A stretch of 45,705 nt of DNA. Origin: a virus. How positions within the stretch are numbered: the first letter of the stretch is position 1; each line of letters opens with the position of its first letter. This document shows positions 1 through 45,705 of the stretch, piece by piece. The stretch lies in IMG/VR virus record IMGVR_UViG_3300044679_000050, positions 1 through 45,705 of that record. One strand, written 5' to 3'. A program made the position numbers and the translations under genes. The notes under the pieces were generated by a model. That model did not search any database and was not told the origin of the DNA. It saw nothing but the letters and a program-made list of their open reading frames with translations.

Positions 1-97
1 TAACATTGGCTAGAATTGCGCAGCCGATACAGATCACGATCGTGGTTAGGATCGCGGATACTGCCATACGTCTGAAATTAGCGATCGGATCGAACAT
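1..97 (-). CDS. Small membrane protein, copy 1 (3' end cut by window edge)
   Basis: The minus-strand reading frame starts with ATG at 97 and runs off the left edge after 32 codons. The visible protein begins MFDPIANFRRM and continues with one hydrophobic stretch (roughly residues 11-32), so it is a predicted single-pass inner-membrane peptide. It is identical to the start of the complete 39-residue gene at 2665-2784. The start shares its A with the TGA of the tiny ORF before it (TGATG), and the sequence GGGGAAAGAGG in front serves as ribosome binding site. Function unknown. Confidence 0.7.
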   Translation of the reverse strand, partial: MFDPIANFRRMAVSAILTTIVICIGCAILANV

Positions 98-112
98 CAC
101 CTCTTTCCCCGG
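1..112. repeat. Left-edge part of a 323-bp duplicated segment
   Basis: Bases 1-112 are identical to 2688-2799; the match stops after the CCCCGG at 107-112. It is the promoter-proximal part (in minus-strand direction) of the duplicated two-gene segment that is intact at 2477-2799. The other outer part lies at 45607-45705. Together the ends fit a circular molecule whose assembly broke inside the second copy, leaving about 112 bp unread. Confidence 0.9.
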
Positions 113-150
113 CGGTTCATCAGGTGCTCTAGGCGATCTGGATTACTCAT
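97..150 (-). CDS. 17-codon bridging mini-ORF
   Basis: An ATG at 150 opens a 17-residue frame (MSNPDRLEHLMNRRGKR) that ends TGATG on the next gene. It overlaps the end of the 74-residue gene upstream. Its last residues repeat the C-terminal NRGKR of the 109-residue gene at 2784-3113, and the DNA under them is part of the duplicated segment. It may be translated simply to couple the neighbours, or be the scar of a replaced gene whose 3' end survived. No function is implied by its sequence. Confidence 0.4.
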   Translation of the reverse strand: MSNPDRLEHLMNRRGKR

Positions 151-367
151 CGACGCCTCCCTTGGGCACAGAGCATCCGAATGGGATGTGCTCGTTTGCG
201 TGGAACAGATGATCGGCGAGCCGCACGGCGTATCCGGCGATATCGGCACCAGTGCAGTTGACCAGCGACCAGCCGCAACGATCATTGGCCGCAAAGACGG
301 ACGGATTTGCCGCGAAACCGGCGAGTATTTGCGCGGCGATCTCACCGCGACGGTCCTTCGCGCTCAT
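143..367 (-). CDS. Hypothetical early protein, 74 aa
   Basis: This soluble 74-residue protein starts MSAKDRRGEIAAQI and contains the stretch CTGADIAGYAVRLADHLF. That pattern, a short N-terminal DRR helix followed later by an A-x-x-YA-x-x-LAD helix, recurs in small phage early proteins of unknown function. It starts at an ATG that overlaps the stop of the 16-codon mini-ORF before it (ATGA). Its C-terminus SVPKGG is also found in another mini-ORF at 3501-3539, together with the DNA CCCAAGGGAGG. I do not recognise a function. Confidence 0.7.
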   Translation of the reverse strand: MSAKDRRGEIAAQILAGFAANPSVFAANDRCGWSLVNCTGADIAGYAVRLADHLFHANEHIPFGCSVPKGGVDE

Positions 368-414
368 CGGTCGACTCCCCTATCGGGCGCAGGCTCGTTG
401 CCTTTCTGAGGCAT
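364..414 (-). CDS. 16-codon bridging mini-ORF
   Basis: An ATG at 414, preceded by GGAGAGGTGAAG at good spacing, opens a 16-residue frame (MPQKGNEPAPDRGVDR) whose TGA overlaps the start of the 74-residue gene (ATGA). The good ribosome site and coupling suggest real translation, but the peptide is too short to assign. It could also be the remnant of a gene removed by recombination. Confidence 0.45.
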   Translation of the reverse strand: MPQKGNEPAPDRGVDR

Positions 415-446
415 CGACTTCACCTCTCCATCGGCTTGATAGCCGG

Positions 447-656
447 CTACCACTGAACGTATCGATGACAGATAGCGCATCGCTTGCTCCCGTGCTCGCC
501 GCTCGAATCGGTCCAAGTCATATACGCCGTCCATTCATGCTGACAGGCGTGCGGCTGAACCGTCGTTATAGTCGGGGTGAATTGCGCGAGACTGGCCTGA
601 GCACAACACGGATTGGGGCCAGTCAGGCCGTGAGCTGGACAATGCCAAAGACTCAT
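447..656 (-). CDS. Cys/His-rich small protein, 69 aa
   Basis: The protein has an N-terminal CPAHGLTGP-x3-CC segment and a C-terminal HACQHEW...CAIC segment, so it could bind one or two zinc ions. Start ATG at 656 overlaps the stop of the preceding gene (ATGA). The spacing of Cys and His pairs resembles small phage zinc-ribbon proteins of unknown role. It lies in the chain of early genes controlled from the 1232-1274 promoter or from the main leftward promoter. Confidence 0.65.
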   Translation of the reverse strand: MSLWHCPAHGLTGPNPCCAQASLAQFTPTITTVQPHACQHEWTAYMTWTDSSGEHGSKRCAICHRYVQW

Positions 657-835
657 GTTTGCTTCGCCTCTGTTTCACGTGATGGCATATGGTCCGCGTC
701 GTAGTAAAATTGCGTCTCTACGGCGCACCGAACCTTGCACCGATCGCATGTATAGAGTTCATACGCGTGGCCACCTTGACTCTGCCTGACTATCTGTAGC
801 CCCATGACCTTTCTGCATTCCGGGCAATAGATCAC
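653..835 (-). CDS. Zinc-ribbon protein, 60 aa
   Basis: Two CxxC pairs are visible: C4-P-E-C7 and C30-D-R-C33, with C37 nearby, a typical zinc ribbon. The start is GTG at 835, chosen because it overlaps the stop of the HTH gene before it (GTGA) and leaves the first CxxC intact. Such ribbons often bind nucleic acid or a host protein; here the partner is unknown. Confidence 0.7.
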   Translation of the reverse strand: MIYCPECRKVMGLQIVRQSQGGHAYELYTCDRCKVRCAVETQFYYDADHMPSRETEAKQT

Positions 836-1020
836 TCTGATACCTCTGGATTGGCCTGTGACTCTAGCCAGCGCAGCGCCAGTTCCACCGTCTTAGGCAC
901 CACCGAATCGCCTGACACGTACTTGCGCATAGTCCTCTCGTTGATCTCTAGTGCCTTCGCTGCGCCGCGCTGTGAGAGTCCAGCGCGGTCTAGCAGGCGT
1001 TGCAGCTGCATGGCGGTCAT
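832..1020 (-). CDS. Small HTH transcription regulator, 62 aa
   Basis: Residues 4-45 (LQRLLDRAGLSQRGAAKALE, then a second helix beginning INERTMRKYV) fit a helix-turn-helix of the XRE/Cro type: a short helix, LSQRGAAKAL, a turn, and a recognition helix. At 62 residues it is about the length of a minimal Cro-like protein. It overlaps the gene before it (TAATG) and is the second gene after a promoter that carries a 32-bp dyad at 1243-1274, so autoregulation there is a reasonable inference. DNA binding is likely; the target is not shown. Confidence 0.75.
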   Translation of the reverse strand: MTAMQLQRLLDRAGLSQRGAAKALEINERTMRKYVSGDSVVPKTVELALRWLESQANPEVSE

Positions 1021-1214
1021 TACATGCGTCCGATGCGGACCTGAGCCTTGCCGCCGAGAATCTGGGGAATAGCTAACACGTTCGATATGCCAGCTTTGCG
1101 GTCTGATATCTCCTTGACCATAACATCGTTACCACGGCCCTCTGCTACTGCCAATTCAAGCTGCGCTAAGGTGTAGCCGGGGAATTTGCGATTAGTCTTG
1201 ATTGCTCCGTCCAT
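1020..1214 (-). CDS. Hypothetical early protein, 64 aa
   Basis: First gene after the internal promoter, starting ATG at 1214 behind the ribosome site AAGGAGAC. The protein (MDGAIKTNRKFPGYTLAQLE...) has a FPGYTLAQLE helix start and a basic C-terminus ending RIGRM. It contains no known motif. It is translationally coupled to the HTH gene, so the pair may form a small regulatory unit, for example a toxin-antitoxin or regulator-partner pair, but the sequence does not decide this. Confidence 0.65.
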   Translation of the reverse strand: MDGAIKTNRKFPGYTLAQLELAVAEGRGNDVMVKEISDRKAGISNVLAIPQILGGKAQVRIGRM

Positions 1215-1231
1215 TTCTGTCTCCTTGGTAA

Positions 1232-1274
1232 GTGAGGCTATTAGGCCATATAACCCTATAGGGTGTCAAGGCCT
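1232..1274 (-). promoter_or_regulatory. Internal leftward promoter with a 32-bp operator-like dyad
   Basis: On the minus strand TTGACA (1269-1264) and CCTAAT (1245-1240) are separated by 18 bp and precede the ATG at 1214. Centred on 1258/1259 is a symmetric array: AGGCC, five bases, the perfect palindrome ACCCTATAGGGT (1253-1264), five bases, GGCCT. It spans from the -35 box into the -10 box, a classic repressor position. The nearby HTH protein (832-1020) is the obvious candidate to bind it. Confidence 0.65.
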
Positions 1275-1277
1275 ATG

Positions 1278-1472
1278 TCACACTTTAGCAAGGTTCTCTT
1301 TTTTGCACCATTCGCAGTCCGTAGGGCATCTATCCTCAGCATCTTCGAGCCTAGAATGAAGCTCTAAAGCAACGCCAACCATGGCGTCGTAGTCGGACGC
1401 AAGAACAACCTCTCGCTCGGATAGGTACCCTGGCTCAATGAACAGTGATGCCAAATACCGTTTTGCGCTCAT
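1278..1472 (-). CDS. Hypothetical protein with LASDYDAM motif, 64 aa
   Basis: The chosen ATG at 1472 overlaps the stop of the upstream gene (ATGA); the longer frame upstream is out of context. Residues VVLASDYDAM match VLASEYDAM in the 109-residue gene at 2784-3113, and both proteins end in a Cys-containing tail (here C-P-T-D-C-E-W-C). They look like distant paralogues with a helical middle and a possible C-terminal zinc site. It is the last gene before the internal promoter at 1232-1274. Confidence 0.65.
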   Translation of the reverse strand: MSAKRYLASLFIEPGYLSEREVVLASDYDAMVGVALELHSRLEDAEDRCPTDCEWCKKENLAKV

Positions 1473-1690
1473 TCGACACCTTTGGATTTGGTCGGGAAGT
1501 CCAAATCTTGGAGCGGTACTTTCAGCCGCCATGCCCAATATCGAAATACCAATCGCGAGACCCACACTGGCATCCTGAACCATAGAGCGCGGTCGTTGTT
1601 CAGCATCCATCGGCCGCTATCCTCGCCGTAAACGCAAGGGGCGTCGGGATGGCGGGTGAAGAATGTGCGGAAAACTTGCAGGTTGTTCAT
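1469..1690 (-). CDS. Hypothetical basic protein, 73 aa
   Basis: Start ATG at 1690 overlaps the TGA of the Lar-like gene. The protein (MNNLQVFRTFFTRHPDAPCV...) is rich in aromatic and basic residues: WFRMPVWVSRLVFRYWAWRL is strongly amphipathic and could lie on a membrane or bind nucleic acid. No known domain is recognised. Confidence 0.6.
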   Translation of the reverse strand: MNNLQVFRTFFTRHPDAPCVYGEDSGRWMLNNDRALWFRMPVWVSRLVFRYWAWRLKVPLQDLDFPTKSKGVE

Positions 1691-1971
1691 GGTTCGTTTA
1701 CTTCGGATGTATTTTGTGAGCGTCGATTCCACTCGAGAGCTGCTGACGGTCGGTCCCGATAATGCTGCGGTGTTTGTACGCCGCACGAGGTATTCGTACA
1801 GCACACGCCAATAGGGAAGCGGTCATCGGCGCGGTACGAATTGAAATAGCCGGCGCTATGCCCGCAGAAGGGGCATGGCTTCAACGTCACGCGATCCTCA
1901 TCGATGTTCCCACGATGATCCATACAGGTCATCTCCAAGCCGCCTACAGTTGTTATATTGCGTTCCGTCAC
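1687..1971 (-). CDS. Lar-like restriction alleviation protein, 94 aa
   Basis: Residues 30-82 carry the pattern of the Lar family: LKPCPFCGHSAGYF, then CC at 57-58, C63, and a closing ALEWNRR. Lar of the Rac prophage reduces type I restriction of incoming DNA by affecting modification; many phages carry short relatives whose activity is untested. GTG at 1971 is preferred as start because it overlaps the upstream stop (GTGA); ATG at 1932 or 1923 would also keep the whole domain. The last residues (RSQNTS) are shared, at DNA level, with the end of the gene before it. Confidence 0.7.
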   Translation of the reverse strand: MTERNITTVGGLEMTCMDHRGNIDEDRVTLKPCPFCGHSAGYFNSYRADDRFPIGVCCTNTSCGVQTPQHYRDRPSAALEWNRRSQNTSEVNEP

Positions 1972-2186
1972 TTGGCTTCTCCTGAAGTATTTTGTGAGCG
2001 CGCCTCTCGCCACGCGCGGAGTTCGTCGGCATCAACGTATATGTGCGGGCTCTTTGGCTCTCGGATCAATCTTGGCGCAGACAATCCATGATCCTCGGCG
2101 ATCAATTCGGCTAGCAAATCGCCAGTTAATTCTACCAGCTTAGGCTTCTTCGGCGGCTCTGGCGGGGTGTAGTGTCCTCTACGCAT
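1968..2186 (-). CDS. Hypothetical early protein, 72 aa
   Basis: The 72-residue protein starts with a proline- and lysine-rich arm (PPEPPKKPK) followed by an acidic helical region and YVDADELRAWREA. The C-terminal codons share the 14-mer CGCTCACAAAATAC with the next gene's end. An ATG at 2186 follows a GGAG ribosome site. No recognised family. Confidence 0.6.
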   Translation of the reverse strand: MRRGHYTPPEPPKKPKLVELTGDLLAELIAEDHGLSAPRLIREPKSPHIYVDADELRAWREARSQNTSGEAK

Positions 2187-2198
2187 GGCTAAGCTCCG

Positions 2199-2480
2199 TC
2201 ACTCGAGGGAGCCAGCAAGAGACAACACTCCCTTGATCTCTTTCTGGGCTTTCTTCAGGTCGGCTTTGACCAGATCGATTGCGCGCTTTACCTCATCGGC
2301 GCTATCTATCCAATAGCTTCCGTTGTTGGCAAATGTCAGCCCGCGGCCATCGTCAAACACCAAGGTCTTGTTGCCGGCGCTAAGATCAACGCGATTGACT
2401 GGCAGCGCGTCGAATAAAACCCCCTTGACGCGCTTACCCACAAATTCACGAAAGCAGTCTCTCGTATTGGATGCAGTCAT
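2199..2480 (-). CDS. Hypothetical early protein, 93 aa
   Basis: This protein has a small beta-rich N-terminal part (KGVLFDALPVNRVDLS, then KTLVFDDGRGLTF) followed by a C-terminal helix with many Lys (VKRAIDLVKADLKKAQKEIK). Start ATG at 2480 overlaps the stop of the duplicated 63-residue gene (ATGA). The alternation of short strands around DDGRGL recalls small phage proteins near recombination genes, but I do not recognise a family. Confidence 0.65.
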   Translation of the reverse strand: MTASNTRDCFREFVGKRVKGVLFDALPVNRVDLSAGNKTLVFDDGRGLTFANNGSYWIDSADEVKRAIDLVKADLKKAQKEIKGVLSLAGSLE

Positions 2481-2668
2481 CGCTTCTCTCCCCGGTTCGC
2501 CTTGAACTCTAGCGAAATGTCCTCGATCGTTTCCAACAGGCTCCGGATCACACGCGCGGCTACGATCAATTGCTCTCTTGGCTCTAGATGCGCGGTCTCA
2601 TCCCCGTACGCATGCTCAAGCGCATTTATGGCGATCTCGGCTCGATGGCTCACGGCTCCCAGGTTCAT
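2477..2668 (-). CDS. Hypothetical helical protein, 63 aa (duplicated gene)
   Basis: A soluble, mostly helical protein: ALEHAYGDETAHLEPREQLI and VIRSLLETIEDISLEF look like two amphipathic helices. Small phage proteins with this ALEHAYG-type start are often found in early operons; function unknown. ATG at 2668 overlaps the stop of the 39-residue membrane protein, and the TGA overlaps the next ATG. The C-terminus NRGEKR lies over the junction sequence that also starts the right-edge copy. Confidence 0.7.
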   Translation of the reverse strand: MNLGAVSHRAEIAINALEHAYGDETAHLEPREQLIVAARVIRSLLETIEDISLEFKANRGEKR

Positions 2669-2784
2669 GGTCTAGCGAGCCAGACAATAACATTGGCTAG
2701 AATTGCGCAGCCGATACAGATCACGATCGTGGTTAGGATCGCGGATACTGCCATACGTCTGAAATTAGCGATCGGATCGAACAT
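2665..2784 (-). CDS. Small membrane protein, 39 aa (duplicated gene)
   Basis: The frame starts at ATG 2784 (TGATG with the preceding stop) and ends at TGA 2667-2665, overlapping the next ATG. The 39 residues are one hydrophobic helix (about 11-36, AVSAILTTIVICIGCAILAN) with a basic N-terminal FRRM and a C-terminal R-P, predicting an inner-membrane peptide. It is duplicated together with the 63-residue gene. Function unknown; possibilities include superinfection exclusion or a lysis modulator. Confidence 0.7.
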   Translation of the reverse strand: MFDPIANFRRMAVSAILTTIVICIGCAILANVIVWLARP

Positions 2785-3113
2785 CACCTCTTTCCCCGGT
2801 TCGCCTGTGGGCAGGGAGTGCCCTCAGGGTGGTGGCCATAACACACCGAACACGCGTACATCATCGGCACCGCGAACGGATCTACTTTCGTTTCCGCAGT
2901 GAGGCCTAGCGCAGCGCGCGCGTCCTTTAGCAAACGGTTGTCGTACCCTACAAGATTGTTGATGCGCAAGGAGGCGACAACGTCCTCATATAAGCTTTTG
3001 AGGACCGCCCTCATCGCGTCGTATTCAGATGCAAGGACGTATTCCTCTTTAGGACCGAAATCCATGATGCCCGGTACACGCATATCGTCCGTCGGCACGT
3101 ATCGCTTAACCAT
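2784..3113 (-). CDS. LASEYDAM-motif protein, 109 aa
   Basis: The start ATG at 3113 overlaps the TAA of the preceding gene. The protein has an N-terminal VLASEYDAMRAVLKSLYEDV helix, a variable middle, and a C-terminal CSVCYGHHPEGTPCP segment that could bind zinc. It shares the LAS-D/E-YDAM motif with the 64-residue gene at 1278-1472. Its last codons (NRGKR) overlie the junction sequence used by the duplicated cassette. Confidence 0.65.
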   Translation of the reverse strand: MVKRYVPTDDMRVPGIMDFGPKEEYVLASEYDAMRAVLKSLYEDVVASLRINNLVGYDNRLLKDARAALGLTAETKVDPFAVPMMYACSVCYGHHPEGTPCPQANRGKR

Positions 3114-3312
3114 TGGACTTCTCGTTGTTTTCCAAAGCAGCGCGTGCGACTTCCCACGGGTCAATGCCGCAGTCGTCGCGACATACGACGATCTTTCGTA
3201 GCGCCGCCTCGAGTGCAGCGATGCGGTCGGTGAGCGTCTTATGCTCATCGAAAGTGATTACTCGGTCATTCATTCCGAGTAGCCGGCAGCCGCAAGTTTC
3301 GCATTTGTACAT
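3106..3312 (-). CDS. Zinc-ribbon plus helix protein, 68 aa
   Basis: N-terminal MYKCETCGCRLLGMNDRVI gives a CxxCxC site; a helix beginning ALEAALRKIV follows; the C-terminus CRDDCGIDPWEVARAALE matches the common short phage tail in which a Cys pair precedes an A-x-x-ALE helix. Start ATG at 3312 sits four bases after the previous stop. Such proteins are frequent in phage early operons; their role is unknown. Confidence 0.65.
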   Translation of the reverse strand: MYKCETCGCRLLGMNDRVITFDEHKTLTDRIAALEAALRKIVVCRDDCGIDPWEVARAALENNEKSNG

Positions 3313-3316
3313 GCCG

Positions 3317-3508
3317 TCATTCCCTTTGCGACTGTGATGGTCCTTTTTGGGGCGTCGAATTAAGGGTTGGTGGTGGAAGCGATGGTATAAAACGAACGCC
3401 ACAATCTTGGCATTCCCAGTGCTCGCTTTCGCAGCCGTTCATATAGCGCTTATGTACGTGTACGAGATAGCGATGCGCGCAACAAGGTGATGACATATCG
3501 TCAAACAT
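3317..3508 (-). CDS. Cys-rich protein, 63 aa
   Basis: Cysteines occur as PCC, C25 and C-Q-D-C with histidines between, suggesting one zinc site; the C-terminal third is low-complexity (PSLPPPTLNSTPQKGPSQSQ). Start ATG at 3508 follows GGGAGGACTCGAAG, a strong ribosome site that itself lies inside a 12-codon mini-ORF. The same AGGACTCGA appears before the next upstream gene's start at 3754. Confidence 0.6.
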   Translation of the reverse strand: MFDDMSSPCCAHRYLVHVHKRYMNGCESEHWECQDCGVRFIPSLPPPTLNSTPQKGPSQSQRE

Positions 3509-3539
3509 CTTCGAGTCCTCCCTTGGGAACCGATTTCAT
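3501..3539 (-). CDS. 12-codon bridging mini-ORF
   Basis: ATG at 3539 overlaps the TGA of the 72-residue gene (ATGA), and the 12-residue frame (MKSVPKGGLEDV) ends inside the next gene's first codons. SVPKGG is also the C-terminus of the 74-residue gene at 143-367. The peptide may be only a coupling device that keeps ribosomes on the message, or the surviving tail of a lost gene. Confidence 0.4.
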   Translation of the reverse strand: MKSVPKGGLEDV

Positions 3540-3754
3540 TCGGCGTGCAAGATCGCTATGACCTTGCCTCTGATTGTCACGGTGCCACCGCACTTGCGGC
3601 AGCTCTCCGAGTCTCCAAGAATGTCGGCGGCGATCTCCGGCGGGCAGTCGTCTAGGGAATACTCGGCAAGGCCGCACTCGCCGGCCTTGCTTTGAAACTC
3701 CACCTGCTCGCCGCACGTCCGGCACCGCACCAACACTGAGTCAAACATTCCCAT
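3536..3754 (-). CDS. Zinc-ribbon protein, 72 aa
   Basis: The protein begins MGMFDSVLVRCRTCGEQVEF with GECGLAEYSLDDCP in the middle and CRKCGG near the C-terminus; the two CxxC pairs around QSKAGEC are the hallmark of a widespread phage family that starts M-F-D-S and reads C-x-x-C-x(4,5)-EFQSKAG. The function of that family is unknown to me. ATG at 3754 is preferred over the upstream frame because it follows AGGACTCGA at good distance. Confidence 0.75.
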   Translation of the reverse strand: MGMFDSVLVRCRTCGEQVEFQSKAGECGLAEYSLDDCPPEIAADILGDSESCRKCGGTVTIRGKVIAILHAE

Positions 3755-3791
3755 AATCGAGTCCTTTTTGAGGCGCCACAGATACAATCGC

Positions 3792-4136
3792 TCACTTTCC
3801 CTCCTTTGCAGTACCTTGCGCAGGTGAGTATATGGTCTCGACGTGACCGACTAGATAGCCGTGGTAGTGCTCCCAGTTGCTGCCGTTCCAGCGCCATTCG
3901 GAAGACGCGGCGGCGCGGACGCCACACTCACATAGCCAGTGCTCAGCTGCATCTATACCTTCCATGGCGGTCTGTCTGGGCACGAGTCGTATGGTAGATT
4001 TCTCTGATGAGAGTCGCACCATCTCTTCGTATAATTCGGTGCGCGGATCTACGAATACCTGCGCCGCGCGAATTATTTTTTCCAAGTGAGCGATGTGTTC
4101 TTCCATATCCAGAATCAATCCGTCCAATGTGTTCAC
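3792..4136 (-). CDS. Hypothetical protein, 114 aa
   Basis: A helical N-terminus (LDMEEHIAHLEKIIRAAQVF) is followed by a C-terminal portion with CEC and several Trp/Tyr (SEWRWNGSNWEHYHGYLVGH). Start is GTG at 4136, which overlaps the previous stop as GTGA, the same arrangement used elsewhere in this operon. No domain recognised. Confidence 0.6.
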   Translation of the reverse strand: MNTLDGLILDMEEHIAHLEKIIRAAQVFVDPRTELYEEMVRLSSEKSTIRLVPRQTAMEGIDAAEHWLCECGVRAAASSEWRWNGSNWEHYHGYLVGHVETIYSPAQGTAKEGK

Positions 4137-4414
4137 GGCTTAACTTCCTTTGCAGAAGGAGAGCCGTAAGCAGATCGCACCAAGCTCCACGACATTTTTG
4201 CGCGTTCTTGAAAGCCGCATAGCTCGCACGTCCGTAGCAACCCTTCCGTAATGTTCGCGGGCGCCGAGCGCCACGGACCAGCATGGGCTCCTACTGCGTC
4301 GCCATACCAAAACTCGTGCTTGCATCGTATCGGCGTGTGCGGGCATGGCGTTCCGGCCGGCGCACCGCAGCCGCAGTCTTCCGCGTATGCTTTCGGGTCT
4401 ATTTTTTCAGTCAT
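4133..4414 (-). CDS. Cys-rich protein, 93 aa
   Basis: N-terminal DCGCGAPAGTPCPHTPIRC and C-terminal CELCGF give at least seven cysteines arranged as possible zinc sites. ATG at 4414 overlaps the preceding TGA. The GTPCP element recurs in the 109-residue protein at 2784-3113. Function unknown. Confidence 0.6.
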   Translation of the reverse strand: MTEKIDPKAYAEDCGCGAPAGTPCPHTPIRCKHEFWYGDAVGAHAGPWRSAPANITEGLLRTCELCGFQERAKMSWSLVRSAYGSPSAKEVKP

Positions 4415-4643
4415 TTTGAATTTCCTTTGCACGTGCTGAGCATGTGCAGTTACCGCAGGGATACCCCGATCTGCCGTAGGGGCATCCAGCCATCGGATCG
4501 TCGCCAGCTTCATCCTGGCGCCCGCGCTGATATGCCGAGTACCAGAATTGTTCCAACTTCTCGAAAAGCTCTTTGTCTTCGAGCGATTTAATCCCCAGCG
4601 CGGCGCGCAACACGGCGATTTTTACGTCAGCGGCATGAATCAT
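4407..4643 (-). CDS. Cys-rich C-terminal protein, 78 aa
   Basis: An N-terminal helical half (DVKIAVLRAALGIKSLEDKE...) is joined to CPYGRSGYPCGNCTC, a dense Cys cluster. The ATG at 4643 lies 25 bases after the previous stop, behind GAGGGAAAAGAGGCG, so it has its own ribosome site. Function unknown. Confidence 0.6.
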   Translation of the reverse strand: MIHAADVKIAVLRAALGIKSLEDKELFEKLEQFWYSAYQRGRQDEAGDDPMAGCPYGRSGYPCGNCTCSARAKEIQND

Positions 4644-4667
4644 GATTCGCCTCTTTTCCCTCAGATG

Positions 4668-4994
4668 TCACGACTTGCGCCGTGACGCCTCCAATGTTCG
4701 ATACACATCGATCAAGATCTCGGCTCTCGAGCGCTTCGCCTTCAGCGTCTCGAACTCGAGCATCGAGGCGCACAAAGATTCATCGGCCGCGACTACGTCA
4801 GCATGGCCTTCTGCTTTGGCTTTGCGCACTTCCACCCCTCCCTCCGTTTCGACAAACACTCGTGCTCTCGTGCGTTTCGATAAGATTTCTGCACGCAATA
4901 AATCAGCTTTAGCCTTGGCGTATTGCTCATCCGATTCACTCAGAAAAAGCATCGCATTTTCCATCCGTTCCGTTGTGATCGGGTCTCGATTCAT
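4668..4994 (-). CDS. Helical protein linked to recombinase, 108 aa
   Basis: Almost entirely alpha-helical: an acidic N-terminal YAKAKADLLRAEILSKRTRA coil, a short linker with AEGHADVVAADE, and a C-terminal AEILIDVYRTLEASRR. The ending, a helix with x-x-W/Y-R-S/T-L-E-A-S-x-R, is typical of a protein commonly encoded next to phage exonuclease or ERF genes. It starts with an ATGA overlap on the ERF gene, supporting a shared role in recombination, but its activity is unknown. Confidence 0.65.
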   Translation of the reverse strand: MNRDPITTERMENAMLFLSESDEQYAKAKADLLRAEILSKRTRARVFVETEGGVEVRKAKAEGHADVVAADESLCASMLEFETLKAKRSRAEILIDVYRTLEASRRKS

Positions 4995-5851
4995 CGACGC
5001 GGATCGCTCTCGATTTCCATGGCTGTTAACTCTTCCGCCATCGCCTTGTACTTCTTCCAGGCAGAGCGCGACTTAGGCGGCAACAGATGGCTCGCGGCTA
5101 TATAGAGATCGTTATTTCCCCGAATCATGTCGTGCAAATCCATGACGCGCATCGCACGTTTCTGATCAGTATCGACCGGATTGGTGCCAATGACTCCTAA
5201 GGCGGAGAGCATTTTATCAGCTGTATTGCGCGCCTCCTGTGGGTCAACGTTATTCAATGCATCCCCGCGGATCTCGTCTGGCTTCTTCTCGTCCTGTCCG
5301 TCATTGTCTTCATTGGTTAGCACCACATCGAAGACCATGCACTTGAGGTAGCGTCGCCCATAGCTGATCGTCGATCCGCTAGCCTGAATTGCGGTCTTGT
5401 TTGGATTGCCCTTGAGCCCCACGTTATCCAGTGCTAGGTCGAAATGCTTGACCGTGGTATGGCCCGCGGAATGCATGACATCGCACACGATCCGAATATG
5501 ATCAGCCTTTGGGCAATCTGCCGTGTCAAATGACAACGAGAAGCCCTCCGCCGTGTAGATTGGCGTGATGGCATCAGAGATGGTCTCAAGGCGCGCATAT
5601 GGCGAATTGGTCTGACTGTTCATAGCGTCTCTGAAGACCGGCTTAATCTTTGCCTGTACAACCGCCATAGCCGAGTTATAGGCGGCTTTCCTCTGTTCAG
5701 CCTGCATATCCTTGTGGATGTTCAAAAGCCGCTCCAGCTTATCTATATCGACGCTCGGATCGCGCGCGGCACGCTCGATCATGGCAAGCATTGGATCTTC
5801 GGAGACCCGCTCACGTACCTGCGGAACGATCAATCTGGTTGGCTCATTCAT
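4991..5851 (-). CDS. erf: ERF-family single-strand annealing recombinase
   Basis: ERF proteins anneal complementary single strands during phage recombination and genome circularisation. The 286-residue protein shows the family features: an N-terminal MLAMIERAARDPSVDIDKLE region, the core YNSAMAVVQAKI and SPYARLETISDAI, the signature GSTISYGRRYL at 159-169, and DNDGQD at 182-187, followed by a helical C-terminus. ATG at 5851 is used, not the ATG 20 codons upstream, because it overlaps the preceding stop (ATGA). The helical protein downstream is coupled in the same way. A recombinase would help circularise terminally redundant DNA and would favour cassette exchange in the early operon. Confidence 0.88.
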   Translation of the reverse strand: MNEPTRLIVPQVRERVSEDPMLAMIERAARDPSVDIDKLERLLNIHKDMQAEQRKAAYNSAMAVVQAKIKPVFRDAMNSQTNSPYARLETISDAITPIYTAEGFSLSFDTADCPKADHIRIVCDVMHSAGHTTVKHFDLALDNVGLKGNPNKTAIQASGSTISYGRRYLKCMVFDVVLTNEDNDGQDEKKPDEIRGDALNNVDPQEARNTADKMLSALGVIGTNPVDTDQKRAMRVMDLHDMIRGNNDLYIAASHLLPPKSRSAWKKYKAMAEELTAMEIESDPRR

Positions 5852-6021
5852 TCTGCTTGTCTCCGGAGGAGCGCACAGGTGTCCTCCTTCATATCGGTTA
5901 GTAATTTCCACTTACCCAATTCGCGCCTCAAGTCTTTGTTCTCAGCCTCGAGCGCGGCAATGCGCTTTTTCTGCGCCTCGATGGTGATACTCGCGCGCAG
6001 CAGCAGTTCGAGTTCAGACAT
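5848..6021 (-). CDS. Short coiled-coil protein, 57 aa
   Basis: ELELLLRASITIEAQKKRIA followed by ALEAENKDLRRELGKWKLL gives continuous heptads over about residues 4-42, so a dimeric coiled coil is likely. Start ATG at 6021 overlaps the previous stop region. It directly precedes the ERF gene; small coiled-coil proteins in this place are common and uncharacterised. Confidence 0.65.
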   Translation of the reverse strand: MSELELLLRASITIEAQKKRIAALEAENKDLRRELGKWKLLTDMKEDTCALLRRQAE

Positions 6022-6181
6022 CGCGCACGTCCTTGCCCACGCTGAACGCACCGGGCTTGCACTGATTGATCTTCTGGTACGGGATCACCGGATTGCGCAG
6101 CGTGACTCCCACCCAAAGCGCGATGGCGATCACGGCGACGAAGAGGACGCCAGCGAAGACCAGCCCTGCGCCCCAGCCCAT
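6014..6181 (-). CDS. Small membrane protein, 55 aa
   Basis: The frame from ATG 6181 (TGATG overlap with the gene before) to TGA 6016-6014 encodes one strongly hydrophobic helix, residues 5-27 (AGLVFAGVLFVAVIAIALWV), and a polar C-terminal half with one Cys. It is predicted to sit in the inner membrane. Two consecutive membrane genes (this and 6181-6345) suggest a membrane function early in infection, such as exclusion of other phages, but nothing specific is visible. Confidence 0.65.
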   Translation of the reverse strand: MGWGAGLVFAGVLFVAVIAIALWVGVTLRNPVIPYQKINQCKPGAFSVGKDVRDV

Positions 6182-6345
6182 CACCGATCCTCCTTGCGCG
6201 CATCCCAGATCTCGTCATATTTCTGCTGCTGCGATGTCGGCTCTTTCGCGAACATCATCGTCCAGAAGAAAAACGCCATGGCGATGAAGGGCGGCACGAA
6301 AATGATCGCGGCGAGGATGATCAAGATCCAGGCGAAGACGCTCAT
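6181..6345 (-). CDS. Small membrane protein, 54 aa
   Basis: Starts MSVFAWILIILAAIIFVPPF and continues IAMAFFFWTMMF: one long or two closely packed transmembrane helices (about 3-36), followed by a charged cytoplasmic-type tail (QQQKYDEIWDARKEDR). ATG at 6345 overlaps the previous TGA. Role unknown. Confidence 0.65.
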   Translation of the reverse strand: MSVFAWILIILAAIIFVPPFIAMAFFFWTMMFAKEPTSQQQKYDEIWDARKEDR

Positions 6346-6503
6346 GGCAGCTTCTCCGCGATACGCTTCCACTCAGCCCAGAGCTGCGCATTCAGCTCGA
6401 CCGGCTTGTGCTCGATCGGCTTCAGCACCGGGAGCGGTGCGAGCTCTTCCGGCCGATGGCTGGTTAAGTCGGTGTTCTGGTCGTACCAGTCGTAGGGGTG
6501 CAT
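6342..6503 (-). CDS. Hypothetical protein, 53 aa
   Basis: A soluble, proline-rich 53-residue protein (MHPYDWYDQNTDL..., LAPLPVLKPIEHKP) with a C-terminal amphipathic helix QLWAEWKRIAEKL. The start at 6503 lies two bases after the previous stop. No known family. Confidence 0.55.
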   Translation of the reverse strand: MHPYDWYDQNTDLTSHRPEELAPLPVLKPIEHKPVELNAQLWAEWKRIAEKLP

Positions 6504-6505
6504 GG

Positions 6506-6682
6506 CTATGCCGCCTTCTTGGCTGCACGTCGAGCGGCTTTCTTGGCCTGCTTCGTGTTCCACGCGATCTCTTTGCGTTTCGTCGCCCCGATCGACAGCG
6601 GCAGGCCATTGTTGATGTGCAGGTAGCGCACTTTGGCGCGTGCCTCAGCGCGGCGGGATCGGTTGGTGGTCTTGACGTACAT
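6506..6682 (-). CDS. Basic first protein of the leftward operon, 58 aa
   Basis: First gene behind the leftward promoter, with a near-perfect ribosome site AGGAGG (6692-6687) four bases before ATG 6682. The protein is strongly basic: RSRRAEARAKVRY at the start and a Lys/Arg/Ala helix KQAKKAARRAAKKAA at the end. Such tails bind nucleic acid non-specifically. Its position suggests high, immediate-early expression. Function unknown. Confidence 0.65.
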   Translation of the reverse strand: MYVKTTNRSRRAEARAKVRYLHINNGLPLSIGATKRKEIAWNTKQAKKAARRAAKKAA

Positions 6683-6707
6683 ATCGCCTCCTGATCTGTT
6701 GGAGGCG

Positions 6708-6736
6708 AGTATTACCCAGGGGTAAGGTACTGTCAA
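6708..6736 (-). promoter_or_regulatory. Leftward early promoter
   Basis: Minus strand: -35 TTGACA (6736-6731, consensus) and -10 AATACT (6713-6708) with a 17-bp spacer. Transcription would start near 6701 and give an 18-20-base leader before ATG 6682. The spacer and -10 box are covered by the first operator; a second operator abuts the -35 box. Confidence 0.75.
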
Positions 6737-6830
6737 TACCTTGGGGTAAATTATTTTTCTATGCCGATTCGCCCTCATTACCAGTAGGTAAATGACCCGT
6801 GGGTATTGACGCGACCTTACCCGTGGGTAA
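6712..6830. promoter_or_regulatory. Five-operator control region
   Basis: Five 14-bp dyads related to TTACCC-N2-GGGTAA lie between the divergent genes: 6712-6725 (TTACCCAGGGGTAA), 6736-6749 (ATACCTTGGGGTAA), 6778-6791 (TTACCAGTAGGTAA), 6793-6806 (TGACCCGTGGGTAT) and 6817-6830 (TTACCCGTGGGTAA). The outer pairs at each end have centres exactly 24 bp apart and the same position relative to their promoter. One regulator, probably the adjacent Cro-like protein, could therefore bind both promoters in the same way. Confidence 0.85.
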
Positions 6831-6834
6831 TACT
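6806..6834 (+). promoter_or_regulatory. Rightward promoter for the Cro-like gene
   Basis: -35 TTGACG (6806-6811) and -10 AATACT (6829-6834) with a 17-bp spacer, a mirror image of the leftward promoter. The expected start point, about 7 bases downstream, falls at 6841-6842, which is the A of the ATG. The message would be leaderless or nearly so, as known for lambda cI from PRM. No Shine-Dalgarno of quality precedes the ATG. Confidence 0.65.
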
Positions 6835-6841
6835 CCAGAGC

Positions 6842-7090
6842 ATGGAAGAGTTGCGTCAATATTTGAACTCGCTGCGGCCTCCGGATCAGGAATCATTTGC
6901 ATCTCGCTGTGACACGTCCCTCGGCTACCTCCGCAAGGCCATTTCGAAGGGCCAGGAGCTGGGCACCGAACTTGTTATCTCGATCGAGCGCGAGAGCGGG
7001 GGAGTCGTCCGATGCGAGCATCTACGGCCCGACATCGATTGGAAGTACCTCAGCAAACGCAATCCGAGCATGCATGAGGTCGCTCAGTGA
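6842..7090 (+). CDS. Cro/YdaS-like HTH regulator, 82 aa
   Basis: The protein starts MEELRQYLNSLRPPDQESFA and carries RCDTSLGYLRKAIS, GTELVISIERESGGVV and a final CEHLRPDIDWKYL. This order (x-L-x-x-P-x-x-Q-x-x-FA, a recognition helix, then SGG-x-V-x-x-x-x-LRPDIDW) is that of the Cro-like YdaS family of DNA-binding regulators. The closing L-R-P-D-x-x-W is diagnostic. ATG 6842 is used; an upstream in-frame ATG at 6806 would read through the promoter. It is most likely the binder of the five operators next to it. A separate CI-type repressor is not visible. Confidence 0.82.
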   Translation: MEELRQYLNSLRPPDQESFASRCDTSLGYLRKAISKGQELGTELVISIERESGGVVRCEHLRPDIDWKYLSKRNPSMHEVAQ

Positions 7091-7119
7091 TTGGTTGCAA
7101 TGCGACAGAATGTAGTGAG

Positions 7120-7143
7120 AAACCCTTAAAAAAAAGGGTTTTC
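7120..7143 (+). terminator. Terminator after the Cro-like gene
   Basis: AAACCCTT (7120-7127), a six-A loop and AAGGGTTT (7134-7141) form an eight-bp stem followed by a short T run. It lies 30 bases after the Cro-like stop codon. The A-rich loop and weak T tract make efficiency uncertain; in the other direction the A and T flanks could also serve the minus-strand gene that follows. Confidence 0.6.
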
Positions 7144-7155
7144 AGTCAACATAAT

Positions 7156-7287
7156 CTAGCCATTCGGCCGAAACAGCTTGTGAATTTCCTCTCTCGTCAT
7201 GGCGATCTCGCCGACGATCGAGAACGCACAGAGCAGCAAAGTTACGCAAAAGATGATCGTGCAGATGACTGCGGTCTTGTTGTTCAT
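7156..7287 (-). CDS. Small membrane protein, 43 aa
   Basis: The minus-strand frame ATG 7287 to TAG 7158-7156 encodes a short hydrophobic helix (about 6-28: AVICTIIFCVTLLLCAFSIV) preceded by a Lys and followed by a polar tail MTREEIHKLFRPNG. It lies alone between the Cro-like gene and the HTH gene, opposite to both. Leftward transcription would end at the A/T-rich hairpin at 7120-7143. The ribosome site is weak, so the call is moderate. It could be a lysogenic membrane protein. Confidence 0.5.
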   Translation of the reverse strand: MNNKTAVICTIIFCVTLLLCAFSIVGEIAMTREEIHKLFRPNG

Positions 7288-7324
7288 TGCTTTGCACCAT
7301 CCCTAGATCTGCCGAGTCTCGCAT

Positions 7325-7558
7325 ATGAGTGATGTCGAGAGCCAGGAACGCAGGATCTTGGCGTATCTCAAACAGGGCCGTGTCCTTACTCCTCTCTCGG
7401 CTCTAAACCTATTTGGCTGCCTACGACTGAGCGCACGCATTCACAGCTTGCGTCGGAAGCACCGTATTGATTCAGCAATTGTGAAGTTACCGAGCGGCAA
7501 ACGAGTTGCTCTCTATTCGACGTGGACGGGAAAGAAAAAGCCCCAGGTTTTGGCCTAG
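7325..7558 (+). CDS. Winged-helix-like small regulator, 77 aa
   Basis: ERRILAYLKQGRVLTPLSAL, NLFGCLRLSARIHSLRRK and VKLPSGKRVALY fit the small phage HTH family in which R-I-L-x-x-L-x-x-G is followed by T-x-x-x-A-L-x-x-x-x-x-x-R-L-S-x-R-I-x-x-L-R-x-x. The wing ends in a short beta hairpin. Its stop codon TAG lies inside the terminator stem, so transcription ends right at the gene's end. It could be a late-gene activator or an early regulator; its promoter is not clear. Confidence 0.7.
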   Translation: MSDVESQERRILAYLKQGRVLTPLSALNLFGCLRLSARIHSLRRKHRIDSAIVKLPSGKRVALYSTWTGKKKPQVLA

Positions 7559-7565
7559 GGCTTTT
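7536..7565 (+). terminator. Rho-independent terminator
   Basis: AAAAGCCC (7536-7543) pairs with GGGCTTTT (7558-7565), with an inner AGG/CCT pairing, one mismatch and a six-base loop. The T run is in the stem arm, the usual form of a phage bidirectional terminator. It includes the TAG of the small HTH gene. Confidence 0.8.
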
Positions 7566-7813
7566 GGGTGCAATAGGTCACATATCGCACGCTGAGCTGA
7601 TTAACGAGCAGAAGTGTAGCGAATTCTAGACGTGTTTGCACTCAGTTCGTGGGGCGGGTCACACCGTAGTCCGAATGCGAACTGAAAGAAGTGACGGATC
7701 GGTCAGGCACCTCAGCGGGGGCATGTCTGGCTTCCCCTTACCTTCCAGGACCCCTGGGGGGTAAGGGGGGCTTTGTTACGTTACCTAGCGAAAGCATGTT
7801 TAGGAGAAGGGAG
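7566..7813. other. Noncoding stretch with a long hairpin (7734-7768)
   Basis: No plausible gene is seen here. The main feature is a perfect two-part stem: CCCCTTACC (7734-7742) with GGTAAGGGG (7760-7768) and, inside a TT/GG internal loop, CCAGG (7745-7749) with CCTGG (7753-7757) around an ACC loop. A CTTTG follows, so it may terminate or attenuate transcription entering the late operon. A second inverted repeat, CAGTTCG (7643-7649) and CGAACTG (7678-7684), lies upstream. The late promoter should be in this stretch, but I could not identify one. Confidence 0.6.
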
Positions 7814-8092
7814 ATGAGGCAAGAAAGAAAGACGAGATATGAGCAAAACGTTTCCGAGCTTCGCCGTCTATATGGTCCTTTGGGTCTGGAGATTTGGGAG
7901 TTTTCTGGGGTGCATCTACGGATTGTAGGCAAGAACTTGGTGGACTTTTGGCCTACTACCGGGAAGGCCTGGATGGTTGGATCGCGTAGGAAAGGACGGG
8001 TCATGACCGCTTCGGAAGTCTGTGATTTAGCCCTGGGAGACACAGAGATTCTTCCCGATGGCGCGAGTGAGCATATGAGGGCGATGCAATGA
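7814..8092 (+). CDS. First late-operon gene, hypothetical, 92 aa
   Basis: ATG 7814 has GGAG seven bases upstream; the longer frame is less likely. The protein has a basic N-terminus (MRQERKTRYEQNVSEL) and a core LRIVGKNLVDFWPTTGKAW, where V-D-F-x-P-T-T-G-K-W is a recurrent phage motif of unknown function. It overlaps the next gene as ATGA. Confidence 0.6.
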   Translation: MRQERKTRYEQNVSELRRLYGPLGLEIWEFSGVHLRIVGKNLVDFWPTTGKAWMVGSRRKGRVMTASEVCDLALGDTEILPDGASEHMRAMQ

Positions 8093-8418
8093 CAACTCTT
8101 GAAGCAGTCCAGGAGAAGGTTCGAGCCCGCTGCAAAGTCACTCCAAAGCTTCACTGGAGGCGCTTGAGCGACTATTCCATGGTGAGCGAGTGCGGCCAGT
8201 TCTATGTTGGCAAGGCATTCGTCATGGGCGAGCCGAGATACGAAGTCTGGTTCAAAGCTCAAGGTGGTAGCGCGGTGCAATTGCGCATGAATCTGCCCTC
8301 TGGGGATGAAGCCAAGGCCTGGGCGAGTTCAATAGCAAACGCTTATCGCAAGGGCACAATTAGCCTGAAAGTCCCGCCATCTAAGCAGGAAATCGATCGA
8401 TTGAAGGCGCTTCAGTGA
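8089..8418 (+). CDS. Hypothetical protein, 109 aa
   Basis: A mixed alpha/beta protein: LHWRRLSDYSMVSECGQFYV, EPRYEVWFKAQGG, and a C-terminal helix EAKAWASSIANAYRKG. The N-terminal beta portion with W-R-R-L-S-D-Y-S-x-x-S looks like a small phage fold that I cannot name. It ends with the GTGA that starts the nuclease gene, so the two are coupled. Confidence 0.55.
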   Translation: MTTLEAVQEKVRARCKVTPKLHWRRLSDYSMVSECGQFYVGKAFVMGEPRYEVWFKAQGGSAVQLRMNLPSGDEAKAWASSIANAYRKGTISLKVPPSKQEIDRLKALQ

Positions 8419-8729
8419 GTGCCAGAACTCGTGCTGCCTTGGGCGAACGCGATGCCAATCACGTCGAACTGGTTCAGCGCTACGAACAGCATTTCTGCAA
8501 GGTCTATGACACAAGCACCGTAGGCGGGGGGTTCCCCGATACCGTCGTACGCATTCAAACCCGCGATGGGCACGTCCTGCAATTGGTCGAGATCAAGACC
8601 GAGGACGGCTCGCTCAATCGTGCGCAAGAGCTATTCCACCTCGAGTGGGGTCCACGCTCCTGCGTCACAGTACGCACCGTCCAAGACGTCGATGCGCATA
8701 TCGCTCAGGTCAAAGCACGTTCCTGGTAA
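8415..8729 (+). CDS. VRR-NUC-like PD-(D/E)XK nuclease, 104 aa
   Basis: Residues 38-61 carry GGGFPDTVVRI followed by LQLVEIKTEDG and then LNRAQELFH; this is the PD...E-x-K arrangement of the VRR-NUC and related small phage nucleases, with D42, E59 and K61 as metal/catalytic residues and Q71 in the following helix. Full-length VRR-NUC domains are about 90-110 residues, so this is a stand-alone domain. Such enzymes can act on branched DNA during packaging or recombination. Start is GTG 8415 (GTGA overlap). Its place two genes before the terminase fits a packaging role. Confidence 0.78.
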   Translation: MSARTRAALGERDANHVELVQRYEQHFCKVYDTSTVGGGFPDTVVRIQTRDGHVLQLVEIKTEDGSLNRAQELFHLEWGPRSCVTVRTVQDVDAHIAQVKARSW

Positions 8730-8772
8730 ATGTTGCAGTCCCGCCTACGCCCAACGCATAGGATTTAAGCCC

Positions 8773-9063
8773 ATGTCCGACGATATAGCCCACCTGCAGC
8801 TTGCCGAGAAACGCGTAGTCGATGCCGCCTCGAAGCTTGGCATGAACCCGCAGTCGGCCGGCATCTCGGCCTTCTTCAACAGCGTGCTGCTCGCCTGCCG
8901 TGTCGATGCGCTGATCGAGTACACGAAGCCGTTCGAACTCGATGCCGAGGGCGCGCCGATCATGAAAGCCACGTTCGAGGAAGTCCTGATGCGCAAACTC
9001 GAAGCGCAGGCAGAGAAGTTCGAATCAAGCGCTGCTCAGCCACGCCTGGTCCTAGCCAACTGA
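8773..9063 (+). CDS. Hypothetical protein upstream of terminase, 96 aa
   Basis: A soluble helical protein (MSDDIAHLQLAEKRVVDAAS..., later EVLMRKLEAQAEKFES). The FELDAEGAPIMKATFEEVLM stretch has a beta turn followed by an amphipathic helix. AGGA 10 bases upstream supports ATG 8773. Not recognised. A packaging accessory role is possible from position. Confidence 0.55.
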   Translation: MSDDIAHLQLAEKRVVDAASKLGMNPQSAGISAFFNSVLLACRVDALIEYTKPFELDAEGAPIMKATFEEVLMRKLEAQAEKFESSAAQPRLVLAN

Positions 9064-9064
9064 T

Positions 9065-9301
9065 ATGGCTGCTCGACTCAATCCCCGGCATAGCGAACTG
9101 TGCTTGAAGCGTATTAAGACGAGTCAGCTAATAAATCGCTTGCAAGACAATGCCTTGGGCGAGGTCGAGATGGACCAAGTAGAGGCTGCTAATGCACGTT
9201 TCCTTGTGGAGCGGACCTTGGCTAAGGCAGAGGCGCCAAAGCAGTTGGATGTCAATGCCAACGTGAACTTCACCGTTGTGACTGGCGTTCCAGGTGGCTG
9301 A
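9065..9301 (+). CDS. Probable small terminase-like protein, 78 aa
   Basis: A short basic N-terminal part (ARLNPRHSELCLKRIKTSQL) and a helix QVEAANARFLVERTLAKAEAP are followed by NVNFTVVTGVPGG, an ending often seen in small proteins directly before phage large terminases. It overlaps the terminase start by 8 bases. At 78 residues it is shorter than most TerS proteins (roughly 100-180), so it may be a TerS-related or accessory factor. Small subunits recognise phage DNA for packaging. Confidence 0.55.
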   Translation: MAARLNPRHSELCLKRIKTSQLINRLQDNALGEVEMDQVEAANARFLVERTLAKAEAPKQLDVNANVNFTVVTGVPGG

Positions 9302-10712
9302 GCAGGTTGTAGACCTAGGCTTTCGTGCCCGGCCCTGGCAGTTTGAGGCGCTGGCGGCTCTCAAGCGATTCTCGGTCCTGATCGTGCATCGAGGCGGTGG
9401 CAAGACGCTCGCCGCCGTAATGAAGCTCATCGATTCAGGACTACGATGTACAGGCCCAGAACCTGGCCGCTTTGCTTATGTAGCGCCTGAGCTCAAACAA
9501 GCCAAGACCGCGGCTTGGACCTATCTGTGCCAATACGCCCGTAAGCTCCCGCAACATCACATCAATGAGACCGAGTTGTGGATTCAGCTCCCCAATGGAG
9601 CTCGCGTGCGCATTTTTGGTGCTGATGATCCTGACTCATTACGTGGTCAGCACTTGAACGGCATCGTGCTCGATGAGGTTGCGCAGATGAAGCCTCATGT
9701 ATGGGGTGAGGTGCTGCTGCCGGCGCTCGCCGCTCGCAATGGCTGGGCGCTGTTTATCGGTACGCCCAAAGGCACCAATCTGCTATCGGAGACGTTCTTC
9801 AAGGGCGAGGCAGATCCAGCATGGTTTGCGAAGCGCTTCACGGTTATGGATACGGGCGTCTTCAATGAGCAGCAACTGAGCGAGATTCGCAAGAATCAGA
9901 CCGATCAGCAATGGCGTCAGGAGTATCTATGCGATTTCGATGCCTCCAGCATCGAGACGCTGATCAGTATTGATCTGGTACGTCAGGCCATGGGGCGACA
10001 TGTTCCAGACGCAGCTTTCAACTCCGAGCCTAAGGTAATGGGTGTTGATGTGGCTTTGGGCGGCGGGGATATGACCGTCATCCAAACGCGTCAGGGCCTA
10101 TGCGCTTTCCCGCCCACTGTGATCAATTCCTCAGACCCTCACCAGATTGGTGATCTGGTGGCCTATGCCATCGACGTATTCAAGCCAGATGCGGTCTTTG
10201 TCGATGATTCGGGTGGGTATGGCTCAGGCGTCGTAAGCCGCCTACGCGGGCTTAACTACAGCGCCATCGTCAATCCCATTCAGTTCGGCTGGTCGGCTCT
10301 CGATGAGCGGTACGTTAATCGCGTGGCTGAGATGTGGTGGAAGATAAAGCTATGGCTCGAATCGGGGGGATCACTCCCACAAGATCAACGCTATTTGCTC
10401 GAACTCACCAGCCGGCAGTGTGACTACAAGAACGCCCGCGGCAAGCTTGCTCTTGAAACCAAGGAACAGATGCGATCCAGGGGCATCAAAAGCCCGGATA
10501 TCGCCGATGCCCTTGCTTTGACGTTCGCAGCCCCTGTGGCGATTACCAATCGGCTGATCAACAACCTACCCGCGCAGATCGCTCATGTGTACTCGGCGAC
10601 GCTTGGAGGCGATTACCAAGCCGATTGGAATGCGGTAGCGAATGCCGCAAATGTTGAGTCTCGCCGAGACTACAACCCGCTCGACCGATTCGACAAACCC
10701 GCAAGCCTGTAA
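9294..10712 (+). CDS. terL: Terminase large subunit
   Basis: TerL packages DNA with an ATPase motor and cuts it with a nuclease domain. The Walker A is HRGGGKT at 32-38, Walker B is IVLDE at 124-128, and the nuclease domain shows D252 in MGVDVA, D304-D305 in FVDDSGG and D402/D405 in SPDIADA, the RNase H-fold acidic triad. At 472 residues it is normal in length. Start is GTG 9294, overlapping the small gene before it. The lack of other ATPase genes in the window makes this the packaging motor. Confidence 0.93.
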   Translation: MAEQVVDLGFRARPWQFEALAALKRFSVLIVHRGGGKTLAAVMKLIDSGLRCTGPEPGRFAYVAPELKQAKTAAWTYLCQYARKLPQHHINETELWIQLPNGARVRIFGADDPDSLRGQHLNGIVLDEVAQMKPHVWGEVLLPALAARNGWALFIGTPKGTNLLSETFFKGEADPAWFAKRFTVMDTGVFNEQQLSEIRKNQTDQQWRQEYLCDFDASSIETLISIDLVRQAMGRHVPDAAFNSEPKVMGVDVALGGGDMTVIQTRQGLCAFPPTVINSSDPHQIGDLVAYAIDVFKPDAVFVDDSGGYGSGVVSRLRGLNYSAIVNPIQFGWSALDERYVNRVAEMWWKIKLWLESGGSLPQDQRYLLELTSRQCDYKNARGKLALETKEQMRSRGIKSPDIADALALTFAAPVAITNRLINNLPAQIAHVYSATLGGDYQADWNAVANAANVESRRDYNPLDRFDKPASL

Positions 10713-10725
10713 AGGAGCTTAGCAA

Positions 10726-11037
10726 ATGACTGAATACACCGATTTCGAAAGCTGGAAAGCCGCTGGCATCGCTGCAGGCCTATCTGGTCCCACGCAAGTG
10801 CAGGGCAAGGACATGTGGGTGTTTGGCACCTGGACTGTGGTCAAGACTGGCCATGGCGGTGCGTGGACCGGCACCAAAGGTGAGATTGGCGAGACCACCG
10901 CATCGGGTCGCCCGTCGCTCAATACCGATCGTGGCACGAAGTTGAACGCAGCTAAGACAACGGCTGCTGCTCAAGGGACGCCCATCCCGCATTCAGCTCT
11001 CCAACCGGTCCCCCGTGGAGCATCACTAAATGTCTGA
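10726..11037 (+). CDS. Hypothetical virion-region protein, 103 aa
   Basis: ATG 10726 follows AAAGGAG. The protein has a short N-terminal domain (TDFESWKAAGIAAGLSGPTQ, MWVFGTWTVVKTGHGGAW) and a Gly/Thr/Ala-rich tail. Aromatic W-x-x-W repeats suggest a beta-structured particle protein. The next five genes have similar low-complexity character; together they look like a block of small virion or head-associated proteins. Confidence 0.5.
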   Translation: MTEYTDFESWKAAGIAAGLSGPTQVQGKDMWVFGTWTVVKTGHGGAWTGTKGEIGETTASGRPSLNTDRGTKLNAAKTTAAAQGTPIPHSALQPVPRGASLNV

Positions 11038-11566
11038 GAAATCCGGCTTTCTAGCTGGCACCGAACAGGAGCGCGGTTCGAATCCTGTCGTCCGCTCTAA
11101 GTTCGATAAGTCCCATGGCAAAGGCTTGCCTGCCCCGCACCTGAAACATCCGGGCGAAGTAGCCAAGGAATCAGGATCGAAGTATCCCGGCCATACCGAG
11201 AACGGCCACAAGCTGCCCGTCGAGCGTGGCACGAACTTCTCAGGCGGTATCACCACGCACCATCACGAGCCGGGTAAGTTGGGCTCGATGATGGCGGAGG
11301 GTCATCGCAGCATCTATGGGATGCCGAACAAGAACCACACGGACCATGTCTCGCCGGGCAAGGTCGTATCGACCACGGCCAGCATGCACCTGCACGAGCC
11401 TGACCCCGTGCATGGCGGGGGTGATCTACATGCACGTCAGCACAACACTGGGAGGGGCCAGGAGCGTGCCAAGTCGAGTAGCCCGCAGCATCAGGACAAC
11501 CATTCGAGCCGATCCAAGGCACCCCACGCGAAGTTAGACCGCGTGAATATGAAGGGGCGCAGCTGA
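11030..11566 (+). CDS. His/Gly/Lys-rich protein, 178 aa
   Basis: Unusually rich in His, Gly, Lys and Ser (THHHEPGK, HLHEPDPVHGGGDLHARQH) with no clear fold, so probably disordered and DNA- or metal-binding. It starts with an ATG overlapping the previous gene's end and is followed by small basic proteins. Similar disordered proteins occur in virions, but function cannot be inferred. Bases 11075-11099 resemble the 3' part of a tRNA (see findings). Confidence 0.5.
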   Translation: MSEKSGFLAGTEQERGSNPVVRSKFDKSHGKGLPAPHLKHPGEVAKESGSKYPGHTENGHKLPVERGTNFSGGITTHHHEPGKLGSMMAEGHRSIYGMPNKNHTDHVSPGKVVSTTASMHLHEPDPVHGGGDLHARQHNTGRGQERAKSSSPQHQDNHSSRSKAPHAKLDRVNMKGRS

Positions 11567-11838
11567 TGGCCAAAAGAAGCCGCGTTACGAAGATTGTTGC
11601 GCGTCGTGCGCCAAAACGAGTTTGCGTAGAACTGGTCATGGATGATTTTGCCGGAGAGTTCAAAGCGATGGCGGCTGATAGGGCTATTTTGTTCAGCATG
11701 ATCGGAAGCCTGCGTCGGGAAGTAACTGTTCTCTCGAATCTCATTAGATCCGAAGGTGCGATTGCTGGTATGGCTCCTGTTAGCGAGACGGATCTCAATC
11801 GCTGTATTCGTGCAGCCGAGGGGAAGTTAGATGGCTGA
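11566..11838 (+). CDS. Hypothetical protein, 90 aa
   Basis: Basic N-terminus (MAKRSRVTKIVARRAPKR) followed by a helical acidic part (VMDDFAGEFKAMAADRAILF) and another helix with REVTVLSNLIRSEG. It begins within the TGATGG overlap with the gene before it and overlaps the next start. Unknown; possibly nucleic-acid-binding. Confidence 0.5.
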   Translation: MAKRSRVTKIVARRAPKRVCVELVMDDFAGEFKAMAADRAILFSMIGSLRREVTVLSNLIRSEGAIAGMAPVSETDLNRCIRAAEGKLDG

Positions 11839-12007
11839 TTGGATCGAGCACGCGAAGTTGAAGCGCGGTGCGTACGGCCATCACAGTGCGGCTCAGACAG
11901 CCAAGGACTCGAAGAAGCCTGGGCTATTGGGTAAGCGCGCACGGCTCGCCAAGACGTTGAAGTCACTCCACAGCCGCGGGGCCTCGAAGCTATACGGGGC
12001 AAAGTAA
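11831..12007 (+). CDS. Basic small protein, 58 aa
   Basis: ATG 11831 to TAA 12005-12007 encodes 58 residues dominated by Lys, Arg, Ala and Gly (KLKRGAYGHHSAAQTAKDSK, GLLGKRARLAKTLKS). Likely nucleic-acid-binding or disordered. TAATG links it to the next gene. Confidence 0.55.
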   Translation: MADWIEHAKLKRGAYGHHSAAQTAKDSKKPGLLGKRARLAKTLKSLHSRGASKLYGAK

Positions 12008-12198
12008 TGCCGTGGACGTCAGGGAGCATCGCTAAGCACAACAAGCGCGCCAAGACGGCCAAGCAGAAGCGCCAGCTGCGCGATATCGCTAACTCAGCAC
12101 TCAAGTCCGGGCACAGCGAGGGTGAGGCGATCCGGATGGCGAATGGGGTGCTCAAGCGCGAGCGCAAGGCGAGAACCATGTATCCCAACGCCCGATGA
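12007..12198 (+). CDS. Basic protein with AN-x-x-LK / EGEAIR-MANG motif, 63 aa
   Basis: The C-terminal two thirds read KQKRQLRDIANSALKSG, then HSEGEAIRMANGVLKR, a pattern often seen in short phage proteins (ANxxL...G..EG.AIR.AN). The function of that family is not established to my knowledge. Coupled on both sides by TAATG and ATGA overlaps. Confidence 0.6.
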   Translation: MPWTSGSIAKHNKRAKTAKQKRQLRDIANSALKSGHSEGEAIRMANGVLKRERKARTMYPNAR

Positions 12199-12698
12199 AC
12201 GCCGTCATCCAACAGAACATCGCGAAGATCGAGTTTGGCCGCGAAACGTGCGATCAGGTCGTGAGTGAGATCTTCGCTCTGATGGAGCAGCACTACGCCG
12301 AGGTTGCGCACCATCCCGATATCCCGCCTGAGTGCGATACCGAGCGCTATTACCTTGCCGAGAAGCTGGGCCTGCTGCGCATGTACACCGTGCGCTTTCA
12401 GGGTGTGCTGGTCGGCTATTGGGTGGGGATGGTCGGATTCAGTCTGCACTACAAATCGAGCTATCAGGCCAGACAGGACACGCTATTCATCCATCCCGAC
12501 TATCGCAATGGCCTGATGGGCTATCGGTTCCTGAAGTGGGTGGATCAGCAATTGACCGCTGATGGCGTCGAGATCGTCTATCAGCATGGCAAGCTCTTGG
12601 ATGGCGAGCGCCTGAACTTGGAGCCGCTGTTCGTGCGTATGGGCTATCGGCCCATCTATAACGTGTTCTGGAAACGCCTGAAGGCTCCGCGATGCTGA
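12195..12698 (+). CDS. GNAT-family acetyltransferase, 167 aa
   Basis: Residues 60-121 show a GNAT core: VLVGYWVGMV and RQDTLFIHPDYRNGLMGYRF, where R104-N-G-L-M-G109 occupies the acetyl-CoA-binding loop (usual pattern Q/R-x-x-G-x-G/A) after the beta strand TLFIHP; a helix QQLTADGVEIV and a final MGYRPIYNVFWKRL follow. Phage GNAT proteins are thought to modify a host protein or the particle; no substrate is evident. It starts with an ATGA overlap. Confidence 0.78.
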   Translation: MNAVIQQNIAKIEFGRETCDQVVSEIFALMEQHYAEVAHHPDIPPECDTERYYLAEKLGLLRMYTVRFQGVLVGYWVGMVGFSLHYKSSYQARQDTLFIHPDYRNGLMGYRFLKWVDQQLTADGVEIVYQHGKLLDGERLNLEPLFVRMGYRPIYNVFWKRLKAPRC

Positions 12699-13381
12699 TT
12701 CGTGGCATGCATGTGGTGTGCTGCGGCATTGACGAGATTTGGCCTGCGCTCGTTGCAGCGGGTACTAGTTCTGCCGGTGGTGCAGCGGCGGGTGGAACAG
12801 CGGCAGGAATAGGGGCCGGAGCTGCGGCGGGTACAGCAGCTGCCACAGCATTACCCGCAATCACTGTGACAGGAACGGCAGCAGGTCTGGGCGCTGCTGG
12901 TACCGCTGCTGCCGCCGGTGGTGCTCTAGGCGGTGCTGCTGCGGGTGCTGCGGCCGGTGGGTTCTTCAACGGCTCAAGCTTCAATAGTGTCAATGATTCA
13001 TATACCCAACCGGGTGCCAATCCAGCCACCTCAGCGAGCGCTGGGCCGGGTGGCACGCCCGCTGGCACTACGGCTCCGAGTTCCGGGCCTGGACTATTCT
13101 CGAACGCCGTAAAGACGATCGGTCCCGCATTGGCGGGCTCAGTCGTATCTACAGGCTTGAACGCTGCTATGGGCGGCCGCCGTGGCATTACGGTCCCTCC
13201 GCCTCCTGGTGCTGCTGCGATTGATCCTGAAGGGGCACAAGCCGCTGCCATGATCCGTGCACGTCAGGCAGTCGCGGGAGGACTCTCGAGCACCAACATC
13301 GCCGGAGCGAACAGCGCTCAGGGCTACGCCGCCGCAACGTCAGGTCCGACATCGGGCGCTAAGACGGCGCTCGGCCAATGA
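12692..13381 (+). CDS. Ala/Gly-rich virion-type protein, 229 aa
   Basis: Residues 20-95 are mostly Ala and Gly with hydrophobic interruptions (AAGTAAATALPAITVTGTAA), giving a long pliable segment. The end RQAVAGGLSSTNIAGANSAQ matches the C-terminal RxxxxGxxST-x-x-x-G element of many phage particle proteins located near the terminase or internal proteins. It may be an ejected or head-internal protein. It ends overlapping the spike gene. Confidence 0.55.
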   Translation: MLIRGMHVVCCGIDEIWPALVAAGTSSAGGAAAGGTAAGIGAGAAAGTAAATALPAITVTGTAAGLGAAGTAAAAGGALGGAAAGAAAGGFFNGSSFNSVNDSYTQPGANPATSASAGPGGTPAGTTAPSSGPGLFSNAVKTIGPALAGSVVSTGLNAAMGGRRGITVPPPPGAAAIDPEGAQAAAMIRARQAVAGGLSSTNIAGANSAQGYAAATSGPTSGAKTALGQ

Positions 13382-16300
13382 CCTCGCTCATCATAAAGCC
13401 GATGACGTTCGGCCCGCGCATTACGACGCCATCGCCGCTGTTGTCGGGCGAGGTAGGCTTTGCCTATGCGACGGCGCTGAATGGCACGGGCGGCTCATCG
13501 CCCTATACCTATGTGGTGGTTACAGGCGCTCTGCCGGCCGGCCTTTCGATGAATTCGTTCGGCATCATTGCCGGTACGCCGACAACGGTCGGTTCGCCCA
13601 GCTTTGGCATTCAGATCACGGATGCGAAGGGCGCGAAGGGGAATGTGACGACCTTTGGGCTCACGGTCGTTGCGATGGTGGCGATTACCACCTCAAGCCT
13701 GCCGAATGCGCAGCAGGGCGTGGCGTACTCGACCACGTTGGCGGCTTCGGGCGGCGTCACACCGTACAGCTGGTCGCTGGTCGCGGGATCGATTGATCCG
13801 GGCCTATCACTCAATCCCAGCTCTGGGAACATCTCAGGTACACCGACTACGCCTGCGACCTATACGCCCACGTTCCAGGTCACCGATGCCCTGGGCTACG
13901 AGGTGCAGAAGCAATTGAACCTGACAGTGGGGGGTATGGCTCAGGCAGCCACGCCCACGTTCAGTCCAGCCGCTGGCACGTATACCAGCGCGCAGACCGT
14001 CACGATCTCCTGTTCGACGCCATCGCCGACCATCTATTACACGACGAACGGCACGACGCCCACGACTTCGAGCCCGGTGTATTCATCGCCCATCTCGGTG
14101 AGCTCGACTCAGACTGTCCAGGCCATTGCGACCGCTCCAGGTTATACCCAGAGCAACGTGGGAAGTGCCGCTTACACGATATCGACCAGCTCGCAAGCGC
14201 TCACCAAGTTCCGCTCCGGCATGTACATGATGTCCGGTAACCCGAACGACCAAGCGTCGATGAATGCGCTCGCGACGAGCTGGGCAGGAAATGGCGGCAA
14301 GATCCAGGGTTATTCAGCTTGGTACAAGTGGAGCAACATCGAGACGGCGCTCGGTACCTACAACTTCACCTCGGTCTTCAACGACTACACGTATCTGCAG
14401 AGTGTCGCTCCGGGTGCATCGTTCATCCCACAATTTAACTGGTATGCGAATCAGACGCTCGCATCTTCAGCGCTGCCCACGTTCAACCCGAACGGTGACG
14501 GCGTACCGAGCTACATCTGCGACAACCCTGCCACCTACGGTGCAGGACCGCCCACCTCGAGTTCGAGTTATGGCGGCTGGTGTGCAGATACCTACATCTC
14601 GCCCAACTATAACTATGTGAACGCGGCTTTCTGGCGTACTGCGGTGCAGGCGCGGATCGAGGCACTATTCCAGGCCTTCGGCTCGACCATTGTGCCGGAT
14701 GGGCAAGGCTTCACAGTCGATCAGCATCCGCTTTTTGAGATGGTAGGCACATCTACACCTACTGATTTTAACATGCAGACGGCCCCCAATATTCCGGCGG
14801 ACTACACGTATGAATTAGCGAATCAGGCGTGGCTCAATATGCTGCCCTCGCTCCGCGCGACGATGCCGCATACGGAAGTGTTCTTGATGCCAGGGTTTGG
14901 CGCGAATAACTTCTCAGGCGGTAATGATCCCACGCAGCAGAACGTGCTCATCAAGGCCATGCTTGCGAACGGCATTGCCCAGTCCTGCACCGATGTCTAT
15001 ACACCAACTCAGTTGACCTATGCCCAGTACTACCTGATCGGTAGCAACTACAACGGCACAGCGGGCTTTCAGACGCCGCTCTTGGGACAGATCGACTCAG
15101 TGCCGAGCGTGCAGGGCGATGACTATCCGCTCAACAGCATCACCGAGATCTTGAACTGCTCGTTCGTGACGCTACAAGCAAGTCGGGTGCTGCTCTATAG
15201 CCAGTCCTCCGCCAACTTCAACATCCCCGGCTTCTGGAACACGATCATCGGGACGATCAATTCCTACTCGATCCCGGCGATATGCGGTGAGTTGCCGGTG
15301 ATGATCATGGCGGCTCCTACGGGCCTGACACTGACGAGCTTCTCGGGAACTACTGCAAGTCTTTCCTGGACGGCACAGACGACCAATACGGGCACCGGCT
15401 TGACGTACACGGTGTTTCGCAATGGCGTGAATCTCAACCTGACGCTTCCGCTTGCTTCGCCTTCGTATACTGATACGGCGTCTGCGGTGGGTGATGTCTA
15501 CACGGTCGCGGTGACGAATCAGAATGGTACAGGGCCGCAGAGTTCGAGCGTTTCGGCAACGACTGCGGTCAATCCCATATGGGTGAACTTGGCCGCCGGC
15601 GGCGTCTCGCTCTTAAGCTATGAGAATTTCGCGATATTCAAGAATCGGGTACGCGAAGGGCGGATGACGAGCGGAAGCTTTTCGGCAACGACCGGCTGGC
15701 CCATGACGGCCTTCACGTTTCTCCTATGGGAAGGCAACACGCTACCGTCGTGGGCAACTGCGGCGACATCTAGCACCCCGTTCAAGTGCGGCTATATCGG
15801 GACAGGAACCCCATCCTCATACGCGGGTTGCACGGTCGCCAACATCGTCACGGGCAATGGGACGACGACATATACAACCTTCGATCTATACAACTGCACG
15901 GCGACTTTTGGATTTTCCTCAACCGCTGCGGCGACCAATCTCTTTGCCTATTTGCCTGAGTACCCGGCCGAGACGATCGATAATCCCACGACCGCTGCCG
16001 CTTTCAGAACGGAAGCGATCAACTTCTACAAACAGTTCGCTGGTATTCGCTTCATGTGGTGGAGCTGCGTCACGCAGAACACGGGCGAGAACACCTTGGC
16101 GACGCGCAACACGTCATCGAATACGCAGTTCTACAAAAACTGGGCAGGCAACGCGAGTCAGGGTGTAGTTGCCGAAGGATATCCGGTTGAATGGGCTGCT
16201 GCCTTCTGTGCAGCCTGCAACATCGGCATCTACTACAACCTCCCCGTCTACGAGGACGGCACTCAAAATGCGGCGGGTACGTATACCAATGCCGTACTCG

Positions 16301-17424
16301 GCGTATTGAATTCCGTAATTGGACCCACGGGCAAGCCGATACGTCTGGAGATCGGTAACGAACTCGTCTGGAACGGCAACTATCCGATTGGGACGACCCT
16401 GCAAAACTTAGGGGTAACGAACGGTTTCCCCAACACAGCGGATGGAGCATTTCAGTATCTCGGCTACAAGCTCCATGCGTTGGCGAATGCGTGTCGCACC
16501 GTCTTTGGGAGCGCTTTCAACAGTCAAGTTAAATTGATCTTTGCAAGCCAGACCGGGGGGAACGGCTGGGGCAACTTCTTCCCAGCAGCCCTCTCGTACA
16601 TGCAGACCAATTACGGCACGCCAGGGAACGATGTAAAAATCCTCTCGACCGCGCCTTACATGAATCTTGCCAACAACGCTGGCGATACCAGCGTGGCATT
16701 GGTGTTGAGCGATCTGAGCACCGTCGGCGCGGTGCAGCCCTACAACTCGAATGCAGAGCACGTCTCGATCCTGGCACAGCACTATGGAATGGAGCTTGCG
16801 GCCTACGAGGCGGGATGGCAGACCAATTCCGAGGCATCGGGTAACGCTTACATCTCATCGGCCATCATGAATTCCGGCATGGTCGGGACGATGGAAACCT
16901 ATTGGAATGCCCTGTTGAATGCGGGCTACATAGAAATTGCAGCCTTTGAATCGGGTGCAAGTTCGGGCGAAGGGACCTATCCGCCCACCGACGAATTCAC
17001 CACAAGCGATGCCAACATCCAGACCGCGCCGCGCGTCACGGCATTACTTAATTTCACCAATGGCAGCTACACCCAGACGCGCAACGCCATAGGTCCGGGC
17101 GGAGTGATCACCGGCGGCAATTTCGCCGACTCCATCAATGGCGCATCGGCGACGCTTACGAATTTCACCTCGCCGGTGGGCAACTATTCAGCGGCCTGTC
17201 AGTTCTATTGGACCGGATCGGCAAGCACTCGCTCGCTTGTCTTGAATGTAACCGGCAGCGGTACGACCAATATTGAGATGGGTGGCACCGTGCTCTTCAC
17301 GTCAGTCTCTCTGGTGAGTGGTAACAATACCTTCAGTGTGCCCGTCCAAGCCGGGTGGAATTATCTGCTGATCGGCAACGGGAATTATCAGAACGTGACC
17401 ATCAACTCGGCGGCGTTTAACTGA
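13378..17424 (+). CDS. Large spike with two glycosidase-like barrels, 1348 aa
   Basis: Domains seen in order: two immunoglobulin-like (He_PIG) repeats at about 15-98 and 99-185, each with GTP-T and L-P-x-G-L-S motifs; a chitobiase C-terminal-like (Fn3-associated) domain at 187-268 (TPTIYYTTNGTTPT-type core); a barrel-like region at about 275-640 with E454 in FEMVG and E638 in ICGELPV; an Fn3 domain at 644-731; a second barrel at about 735-1170 with N994-E995 in EIGNELVW and E1144 in AAYEAGW; and a jelly-roll carbohydrate-binding-like end (about 1250-1348). In clan A glycosidases the acid-base Glu follows Asn and the nucleophile Glu sits on a late strand, which fits the second barrel well and the first one less well. 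It probably degrades a host polysaccharide (depolymerase). Start ATG overlaps the previous gene. Confidence 0.75.
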   Translation: MTSLIIKPMTFGPRITTPSPLLSGEVGFAYATALNGTGGSSPYTYVVVTGALPAGLSMNSFGIIAGTPTTVGSPSFGIQITDAKGAKGNVTTFGLTVVAMVAITTSSLPNAQQGVAYSTTLAASGGVTPYSWSLVAGSIDPGLSLNPSSGNISGTPTTPATYTPTFQVTDALGYEVQKQLNLTVGGMAQAATPTFSPAAGTYTSAQTVTISCSTPSPTIYYTTNGTTPTTSSPVYSSPISVSSTQTVQAIATAPGYTQSNVGSAAYTISTSSQALTKFRSGMYMMSGNPNDQASMNALATSWAGNGGKIQGYSAWYKWSNIETALGTYNFTSVFNDYTYLQSVAPGASFIPQFNWYANQTLASSALPTFNPNGDGVPSYICDNPATYGAGPPTSSSSYGGWCADTYISPNYNYVNAAFWRTAVQARIEALFQAFGSTIVPDGQGFTVDQHPLFEMVGTSTPTDFNMQTAPNIPADYTYELANQAWLNMLPSLRATMPHTEVFLMPGFGANNFSGGNDPTQQNVLIKAMLANGIAQSCTDVYTPTQLTYAQYYLIGSNYNGTAGFQTPLLGQIDSVPSVQGDDYPLNSITEILNCSFVTLQASRVLLYSQSSANFNIPGFWNTIIGTINSYSIPAICGELPVMIMAAPTGLTLTSFSGTTASLSWTAQTTNTGTGLTYTVFRNGVNLNLTLPLASPSYTDTASAVGDVYTVAVTNQNGTGPQSSSVSATTAVNPIWVNLAAGGVSLLSYENFAIFKNRVREGRMTSGSFSATTGWPMTAFTFLLWEGNTLPSWATAATSSTPFKCGYIGTGTPSSYAGCTVANIVTGNGTTTYTTFDLYNCTATFGFSSTAAATNLFAYLPEYPAETIDNPTTAAAFRTEAINFYKQFAGIRFMWWSCVTQNTGENTLATRNTSSNTQFYKNWAGNASQGVVAEGYPVEWAAAFCAACNIGIYYNLPVYEDGTQNAAGTYTNAVLGVLNSVIGPTGKPIRLEIGNELVWNGNYPIGTTLQNLGVTNGFPNTADGAFQYLGYKLHALANACRTVFGSAFNSQVKLIFASQTGGNGWGNFFPAALSYMQTNYGTPGNDVKILSTAPYMNLANNAGDTSVALVLSDLSTVGAVQPYNSNAEHVSILAQHYGMELAAYEAGWQTNSEASGNAYISSAIMNSGMVGTMETYWNALLNAGYIEIAAFESGASSGEGTYPPTDEFTTSDANIQTAPRVTALLNFTNGSYTQTRNAIGPGGVITGGNFADSINGASATLTNFTSPVGNYSAACQFYWTGSASTRSLVLNVTGSGTTNIEMGGTVLFTSVSLVSGNNTFSVPVQAGWNYLLIGNGNYQNVTINSAAFN

Positions 17425-17431
17425 GAAATTT

Positions 17432-19024
17432 ATGACCTATTACGTTCAGCAAGCATCGAACTGGTTGGGAAGTGCCGCATCGAGCATCAGCACGAGTGCG
17501 GCCATTACACCAAATGCCGGTGATTCGCTGATTGTTGGGTTATATGCGACTGCCGCGACCAATCTAGCAAGCCTCGCCCTCACAGATACCGCGAGCAACA
17601 ACTATCAGGTATCGCTTGGCTCCTTCGCCGCCAATGGTACGGCAGTAGCCATCACTTTCGGCTCGGCACCGAGCGGCACGAGTACAGCGCTTTCAGGTAA
17701 CTTCGCGGGGACTACCGCCAACTACCTCATCCTCTTCAGCGATGGAGAGATGCGTGTCGTCGTACTCACGAATGGCAGCACTGCTTGTTCTTGGAGTGCA
17801 ACGGCCGGACTGATCAGTGGAGCTCTTACCGGATCTCCGGGGACCTCCGCGACGGCATATAGCGGGCAGTTCTTGCTTGGTTTCCATGCCACGAGTGTGC
17901 CAGCCGTATCGACCACGGTGACAGCGACCCTGGGCGCTTCTCAATTGCAAGGGATTTTGCTCGGGGACTATCAAGTCACCGGGTTTCTCGGCGCAAATGG
18001 GGCTTACCAGCAAAATCCTGGGATCGGAGCGAATACGATCAGTACCGGTGCGGTGCCGAATATCACGGCTACCGCACTCCTTGCGGGTCTGTCATGGGAT
18101 GTGCAAGGCAATCCGATTGCTTCCGCTGGTACCGGCTTTACAGGACGCGGGGCGATTTGGAGCGGCGCTGCGCTTTTAGAAGATGAAACTGTTACTTCGA
18201 GCGTACCCGCCACATTCGGCTCGAACTCGACCAGCCAGTACGACAATATTTTCTCCATTGCGTGGGCGTTTAACGTCTCCTATCCCTTGCTTGCCGATGG
18301 CTACAACACCTCCGGCGTATCGGTCACTACGGGTACCAATGGCACAACGATGTCAGCTGTTACTGTCGGACAACTCCTTCATGTCCTCGTCATGGTGCAG
18401 ACCGCTTCTGTTAATACCATCACGGTTACGGATACTTTGGGGAATACCTATACAGCCAATGGCACGGGCAATTACACGACGTCAACCAGGCTCTATTCGA
18501 CCTTTTACTGTTCCGTGACAAATGCCGGTACGTCGCAAGTCACGGCTCACTATGGTGGTTCTGCGTCGACTATGGCAATTGCGGTTGCGAATGTCACTGC
18601 GGCAACGACAGCCATTATCTCTCCGACGACGCCATATTCAGCCGGCAACTTCGAGAACAACAAACAGGTGATCGGCGCAAGTCCTGCGGCCAACTCGCAG
18701 ACTTCCACTAACATGCCATCGCTCGTCGTTGTTCCTGCCATCGTGGGCGGGTTCGGCTACAACGACGGCAACAACGGCGCACCGACTGCAGGGACCTCCC
18801 CAGTCACATTCACGCAAGTAGGTACTTGCTGGGCCGCCCTCGGTTCCTCCGCTTGTCTCACCTATGAAGTCGCACAGGTCAATACCGCAACCGCTTATGC
18901 CGCAACCTTCACGCCCATTGCGAGTGAGAACGCCTACAGCTTCGTGAATGCGTTCAACATCGGCCAGCCCGCGGTCATTGCACCTCCGGGTCCCATGCCC
19001 AAACAGATCTACATCATGCCATGA
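17432..19024 (+). CDS. Repeat-domain tail protein, 530 aa
   Basis: Two copies of a beta-rich unit are visible, one near residues 20-120 (TPNAGDSLIVGLYATAATNL, LTDTASNNYQVSL) and one near 295-395 (ITVTDTLGNTYTANGTG), each built as D-S/T-L-x-V then T-D-T/S-x-x-N-x-Y. Such domains decorate phage and secreted proteins. Rich in Ser, Thr and Ala, few charges. The next genes encode another spike, so a role in the host-binding apparatus is likely. Confidence 0.6.
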   Translation: MTYYVQQASNWLGSAASSISTSAAITPNAGDSLIVGLYATAATNLASLALTDTASNNYQVSLGSFAANGTAVAITFGSAPSGTSTALSGNFAGTTANYLILFSDGEMRVVVLTNGSTACSWSATAGLISGALTGSPGTSATAYSGQFLLGFHATSVPAVSTTVTATLGASQLQGILLGDYQVTGFLGANGAYQQNPGIGANTISTGAVPNITATALLAGLSWDVQGNPIASAGTGFTGRGAIWSGAALLEDETVTSSVPATFGSNSTSQYDNIFSIAWAFNVSYPLLADGYNTSGVSVTTGTNGTTMSAVTVGQLLHVLVMVQTASVNTITVTDTLGNTYTANGTGNYTTSTRLYSTFYCSVTNAGTSQVTAHYGGSASTMAIAVANVTAATTAIISPTTPYSAGNFENNKQVIGASPAANSQTSTNMPSLVVVPAIVGGFGYNDGNNGAPTAGTSPVTFTQVGTCWAALGSSACLTYEVAQVNTATAYAATFTPIASENAYSFVNAFNIGQPAVIAPPGPMPKQIYIMP

Positions 19025-19227
19025 GCTTCATTCAGACACAGCGCCTGGACTATGCCGATCACCGCGATGAGATCGCTTTCTTGAACAGCGTGATCGCCGC
19101 ATTGCCGAAGCCGTTCCCGGACGTATGTCGGCACGCTGTAGAGCTCGTGCTCGCGCGTATCGATCATCTGATGACGTGCTCATCGCCCACGCTCTCGCCC
19201 TATGACCCGCGGGAGGAGCGGCTGTGA
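19021..19227 (+). CDS. Hypothetical small protein, 68 aa
   Basis: Helical with the HAVELVLARIDHLM helix and a hydrophobic N-terminus (RLDYADHRDEIAFLNSVIAA). Overlaps the end of the repeat-domain gene (ATGA) and the start of the zinc-finger gene. Function unknown. Confidence 0.5.
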   Translation: MSFIQTQRLDYADHRDEIAFLNSVIAALPKPFPDVCRHAVELVLARIDHLMTCSSPTLSPYDPREERL

Positions 19228-19502
19228 TTATCGTAGGCACTCCCTTCAGTCGTGGAGCCGGGTACTTGCTCAATGATAAGGACTTGAAGACGCGGCAGGA
19301 GGCCGACATACGCACCTGCCCGCACTGCCAAGCGGTCATCAAGATGCAGGAGTGGAAGAAAGCGGCGGTACAGAACTTCTGCATGAAGTGTATGCAGCCG
19401 ACGTGTGAGCACGCAGCTTGCCAGGACTGCGTACCGTTCGTGCAGAAGATCGAGCGCTATGTCGAGGCGCAGTTGCGGCGCGTGAGATTGTTACGAGGTT
19501 AA
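19224..19502 (+). CDS. Zinc-finger-like protein, 92 aa
   Basis: CPHCQAVIKMQEWKK...FCMKCMQPTCEHAACQDC gives seven cysteines and one His arranged as a CxxC...CxxC-x-x-x-C-x-H...CxxC double zinc site. A family of phage proteins with CPHCQ and C-x-K-C-M-x-P-x-C is common near tail genes; function not known. Start GTG 19224, behind GGAGGAGCGGCT, overlapping the TGA before it. Confidence 0.7.
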   Translation: MIIVGTPFSRGAGYLLNDKDLKTRQEADIRTCPHCQAVIKMQEWKKAAVQNFCMKCMQPTCEHAACQDCVPFVQKIERYVEAQLRRVRLLRG

Positions 19503-19505
19503 TGT

Positions 19506-21017
19506 ATGGCTCTTCCGCTCATTGTCACGACACCGGGTACTGCGACGAGTGCGCCCAATGCCGCGATCAATTCGCTCAATCCTCTAATCAATATCGCGAA
19601 CTCGCAGGGGTATTTGTTGCCCTCGGGCGATACGAGCGGTGCCACTGACTATGCCAACATCACCGCCGCCTTCGCTGCCATGGCTGGCTATTCGACCAAC
19701 TTGCTGACTTTTGCGCCAGGGCAGTATTACGTCAACGCAAAGCTCGTCTTCAACTGGCAAAACAGCGGACAGAGCAATGTGGCGTTTGTTTGTATGGGCA
19801 CGGCGATCATCACGCAGGTCACGGCTAATACGGGCGTGTGGGAATTCCAAGTACCTTCGGGGTACACGCCTAACATCGTGACGCTCGAGGGAATCTCGCT
19901 CACTTACTCGAGCCAGCAATCGAGTTCGAACACGAGTGCGGTTTGCCTAGGCGTGCGCGGTGTGAATGGCACGACGCCCAATGCAACGACGTTTGAGTGG
20001 CGCATTCACCGTTGTCAGTTCTATTACGGCTATCGCGGTATAGCGAATACCCAGCCCGCGGGTCAGTTTCCGTGGTGGGGCATCAAGATCCACGAGTGCA
20101 ATTTCGGCAATCTATCGGGCGCGAGTATTCGCATCGTCTCGCCAAGCTCGGTTGGGCAGCCGAATATCGAAGTGACCAACTGCCTGGACGGCGGTCCCTA
20201 TTCAGGAGGTTCCGAAGCGTCCATTCAAATTGATGCCTGCGATTCCCTGACGTTGAAGAACTTGGAATGGCTCGGGGTGATTAGTCAGACGGTTTATTAT
20301 TTGTCAGCCAGTATTTTTCAAATGATGGGCTGCAAGGCGGAAAGTTATACGCCCTCCACAAGCGGGGCGATCAACACCGTCAATTCCGTCGGCACCATTA
20401 CTAACTTCTCGATGAATGGAGCGTTCTTAGGGACGGGCGCAAGCAACTGCATCCTCAACCAATCGCAAACGGCTCAAGGCGTTGTGGTCGATAACCTGTA
20501 TGTGAGCGCGAGCACAGGTACCGGGACCTGCCGGATATTCGCCTGTAGTGGCGGAGCGCTCTATGTGACGAGTCCCCCGACGATCGCCGCATTGGGCTCA
20601 GGTCCCGGCGTATTCAGTTTGCAGGACAGTGGCGGCTCATCGAGCGCGAATGTGTTGAACGTGCTCGGCTATCAGGGCGGAGAGATGTCGGATGATATCG
20701 GCGATGCGAGCCTCACCTGGACGGGCTACAGCCCGGCAGTCAATGGCACGGCATCTGCTCACTACAGCGTCTGGAATACGGCACTGACTGCCAACCGCAC
20801 TATCACGTTGAATGGCACGAACGGCACGGCTGCTGCGGACAATCTATGGGATGGCGCGGAAGCGGTATTCGTGCGCACGGCGAATGCCACAGGCGCCTCG
20901 ACGCTCACGGTGAATGGCACGATCCCGTCGAGTAAGACAATTGCCATTGGCGCGTACAGCAAGTGGAAGTGGCGTCGTTCGTTGGGTTGGGTAGAAGCCG
21001 AGAGCGGCAGCCTCTAA
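19506..21017 (+). CDS. Tail spike with beta-helix fold, 503 aa
   Basis: After an N-terminal part with LPSGDTSGATDYANITAAFA (the D-x-T-x-A-I/F-x-x-A start of pectate-lyase-like spikes), the middle is a long ladder of short strands (IVTLEGISLTYSS, WGIKIHECNFGNLSGASIRI, SLTLKNLEWLGVI, VVDNLYVSAS), typical of a right-handed beta helix. The C-terminal part (about 400-503) is a separate small domain ending SKWKWRRSLGWVEAE. Spikes of this kind bind or cleave capsule or O-antigen. No catalytic triad can be named with confidence. Confidence 0.7.
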   Translation: MALPLIVTTPGTATSAPNAAINSLNPLINIANSQGYLLPSGDTSGATDYANITAAFAAMAGYSTNLLTFAPGQYYVNAKLVFNWQNSGQSNVAFVCMGTAIITQVTANTGVWEFQVPSGYTPNIVTLEGISLTYSSQQSSSNTSAVCLGVRGVNGTTPNATTFEWRIHRCQFYYGYRGIANTQPAGQFPWWGIKIHECNFGNLSGASIRIVSPSSVGQPNIEVTNCLDGGPYSGGSEASIQIDACDSLTLKNLEWLGVISQTVYYLSASIFQMMGCKAESYTPSTSGAINTVNSVGTITNFSMNGAFLGTGASNCILNQSQTAQGVVVDNLYVSASTGTGTCRIFACSGGALYVTSPPTIAALGSGPGVFSLQDSGGSSSANVLNVLGYQGGEMSDDIGDASLTWTGYSPAVNGTASAHYSVWNTALTANRTITLNGTNGTAAADNLWDGAEAVFVRTANATGASTLTVNGTIPSSKTIAIGAYSKWKWRRSLGWVEAESGSL

Positions 21018-21021
21018 AGCC

Positions 21022-22359
21022 ATGTGGAATTTTTCGGATACTTACGCGAATTTCGGTAACAGTCCGACGTATTACTTTGACGGCTCCCCGCTCTCGCCCG
21101 TGGCGAGTCTGCCTACGCTTGGCAATGCCAATATGGCACAACGCCTGCAGGACTTCGGCATTGCTGCAGGCTATGCCTTTGTGGTGGCGATGTCCCCGCA
21201 CGCGGGGCCAAACGCCGCGATGGCGGCGGAATATCAGCACGGCACCCATGCGGTTCAGATCTATAACGCCCAGGCTGGCACGCAACTATTCCACAGTGCC
21301 GCTCCGCGCGAATCGACATCGGCCCTCGCGCATTTCATTGCGACACAAGGGCAGTATCCGGAGCCTCGGCCGCCGCTTGTTATCAAGTCTGCCAGGGTTG
21401 CAACGGCAGCTCCTTACCAGAGTTTTCCATTCGTCGTCTCGGCTCCGCAGCAGCATGATCCCTCATCCTATCTGCAGCCCTTCATGGACGCGCCGACCAT
21501 CGTCAGCTCGGTCTGCATGGGGTGGGAATATCAGTTCGGCACGCACCAGAAGACGCTTTATGACAGCCAGAACGGTACGGCCGTCTGGGCCTCGCTCCCG
21601 ACTCCACAGGCCCCCGGCCATCAGGTGCCGCTCCGTTCGATCCATGTACTGCCACAGGAGGTGTATCGAGATCTCACGCAGCAGCCGTGGATCACGCAGA
21701 TCCCGACGAATCAGGGCTGGATACTCACCTATGCCGGGGCGAGTCCGCAGTCCTATGACTTCACGCTGCAGCCGCTCTTTGATAATGGCAGCCAGCTGGT
21801 TCATGCCCAAGCGCCGGTCAATCCGGCCTATGTCATTGCGAAGTATCAGCAAGATCCCTCGCAGCCCGCACCGGCTATCTGGACGCCGCCGCTGCGCGTC
21901 ATCAAGCCGATGCAGCAGCCGTTCATTACGGCTCAGCCGACGCCCTGGGACCCGCGCGTCATCATGGGGCAGGTGTTCCGGCCCCGCGGTGTACAGCCGT
22001 CGAACTACGTACAGCCGACGCTCGTCATCGCGAACGAGCAGCTTTACACCAACATCTTCCCGAATGCTTTCGCCCAGGCGCAGCCCAACTACATCCCACC
22101 GCCCCCGTTTACGGGCTTCTGGGTGCAGGCGGTGACAGCGGGATGGTATGGCGGACGATTCAGAACGCCGGGAGATATCTTCCTGCTCGCGCAAGCCGCG
22201 GACTTCTCCGACTCGACCATCGACTATCAGGCAGGCTCGAACGGTGTGGGCTATGGCTGGATGACGCGCACGACTGCGACTGCGGCTTATGACTGGCTGG
22301 AGTCGAATGGTTCGCCCTATTTGCCGCCTCAAGACCCGCTACGAAGGACGGTGTATTAA
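21022..22359 (+). CDS. Structural protein with tandem motifs, 445 aa
   Basis: Most of the chain is rich in Pro and Gln with repeated short units around Q-P-x-x and Y/W-x-x-Q (for example QPFITAQPTPWDPRVIMGQV, PNYIPPPPFTGF). The end GWYGGRFRTPGDIFLLAQAADFSDS, with GYGWM, is a C-terminal module seen in many phages (A-x-x-Y/W-G-G-x-x-R-x-P-G-D-x-F-x-L...F-S...W-M). It lies directly before the portal gene, so a head or connector role is possible. Unknown fold. Confidence 0.6.
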   Translation: MWNFSDTYANFGNSPTYYFDGSPLSPVASLPTLGNANMAQRLQDFGIAAGYAFVVAMSPHAGPNAAMAAEYQHGTHAVQIYNAQAGTQLFHSAAPRESTSALAHFIATQGQYPEPRPPLVIKSARVATAAPYQSFPFVVSAPQQHDPSSYLQPFMDAPTIVSSVCMGWEYQFGTHQKTLYDSQNGTAVWASLPTPQAPGHQVPLRSIHVLPQEVYRDLTQQPWITQIPTNQGWILTYAGASPQSYDFTLQPLFDNGSQLVHAQAPVNPAYVIAKYQQDPSQPAPAIWTPPLRVIKPMQQPFITAQPTPWDPRVIMGQVFRPRGVQPSNYVQPTLVIANEQLYTNIFPNAFAQAQPNYIPPPPFTGFWVQAVTAGWYGGRFRTPGDIFLLAQAADFSDSTIDYQAGSNGVGYGWMTRTTATAAYDWLESNGSPYLPPQDPLRRTVY

Positions 22360-24312
22360 ATGGCCCTCGATACCAGAATGAATTTGAACAGTCCGGACGA
22401 GGGCCTTGTGGGCGGCCAGTCGGTACGCAATGAGACCAAGCGCAACAAGTCGAAGCGCTTGCAGCCCGTCACCGAGGAAGGGCTGAAGGTCCGGCTCGAG
22501 AATCGCAAGAATCAGCTCAACATGGACCGGCTCACCTGGTGGGCCAATTGGCTCGATTTGGGCACGTACTTTCGTCCCTATCGCGGGCGCTGGTTCATGA
22601 ACGATGCGGTGGATACCAACAAGGGCTGGCGGCGTAACTGGCAGATCGTCGATTCAACACCGCTCATCACGAACAACATCTGTGCAGCAGGGTTACTCGC
22701 GGGGACGGCAAGTCCTTCACGCCCATGGTTTGGCTATGAGTTTGACGATGAACAACTGATGGAGGCGCAAGGTGTTAAGGAATGGCTGGCGTCAATCACC
22801 AAAGTCAATCGAGATATATTGTCCCAGAGCAATTTCTATAACGCACTTTTTGAGTGCCTGGGAGAGTTTGGGGTATTCGGAATCATGTCGCTGGGCCGAG
22901 AGTGGGGGGCGCTACGTGATCCGACTGAGCCGGACCTCCCCAACTTTAACGCTTACACCATCGGCTCTTATTACATCGCTAACGACAAACACCGCCGGGT
23001 TAATACCTTCTTTCGAGATTTCCGATGGACGGTCAACCAGATCGTCGATAAGTTCGGCTGCCGCGGCAAAGCTGGTAAAGAGTTTACGGTCGACGATGAT
23101 GAGTTCTGGGTCAACATCTCACTTCGAACCCGAGGACTGTGGGAGTCTCGCCAGCGCGATATCTGGGTAGACCTGGTGCACGCGGTTGAGGAGAACATCG
23201 GCCGCGATGTGGGCAAGCTCGGCTGGCAGGGGATGCGCTTTCGCTCCGTGTACTACGAGCGCGGCGGTGAGCCTGACTTGGTGCTCTCAGATAGCCAGAA
23301 GGAGGACGAGGGCAAGAAGGCGTTACGGATTGGCGGCTTCAGAGACTTCCCGATCTTCTGCGCTCGTTGGTACACGAATTCAGAAGATGCCTGGGGTCGG
23401 GGCTGGGCGATGGATGCCCTCGGCGATGCTCGCGCCCTCCAGCTTCAGCAACGGCGTAAGGCTCAAGCGATCGACAAGTTGGTCGATCCACCGATGGTCG
23501 CTGACGCCGCACTTCGGAATCAACGCACGAGCTTGCTCTCGGGTGATACCACCTTTATAGCGCCTGAAGCTAACTCGATCGGATTCAAGCCTGCCTATGA
23601 AATTAAACCTGATCTTCAGGGAATCCTCGAAGATATCAAGGAAACCCAGGAGCGAATCAAATCGCTGGGTTACGCAGATATTTTCGCCATGTTCATTGAC
23701 GCGGAAAAAACGAGCCAGCCCATAACCGCTGCTGAGGTCAATGCTAAACAGCAAGAGAAACTGTTGATGCTCGGACCCGTCCTTGAACAGATGAACTTCG
23801 ATCTCTTCGGACCCTTGCACGAGTGGCTGATCGCCGAGGGCTTCCGTCATGGCAAGTACCCCAAGCCGCCACCCGCCATCGGTAAGGCGACCATACGAGT
23901 TAAGTATGTATCCATTCTCGCACAAGCCATCAACGCCATCACGTCCGATTCCATCTCGAAATTCACGCAGTACGTCGGTGAAATCATCCAGATGGCGCAG
24001 GGGCTACAGCAAGGACCGGCGGGCGATAAGTTCAACCCTGACGCGGCGATCGAGGAGCAGGGTAAGGCGATGAACGTCCCGGCCCACCTCGTGCGCTCGG
24101 ACGATGAGGTCAAGCAGATACGCGCGCACCGTCAGCAGCAGCAGGACGCGCAGGCGCAGGCGCAGCAGGAACAGCAGGCAGCTGAGACGGCTGGGCAGCA
24201 TGCGCAGAACGCGCAGACGCTCTCGCAGACGCCCACCCAAGGTGGAAACTCTAATGCCTTGGACCAGCTCTCGCAGGCGATTGGGGGCGGCGCAGTGCAG
24301 CCTGGTAGATGA
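22360..24312 (+). CDS. Portal protein (head-tail connector, T7-like)
   Basis: At 650 residues it has the features of the podovirus connector family: TWWANWLDLGTYFRPYRGRW, STPLITNNICAAGLLAGTAS-type entry, ECLGEFGVFGIMSLGREW, WVDLVHAVEENIGRD, and a Gln-rich C-terminus (QQQQDAQAQAQQEQQ). Portals form the dodecamer through which DNA enters and leaves. It follows the structural gene without a gap and ends where the HNH gene on the other strand also ends. It is larger than T7 gp8 (536 aa). Confidence 0.9.
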   Translation: MALDTRMNLNSPDEGLVGGQSVRNETKRNKSKRLQPVTEEGLKVRLENRKNQLNMDRLTWWANWLDLGTYFRPYRGRWFMNDAVDTNKGWRRNWQIVDSTPLITNNICAAGLLAGTASPSRPWFGYEFDDEQLMEAQGVKEWLASITKVNRDILSQSNFYNALFECLGEFGVFGIMSLGREWGALRDPTEPDLPNFNAYTIGSYYIANDKHRRVNTFFRDFRWTVNQIVDKFGCRGKAGKEFTVDDDEFWVNISLRTRGLWESRQRDIWVDLVHAVEENIGRDVGKLGWQGMRFRSVYYERGGEPDLVLSDSQKEDEGKKALRIGGFRDFPIFCARWYTNSEDAWGRGWAMDALGDARALQLQQRRKAQAIDKLVDPPMVADAALRNQRTSLLSGDTTFIAPEANSIGFKPAYEIKPDLQGILEDIKETQERIKSLGYADIFAMFIDAEKTSQPITAAEVNAKQQEKLLMLGPVLEQMNFDLFGPLHEWLIAEGFRHGKYPKPPPAIGKATIRVKYVSILAQAINAITSDSISKFTQYVGEIIQMAQGLQQGPAGDKFNPDAAIEEQGKAMNVPAHLVRSDDEVKQIRAHRQQQQDAQAQAQQEQQAAETAGQHAQNAQTLSQTPTQGGNSNALDQLSQAIGGGAVQPGR

Positions 24313-24630
24313 TCATGCATCAGCCCAAAGCGGCAACTCGTACTGATCGTCGTTCGCCGGTTCGATGGTTGAGAAGTTTGATCGACCTGATAGCCAGTGA
24401 TGGTAGTTCGAATGGCATGACGGACACAGAACGACGATGTTTGAAAGTTCCAGGGCCATGTCAGGCCGATCATGCCGCGACAGATAATGGTGGGCCTGGA
24501 GACTATCTCGTTGACAGCAACCGTTGCCTTGACATCTGTAGTCAGCCCGTCTCAGTGCCTCTTTCCGTAATAGTATCCACGGACGAGATTGATAGAAATT
24601 CGAAGACTTAACTAAGGGGAAGCGTTTCAT
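24313..24630 (-). CDS. HNH endonuclease, 105 aa
   Basis: Minus-strand gene with ATG 24630 behind GAGGT at 5-base spacing. Residues 33-78 give C-x4-CC...LQAHHYL...N-I-V-V-L-CPSCH...HH: C33, C38/C39, H47-H48, N64, C69 and C72, the full HNH signature with two zinc pairs. HNH enzymes of this size act as homing or packaging endonucleases. Its stop TGA is directly adjacent to the portal stop, with no spacer. Its start codon overlaps the start of the 168-residue gene on the plus strand (CATG at 24628-24631). Confidence 0.85.
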   Translation of the reverse strand: MKRFPLVKSSNFYQSRPWILLRKEALRRADYRCQGNGCCQRDSLQAHHYLSRHDRPDMALELSNIVVLCPSCHSNYHHWLSGRSNFSTIEPANDDQYELPLWADA

Positions 24631-25135
24631 GGGGGACCTCATAAATTTTCCTAAACAACACCGCGATGAGATCTTGCGTCAGAACACCAAATGGCTGGTA
24701 CTGAAGTATGTTGACGCATTGCGTGACATCGACCCTATTGACAAACACAACCCACCGCGCTTATGCCTCAAGGCTGTTTGCGATATAACAAAGCTAAGTA
24801 GGGGATATTTTTATAAAGCTCATCGCCGTAATCTTTGGCAGCAAATTCTCGATATCGATCCGGTAAAAAGCCAAGCCTGGGCGTTTGCATGGCACTACGT
24901 TAATGAGTGCAGGCCGGATCTTAGATTGGGCGAATCCTTACCAATAACAGATATAGATAACCATGAAAGAATCTGCTCAATAGTGGCTAGATTTATATCG
25001 TGGGGTGAAACGGAAGCCAGTGGAGAATTACGTGTCTGGAATCTCGTGACTCCAAAACCCAACTTGTATGACCGCGCTCGGCTATGGTTCAACGCTGGAT
25101 TTTCTGGCTATGAGTATTCGGGCATAGAACCGTGA
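24629..25135 (+). CDS. AT-rich protein of unknown function, 168 aa
   Basis: ATG 24629, preceded by AAGGGG about 10 bases before. The protein is mixed alpha-helical with LCLKAVCDITKLSRGYFYKA (a possible small HTH-like element), WQQILDIDPVKSQAWAFAWH and VWNLVTPKPNLYDRARLWFN. Base use is clearly more AT-rich than in the flanking genes (runs such as GATATAGATAA), suggesting recent acquisition with the HNH gene. It is coupled to the Bbp19-like gene through GTGA. I do not recognise a family. Confidence 0.6.
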   Translation: MGDLINFPKQHRDEILRQNTKWLVLKYVDALRDIDPIDKHNPPRLCLKAVCDITKLSRGYFYKAHRRNLWQQILDIDPVKSQAWAFAWHYVNECRPDLRLGESLPITDIDNHERICSIVARFISWGETEASGELRVWNLVTPKPNLYDRARLWFNAGFSGYEYSGIEP

Positions 25136-25545
25136 GTGAGACGCGCTCAGCCGACGATCTCTACAAGGACCCTCAGGACGCGCCCGAGGTGCTACCGGCA
25201 TTTCTCAAGGAGCCGCCGAAAACCAATGACCCGAAACAACTCCGCATCAAGGCGACGGATGACAAAGCCCGCGAGCTCAAGCAGCAAAACGATATACGAT
25301 CCATCCTTACCACCGAATCCGGGATACGCTTCATGGCTCGCTTGCTTTGCGACATATGCTATATCGACCAATCGGCCTTCCACCCTAATAACTCTACTAT
25401 GTGCAATATCGCGGGGCGGCGCCAAGTGGGCCAACAAATCAAAGAATTGATACGGGACTGCGATTTTGAGCTTTGGGTGAAGGTGGATCGAGTGTTGGAG
25501 GAGATGAGGCCAAAGTCCTCAGCGAAAGGTCGTTCAATGTCTTGA
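25132..25545 (+). CDS. Bbp19-like head protein, 137 aa
   Basis: The core IRSILTTESGIRFMARLLCD, SAFHPNNSTMCNIAGRRQVG and QQIKELI matches the Bbp19-like phage domain (S-x-x-G-R-x-F-x-x-x-L...F-x-x-x-x...N-x-x-x-G-x-R-x-x-G), found beside the portal in BPP-1-type phages. GTG start overlaps the previous stop. Its last 107 bases are overlapped on the other strand by the HTH gene's end. Role in head assembly is likely; mechanism unknown. Confidence 0.75.
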   Translation: MSETRSADDLYKDPQDAPEVLPAFLKEPPKTNDPKQLRIKATDDKARELKQQNDIRSILTTESGIRFMARLLCDICYIDQSAFHPNNSTMCNIAGRRQVGQQIKELIRDCDFELWVKVDRVLEEMRPKSSAKGRSMS

Positions 25546-25702
25546 GCCATTCCTCGACCGTAGAGGTTTGGTAGTAGTAGCGCTTCTTGATGAGAACGCG
25601 CGGGGGACCTATTTGTTTATCGTGCCAGCGCCAGAGCGTGGTGCGATCTATCCCTAAGAGATTCGCCAGAGCTTTCTGATTGAGAATCAGAGTTCCTTCC
25701 AT
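25439..25702 (-). CDS. AlpA/MerR-like HTH regulator, 87 aa
   Basis: Residues 4-60 (LILNQKALANLLGIDRTTLW, RWHDKQIGPPRVLIK, YYYQTSTVEEWLK) are a winged HTH of the AlpA/excisionase type, with L-A-x-L-L-G-I-D-R-T-T-L-W-R-W as the recognition helix. ATG 25702 has little of a ribosome site. The HTH part lies outside the neighbouring plus-strand gene, and only the Pro/Ser-rich tail overlaps the last 107 bases of the Bbp19-like gene. It could regulate the scaffold promoter region. Confidence 0.75.
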   Translation of the reverse strand: MEGTLILNQKALANLLGIDRTTLWRWHDKQIGPPRVLIKKRYYYQTSTVEEWLKTLNDLSLRTLASSPPTLDPPSPKAQNRSPVSIL

Positions 25703-25798
25703 GGACGCCGTTTATAGCATGTGTTCCTACAACGAAATGCAACGTTTCGAGGATTGTAATCCGCCTAACATTTTCCCGTCTAATCAACGGGATTTTTC
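25703..25798. promoter_or_regulatory. Divergent control region with two dyads and a hairpin
   Basis: Between the HTH gene and the scaffold gene lie an inverted repeat CGAAA...TTTCG (25733-25749), a 12-bp dyad GGATTGTAATCC (25751-25762) and a hairpin TCCCGT/ACGGGA (25774-25792) followed by five T's just before ATG 25799. The first two are candidate operators for the HTH protein. The hairpin looks like a terminator and also holds the GGGA that would serve as the scaffold ribosome site. No clean promoter was identified. Confidence 0.5.
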
Positions 25799-26509
25799 AT
25801 GGTCGATGCAGTTGCAGCCCCCGCTACAGGTACTCCAACACCGACGGCACCGGTAGCTCCGGCGCCTAGCACTCCAGCCGCTGCTGTCTCGCCTGAACCC
25901 ACTTCGAAGACCACACCGACAAGCCAAGCCACAGCGCCAGTCAGTCCTGAGCCTGTAGCCGCCCCGGCCGCGCGGCAGGACGCTGCGCCGACATCGATAC
26001 CAGCCGCACCCGCGGTAGAGCAGCCGCTCTTTACCTTACCCGAAGACGCCAAGTTGGCCCCGGAAGCTCGAACCAAGTTCGAATCCTTCCTCAAGGGCAA
26101 ATTGGTCGACGGCAAGGTGGTGATGACGGGTCAAGAGGTAGCCGACCATTTCCTAGAGCAATCGCGCGACAACGTAAGCCGCGTCGAAGCACTCGTAGCG
26201 AAACAAATTGAAACGATCAATACGACCAATGAGACCGCGTGCAAAGCGCGCTTCACCCCGCAGCAGTTATCCACAGCGGAAACCGCCATCGGATTTGCCT
26301 CATCGATCGACCCGGCGTTTCGAGAATTTGCCAAGCGTCAGCTCAACGATCCCGTTTTCGTGAACTTCATGCGCGAGATCGGCGAACGCCTCTCGGAAGA
26401 CGAATTCGAGCAAGGCAGCCAGCCCTCTCAAGCGCAACGCCGAGGACCTATGACCCGCGCAGATGCCGGGAAGCTCCTCTACGGCAAAACGTTGCCGAAA
26501 ACGAACTAG
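25799..26509 (+). CDS. Capsid scaffolding protein, 236 aa
   Basis: Location between portal/Bbp19-like and capsid genes, length, and composition fit a scaffold: an N-terminal 70-residue Pro/Ala/Thr segment (VAPAPSTPAAAVSPEPTS) is followed by a helical charged half (EARTKFESFLKGKLVD, DHFLEQSRDNVSRVEALV) and a short basic end (RRGPMTRADAGKLLYGKTL). Scaffolds guide capsid assembly and are then lost. No signature motif is conserved, so the call rests on context and composition. Confidence 0.75.
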   Translation: MVDAVAAPATGTPTPTAPVAPAPSTPAAAVSPEPTSKTTPTSQATAPVSPEPVAAPAARQDAAPTSIPAAPAVEQPLFTLPEDAKLAPEARTKFESFLKGKLVDGKVVMTGQEVADHFLEQSRDNVSRVEALVAKQIETINTTNETACKARFTPQQLSTAETAIGFASSIDPAFREFAKRQLNDPVFVNFMREIGERLSEDEFEQGSQPSQAQRRGPMTRADAGKLLYGKTLPKTN

Positions 26510-26520
26510 GAGTGCTGTAA

Positions 26521-27525
26521 ATGACGCAAGTCGTCGTCGGAACCAATGTCGTCACGCTCGCCGACTGGGCCACGCGGGTCGATCCGGAGGGCCGGATAGC
26601 GATCATCGCGGAGTTGCTCGCCCAGAAAAACGAGGTGATACCGGACATGCACTGGGAGGAGGGTAACCTTCCGACCGGTCATCGCATCGTCCAAAGGACT
26701 GGCTTGCCGTCCGTGATGGCCCGGTCCTTGAACCAGGGCATCACGCCGTCCAAGTCCACCACCACGCCGGTTGACGAAGCCACCGCGATGATCGAGGGCT
26801 TCCTCGAAATCGACCGCGACATCGTGGAGCTGAACGGCCACGACGCGGCTTTCAGGATGAGCGAGGCGGATGGCTTCATCGAATCGATGAACCAGGCCTT
26901 CGCCCAGATCCTGTTCTACGGTGATCCGACGCTTGCGCCGGCGGTCTTCCGGGGCTTCTCGCCACGCCTGAATGGTGTGACCACGGGTAACACCGCCTTC
27001 GCCCAGAACGTGCTCTTAGGCACGCAGGTGGCAAGTACCAACGCGAGTATCTGGCTGGTGTGCTGGGGACCCAACTCGGTCTACGGCATCTTCCCGAAAG
27101 GCTCCAAGGCCGGACTGATCCACGAGGATCTGGGCCTGCAGGTGGTCGAGAACGTCGCGGGCATCGGTGGCGCTCGGATGATGGCCTACCGGGAGCACTG
27201 GCAGTGGAAGTGCGGTCTCGCGGTGGCTGACTGGCGCTACGTGGTCCGGGCTCAGGTGGGAACGACCATCTCATCCGGCACCATCGCCTCGGCGCTCATC
27301 AACCTGATGAGCCGCATGATTGACCGTCTGCCATCCCTTACAGCCGGTCGGTGCGCTTTCTACATGAACCGCACCATTTTTTCCATCTTGAAAATCCAGG
27401 CGCTGGCGCAGTCAAACGCCGCCTTGAGTGTGGAGGAGGGCTTGACGCAGATCGAATACAAGTTCCTGGGAATTCCCCTCCGTAAGGTGGACCAGCTCTT
27501 GAACACGGAGGCGAGCCTCTCATGA
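26521..27525 (+). CDS. Major capsid protein (Bbp17-like), 334 aa
   Basis: The N-terminal MTQVVVGTNVVTLADWATRV, LAQKNEVIPDMHWEEGNLPT and HRIVQRTGLPSVMARSLN are the start of the BPP-1-type capsid family, and later WLVCWGPNSVYGIFPKGSKA is the strongly conserved centre. This family has the HK97 fold and builds the T=7 shell. ATG 26521 follows AGGAG. It overlaps the cementing gene by 4 bases. Length and order support the call. Confidence 0.88.
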   Translation: MTQVVVGTNVVTLADWATRVDPEGRIAIIAELLAQKNEVIPDMHWEEGNLPTGHRIVQRTGLPSVMARSLNQGITPSKSTTTPVDEATAMIEGFLEIDRDIVELNGHDAAFRMSEADGFIESMNQAFAQILFYGDPTLAPAVFRGFSPRLNGVTTGNTAFAQNVLLGTQVASTNASIWLVCWGPNSVYGIFPKGSKAGLIHEDLGLQVVENVAGIGGARMMAYREHWQWKCGLAVADWRYVVRAQVGTTISSGTIASALINLMSRMIDRLPSLTAGRCAFYMNRTIFSILKIQALAQSNAALSVEEGLTQIEYKFLGIPLRKVDQLLNTEASLS

Positions 27526-28040
27526 GTATTCGTGACGTCCAGGCCGATTTTAGCTACACGGCCACTTCTTCCAGCTTCCCGATCTTCGGTGCGGCCGGAA
27601 CCTACCTTCTGCCCAACACCTACGACACGTCGCCCCTAGGTGCGTACCTCACCGAGTTGTCGGCCAATGACACGCTGTTGTCGGCCAACACCAATGCCTT
27701 CCGGGACTTGGGCGGCGGTGAGCGCATCTGGCTGGTGGTCGACTGGGTGGTCGCACCCAACACACTCACCAGCTGCCAGACCGAACTCATCACTTCCGCG
27801 TCGAGCTCACTCTCGGCACCGGTGGTCATGATCAATTTCGGGGCCGTGGTCATTGCGAGCCTGACCGCAGGCACGCGCCAGATCATGGCACTGCCTCGAT
27901 CGAACCAATGGCTGCAGTACCTGGGGGTACAGATCATCACAGTGGGGTCCACGGGCACGACGGGTGCGGTGGTGGCATGGCTCGCCAAGGACATCGACTC
28001 GGTCGTCCAGGGCTACGCCTCCGGCTTCAGCATCAAGTAA
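27522..28040 (+). CDS. Cementing/stabilising head protein (Bbp16-like), 172 aa
   Basis: In the BPP-1 arrangement the gene after the capsid gene encodes a jelly-roll cementing protein. This 172-residue protein has suitable beta-rich character: YLTELSANDTLLSANT, VVDWVVAPNTLTSCQTELIT, RQIMALPRSNQWLQYLGVQI. It is likely bound to the outside of the capsid. Start overlaps the capsid stop (ATGA). Confidence 0.75.
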   Translation: MSIRDVQADFSYTATSSSFPIFGAAGTYLLPNTYDTSPLGAYLTELSANDTLLSANTNAFRDLGGGERIWLVVDWVVAPNTLTSCQTELITSASSSLSAPVVMINFGAVVIASLTAGTRQIMALPRSNQWLQYLGVQIITVGSTGTTGAVVAWLAKDIDSVVQGYASGFSIK

Positions 28041-28049
28041 GGAACAGAC

Positions 28050-28517
28050 ATGGCACAGTTCTCAGCAGCTCAAGTCGGACTCTCGGTCGCAGCCTCTGCG
28101 ACTACCCTTCAATACTGGGTGCTCACTCAGCTGACCGCGGGCGATATCGCTTCGGTCAAGATGGTGAACTGGGGTGGTGGCGATACCTCCTTGATCGCAA
28201 TCGCGACCCGCTGGGCGCGCGTGAACAACACGCCCGCAACGCCTACCGCGCTCACCATCCAGTCGAGTTCCCCCGGCATCACCTCGAACTCCACCGTCAA
28301 CACCTACGGCACGGCGGCATCTGCAGCCACCAGCCCCGCGGGTTTGCTCCAGCAGAACTGGAACAGCCAGGGCGGCGGCGGGGTGGTGGTACTGCCGATC
28401 GGCGGTGAGTGGCGCGTCTCGGGCGGTGCGCTCGGCACGGTCTACAACCAGATCGGTTGTGGCTGCACCGCGGGCACCTCGAGCAACCTGAGTTTTGGCG
28501 TTCAGTTCGAGGAGTAG
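28050..28517 (+). CDS. Head-associated structural protein, 155 aa
   Basis: A beta-rich protein with a Gly/Ala/Thr profile (AAQVGLSVAASATTLQYWVL, WGGGDTSLIAIATRWARV). It follows the cementing gene with AAGGA before ATG 28050. Possibly a second decoration or head-tail joining protein. No family is recognised. Confidence 0.55.
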   Translation: MAQFSAAQVGLSVAASATTLQYWVLTQLTAGDIASVKMVNWGGGDTSLIAIATRWARVNNTPATPTALTIQSSSPGITSNSTVNTYGTAASAATSPAGLLQQNWNSQGGGGVVVLPIGGEWRVSGGALGTVYNQIGCGCTAGTSSNLSFGVQFEE

Positions 28518-28520
28518 TCC

Positions 28521-29027
28521 ATGACTGATGAATTGGAACAGCCAAAAGACAATGGCTACAAGTCGCGCAAGATGCTTGCCCAAGAGAACGATCAGCTCAA
28601 AGCTGGGCTTGCCGAAATGATGGCGCGTCTAGAAAAGCTCGAGGCTCGTCCCGCTGCCGATCAGACGCAGGCGATCATTGCGGCCTTGCGCGAAGACCGC
28701 GACAACGTACGTTCGGCTCGGCTCGAGATGGAACTTGCGGAGGCAAAGAAACAGCTGGACGCTTTCAAGCGGCCAGATTCGCCTACCGCACCCGGCATAC
28801 CTTATTCCGGCTGGGCTCAGGCGCGGGAAACCCTCTGGGACGGCAAGATGCTCCGCCGAGGTCCTGCAGATCCCTACAACCCGACACCGGGCTTTGGCGA
28901 GGTGTTTCAGATCACGCTTCCTGATTACTGGCCCGGGTGTCCTTTTACCCCGGTGATCGTCAAGGGGCAAGATCCAGGTTCTGGCCGGTACATCGTCGAA
29001 CCGCATCCTGACTTCGCGAGTCACTGA
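28521..29027 (+). CDS. Coiled-coil protein with C-terminal domain, 168 aa
   Basis: Residues 15-90 are a coiled coil (MLAQENDQLKAGLAEMMARL..., ARLEMELAEAKKQLDAFKRP) and the rest forms a small domain with GWAQARETLWDGKMLRRGPA and GFGEVFQITLPDYWPGCPFT. It may form a trimer or dimer in the virion. Ends in TGATG on the next gene. Unknown role. Confidence 0.6.
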   Translation: MTDELEQPKDNGYKSRKMLAQENDQLKAGLAEMMARLEKLEARPAADQTQAIIAALREDRDNVRSARLEMELAEAKKQLDAFKRPDSPTAPGIPYSGWAQARETLWDGKMLRRGPADPYNPTPGFGEVFQITLPDYWPGCPFTPVIVKGQDPGSGRYIVEPHPDFASH

Positions 29028-29569
29028 TGCTCGCGGGCATCTCGCCGCCGCCGCTGCTCGGGGGTAAGGGCGCGTGCTTCTCGGCGCAGGCCATCGTGAC
29101 TGCGATGGGCTTGTACTCGACAGCGGCCGGTACGGGTGGCCCGCTTCTCTATAACGGCACCACGGCCGGAAGCCATGGCAGCGTCACCGCTTACGTCATG
29201 TCGGTGTCCTTCGGACTTTCCGTTGCCTCCAGCGTGGCCTGCGGCATTGGCTTAACAGGTGGTCCAACGACAGCACCTACCTCAACGACCGCCATCACGA
29301 CAACCGCCAATCTCTGGCTGGGCGGCCAAGCTTCAAAGTGCACCGCCTACAGCATTGGCACTACTTCGGCTGCTGGCACTTTCTTCTTGCCGATCGGCCA
29401 AGTGGGAACCGCGGCGCTGACCGCTGAGATCTCCGATGACAACTTTATCCACCTGGGCGGATGCATCGTCGTGCCTCCGGGGTACTTCGTTTCCGTGGCG
29501 GCCGATGCGGTGATGACCACAGGTGTGATCGATGTGGGCTTGACTTGGATTGAAATGCCGAACGACTGA
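29027..29569 (+). CDS. Beta-rich structural protein, 180 aa
   Basis: Gly/Thr/Ala-rich with repeated short strands (SVTAYVMSVSFGLSVASSVA, LGGQASKCTAYSIGTTSAAG). It is likely a particle protein. Placed between head and tail-tube genes; its partner is not known. Confidence 0.5.
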   Translation: MLAGISPPPLLGGKGACFSAQAIVTAMGLYSTAAGTGGPLLYNGTTAGSHGSVTAYVMSVSFGLSVASSVACGIGLTGGPTTAPTSTTAITTTANLWLGGQASKCTAYSIGTTSAAGTFFLPIGQVGTAALTAEISDDNFIHLGGCIVVPPGYFVSVAADAVMTTGVIDVGLTWIEMPND

Positions 29570-29570
29570 T

Positions 29571-29930
29571 ATGACACTTATTAATCCAACCACGTTTGGC
29601 GTAACGGGAAGTCCCTGGATAGACAGACCTGTCGGCAATTTGACTGCAGCCGGGAGCAACCAGGGCACAGCCTATGTTATCCCTTCAGGGCAAGCACTTT
29701 CGGTATTCACCACTGTTTCGGCGAGTACCGGCTGCATTCTTCCGGCAAGTGGCGTGACGTTCGGCGAAGAATACGAGGTCGCTAATCACGGTACTAATGC
29801 CCTTTTGGTCTATCCGCCCGTGGGCGGCAAGATGGGCAATGCATCGGCCAATACGGCTTATTCGTTAGCTGCTGGCAAAACAGGATATTTCCTCTGCGTC
29901 TCCCTTTTGCAATGGACTACCAATCCATAG
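29571..29930 (+). CDS. Small beta-rich structural protein, 119 aa
   Basis: ATG 29571 is preferred over a start 7 codons upstream that would overlap the previous gene. The sequence (MTLINPTTFGVTGSPWIDRP..., TFGEEYEVANHGTNALLVYP) contains a VYP-PVGGK element typical of small phage tail or capsid beta-sandwich proteins. Function not known. Confidence 0.5.
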   Translation: MTLINPTTFGVTGSPWIDRPVGNLTAAGSNQGTAYVIPSGQALSVFTTVSASTGCILPASGVTFGEEYEVANHGTNALLVYPPVGGKMGNASANTAYSLAAGKTGYFLCVSLLQWTTNP

Positions 29931-29939
29931 GGGGCGAGC

Positions 29940-30668
29940 GTGACTACAGTCCAGACGCTCGCGGACGTCGACATTTGCAACATGGGCCTTTCCCATCTGG
30001 GGATCAGCCCGACCATCCAGTCGATCAATCCGCCGGACAATAACCAGCAGGCGCAGTTCGCGGCTTTCTGGTACTCGAAGACCCGCGATAGCCTGCTCAA
30101 GTCCGCTCCCTGGGACTTCGCTTACACCTCCGCGGTCCTCGCCTCTGATGCATCACTCGCAGGCGCATCCGGCACCATAGGAGCGACGTACGCGTTCCCT
30201 GGCTGGCCTTATGCGTATGTCTACCCGAACGACTGCCTGCAAGCGATCGCCGTCACAACGTATGCAGGGCAGCGCCTAGGCCCCGCATTCTGGTCGAGCT
30301 GGTGGTGGCCGATCTCGGGGATGACTTACGCCATCCCGAAGATCCCTTACAAGATCGTGCAGTCGAGTGCGAACCCTGGGCAGAAGATGATCCTCTGCGA
30401 TCTGCCGTCCTCGAGCTCATCGCCCATTTACCTGTTCTATATCCAGTGCGTTGCTGACACGGCGCTGTTCGACCCGATGTTCTCGGACTGCTTTGGCTTC
30501 GAAATGGGCTGGCGCATGGGCATGGGTATGCGCAGTGCCGATCCGCAGAAGGTCCAGTACTGCCAGGCGATGGCGAAGCAGATGAAGTTGGAAGCCTTGG
30601 CGCAAGTGCTCAATCAGAGCCAGCAGGATCAAGAACGAGACAGCCCGTCGACGATGGCGAGATGGTGA
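29940..30668 (+). CDS. Tail tubular protein A (T7 gp11-like), 242 aa
   Basis: The N-terminus LADVDICNMGLSHLGISPTI...FWYSKTRDSLLKSAPWDFA is the family signature: I-C-N-M-A/G-L-x-x-L-G and W/Y-x-x-x-R-D-x-L-L-x-x-x-P-W-x-F-A. TTPA forms the dodecameric adaptor ring under the portal. GTG 29940 starts the gene 9 bases after the preceding stop. Its TGA (30666-30668) is in the same frame as the open frame of the next protein. Confidence 0.88.
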   Translation: MTTVQTLADVDICNMGLSHLGISPTIQSINPPDNNQQAQFAAFWYSKTRDSLLKSAPWDFAYTSAVLASDASLAGASGTIGATYAFPGWPYAYVYPNDCLQAIAVTTYAGQRLGPAFWSSWWWPISGMTYAIPKIPYKIVQSSANPGQKMILCDLPSSSSSPIYLFYIQCVADTALFDPMFSDCFGFEMGWRMGMGMRSADPQKVQYCQAMAKQMKLEALAQVLNQSQQDQERDSPSTMARW

Positions 30669-33479
30669 TCTATCGATATAAGCCAGGTATCGTTCAATAG
30701 AGGGGAAGCCTCGCCGATCGCCGCAGATCGGACGGATCAAGCCTTCTATTCGAATGCCGTAGCACTCCTCACGAACTTCTTCGTTCGTGCCGAAGGTGGC
30801 GTTTCCAATCGTCCCGGCCTTCAGTACATCGGTCAATGCGTATCGGCCCCGTACGGCTCGAACCTGGTTCCCTTCGTCTACAACAACCAGCAGTCCTATG
30901 TAGTCGAGGTCTCATCGAGTCCCGCGCTGGGGATGGCCGGGTCAATGAACTTCTACGCCAATGGCGGGTACATCACTTCTATTGGCTCGCCCTATCTCTC
31001 GACAGACTTACCGAACATACGCTGGGCGCAATCGGCCGATGTGTTGAATCTCGTCGTCTCGACCCAGCCCCCAGCCACGGTTACACGCACGACGACCACG
31101 ACGTTTACCTTCACGGTACCCACGTACTTAAACGGTCCCTTCCAGGACATCAACATCGATGGGACGACGACGGTCTATACGTCTGGCACTCAAGGATCGG
31201 TCACGATCACGGCCTCGAGTGGCATCTTCCAGCCGGGACATGTCGGCTCGCTCTTCACCATCCAAGAGCAGTTCCTGGGGGCCATCCAGCCGTGGGAGGC
31301 GAACAAGCTCCTGGTCTCGGATTCCTCGGGTGCCTCCCCGGTAGGTCAATACTGTCGCTCGGACGGCAAGATCTATCGCTGCGTGAATGCACTGCCGAGC
31401 GCCGTCAACACTGCTACCGGCACTTTCCAGCCGGTCCACACCTCGGGTACGCAAGCGGACGGGAACGGCAAGACCATCCCCAACTTAGCCGCGGTGGTGG
31501 GTGTGGAATGGCAGTTCGTCTCGACCAATGCGGGTGTGGCACAGATCACCCATTACTTTAGCCCCACTCAGGTCCAGGCGGTTATTCAGTCCTACCAGGG
31601 TGTGTATTCGAACTTCCCGCCGACTGTGGTGGGTGGTGCGATCAAGGTCGAGGGGCCGTGGACCTTCACCGCTACCGGTACACAGACAACGTTCCCGCTC
31701 GATAGCACCATGACGACGGCCGACCCCAACCAGTTCTATGTGCTGGTGGCAGGCGTCTTCCAAGACCCCACCACCTACACGCCGGTCTATAACGTCACGA
31801 GTTCGATCTATCAGCTCACGTTCTTTCTAGCACCTGCGGCCGGATCATCGGTGGTCATCATCCAATGCGTCGGCTTGCTGACTGAGCCTGTCGGTGTGGC
31901 AGAGACACCGCAGCCATTGCAGAGCATGTGCCTGTCGACGTACTGGGCGTTTGGATCGTTCTCACAGGTACAGGGGTATCCAGCGACTGTCGTGTACTTC
32001 AATGACCGTCTGGTATTCGGCGGGACGACCTTGCAGCCACAGACGGCGTTCACCTCGCAAGTCTCAACCTACATCGACTTCGGCGTATCGAACCCGCAAG
32101 TCGATTCAGACGGCATCACCTTCACCATGGATGCGCGGCGTGAGAATCCGATTGTCGATCTCATCCCCTTGAACGACCTTCTGATCGGTACGGCATCGAC
32201 GGTCTGGCGCATTACGCATTCGGCAAACGTTGGGGCGATCACGCCGTCCGATATCTCACTTCTCCCGCAGAACTTCTACGGCGAACAAAACGTGCCCTCG
32301 GTGCAGACGGGAGACACGGTGATCTATGTGCAGTGGGGCGGACGGAAGATCCGCGACTTGGCCTATCAATTCCAGTACGACAAGTTCGTGGGCACGGAGT
32401 TGACCGTGTTCGCGCGCCAGATGTTTCCCTATGGGACCACTGCCATCCGGATGTCCTTCGCGCCGGAACCCTATGGGCTTTTGTTCGTGGTGAGATCGGA
32501 TGGCGTTCTCTGTGTCTGCGCCTACCTACCCGAGCAGCAAGTCACCGCATGGAGCCGGTATACGACGGCCGGGTACTTCGAGGACGTGTGCTGTGTCCCA
32601 GAGAATGGGACGTATGCGGTCTATGTGATCGTGAGGCGCACCATAAACAATAAGACGGTGCGGTACATCGAGCGCTTCGCCGCGCGCGAAGTCGCAACCA
32701 ATGACGATTACTTCTTCGTGGATTCTGGCCTGACGTATGACGGGAGAAATACGACTGGTACCACCATGACGCTTGCGGGAAGTAACTGGACGGCAAGCGG
32801 CCTAGGGACTTTGAGTTCGAGCGCTGCTGTATTCGCAAGCAATGATCCTGGCTATGGCAATGCTATCTGGCTCTATGACACGAATGGCAATCGAGCGCGT
32901 GTGCAGATCACGGCATTCAATTCAGTGACCAGCGTGAACGTGCTCTTTCTCGATCCAATCCCGGCAACGTTGCAGAGCATATCGACTAGTACTTGGACGT
33001 ATGCCAAGACGAACTTCGCAGGCTTCACCAACCTGATCGGACAGACGGTCGCCATTCAGGCCGATGGCACGGTTGTCGCTTCGCAGGTGGTATCGGCTAC
33101 GGGGACCATCACTCTGCCGGTGGCGAGTGGGGTGGTGCACGCGGGACTTCCCTACACCTCGCAAATCCAGTCGATGCAATTTAACATGCAGGGACAGCCG
33201 AGTATTCGCAACCGCATGAAGACTGCGCCGCGGCTTTCGGTCGTAGTCGATACCTCGGCGCTCTTCTACGCAGGCCCCAACTTCACCAACATGGTGCAAG
33301 CCGAGTGGCGGCGGTATGAGAACTTCGGACAACCGACGAACCTTTACACAGGCGTCGTTCCGTTCGAGCTCCCATCGCAGCCCTCGGATAACTTGACCGT
33401 CTGCCTGCAAATGAACGATCCAGCACCCTTGTCGGTATTGGGCTGGCAAGTCGATGTCAACATAGGTCAGGCGCAATAA
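30662..33479 (+). CDS. Tail tubular protein B (T7 gp12-like), apparent frameshift at 5' end
   Basis: The body shows the TTPB family: FNRGEASPI, RTDQAFYSNAVALLTNFFVR, AEGGVSNRPGLQYIG, QGYPATVVYFNDRLVFGGTT, RRENPIVDLIPLNDLLIGTA. This frame is open from right after the TGA of the TTPA gene at 30666-30668 but has no ATG, GTG or TTG before 30900. The natural start, ATG 30662 (overlapping the TTPA stop as ATGGTGA), is in another frame: it reads MVIYRYKPGIVQ and stops. Dropping one base near 30689 would give MVIYRYKPG joined to SFNRGEASP, which suits the family (P-S-F-x-x-G-E-x-S-P). Likely a one-base frameshift or assembly error; a non-AUG start or stop readthrough is possible. About 938 residues. 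Confidence 0.82.
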
Positions 33480-33967
33480 TGTTCGACTTCACCAATGCCA
33501 ATGGCAACACGGACTACTCGCCCTACCTGACGCTGTTCGGCGGTGGGATGTCAGCAGCTTCTGGGCTGATGGCATCCAACACCTCCGCCAATCTCATGCG
33601 CGCGAATGCGGGCATTGCGGGCCAGCAGTTTCAATCGACGCAGCAAGCGGGCGCTGAAGAAGCCGAGATGATGCATCAGCGCACGGCGCAGACCATCGGG
33701 CGGCAGGAAGCACAGGTAGGTGGATCGGGGTTGACGCTCTCAGGATCACCGCTCCGTTCGATAGAGAACACAGCGTACTTCGGGGCACAAGATATCGCGC
33801 GTGTTCAAACGAACGCCGCTCGACGCGCGTGGGGCTTCCAGACGCAACAGGTTGGCGATCAGTTCCGTGCATCACAAGATCAAGCGGCCGGCACATTCAA
33901 CGCCATGGGTTCGCTGATTACTTCGGGTGCTCGCGCGTACGGCCAGTGGTCGAACATCAATGGTTGA
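33479..33967 (+). CDS. Internal virion protein (T7 gp14-like), 162 aa
   Basis: A helical, Gln/Ala-rich protein (ANAGIAGQQFQSTQQAGAEE..., RRAWGFQTQQVGDQFRASQD) with an N-terminal hydrophobic LFGGGMSAASGLM. In T7 the equivalent gp14 is ejected and forms an outer-membrane pore. The order TTPB-this-two larger proteins matches T7 (gp12, gp14-15-16). TAATG overlap with TTPB. Confidence 0.7.
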   Translation: MFDFTNANGNTDYSPYLTLFGGGMSAASGLMASNTSANLMRANAGIAGQQFQSTQQAGAEEAEMMHQRTAQTIGRQEAQVGGSGLTLSGSPLRSIENTAYFGAQDIARVQTNAARRAWGFQTQQVGDQFRASQDQAAGTFNAMGSLITSGARAYGQWSNING

Positions 33968-35477
33968 TCTAGCTTCAGGTCCTGGCAACGTCACGCCGGA
34001 AGGACTTCCTGGAAGGCCCTATCCCCGTTTGCCCGACGAGGCGAATCCGCAAGCCTATGGCGGTCAGGTAGGGCGTGGCGTCGAGGAAGCAGCCGATGTC
34101 ATGCAGCAGACGCATGATCAGGTCCAGGCGCAAGCGCGCCAGACCATGGTCACGGATGCGCACAACCAGACGCAATCCTTATCGCTTCAACTGACTACCG
34201 ATCCGCAGACCGGTGCATTCCAGAAGCAAGGCAAGAACGCCTTTGGCCTGGACGGTCAGTACCTGCCGCAGTTCGATCAGGGCGTCCAGCAGATCGCTGC
34301 CGGTATCCCCGATGCTCGCGCGCGACAGCTATACCTTCAGAACGTCGCACCCCAAGTGCGCACGCACCTGACCGAACAGCTCGATACGCACGAGCTCACA
34401 CAGCACAAGGCGTTCCAGGATCAGACCACACAGTCAGGCATTGAACTGGCGGGCGCTCAGGCCGCGGCCAACTTCAACCATCCCGATATCCTCGCGGCGA
34501 ATAAGGATCACGTCAGCTATCTGATCGACCAGCTAGCTATTTCCAAAGGTTGGTCTCCCGAGACGACAGAGGCGAATCGGCAGAAAGCCTTGTCAGAGTT
34601 CCACGCCAACGTCATCGATTCGATGCTAGGGCAAAACCAGACCAAGCAGGCGCAGACGTATCTATTCCAGGCTTCGGCGGCTGGTGAGATAGACCCCAAA
34701 GCGGCCGAGAGTACGCAGCGAGTGATCTCCGCCAAGCAGGATCACGACTTGGTGATGGCGGACAAGATCCAGCGCGATTCATCGAATGCGGTCCTCAAGA
34801 ACATGATCTTGCTCAATCAGCAGGGGAAGCTCACGCCGCAGTTCATTGAGAAGTATCACAACACGCTCGAGCCGCAAGCCTATGAGATGGGCTACAACAT
34901 GCTCTCTGGCAAGGAGGCCAGCACCGACGTTCACACCTTCGTACCATTGTATCAGCGCACATCTGCAGGCGAGGATACGTCGAACGATATCAAGGATGCG
35001 ATGTACGGAGGAAAGCTATCGCTCAAAGATGGCACGATGCTGCTGGGTATGGCGGAACGTCCGCGGGGTAATTACGTTAAGCAGGGCGAGCAATACATTT
35101 CTCAGTCTTTGAAGCCTTCAGCACTTCTGCCTGATCCAACCGCGCAACGTAGTCTCGCGAACGCACTATCCGATTGGGATGAGTGGGTCAAGGATAATCC
35201 AGAAGCCGATGCTGGTAAGGCTAATCAGATGTCTCGGCAAATCACCGATCACTATGCCGAGATCAAGGCCGATACCGTTATGCGTGCAAATGCTGTGCCC
35301 CTTTATCTAGCGGGTACTCGTGAACAACCCAACATTCAAACTACCGCAACGCAGACAAAGGCTGCTCATGAGAGAGGCGAGATCTCCGATGAGACGTTCC
35401 GCCAGCAACAACAACTGATCCTGCAATGGGCTGCCGTTACCGCCAACAAGAAGCCACCTAAGGCACCGCCGCCATGA
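33960..35477 (+). CDS. Internal virion protein (T7 gp15-like), 505 aa
   Basis: Starting at ATG 33960 inside the previous gene's end, the protein is nearly all helical and Gln/Ala-rich (VEEAADVMQQTHDQVQAQAR, DARARQLYLQNVAPQV...). It lacks enzymatic motifs. Position and length agree with the gp15-type core protein, which forms part of the ejected channel in the periplasm. The C-terminus ends in KKPPKAPPP. Confidence 0.7.
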   Translation: MVDLASGPGNVTPEGLPGRPYPRLPDEANPQAYGGQVGRGVEEAADVMQQTHDQVQAQARQTMVTDAHNQTQSLSLQLTTDPQTGAFQKQGKNAFGLDGQYLPQFDQGVQQIAAGIPDARARQLYLQNVAPQVRTHLTEQLDTHELTQHKAFQDQTTQSGIELAGAQAAANFNHPDILAANKDHVSYLIDQLAISKGWSPETTEANRQKALSEFHANVIDSMLGQNQTKQAQTYLFQASAAGEIDPKAAESTQRVISAKQDHDLVMADKIQRDSSNAVLKNMILLNQQGKLTPQFIEKYHNTLEPQAYEMGYNMLSGKEASTDVHTFVPLYQRTSAGEDTSNDIKDAMYGGKLSLKDGTMLLGMAERPRGNYVKQGEQYISQSLKPSALLPDPTAQRSLANALSDWDEWVKDNPEADAGKANQMSRQITDHYAEIKADTVMRANAVPLYLAGTREQPNIQTTATQTKAAHERGEISDETFRQQQQLILQWAAVTANKKPPKAPPP

Positions 35478-38400
35478 GCGCATCCCCAGACGATACCCAG
35501 GCCCAGTTCGATGCGCTGGTGGCGGGTGCTCCGAAAGCTCCTACCCCTCCGCCGCCGTCAACGCCTACAGCAGCTCCGCAGACACTGGGGAATGCCTATC
35601 AGGCGCACTCTGAGACGATGCGCGCGGGGGCGGCGAACGATGAATTTAACGCGCTCCTTCGCGGCCAACAGAGCGAGCAGAAGCCCGATCAGGAAACCCC
35701 ACCGAAGCCTGAGGAACCTGCCTCGACGGTTGGGTCCAAAGTTGCAGCGATCGGTAAGGACGTTGGCGAAGGAATCATACAGGCCCCGCTAGCCATTGCC
35801 CATGGCGTGAGGAATGCCTATCAGTCGGTGATCGATCTTGCGAAAGATGCGGGTGACTTCACCAACAAGTTCCTGCCAGCGCTGCAATTGAAAGGGGAGG
35901 GCGCTCCGCGCTTCGTATCGGCGGCCGAGCGCGAGGCAAATCCCGATCTGCCGCCATCATTAGCCGACAGCATACATTTGCCGAACTGGGGCGAGCCCAC
36001 CTCGAATACGGCCAAGGTTGTCGAGAACATCAGTCAGTTCGTGACCGGCCTATCGATAGCCGGTGGTCAGTTGAAAGCCCTTGGGGTAGGCGCGGATGCG
36101 GGCACTCTGGGTGCGCGTGGAGTGTCTGCCCTCAAGGGCGCCATGAGCATGTTCGAGGCCTTCGACGGCCCCGAGCAGAACCTGTCGAACATCATCCAGT
36201 CCCATCCGGCTCTGCAGAACCCTGTCACCGAACTGCTGGCAGCGAAGGGTGATGATTCCGACATCGTCAAGCGCTTGAAGTCTGCGGCGGAAGGGACGAT
36301 TGCGAGCCAAGCGCTTGATGCACTGGTGGGCGGTATCCGGTTCCTACGCAGTGCCCAAGTCGCCAAGCAGGATGCGGGGAATGCCGCGGGACTTGCCGAG
36401 AGCAATGCGGATCTAGATACCGATATCGGACCGCCCAGCAAGAGCGGGATGGATCTGCTCGGCAATCCCATGTCGGGGCCGGATGAGCCGCTGGTCTCGG
36501 CGAACATCCGCACGGCTGGTGCCAATGTCGCGCGGCAGGAAGCTGGAGCGGCTGAGGTCACCCCGCAGCAAGCCACTGAGATGGCGCAGCCCGCGAAGGA
36601 GGGTGAGGTAGCAGGACCGACCTCACCGGGTGCCACGGAAGCGCAGGCCAAGGAGCCGGGGGTTTATGTCAACTTCGCGAAGATCGATTCGCCCGACGAC
36701 ATCAAGCGTGCGATGTCGCAGATGGCCGATACGTTTAAAGGGAACATTGACGAGGCGCGCCGCGGGGTACAGACCTTCGAGGACACCCGGCTAGGCGCGG
36801 ATGCGGTCAATGCCTGGGACACGCTTATGTCACGTCGAGTGGGGGAACCACTCAATGCTGAAGAATCATTGGCGGCTCGCCAACTCTGGGCGACCTCGGC
36901 TGACCGAACCCAGCAACTGGCAACCGTTGCCGTATCCGACCCTACGCCTGAGAACCTCTTTGCTTTCCGGAAGATGCTGGCCACTCACGCAGCCATTCAA
37001 GAACAAGTCATAGCGGCCCGGACCGAGACTGCCCGCGCGCTCTCGTCCTGGCGTATCCCGGCAGGCTCAGCAGATTATCGAATGGCGGGTGTGCTCTCGG
37101 CACTTAAGAGCGATACTGGCGATGCAGGGCAGGGGCTCGCCGTGTCACTCGACATGGCACAGCGAGTCAAGGCACTGCAGGAGGCGGGAGATGTCTCTCA
37201 CCTCGGCGACTTCATCGACAAGAGTGTCTATGCAAAAACCCGCGATGCCGCCCTCGAAGCCTGGACTAACGGACTCCTTACCGCCCCGCTCACTCACGTC
37301 AAGGTCGGAGTCTCGAACGTCGCCACTTTGGTGGGGCGTATGGCTGAACGGAGTGTCGCGGCGAAATTCGATGACCTCCTCGGCAACACGAACGGCGTGG
37401 CACTTGGTGAAGTTTCTTCTCAGTATGCTGGCCTGGTATCTGGTCTTAAGGACAGTTTCCGGTTCGTGGGGCGAGCCGCCAACGCTCTACTAAAGCAGGA
37501 CCCGCTTCCCCCTCTAGGCACGGACCCGATCTCGAACGCCATCAAGGCGGCCAAGACCGGCGTCTATAGCGCTGGTGAAACCTCCGAGTTCTCATCTCCA
37601 GGAGCGATCTCGAGCCAAGCCTTCGGTATCGCCGAGTCCGGTTGGCTAGGGCAGGGCGTCGATCTCATGGGCCAATTGATCCGTAGCCCCGGTAAAGCTC
37701 TCACGGCCGAGCACGATTTCTTCCGCTCCATCGGCTACCGCATGGAACTGAACGCGCTGGCGACTCGCCAGGCCACTCAGGAAGTGGCCGGCGGGAAGAT
37801 CACCCAAGACGCGCTTGGGAGCCGCATCAACGAGATCATCGCTAATCCGCCGCCCTCCGTGACGATGGGCTCGATCGACGCGATGAAGTATCAGAGCTTC
37901 ACCGATGCCCCGGGGAAGCTTGCCGAGTGGATTGAACAAGGTCGCAACAATTGGCCAATGCTCCGAGTGCTCTTGCCATTTTATAAGATCCCCACGCGCA
38001 TTTTGTCTTACACATTCGAGCGCACCCCCATCGCTCCATTGATGAATGCTTATCAGGCAAACATCTCTGCGGGCGGAGCTCGAGCTTCATTGGCACGGGC
38101 GCAAATGGGGCTTGGGACTTCGATCATGTTGGCGACCGCTGACGCTGTAATGTCCGGAACCATCACCGGATCAGGTCCAGCAGACAAAGCTACTCGCAGC
38201 GCCATGCAGAATCAGGGTTGGTTGCCGTATTCCATCAAGGTGGGCGATCGTTGGGTGCAATACAACAAGATCGAGACGATGGGTTCTTCTATGGCAATGG
38301 CGGCCGATATCGTGGAAACCGCCAAAAATTATCACGCGGCGATCAATGGCGACAACCCGGACATGGAAAAGGTTGTGGTGGCTGCTGCTTTGTCAGTTGC

Positions 38401-39136
38401 TCAGGACGTCACCTCGAAGACCTACCTGCAAAATTTGTCCAATGTGTTCGAAATGATGGCTAATCCTAAGACGGAAGGTGAGGCGAACGCCAGATCCTTC
38501 GCGGGTTCCTTGGTTCCCGCAGGTCTGGCCGCTGCTGATCGCATCCAAGACCCCTATCAGCGCGCGGTCTATTCGATGATGGACGCCATCAAAGCGCGCA
38601 CGCCTGGGGCCTCTGAGACGCTCCCAGCGCGGCGTGATGTGTGGGGCGATCCCATCAAGCACGCCTCAGGGCTGGGCAATGCCTACGACCTCCTATCGCC
38701 CTTCGCTAGCCGCCAGCCGACTGACTCACCGATCGACAAAGAGATCGAACGGCTGGGCGCAAACATCAATCTGCCGGAAGCACGTACCTCGTTCCCTGGT
38801 GGCTCTGTCGTCAACCTGCAGAATGACCCCAAGATCTATTCGCGCTACGTACAGCTCGCTGGCAATGAGTACAAGGACCCGGCTTACGGCGGTTTGGGAG
38901 CTAAGGATCTGTTGAACCAAGTGGTCTCCGGGAACCACTGGCTCTCGCCCATCTACAACATGAAGAACGACGATCCGGCGGCGGGCACGAACAGCAAGGC
39001 CGACATGATCAGAAGCATCATGAATCAGTACAAGGACGGTGCCAAACAGCAGTTATTGCAGGAATTCCCTACGCTCCAGCACGAGGTCACGGAGAAGACC
39101 CAGCAGCGGCAAACCCTGCGAATGCCGACTCTATGA
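35474..39136 (+). CDS. Large internal virion/ejection protein (gp16-like), 1220 aa
   Basis: The longest internal protein, starting with an ATGA overlap. Two short units (QFDALVAGAPK and EFNALLRGQQ) occur in the Pro-rich N-terminus; a long helical body follows with segments such as LPFYKIPTRILSYTFERTPI and KVGDRWVQYNKIETMGSSMA that occur in ejection proteins of this class. No lytic transglycosylase motif (E-S...GxxGLMQ type) was found, unlike T7 gp16. It likely helps DNA pass into the cell. Confidence 0.7.
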   Translation: MSASPDDTQAQFDALVAGAPKAPTPPPPSTPTAAPQTLGNAYQAHSETMRAGAANDEFNALLRGQQSEQKPDQETPPKPEEPASTVGSKVAAIGKDVGEGIIQAPLAIAHGVRNAYQSVIDLAKDAGDFTNKFLPALQLKGEGAPRFVSAAEREANPDLPPSLADSIHLPNWGEPTSNTAKVVENISQFVTGLSIAGGQLKALGVGADAGTLGARGVSALKGAMSMFEAFDGPEQNLSNIIQSHPALQNPVTELLAAKGDDSDIVKRLKSAAEGTIASQALDALVGGIRFLRSAQVAKQDAGNAAGLAESNADLDTDIGPPSKSGMDLLGNPMSGPDEPLVSANIRTAGANVARQEAGAAEVTPQQATEMAQPAKEGEVAGPTSPGATEAQAKEPGVYVNFAKIDSPDDIKRAMSQMADTFKGNIDEARRGVQTFEDTRLGADAVNAWDTLMSRRVGEPLNAEESLAARQLWATSADRTQQLATVAVSDPTPENLFAFRKMLATHAAIQEQVIAARTETARALSSWRIPAGSADYRMAGVLSALKSDTGDAGQGLAVSLDMAQRVKALQEAGDVSHLGDFIDKSVYAKTRDAALEAWTNGLLTAPLTHVKVGVSNVATLVGRMAERSVAAKFDDLLGNTNGVALGEVSSQYAGLVSGLKDSFRFVGRAANALLKQDPLPPLGTDPISNAIKAAKTGVYSAGETSEFSSPGAISSQAFGIAESGWLGQGVDLMGQLIRSPGKALTAEHDFFRSIGYRMELNALATRQATQEVAGGKITQDALGSRINEIIANPPPSVTMGSIDAMKYQSFTDAPGKLAEWIEQGRNNWPMLRVLLPFYKIPTRILSYTFERTPIAPLMNAYQANISAGGARASLARAQMGLGTSIMLATADAVMSGTITGSGPADKATRSAMQNQGWLPYSIKVGDRWVQYNKIETMGSSMAMAADIVETAKNYHAAINGDNPDMEKVVVAAALSVAQDVTSKTYLQNLSNVFEMMANPKTEGEANARSFAGSLVPAGLAAADRIQDPYQRAVYSMMDAIKARTPGASETLPARRDVWGDPIKHASGLGNAYDLLSPFASRQPTDSPIDKEIERLGANINLPEARTSFPGGSVVNLQNDPKIYSRYVQLAGNEYKDPAYGGLGAKDLLNQVVSGNHWLSPIYNMKNDDPAAGTNSKADMIRSIMNQYKDGAKQQLLQEFPTLQHEVTEKTQQRQTLRMPTL

Positions 39137-39188
39137 AATGTTGCGCCCCCACAAACCCGGTTCCTCTAAAGTCCCTTTGGGGTAAATC

Positions 39189-41192
39189 ATGACCGTATCG
39201 GCCGTTGGTTTTTCGGGTCCTACTTGGGTGCAATACCCAGGGAACGGCGCCGCTACCACGTTCAATATCCCGTTCCTTTTGACCGCTGCCCTCGATCTAG
39301 TCGTGGGCTTTATCGCTGGAGGCACCTACACCCAACAGACCATCGGCTTTGCGCTTACGGTGGCCTATCCAGGCACAGGTACGATCACGTTTACTACGGC
39401 TCCTCCGACCGGCACGACGGTTGATCTGCGTTCCCAGATCCCAGAGACCCAGCCGACCAACTTCGCAAACCTCGGTGGATACTACCCCGAGAACACGACC
39501 AATGCCGCGGATCGCATCACGCGGCTGATCACGGACCTCTACCGGTTGACCTATCTATTCGGCATCCACGGCCCGGACCAGGAGAATACGGCGTGGACTG
39601 CGTTGCCTTCGGCCGCCGCACGGGCAAACAGCCTGCTGGCATTTGACTCGAACGGACTGCCGACCATCGGCGTGCAGAACTCCGGTACGCTTCTCACGCA
39701 AACGCAGTTCAATGCGTTTCTCACTAGTGCCCCTACAGGTGGTGCACAAACCGCCGCAGAGATTCTAGCAGGTGTTGTCCCTACCAATTATGGTGCTAAC
39801 CCCGGCAACATCATGCGCTATGGCGCGAGTACTGCGCTAGCCGATAACTCAACCGCGATCAATGCGGCGCTCTTGGTGTCGAGCTTTGGTGGCCCCGCGG
39901 CGAATATACCGGGAGGCACTTGGAATACCGCCGCAGCCCTAATTGCCCCGGCTGGCTCGAGCATGGTGGGGTCGGGTACGTCGTCGGTCATCAATGTTGC
40001 GAACGGTGTGGACGGTTTGCAGTTCACGGCTTCTGACATCGGTATTCTGCCGCGCTCGCGCATCTTCCGTGACTTTCGCTTGGTCGGTACTTTGAGCGGT
40101 ACCTCCAACAACGCGCACGCCATCTATATCAATGCGGGCATCGTCTCGCACGTGGCATTCGACAACATCTCTATTCAGGGCTTCCAGTACGGAGCCTATG
40201 TTCAAGGGCTCTATTACTCGGTGTTCATCAACTGCTATATCGAGAATGTATGGCAGGGAATCACCTTCAACAACCAGTCGATCGGCGTGCACCTGATCTC
40301 GAACACCATCCAAAATGGTGGGGCTGCGACGATTACGGGAAGCGGTTTCTCCTTCGGGGTACTCGTACAGGGTGCCCCTGAAATCGAAAGCCTGAAGATA
40401 ACCAACAACGAGATCTACGGATTCAATTATCTGATCTACTTGGGGTTGATCCAAGAGTGTCAGATCTATGGCAACGATCTGTCAAACGGCACTATGTGTG
40501 CGCTCTTCTTCACCAGCACCATTCGAAGCCTCTCGATCCGCGATAACTTGATCTCGATGGGTGCCACTTCGGGGACCTGGGCCGGGGGCGGTGCGCCGAA
40601 CCTTACCGGCATTTACTGTAACGCCGTCACGCCAGCGACCTCGACCAAAGTACGCATTGCCGGTAATGAGATCTATGCATTCAATCTCCTCACCGGCTCG
40701 GTCGGCATCTACTTAGGGAACGGCAATAACGGCATCAATGTCAGTGACAACAACATCAGCGGATTCGATATCGGCATCGGCGGGGGTAACGGCACGACCA
40801 CGACGGGCGGTGCATCGGCGGGTATGACGATCCAGGGCAACCAGATCACCGCCAACACCTCATCGATCCTGATCAATTCTCTCTCCAGCGAACTGACCCT
40901 GGGGCCGAACTACATTACAGCCGGCGGCCAGGTCACATTCAACGCAGGCACCCCGGCGAGCCTGTTCTATAACCAGCCGAATGCGCCGATGAAAGGGCGT
41001 GCGACGTTCGCTGCGGGCACGACTGTGGCCGTCACCTTCACCAATGCGCTGCCTGTCGGCGTGGTGCCGTATGTGACCTTGAGCGGCAACAATTCGAGCT
41101 ACTGCTCGGTGACGGGAGAGTCCAATACCGGCTTCACGATCAATTGCGCAGTGAGCAATTCAAACTCAGTTGACTGGCACATTTCAGTTTAG
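39189..41192 (+). CDS. Tail fibre/spike with beta-helix, 667 aa
   Basis: The N-terminus (about 1-130) has the T7 gp17-like adaptor pattern: YPGNGAATTFNIPF, FAGTYT-like segment then TGTITFTTAPPTGTTVDLRS, TNFANLGGYYPENTTNAADR. After a linker, residues about 205-560 form a right-handed beta helix of the pectate-lyase type with repeated N-x-I/V elements (NNEIYGFNYLIYLG, IRDNLISMGAT). The C-terminus is a separate small beta domain. It is the receptor-binding or polysaccharide-cleaving spike. Confidence 0.8.
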   Translation: MTVSAVGFSGPTWVQYPGNGAATTFNIPFLLTAALDLVVGFIAGGTYTQQTIGFALTVAYPGTGTITFTTAPPTGTTVDLRSQIPETQPTNFANLGGYYPENTTNAADRITRLITDLYRLTYLFGIHGPDQENTAWTALPSAAARANSLLAFDSNGLPTIGVQNSGTLLTQTQFNAFLTSAPTGGAQTAAEILAGVVPTNYGANPGNIMRYGASTALADNSTAINAALLVSSFGGPAANIPGGTWNTAAALIAPAGSSMVGSGTSSVINVANGVDGLQFTASDIGILPRSRIFRDFRLVGTLSGTSNNAHAIYINAGIVSHVAFDNISIQGFQYGAYVQGLYYSVFINCYIENVWQGITFNNQSIGVHLISNTIQNGGAATITGSGFSFGVLVQGAPEIESLKITNNEIYGFNYLIYLGLIQECQIYGNDLSNGTMCALFFTSTIRSLSIRDNLISMGATSGTWAGGGAPNLTGIYCNAVTPATSTKVRIAGNEIYAFNLLTGSVGIYLGNGNNGINVSDNNISGFDIGIGGGNGTTTTGGASAGMTIQGNQITANTSSILINSLSSELTLGPNYITAGGQVTFNAGTPASLFYNQPNAPMKGRATFAAGTTVAVTFTNALPVGVVPYVTLSGNNSSYCSVTGESNTGFTINCAVSNSNSVDWHISV

Positions 41193-41216
41193 TCGAGATG
41201 AAGTTATGGATAGCGG

Positions 41217-41468
41217 ATGACGGATGAAAGAGGCTTCTGGGACATAGCGCAAACAGGGTGGTTTATCGCAATCGTAGCAGCAACCTGGGGGATCATTTTG
41301 CGTGCAGTTTTAGCCCATCGCGAGAATTCGAGTAAGCGCATTGAAAGCCGTTTGGCAATGCTCGAATCGAAGATGGTTGCAATCGAAGTGTCCCTAGCTT
41401 CAATCGCCGGACGTCTGCTTGAGCGCGATCGGCTGGGCCGCTATACGTGGCCCGGAGATGACAAGTGA
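41217..41468 (+). CDS. Membrane-anchored coiled-coil protein, 83 aa
   Basis: One transmembrane helix (about 13-31, GWFIAIVAATWGIILRAVLA) is followed by a coiled coil (RIESRLAMLESKMVAIEVSL). First gene of the lysis cassette, coupled to the lysin gene through GTGA. Likely an antiholin or lysis regulator; not proven. Confidence 0.6.
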   Translation: MTDERGFWDIAQTGWFIAIVAATWGIILRAVLAHRENSSKRIESRLAMLESKMVAIEVSLASIAGRLLERDRLGRYTWPGDDK

Positions 41469-41860
41469 CTCGCGGGGAACGCAACAATAACCCCGGCAAC
41501 ATCCGCAGAGTTGCGGGTGTTGTTTGGGAGGGCGAGGCGGCCGATCAGTCGGGCGATGATGCATTCGTAATCTTCACGACGCCGGTCTACGGCATACGGG
41601 CTATTGCCAGAATCATGTTGTCCTATGCGCGTGAGGGATTAGATACCGTCGAGCAGATCATCGACCGGTGGGCACCCCCGAATGAGAACAACTCGATAGC
41701 TTACGTCGATGCGGTATGCACCGAATGCATGGTGCAACCGAGCGATGTGATTGATGTGCAGACGATGATGCCTGATCTGATCAAGGGCATCATCCAGCAC
41801 GAAAACGGCGAGATGATCTATACCGACCTACAGATTGACGCGGGAATTGCTCTCGCATAA
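41465..41860 (+). CDS. Probable endolysin-type lysozyme-like protein, 131 aa
   Basis: RGERNNNPGNIRRVAGVVWEG (start GTG 41465), then FVIFTTPVYGIRAIARIMLS and VEQIIDRWAPPNENNSIAYV. R-G-x-R-N-N-N-P-G-N-I/L-R together with G-I/L-R-A and W-A-P-P-x-E-N is the hallmark of a phage lysozyme-like family seen in several podoviruses. The family is annotated either as a muralytic enzyme or a structural protein; lying between membrane genes and spanins here, endolysin is the better call. It lacks a signal peptide, so a holin is needed. Confidence 0.7.
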   Translation: MTRGERNNNPGNIRRVAGVVWEGEAADQSGDDAFVIFTTPVYGIRAIARIMLSYAREGLDTVEQIIDRWAPPNENNSIAYVDAVCTECMVQPSDVIDVQTMMPDLIKGIIQHENGEMIYTDLQIDAGIALA

Positions 41861-41868
41861 GGACTCAC

Positions 41869-42057
41869 ATGCACGCATTAATCTTACTTTTCATCCTGGT
41901 TGCAGCCTTCGCATTGGTCTACTGGGGCATGACAGCGCTGCCGCTACCTCCGGTCGTGCGCGTTGTCATCATCGTGGTGATGGGACTGATTGCCCTTGTA
42001 TTCATCTACAACACCTTCGCTGGCGGAGGCATGAACTTCGGCACCATTGGTAGATGA
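41869..42057 (+). CDS. Two-helix membrane protein, holin candidate, 62 aa
   Basis: Start ATG 41869 follows AAGGA. Two predicted transmembrane helices (HALILLFILVAAFALVYWGM and VVRVVIIVVMGLIALVFIYN) with LPLPP between form a short hairpin, ending in a Gly-rich tail. Typical of a small class II/III holin or a holin-like protein. Its partner genes on both sides are also lysis-type. Confidence 0.65.
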   Translation: MHALILLFILVAAFALVYWGMTALPLPPVVRVVIIVVMGLIALVFIYNTFAGGGMNFGTIGR

Positions 42058-42443
42058 CCGAGAGTAAGACACACAACACTCTCATCTCGCTGCGTGAGTA
42101 CGTCGACATACGGTTCGATGCGCAGGAGAAAGCCGTCAACGCGGCTCTGGCGGCTGCGGATCGCGCTGTCAATAAAGCCGAGGTCGCGAGCGAGAAGCGG
42201 TTCGAGAATATGAACGAGTTTCGCGGAGCGCTTGCAGATTCCGCGCGGCTTTTGATGCCGCGGTCGGAGAGCGAGCAATCTGTCCGGGTGCTGACGGAGA
42301 AGTTCGAGATATTGGAAAAGCGCGTCAACAGTCGCGACGAACGTAATTCTGGTGCGGGTGACAGTTGGATACGCTTAGGTCTTGCCGGTTCCATCATCGC
42401 CAACGTTGTGATGGTCATTGATTACTTATCGAAGTCACATTGA
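42054..42443 (+). CDS. Coiled-coil lysis protein with C-terminal TM, 129 aa
   Basis: The N-terminal half is a coiled coil (LREYVDIRFDAQEKAVNAAL, ASEKRFENMNEFRGAL) and the C-terminus has one hydrophobic helix (IRLGLAGSIIANVVMVIDYL). The S/T-L-R-E-Y-V-D-I-R-F-D-A-Q-E-K-A pattern belongs to a common phage lysis-region family, found near holins. ATG overlaps the previous stop (ATGA). Confidence 0.7.
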   Translation: MTESKTHNTLISLREYVDIRFDAQEKAVNAALAAADRAVNKAEVASEKRFENMNEFRGALADSARLLMPRSESEQSVRVLTEKFEILEKRVNSRDERNSGAGDSWIRLGLAGSIIANVVMVIDYLSKSH

Positions 42444-42751
42444 ACAAGACCGCCATACTCGATGCAGCGCAGATCTTCGATACTTGGAGAGTGGTGCCTC
42501 GATGCGTGCTGTTCGTTTATGGCGGCTGGGTCGCCCACATAACCGACCGCACCCTCGGATGGTATATGCACTTGCCTTCCGCCGAGCGAACCCTCGAAGC
42601 ATCGGGGCTCGCTGCCGGGATTATCACCGCAGTAACTGGGCTATTCCCGTGGATCTACCGCATTTACGCGGATACAGCGACCGACTGGAGCAATGCGATA
42701 CCCACCAGGGTACAAACGATTTCTTCCTCAACCATGGAGACAACCAAGTGA
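42440..42751 (+). CDS. Membrane protein, holin candidate, 103 aa
   Basis: One likely transmembrane helix at about 55-72 (LAAGIITAVTGLFPWIYRIY) and a second, weaker one at 20-35 (PRCVLFVYGGWVAHIT). The start is TTG 42440, chosen for the TTGA overlap with the gene before; no ATG is near. Likely a holin or holin-associated protein. Confidence 0.6.
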   Translation: MNKTAILDAAQIFDTWRVVPRCVLFVYGGWVAHITDRTLGWYMHLPSAERTLEASGLAAGIITAVTGLFPWIYRIYADTATDWSNAIPTRVQTISSSTMETTK

Positions 42752-42915
42752 AATTCGACATCATCAGTTGCTTAATAGGCCTCGTCATCGGCGCCATTGG
42801 TACCTTCCTCATCGTGAAGAAGGACCCGGCCATTGTTACAGCCGTCACCTCGACGCTCGCCTCGGACGTAGCGGATCTCAAGAAGGATGTAGCCGCGCTC
42901 AAGGCGAAAGGCTGA
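42748..42915 (+). CDS. Small membrane protein, 55 aa
   Basis: GTG 42748 (GTGA with the previous stop) to TGA 42913-42915. It contains one transmembrane helix (about 5-23, IISCLIGLVIGAIGTFLIV) and a short coiled coil (ASDVADLKKDVAALKAKG). The ribosome site GGAGACAACCAA precedes it. Probably part of the holin/antiholin set, just before the i-spanin gene. Confidence 0.6.
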   Translation: MKFDIISCLIGLVIGAIGTFLIVKKDPAIVTAVTSTLASDVADLKKDVAALKAKG

Positions 42916-43400
42916 TGGAACTCAAGGCAATCCTGATCGGGGTTGCCGTCCTCGCCTTGGCATGCGGCGGGTACTGGGCGTATCGCAGCGCCTATGACGC
43001 AGGCGACAAGGCCGGGGCGGCACGAGTCCAGGTGCTGTGGGATGCCGACAAAGCGTCCATCCAGCAAGTTACTGCGGCAGCGCTTGCCAAGGTCAATGCC
43101 GATAAGGATGCCGCCCTACAAGCCAACGAGGTCATCGAAAATGAATTACAGGCCCAACTATCTGCCGCCAATGCTAGCGCTGGTGAGCTTGCTCAGCGCC
43201 TGCGCAACGCCCAAAGCAGTCTTGCAGCCAATCGCAGTCAGTTGCCCAAAGCCGGTGGTGGATCAAACGCTGCTGCAGCCACCTCAGACCCAGGCCTGGG
43301 ACCGATTGATGACGCTATTGCCGGCGCTCTCGCCGAGTGTGCCGCCAACCGCGCCCGTCAAGTCGCCCTGATCGGAGAGCTGAAACCACAGCTGAATTAG
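42915..43400 (+). CDS. Rz: Rz-like inner-membrane spanin, 161 aa
   Basis: ATG 42915 overlaps the previous TGA. One N-terminal transmembrane helix (5-23, AILIGVAVLALACGGYWAY) is followed by a periplasmic coiled coil (AKVNADKDAALQANEVIENE, LQAQLSAANASAGELAQRL) and a Gly-rich end. This is the i-spanin layout; it bridges to the Rz1 lipoprotein and disrupts the outer membrane at lysis. The Rz1 frame is embedded in it. Confidence 0.8.
   Translation: MELKAILIGVAVLALACGGYWAYRSAYDAGDKAGAARVQVLWDADKASIQQVTAAALAKVNADKDAALQANEVIENELQAQLSAANASAGELAQRLRNAQSSLAANRSQLPKAGGGSNAAAATSDPGLGPIDDAIAGALAECAANRARQVALIGELKPQLN
43141..43371 (+). CDS. Rz1: Rz1-like outer-membrane lipoprotein, embedded in Rz, 76 aa
   Basis: A frame inside the Rz gene, in a different phase: ATG 43141 (or a second Met ten codons later), a signal MLALVSLLSAC with lipobox L18-S19-A20-C21, and a Pro-rich mature part (PKPVVDQTLLQPPQTQ..., PSVPPT). 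Length and embedded position are typical of Rz1, the o-spanin. The lipobox and overlap make translation very likely. Confidence 0.8.
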   Translation: MNYRPNYLPPMLALVSLLSACATPKAVLQPIAVSCPKPVVDQTLLQPPQTQAWDRLMTLLPALSPSVPPTAPVKSP

Positions 43401-43491
43401 GGGCGCTGTCCTACCCTGAATGTTGCATTTTCTCGAAGAGTTAAGGGCTACGATTTGGCGATTCGTCCACACCCCACATCGGAGCTCTGAC

Positions 43492-43881
43492 ATGTCGACC
43501 ACTCTCCAGTCAATCAATGTCGCCCTGACCATTTCCGGCACCAGCCCACTGCCCTCCGCCAATGCGGCCTTTGCGAGCTACAGCGTCGTCGTCACTGATT
43601 CGAGCGGCACCGCGCAGCCCGCCGTCGTCTTGACCGGCGTCGAAACCCCGACCGCCTGGGCGTTCAATACGTCCGTCAATCCGGGCGCAGGCTCAGTCAC
43701 CGCAACCGGCCTCGATGCGAACGGCTTGGCGATTGCCGGTGCCTCCATGACCCAGGCATTCAGCACCTCATCCGCAGCCGGTACCTTCCCCACCCTGACC
43801 GGTATCGTGGTCACTGCGAATCCGGCTGGAACGGCCGCAACGCCCGCGGCAGCTTCAGCGACTTCAGCCTTTCGGCGGTGA
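43492..43881 (+). CDS. Hypothetical beta-rich protein, 129 aa
   Basis: GGAG precedes ATG 43492. The protein reads as a single beta-sandwich-type domain (INVALTISGTSPLPSANAAF, TGVETPTAWAFNTSVNPGAG) with a Thr/Ala-rich C-terminus. It might be an outer capsid or tail decoration. Coupled to the last late gene (GTGA). Confidence 0.5.
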   Translation: MSTTLQSINVALTISGTSPLPSANAAFASYSVVVTDSSGTAQPAVVLTGVETPTAWAFNTSVNPGAGSVTATGLDANGLAIAGASMTQAFSTSSAAGTFPTLTGIVVTANPAGTAATPAAASATSAFRR

Positions 43882-44042
43882 GTGAGTGGCGGATCGAGGA
43901 AGAGCTCAGGCGCATCCGGGAAGCGCTTGAGCTCCTTCTTGAGGGTCAGCGGCGAGAGATCGAAGAGATAGAAAAACTCCGTCGGTTACTGCGTACGTAC
44001 CCCAAATTGACGGCAATTGCAGTGACTAACACAGCGCCGTAG
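43878..44042 (+). CDS. Last late gene, coiled-coil protein, 54 aa
   Basis: GTG 43878 to TAG 44040-44042. The first 40 residues are a dense Glu/Arg/Leu coiled coil (EWRIEEELRRIREALELLLE). Its stop lies 2 bases from the stop of the opposite-strand gene. No recognised function. Confidence 0.55.
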   Translation: MSEWRIEEELRRIREALELLLEGQRREIEEIEKLRRLLRTYPKLTAIAVTNTAP

Positions 44043-44044
44043 CA

Positions 44045-44725
44045 TCACCTTTTCAACTGCGCAATTTCGATATTGAGCGCATAGACTTCCTCTTTGAGTT
44101 GAACCAGTGCGGCATTTTGCCTGCTCACGATGGCGCTCGCATCCATGTATCCATTCGTGAGAGAGGTGTTGGCGGTCTGGAGTGAGGCGACCTTAGCCTG
44201 CAGTTGAGCCACTTGTGTAGCCAAGGGAACTGCCGCAGTCACCGCGCAAGCGGTGCAGGTCCAAGTTCCCTCTCCCGTACTTGCCATGTCGATCGACGTC
44301 GGATAATAGGCCTTTACGGTATAGAACACCTCCGTCCCAGCACCGTTGACGTAGCCGGTGCTCTGGAACAGCTCCGAACAGGAACATGGGAACGTGACAC
44401 TTCCCGTCAAACTCCAGCTCTCGATGTTGCCCTCGGCATCGGTCGTGACCGATAAGGCGGACACCACGAGCGGGGGGCTGCCGGTGTAGACACCGATGTT
44501 GAACAAAGCACTCGCGGGCGCAATGGTGACTGTCTGATTCGGTCCGATCGCGGCTGGCAATGTGAACGATCCGGAGAGCGCACCGCTAGACCCGCTGCTA
44601 CTCAAGAGCGCGCCGCCCGTGTAGGTATAGGTCGCTTGCGCGAACACCAAAGGCGTCAACAGAAGCCCGAAGACCAACATCGCGATGCCGATCAACCGAC
44701 ACGTCGTCCAGTGCAAGATTTTCAC
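44045..44725 (-). CDS. Secreted coiled-coil protein, possible moron, 226 aa
   Basis: GTG 44725, with AAGGGGAATGAC before it, starts a chain with an N-terminal signal (RLIGIAMLVFGLLLTPLVFA|QA), then a beta-rich domain (TYTGGALLSSSGSSGALSGS, VYTGSPPLVVSALSVTTDAE) with a CSCSEL and a CTAC site, then a C-terminal coiled coil (VAQLQAKVASLQTANTSLTN, ALVQLKEEVYALNIEIAQLK). Four cysteines in the mature part could form disulfides outside the cell. An upstream ATG (44779) is possible but leaves a weak signal. A virulence or exclusion role in the host is possible. Confidence 0.6.
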   Translation of the reverse strand: MKILHWTTCRLIGIAMLVFGLLLTPLVFAQATYTYTGGALLSSSGSSGALSGSFTLPAAIGPNQTVTIAPASALFNIGVYTGSPPLVVSALSVTTDAEGNIESWSLTGSVTFPCSCSELFQSTGYVNGAGTEVFYTVKAYYPTSIDMASTGEGTWTCTACAVTAAVPLATQVAQLQAKVASLQTANTSLTNGYMDASAIVSRQNAALVQLKEEVYALNIEIAQLKR

Positions 44726-44726
44726 G

Positions 44727-44786
44727 TCATTCCCCTTTGTAAATATAGTGCCCGCACTTCGTACACTGGTGGCGCTCATCGATCAC
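44727..44786 (-). CDS. 19-codon zinc-knuckle mini-ORF
   Basis: GTG 44786 overlaps the stop of the HNH fragment (GTGA) and runs 19 codons (VIDERHQCTKCGHYIYKGE); the stop lies 2 bases before the next GTG. CTKCGH could bind zinc only as part of a larger protein. Another bridging mini-ORF, or the remaining end of a replaced zinc-ribbon gene. Confidence 0.4.
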   Translation of the reverse strand: MIDERHQCTKCGHYIYKGE

Positions 44787-44938
44787 CGAGCTATATAAGC
44801 CTTGCGGCTGGCGTGGATGGGCGCGCTCTTGTACGAGGTCAGACCATGCCCGCTCGCCTTCCTGAAGCCTTGCCAGGGCCAGCAATCGGTATCATTGCCT
44901 TTAGCGACCTTGTCCCAAAATGGGCGTCTATCGCGCAT
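44783..44938 (-). pseudogene. Truncated HNH endonuclease, 51 aa
   Basis: ATG 44938 (or 44950) gives MRDRRPFWDKVAKGNDTDCW followed by PWQGFRKASGHGLTSY, which fits the start of a phage HNH endonuclease: F-W-x-K-V-x-x-x-x-x-x-D-C-W-x-W-x-G. The family continues with A-H-R-x-A-Y then the H-x-C...C-x-N-P-x-H-L active-site half. Here IHASRKAYIAR ends at TGA, so the active site is missing. It overlaps its neighbours on both sides, so it is probably an inactive remnant. Confidence 0.65.
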
Positions 44939-45200
44939 TTGAATCGGCATCAGACTGTGACGGTGGGTGCTCGGCGAGCCCTTGCCAGAATTTCGCCATC
45001 GATCGGCACACGGCAGGGCTGTAGGTTCCCTCGACGGTAACTGCGCCCATGATTCGCTGGCGCAGTGTGCTCGTGAAGCAAACCCGGCAGTGAAGTTCTG
45101 ACGAGAAGCCAGGGCGCGGCTCATCGGTGTCGTGCGCCCCATAGACGCCGACCCAATCAGCGAGCTGCTCGAGGATGTCATCAAGCGTTTCAATCGCCAT
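44928..45200 (-). CDS. Hypothetical protein with CxxC, 90 aa
   Basis: The frame ATG 45200 to TAG 44930-44928 encodes an acidic N-terminal helix (IETLDDILEQLADWVGVYGA), a central LHCRVCF pair, and a soluble C-terminus. GGAG and GGAAAGC precede the start. Early-type operon member; no recognised family. Confidence 0.6.
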   Translation of the reverse strand: MAIETLDDILEQLADWVGVYGAHDTDEPRPGFSSELHCRVCFTSTLRQRIMGAVTVEGTYSPAVCRSMAKFWQGLAEHPPSQSDADSNAR

Positions 45201-45217
45201 GCTTTCCGTCTCCGCTG

Positions 45218-45448
45218 TTAGTGTTCGTCATGGTGGAACCCGCAGTTGATGCAGAAACCTTGCCCGTCTCGCATCTGGAAGTTCTTGCAGGAAGTAACTC
45301 GGCGCGGTGCGACTCGCCGCACTGGCCTTGGCTCCGGCGGACAGTCGTGCGGTTCGCCCAACTTGTCTACATGCACATGGATCTCCCCGTCTTCGGTCGA
45401 AACCCGATCAATGTGCAGTCCTCGCTTACCGCAGTACGGACAGATCAC
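45218..45448 (-). CDS. Zinc-ribbon protein, 76 aa
   Basis: GTG 45448, with GAGGGGAAG before it. C3-P-Y-C6 and C66-I-N-C69 form the two pairs of a zinc ribbon, joined by an acidic/basic linker with C36 and C54. Similar small ribbons recur in this operon. Function unknown. Confidence 0.65.
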   Translation of the reverse strand: MICPYCGKRGLHIDRVSTEDGEIHVHVDKLGEPHDCPPEPRPVRRVAPRRVTSCKNFQMRDGQGFCINCGFHHDEH

Positions 45449-45460
45449 GGCTTCCCCTCG

Positions 45461-45610
45461 TCACTCGACGGCGTGCCAAACACTCAAGTGCACGTCAAGC
45501 TCGTTTTCGATCAAGGCCACAATCTTTTCCACGACGTCCTCGACCGGTCCACCAGCATCGCGCCACTCGAGCAGTGCTCGGGTAAGCTCGTTTTGTTCTG
45601 GAAATATCAT
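45461..45610 (-). CDS. Small acidic helical protein, 49 aa
   Basis: ATG 45610 overlaps the stop of the duplicated 63-residue gene (ATGA) and ends at TGA 45463-45461. The protein (MIFPEQNELTRALLEWRDAG..., VVEKIVALIENELDVH) is acidic and helical. It replaces the 93-residue gene found after the intact copy of the same cassette, showing that the two copies are followed by different genes. Function unknown. Confidence 0.6.
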   Translation of the reverse strand: MIFPEQNELTRALLEWRDAGGPVEDVVEKIVALIENELDVHLSVWHAVE

Positions 45611-45705
45611 CGCTTCTCTCCCCGGTTCGCCTTGAACTCTAGCGAAATGTCCTCGATCGTTTCCAACAGGCTCCGGATCACACGCGCGGCTACGATCAAT
45701 TGCTC
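45607..45705. repeat. Right-edge part of the 323-bp duplicated segment
   Basis: These 99 bases equal 2477-2575 exactly. Together with 1-112 they account for the two ends of a second copy whose middle 112 bp (matching 2576-2687) is missing between the window ends. Confidence 0.9.
45607..45705 (-). CDS. Hypothetical helical protein, copy 2 (5' end cut by window edge)
   Basis: The last 32 codons and stop of the 63-residue gene, identical to residues 32-63 of the copy at 2477-2668. The start lies beyond the right edge. If the molecule is circular, this gene continues from the 39-residue membrane gene at 1-97. Confidence 0.7.
   Translation of the reverse strand, partial: EQLIVAARVIRSLLETIEDISLEFKANRGEKR

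Follow-up and report, generated by a model that had tools for sequence, protein, structure and literature searches.

The control region of a metagenomic virus contig (IMG/VR record IMGVR_UViG_3300044679_000050; all 45,705 nucleotides were analyzed, hereafter referred to as the window) carries five operator dyads and two divergent promoters. These very likely represent a lambdoid OL/PL and OR/PR pair whose OL2-OR3 segment, with cI and the PRM transcript, has been lost, so that Cro alone would shut off both early operons in an obligately lytic cycle. Upon infection, transcription would start divergently from PL and PR, and the YdaS-type Cro, translated from a probably leaderless mRNA, would bind the paired operators, turning down both promoters and leaving a pulse of early expression. 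Such a phage would probably be obligately lytic and unable to lysogenize. An earlier, sequence-only reading had described the region as a mirror-symmetric switch, a view that is replaced here by a lambda-type pair of modules missing its intervening segment.

Operators and promoters of the array

Sequence reading and scanning placed five dyads at 6712-6830, between the leftward operon and cro. All five had been proposed to have the form TTACCC-N2-GGGTAA; the dyads are there, but only two are perfect, namely OL1 (6712-6725, TTACCCAGGGGTAA) and OR1 (6817-6830, TTACCCGTGGGTAA), whereas OL2 (6736-6749, ATACCTTGGGGTAA), OR3 (6778-6791, TTACCAGTAGGTAA) and OR2 (6793-6806, TGACCCGTGGGTAT) have two mismatches each; no site is assigned to a strand. 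Exact matches to ACCn4GGT form a cluster of five within 125 bp, far above the chance level, as no cluster exceeded two among 200 composition-matched Markov sequences. A consensus scan confirmed two equivalent, divergent, mirror-image promoters, which are sigma-70-like with equal spacing and an identical -10: a predicted PL-type promoter (6708-6736, minus strand; TTGACA-17-AATACT, 10/12) that would drive the leftward operon, and a predicted PR-type promoter (6806-6834, plus strand; TTGACG-17-AATACT, 9/12) that would drive cro. OL1 overlaps the -10 and spacer of PL, the place that it also holds in relatives, and OL2, 24 bp from OL1, abuts the PL -35; on the other side, OR1 overlaps the spacer and -10 of PR, and OR2 abuts its -35.

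The coordinates on both sides agree with the geometry given in the sequence-only reading, with OL1 and OR1 each 8 bp from the centre of their own -10 and OL2 and OR2 24 bp further in. The two 47-nt arms (6707-6753 and 6789-6835) are 81% complementary. Mirror symmetry, as claimed before, holds for the promoters and the paired sites; since OR3 lies off-centre (42 bp from OL2 and 15 bp from OR2), the array is organized as 2+3 and is not mirror-symmetric throughout. The gap between the PL and PR modules measures 48 bp and contains no ORF. Within it, a 28-bp junction (6750-6777, no strand) marks the place where relatives have the immunity segment (cI and its neighbours), as judged by comparison with 21 CI-bearing clusters and CI N-termini, and no cI remnant was found in this junction. 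The first leftward ORF (6506-6682, minus strand; 58 aa) has an AGGAGG site upstream, and the PL transcript would have a short leader. We also observed that the minus-strand frame at 6506-6859 is open across the entire operator array into this gene, with an ATG beside OR3, perhaps by chance.

A YdaS-family Cro directly behind PR

The cro gene (6842-7090, plus strand) lies directly behind PR, as is characteristic of a YdaS/Cro-type lambdoid control region, and encodes an 82-aa YdaS-family protein (Pfam YdaS_toxin, 33.3 bits, over the cut-off; phrog_35, transcriptional repressor), which upholds the single Cro-like regulator proposed earlier. A ten-sequence profile matched Cro 3bd1 as well as two solved proteins that were deposited under the name Cro antirepressor (8co2 and 8c7k). 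The gene is without a ribosome-binding site, and the predicted PR start (~6841) adjoins the ATG at 6842, which makes the suggested leaderless mRNA plausible and indeed probable. Leaderless cro genes are common in the family: in about half of the clusters, the ATG follows OR1 by 18-26 nt and lacks a ribosome-binding site, and most of the remaining clusters have a distance of 42-49 nt and, for the most part, such a site. The name "toxin" is disputed, YdaS having been argued to be Cro (PMC5917428), and in CP-933P the protein gives a footprint on OR and acts as a repressor of both PR and PL, with an effect of about 100-fold at PL (PMC8630535). These results suggest that many proteins labelled "YdaS toxin" are Cro proteins.

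Layout of the control region in relatives

In the first relatives (L003 and L004), three sites upstream of cro, spaced as in the window, are followed by a divergent CI-type gene and, beyond it, by two sites and a leftward promoter. Scanning all loci then fetched with the module pattern ACCn4GGTnTTGA-n8-12-ACCn4GGT yielded divergent module pairs in 113 sources (a count that includes the window and its duplicates), whereas 1.84 Mb of reversed sequence contained five single modules. The array thus recurs in related phages, where the sequence-only reading had proposed looking for it, with operators at matching spacings. After clustering of cro at 85% identity, OL and OR were separated by 501-4509 bp in 21 of the 26 clusters, and the separating segment included leftward ORFs of 134-353 aa; this gap typically contains a CI-type repressor gene next to OR, the longest gap ORF of a few clusters not being the CI gene itself. 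Operators in relatives are spaced 24-26 bp apart in the OL pair, and 15 and 24-26 bp apart in OR. The window has the same arrangement, with three OR sites over PR and two OL sites over a divergent PL at these distances. The 15-bp spacing of OR3 from OR2 is kept in nearly all of the 26 clusters, and a mirrored third OL site (OL3) was found in none of the clusters examined, making 2+3, that is five operators, the family rule. As read from these sequences, the family order is OL1, OL2, immunity genes, OR3, OR2, OR1, and the window has exactly those five sites with 28 bp replacing the immunity genes. A second locus set, recruited by the Cro profile, agreed with the first in its OL/OR layout.

CI-type N-termini were located in 46 loci, where they start 78-135 bp upstream of cro (mostly 82-97 bp) and form one family (MDKYExRR... 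or MxIQDIRRARL...). The middle site of the window, previously regarded as an extra, is therefore OR3, which adjoins the cI start in CI-bearing relatives and has no obvious remaining task here. We rejected its interpretation as a merged OL3/OR3, given that no relative has a mirrored OL3 and that the site is off-centre. The epsilon15-like contig L135, whose head-tail adaptor is a distant relative (28.9%), combines a nearly identical OR with a leaderless cro and the N-terminus of a CI. Megablast of window positions 6000-8500 against phages gave no match, and the terminase as bait recovered one relative (42%).

A large group of enterobacterial loci (e.g., L031 and L100) has a 500-bp OL-OR gap with a short, 139-aa CI-type gene. 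At this length, the gene has no room for an S24 domain, which makes induction by self-cleavage unlikely; its presence also led us to reject these loci as CI-less, a status that gap size would have suggested. The phages CharmingMan, mEp043, IPK, Rb1 and 587AP2 were likewise rejected, having a CI-type gene beside cro, or an S24 match or ORF consistent with one.

Absence of CI and integrase genes

The lack of a CI-type gene noted earlier was confirmed, as neither the profile of the relatives' CI proteins nor Pfam S24 gave a match in the window. The CI profile took in a few long non-CI gap ORFs; its positive controls (L008, L004 and L003) were nonetheless strong (E 1e-81 to 1e-27). Integrase and resolvase domains (PF00589 and PF00239) also had no match in the record, and the only HTH_3 signal was weak and fell in a small XRE-type HTH protein of the leftward operon (HTH_31; 832-1020, minus strand; 62 aa). 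Both a CI gene divergent from cro and integration functions, the marks of a lysis-lysogeny switch, are thus missing from the window. The two ends of the record (1-112 and 45607-45705) lie in a second copy of a 323-bp repeat, with a whole copy at 2477-2799 and 112 bp unread between the ends. The genome is therefore probably a nearly complete circle of ~45.8 kb, which makes the absence of CI and integrase meaningful. With neither gene, lysogenization is probably impossible and the most likely lifestyle is obligately lytic; since the operators are intact, a lysogen of matching CI specificity should still repress the phage. This arrangement predicts phages that are unable to lysogenize yet sensitive to lysogens of matching immunity.

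Recurrence of the CI-less fusion

Fused CI-less arrays occur in Burkholderia phage BgVeeders33 (OK665841; L014) and in three uncultivated contigs (L297, L239 and L229/L231). In BgVeeders33, the OL and OR modules are 220 bp apart, cro is of YdaS type and the integrase is kept; no S24 or HTH_3 match was obtained and no CI was found. The most compact fusion is that of L229 (3915-4004; also L231): its PL and PR point outward from a middle site that they share, and each promoter has one additional operator over it. In L239 (2440-2640), a possible 16-residue CI-like stub (VDKADKRKALLEHRL) lies 86 bp from cro, the cI start position in relatives, and is a hint only, with a profile score short of significance (E 1.4). 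The search for the fused-array pattern among viral contigs found L297; L298 was rejected as a chance pattern match within coding sequence, and 57 matches in bacterial genome contigs included no true double module with cro.

We further mapped the CI-less label on a cro tree of 70 rows, which took three changes by parsimony and three to four in bootstraps, never one, on a poorly resolved topology whose starred branches alone are compatible with a single origin. This result suggests at least three origins of the CI-less fusion, by parsimony on a weakly resolved tree. An integrase was present in 29 of the 33 CI-bearing contigs versus one of the five CI-less contigs (Fisher's test, P = 0.004), two of the latter being short fragments, so that integrase or CI could sit elsewhere. 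BgVeeders33 retains an integrase, which means that CI loss need not imply an old lytic lineage.

Two side observations concern these loci. L229 and L231 carry a leftward Rha-family gene. Between the fused OL and OR of BgVeeders33 (about 5880-5910), we noticed by eye a LexA-box-like sequence (TACTGTACATGCATACAGT) over promoter-like sequence, and host LexA might act there as a stand-in for CI.

Alternative explanations

Loss of the segment is most likely the direction of change. No sister phage turned up in which this backbone is combined with an intact cI flanked by these particular operators; since no cI stub is left in the window, the choice between loss and gain turns on distribution. An ancestral fused arrangement, into which CI was inserted in the relatives, would suit a 28-bp junction free of cI remnants, but CI-less members are rare and interspersed with CI-bearing ones, about three changes are needed, OR3 is retained although it adjoins the cI start in relatives, and the possible stub of L239, not significant by profile score, lies at the expected 86 bp from cro; we consider such an origin very unlikely. 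It is less probable still that the assembler skipped the immunity segment. The window is a metagenomic contig, but its repeated units share only 11-nt exact words, too short for easy mis-joining, and a like fusion is present in the other contigs and in BgVeeders33, which was isolated as a phage and has a circular record.

The phage could also still be temperate if a replacement repressor had taken over, with host LexA and the XRE-type HTH protein (832-1020) as examples. The HTH_31 assignment of the latter and the LexA-box-like sequence seen by eye in BgVeeders33 speak for this reading. It is quite unlikely, because L208, which has a CI-like gene of its own, also encodes a relative of the HTH_31 protein, because we noticed nothing resembling a LexA box in the window junction, and because integrase is absent. 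Cro on its own keeps PL and PR repressed in lambda-dv plasmids, and a comparable quiescent or plasmid-like carrier state would make CI unnecessary: the window Cro appears to be autoregulated and to face both promoters with intact strong sites, and the record looks circular. Among the window ORFs searched, however, no replication initiator, partition gene or integrase was recognized, and such Cro-only maintenance is unlikely. Beside loss of the cI segment in an obligately lytic phage, we tentatively consider that the CI-less fusion may be recurrent and selectively maintained, with a Cro-only symmetric early timer (or a Cro-held carrier state) in several unrelated lytic phages and operators selected for Cro alone. 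If true, cI loss with OL-OR fusion would be a maintained state used by several unrelated lytic phages.

Comparison with known systems

In lambda, PL/OL and PR/OR are mirror-oriented on either side of cI. The YdaS/Cro relatives share this orientation, so the contrast with an asymmetric lambda drawn in the first reading does not stand. The unusual feature of the window is the missing segment between the two modules. Like lambda, the window has divergent PL and PR, operators over each, OR1 and OR2 about 24 bp apart and a Cro predicted to act at both; unlike in lambda, where six sites are separated by cI with PRM, there are five sites of unrelated sequence with nothing between.

The immunity region of CP-933P from E. 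coli O157:H7, in which PaaR2 is CI, YdaS is Cro and YdaT is CII (PMC8630535), resembles the window in its YdaS-family Cro, its operator array over PR and its PL, whose -35/-10 are identical to those of PR. One Cro was shown to repress both promoters there (PMC8630535), and the same is predicted for the window Cro by analogy. Unlike the window, CP-933P has a CI-type gene between OL and OR, hence PRM, as well as three OL sites, and its leaderless gene is cI (paaR2), whereas that of the window is probably cro. BgVeeders33 is similar in its cro type, its closely placed modules and the lack of a detected CI, but differs in virion type (Mu-like tail genes), has a weak OR3, keeps an integrase and carries a LexA-box-like sequence between the modules.

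Control of PL and PR by Cro/YdaS is already known, as is repressor deletion that makes a phage lytic: mycobacteriophage D29 is obligately lytic through deletion of its repressor gene (PMC6550527), with another repressor and operator system and no OL-OR fusion. No description of fused OL-OR arrays after cI loss, or of their recurrence, was found in the open-access literature searched. A fused array, as the scar of a lost immunity segment, would make the temperate-to-lytic change readable from sequence, and such natural Cro-only circuits may offer a CI-free setting for studying what Cro does in lytic growth.

Genome neighbourhood and module shuffling

Downstream of cro, a hairpin at 7110-7150 (plus strand; -12.1 kcal/mol, z -3.4) is a possible terminator, and a second one lies at 7725-7785 (z -3.7). 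The next ORF encodes a winged-helix HTH_39 protein (7325-7558, plus strand; Pfam 2e-10), beyond which small ORFs, a large terminase subunit, an epsilon15/phiV10-type major head protein, a head-tail adaptor, an internal virion protein and a spanin follow rightward. The leftward operon includes an ERF-type single-strand annealing protein (4991-5911, minus strand; Pfam ERF 6.9e-15), by which L208 is the nearest backbone relative (79%), with its own CI-like gene and a different immunity type. L208 and L209, which have the same ERF, were rejected as array relatives because they are without these operators. L135 shares the control region and L208 only the backbone, which indicates that control region and backbone have been reshuffled relative to each other, a pattern also seen in other lambdoid phages. 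L208 illustrates such module exchange, with another Cro/CI pair (5181-5799) beside its 79% identical ERF protein. Between the terminase and head-tail genes of the window, a 1348-aa protein (13378-17424) with Ig-like and chitobiase C-terminal domains is likely an adhesin or depolymerase.
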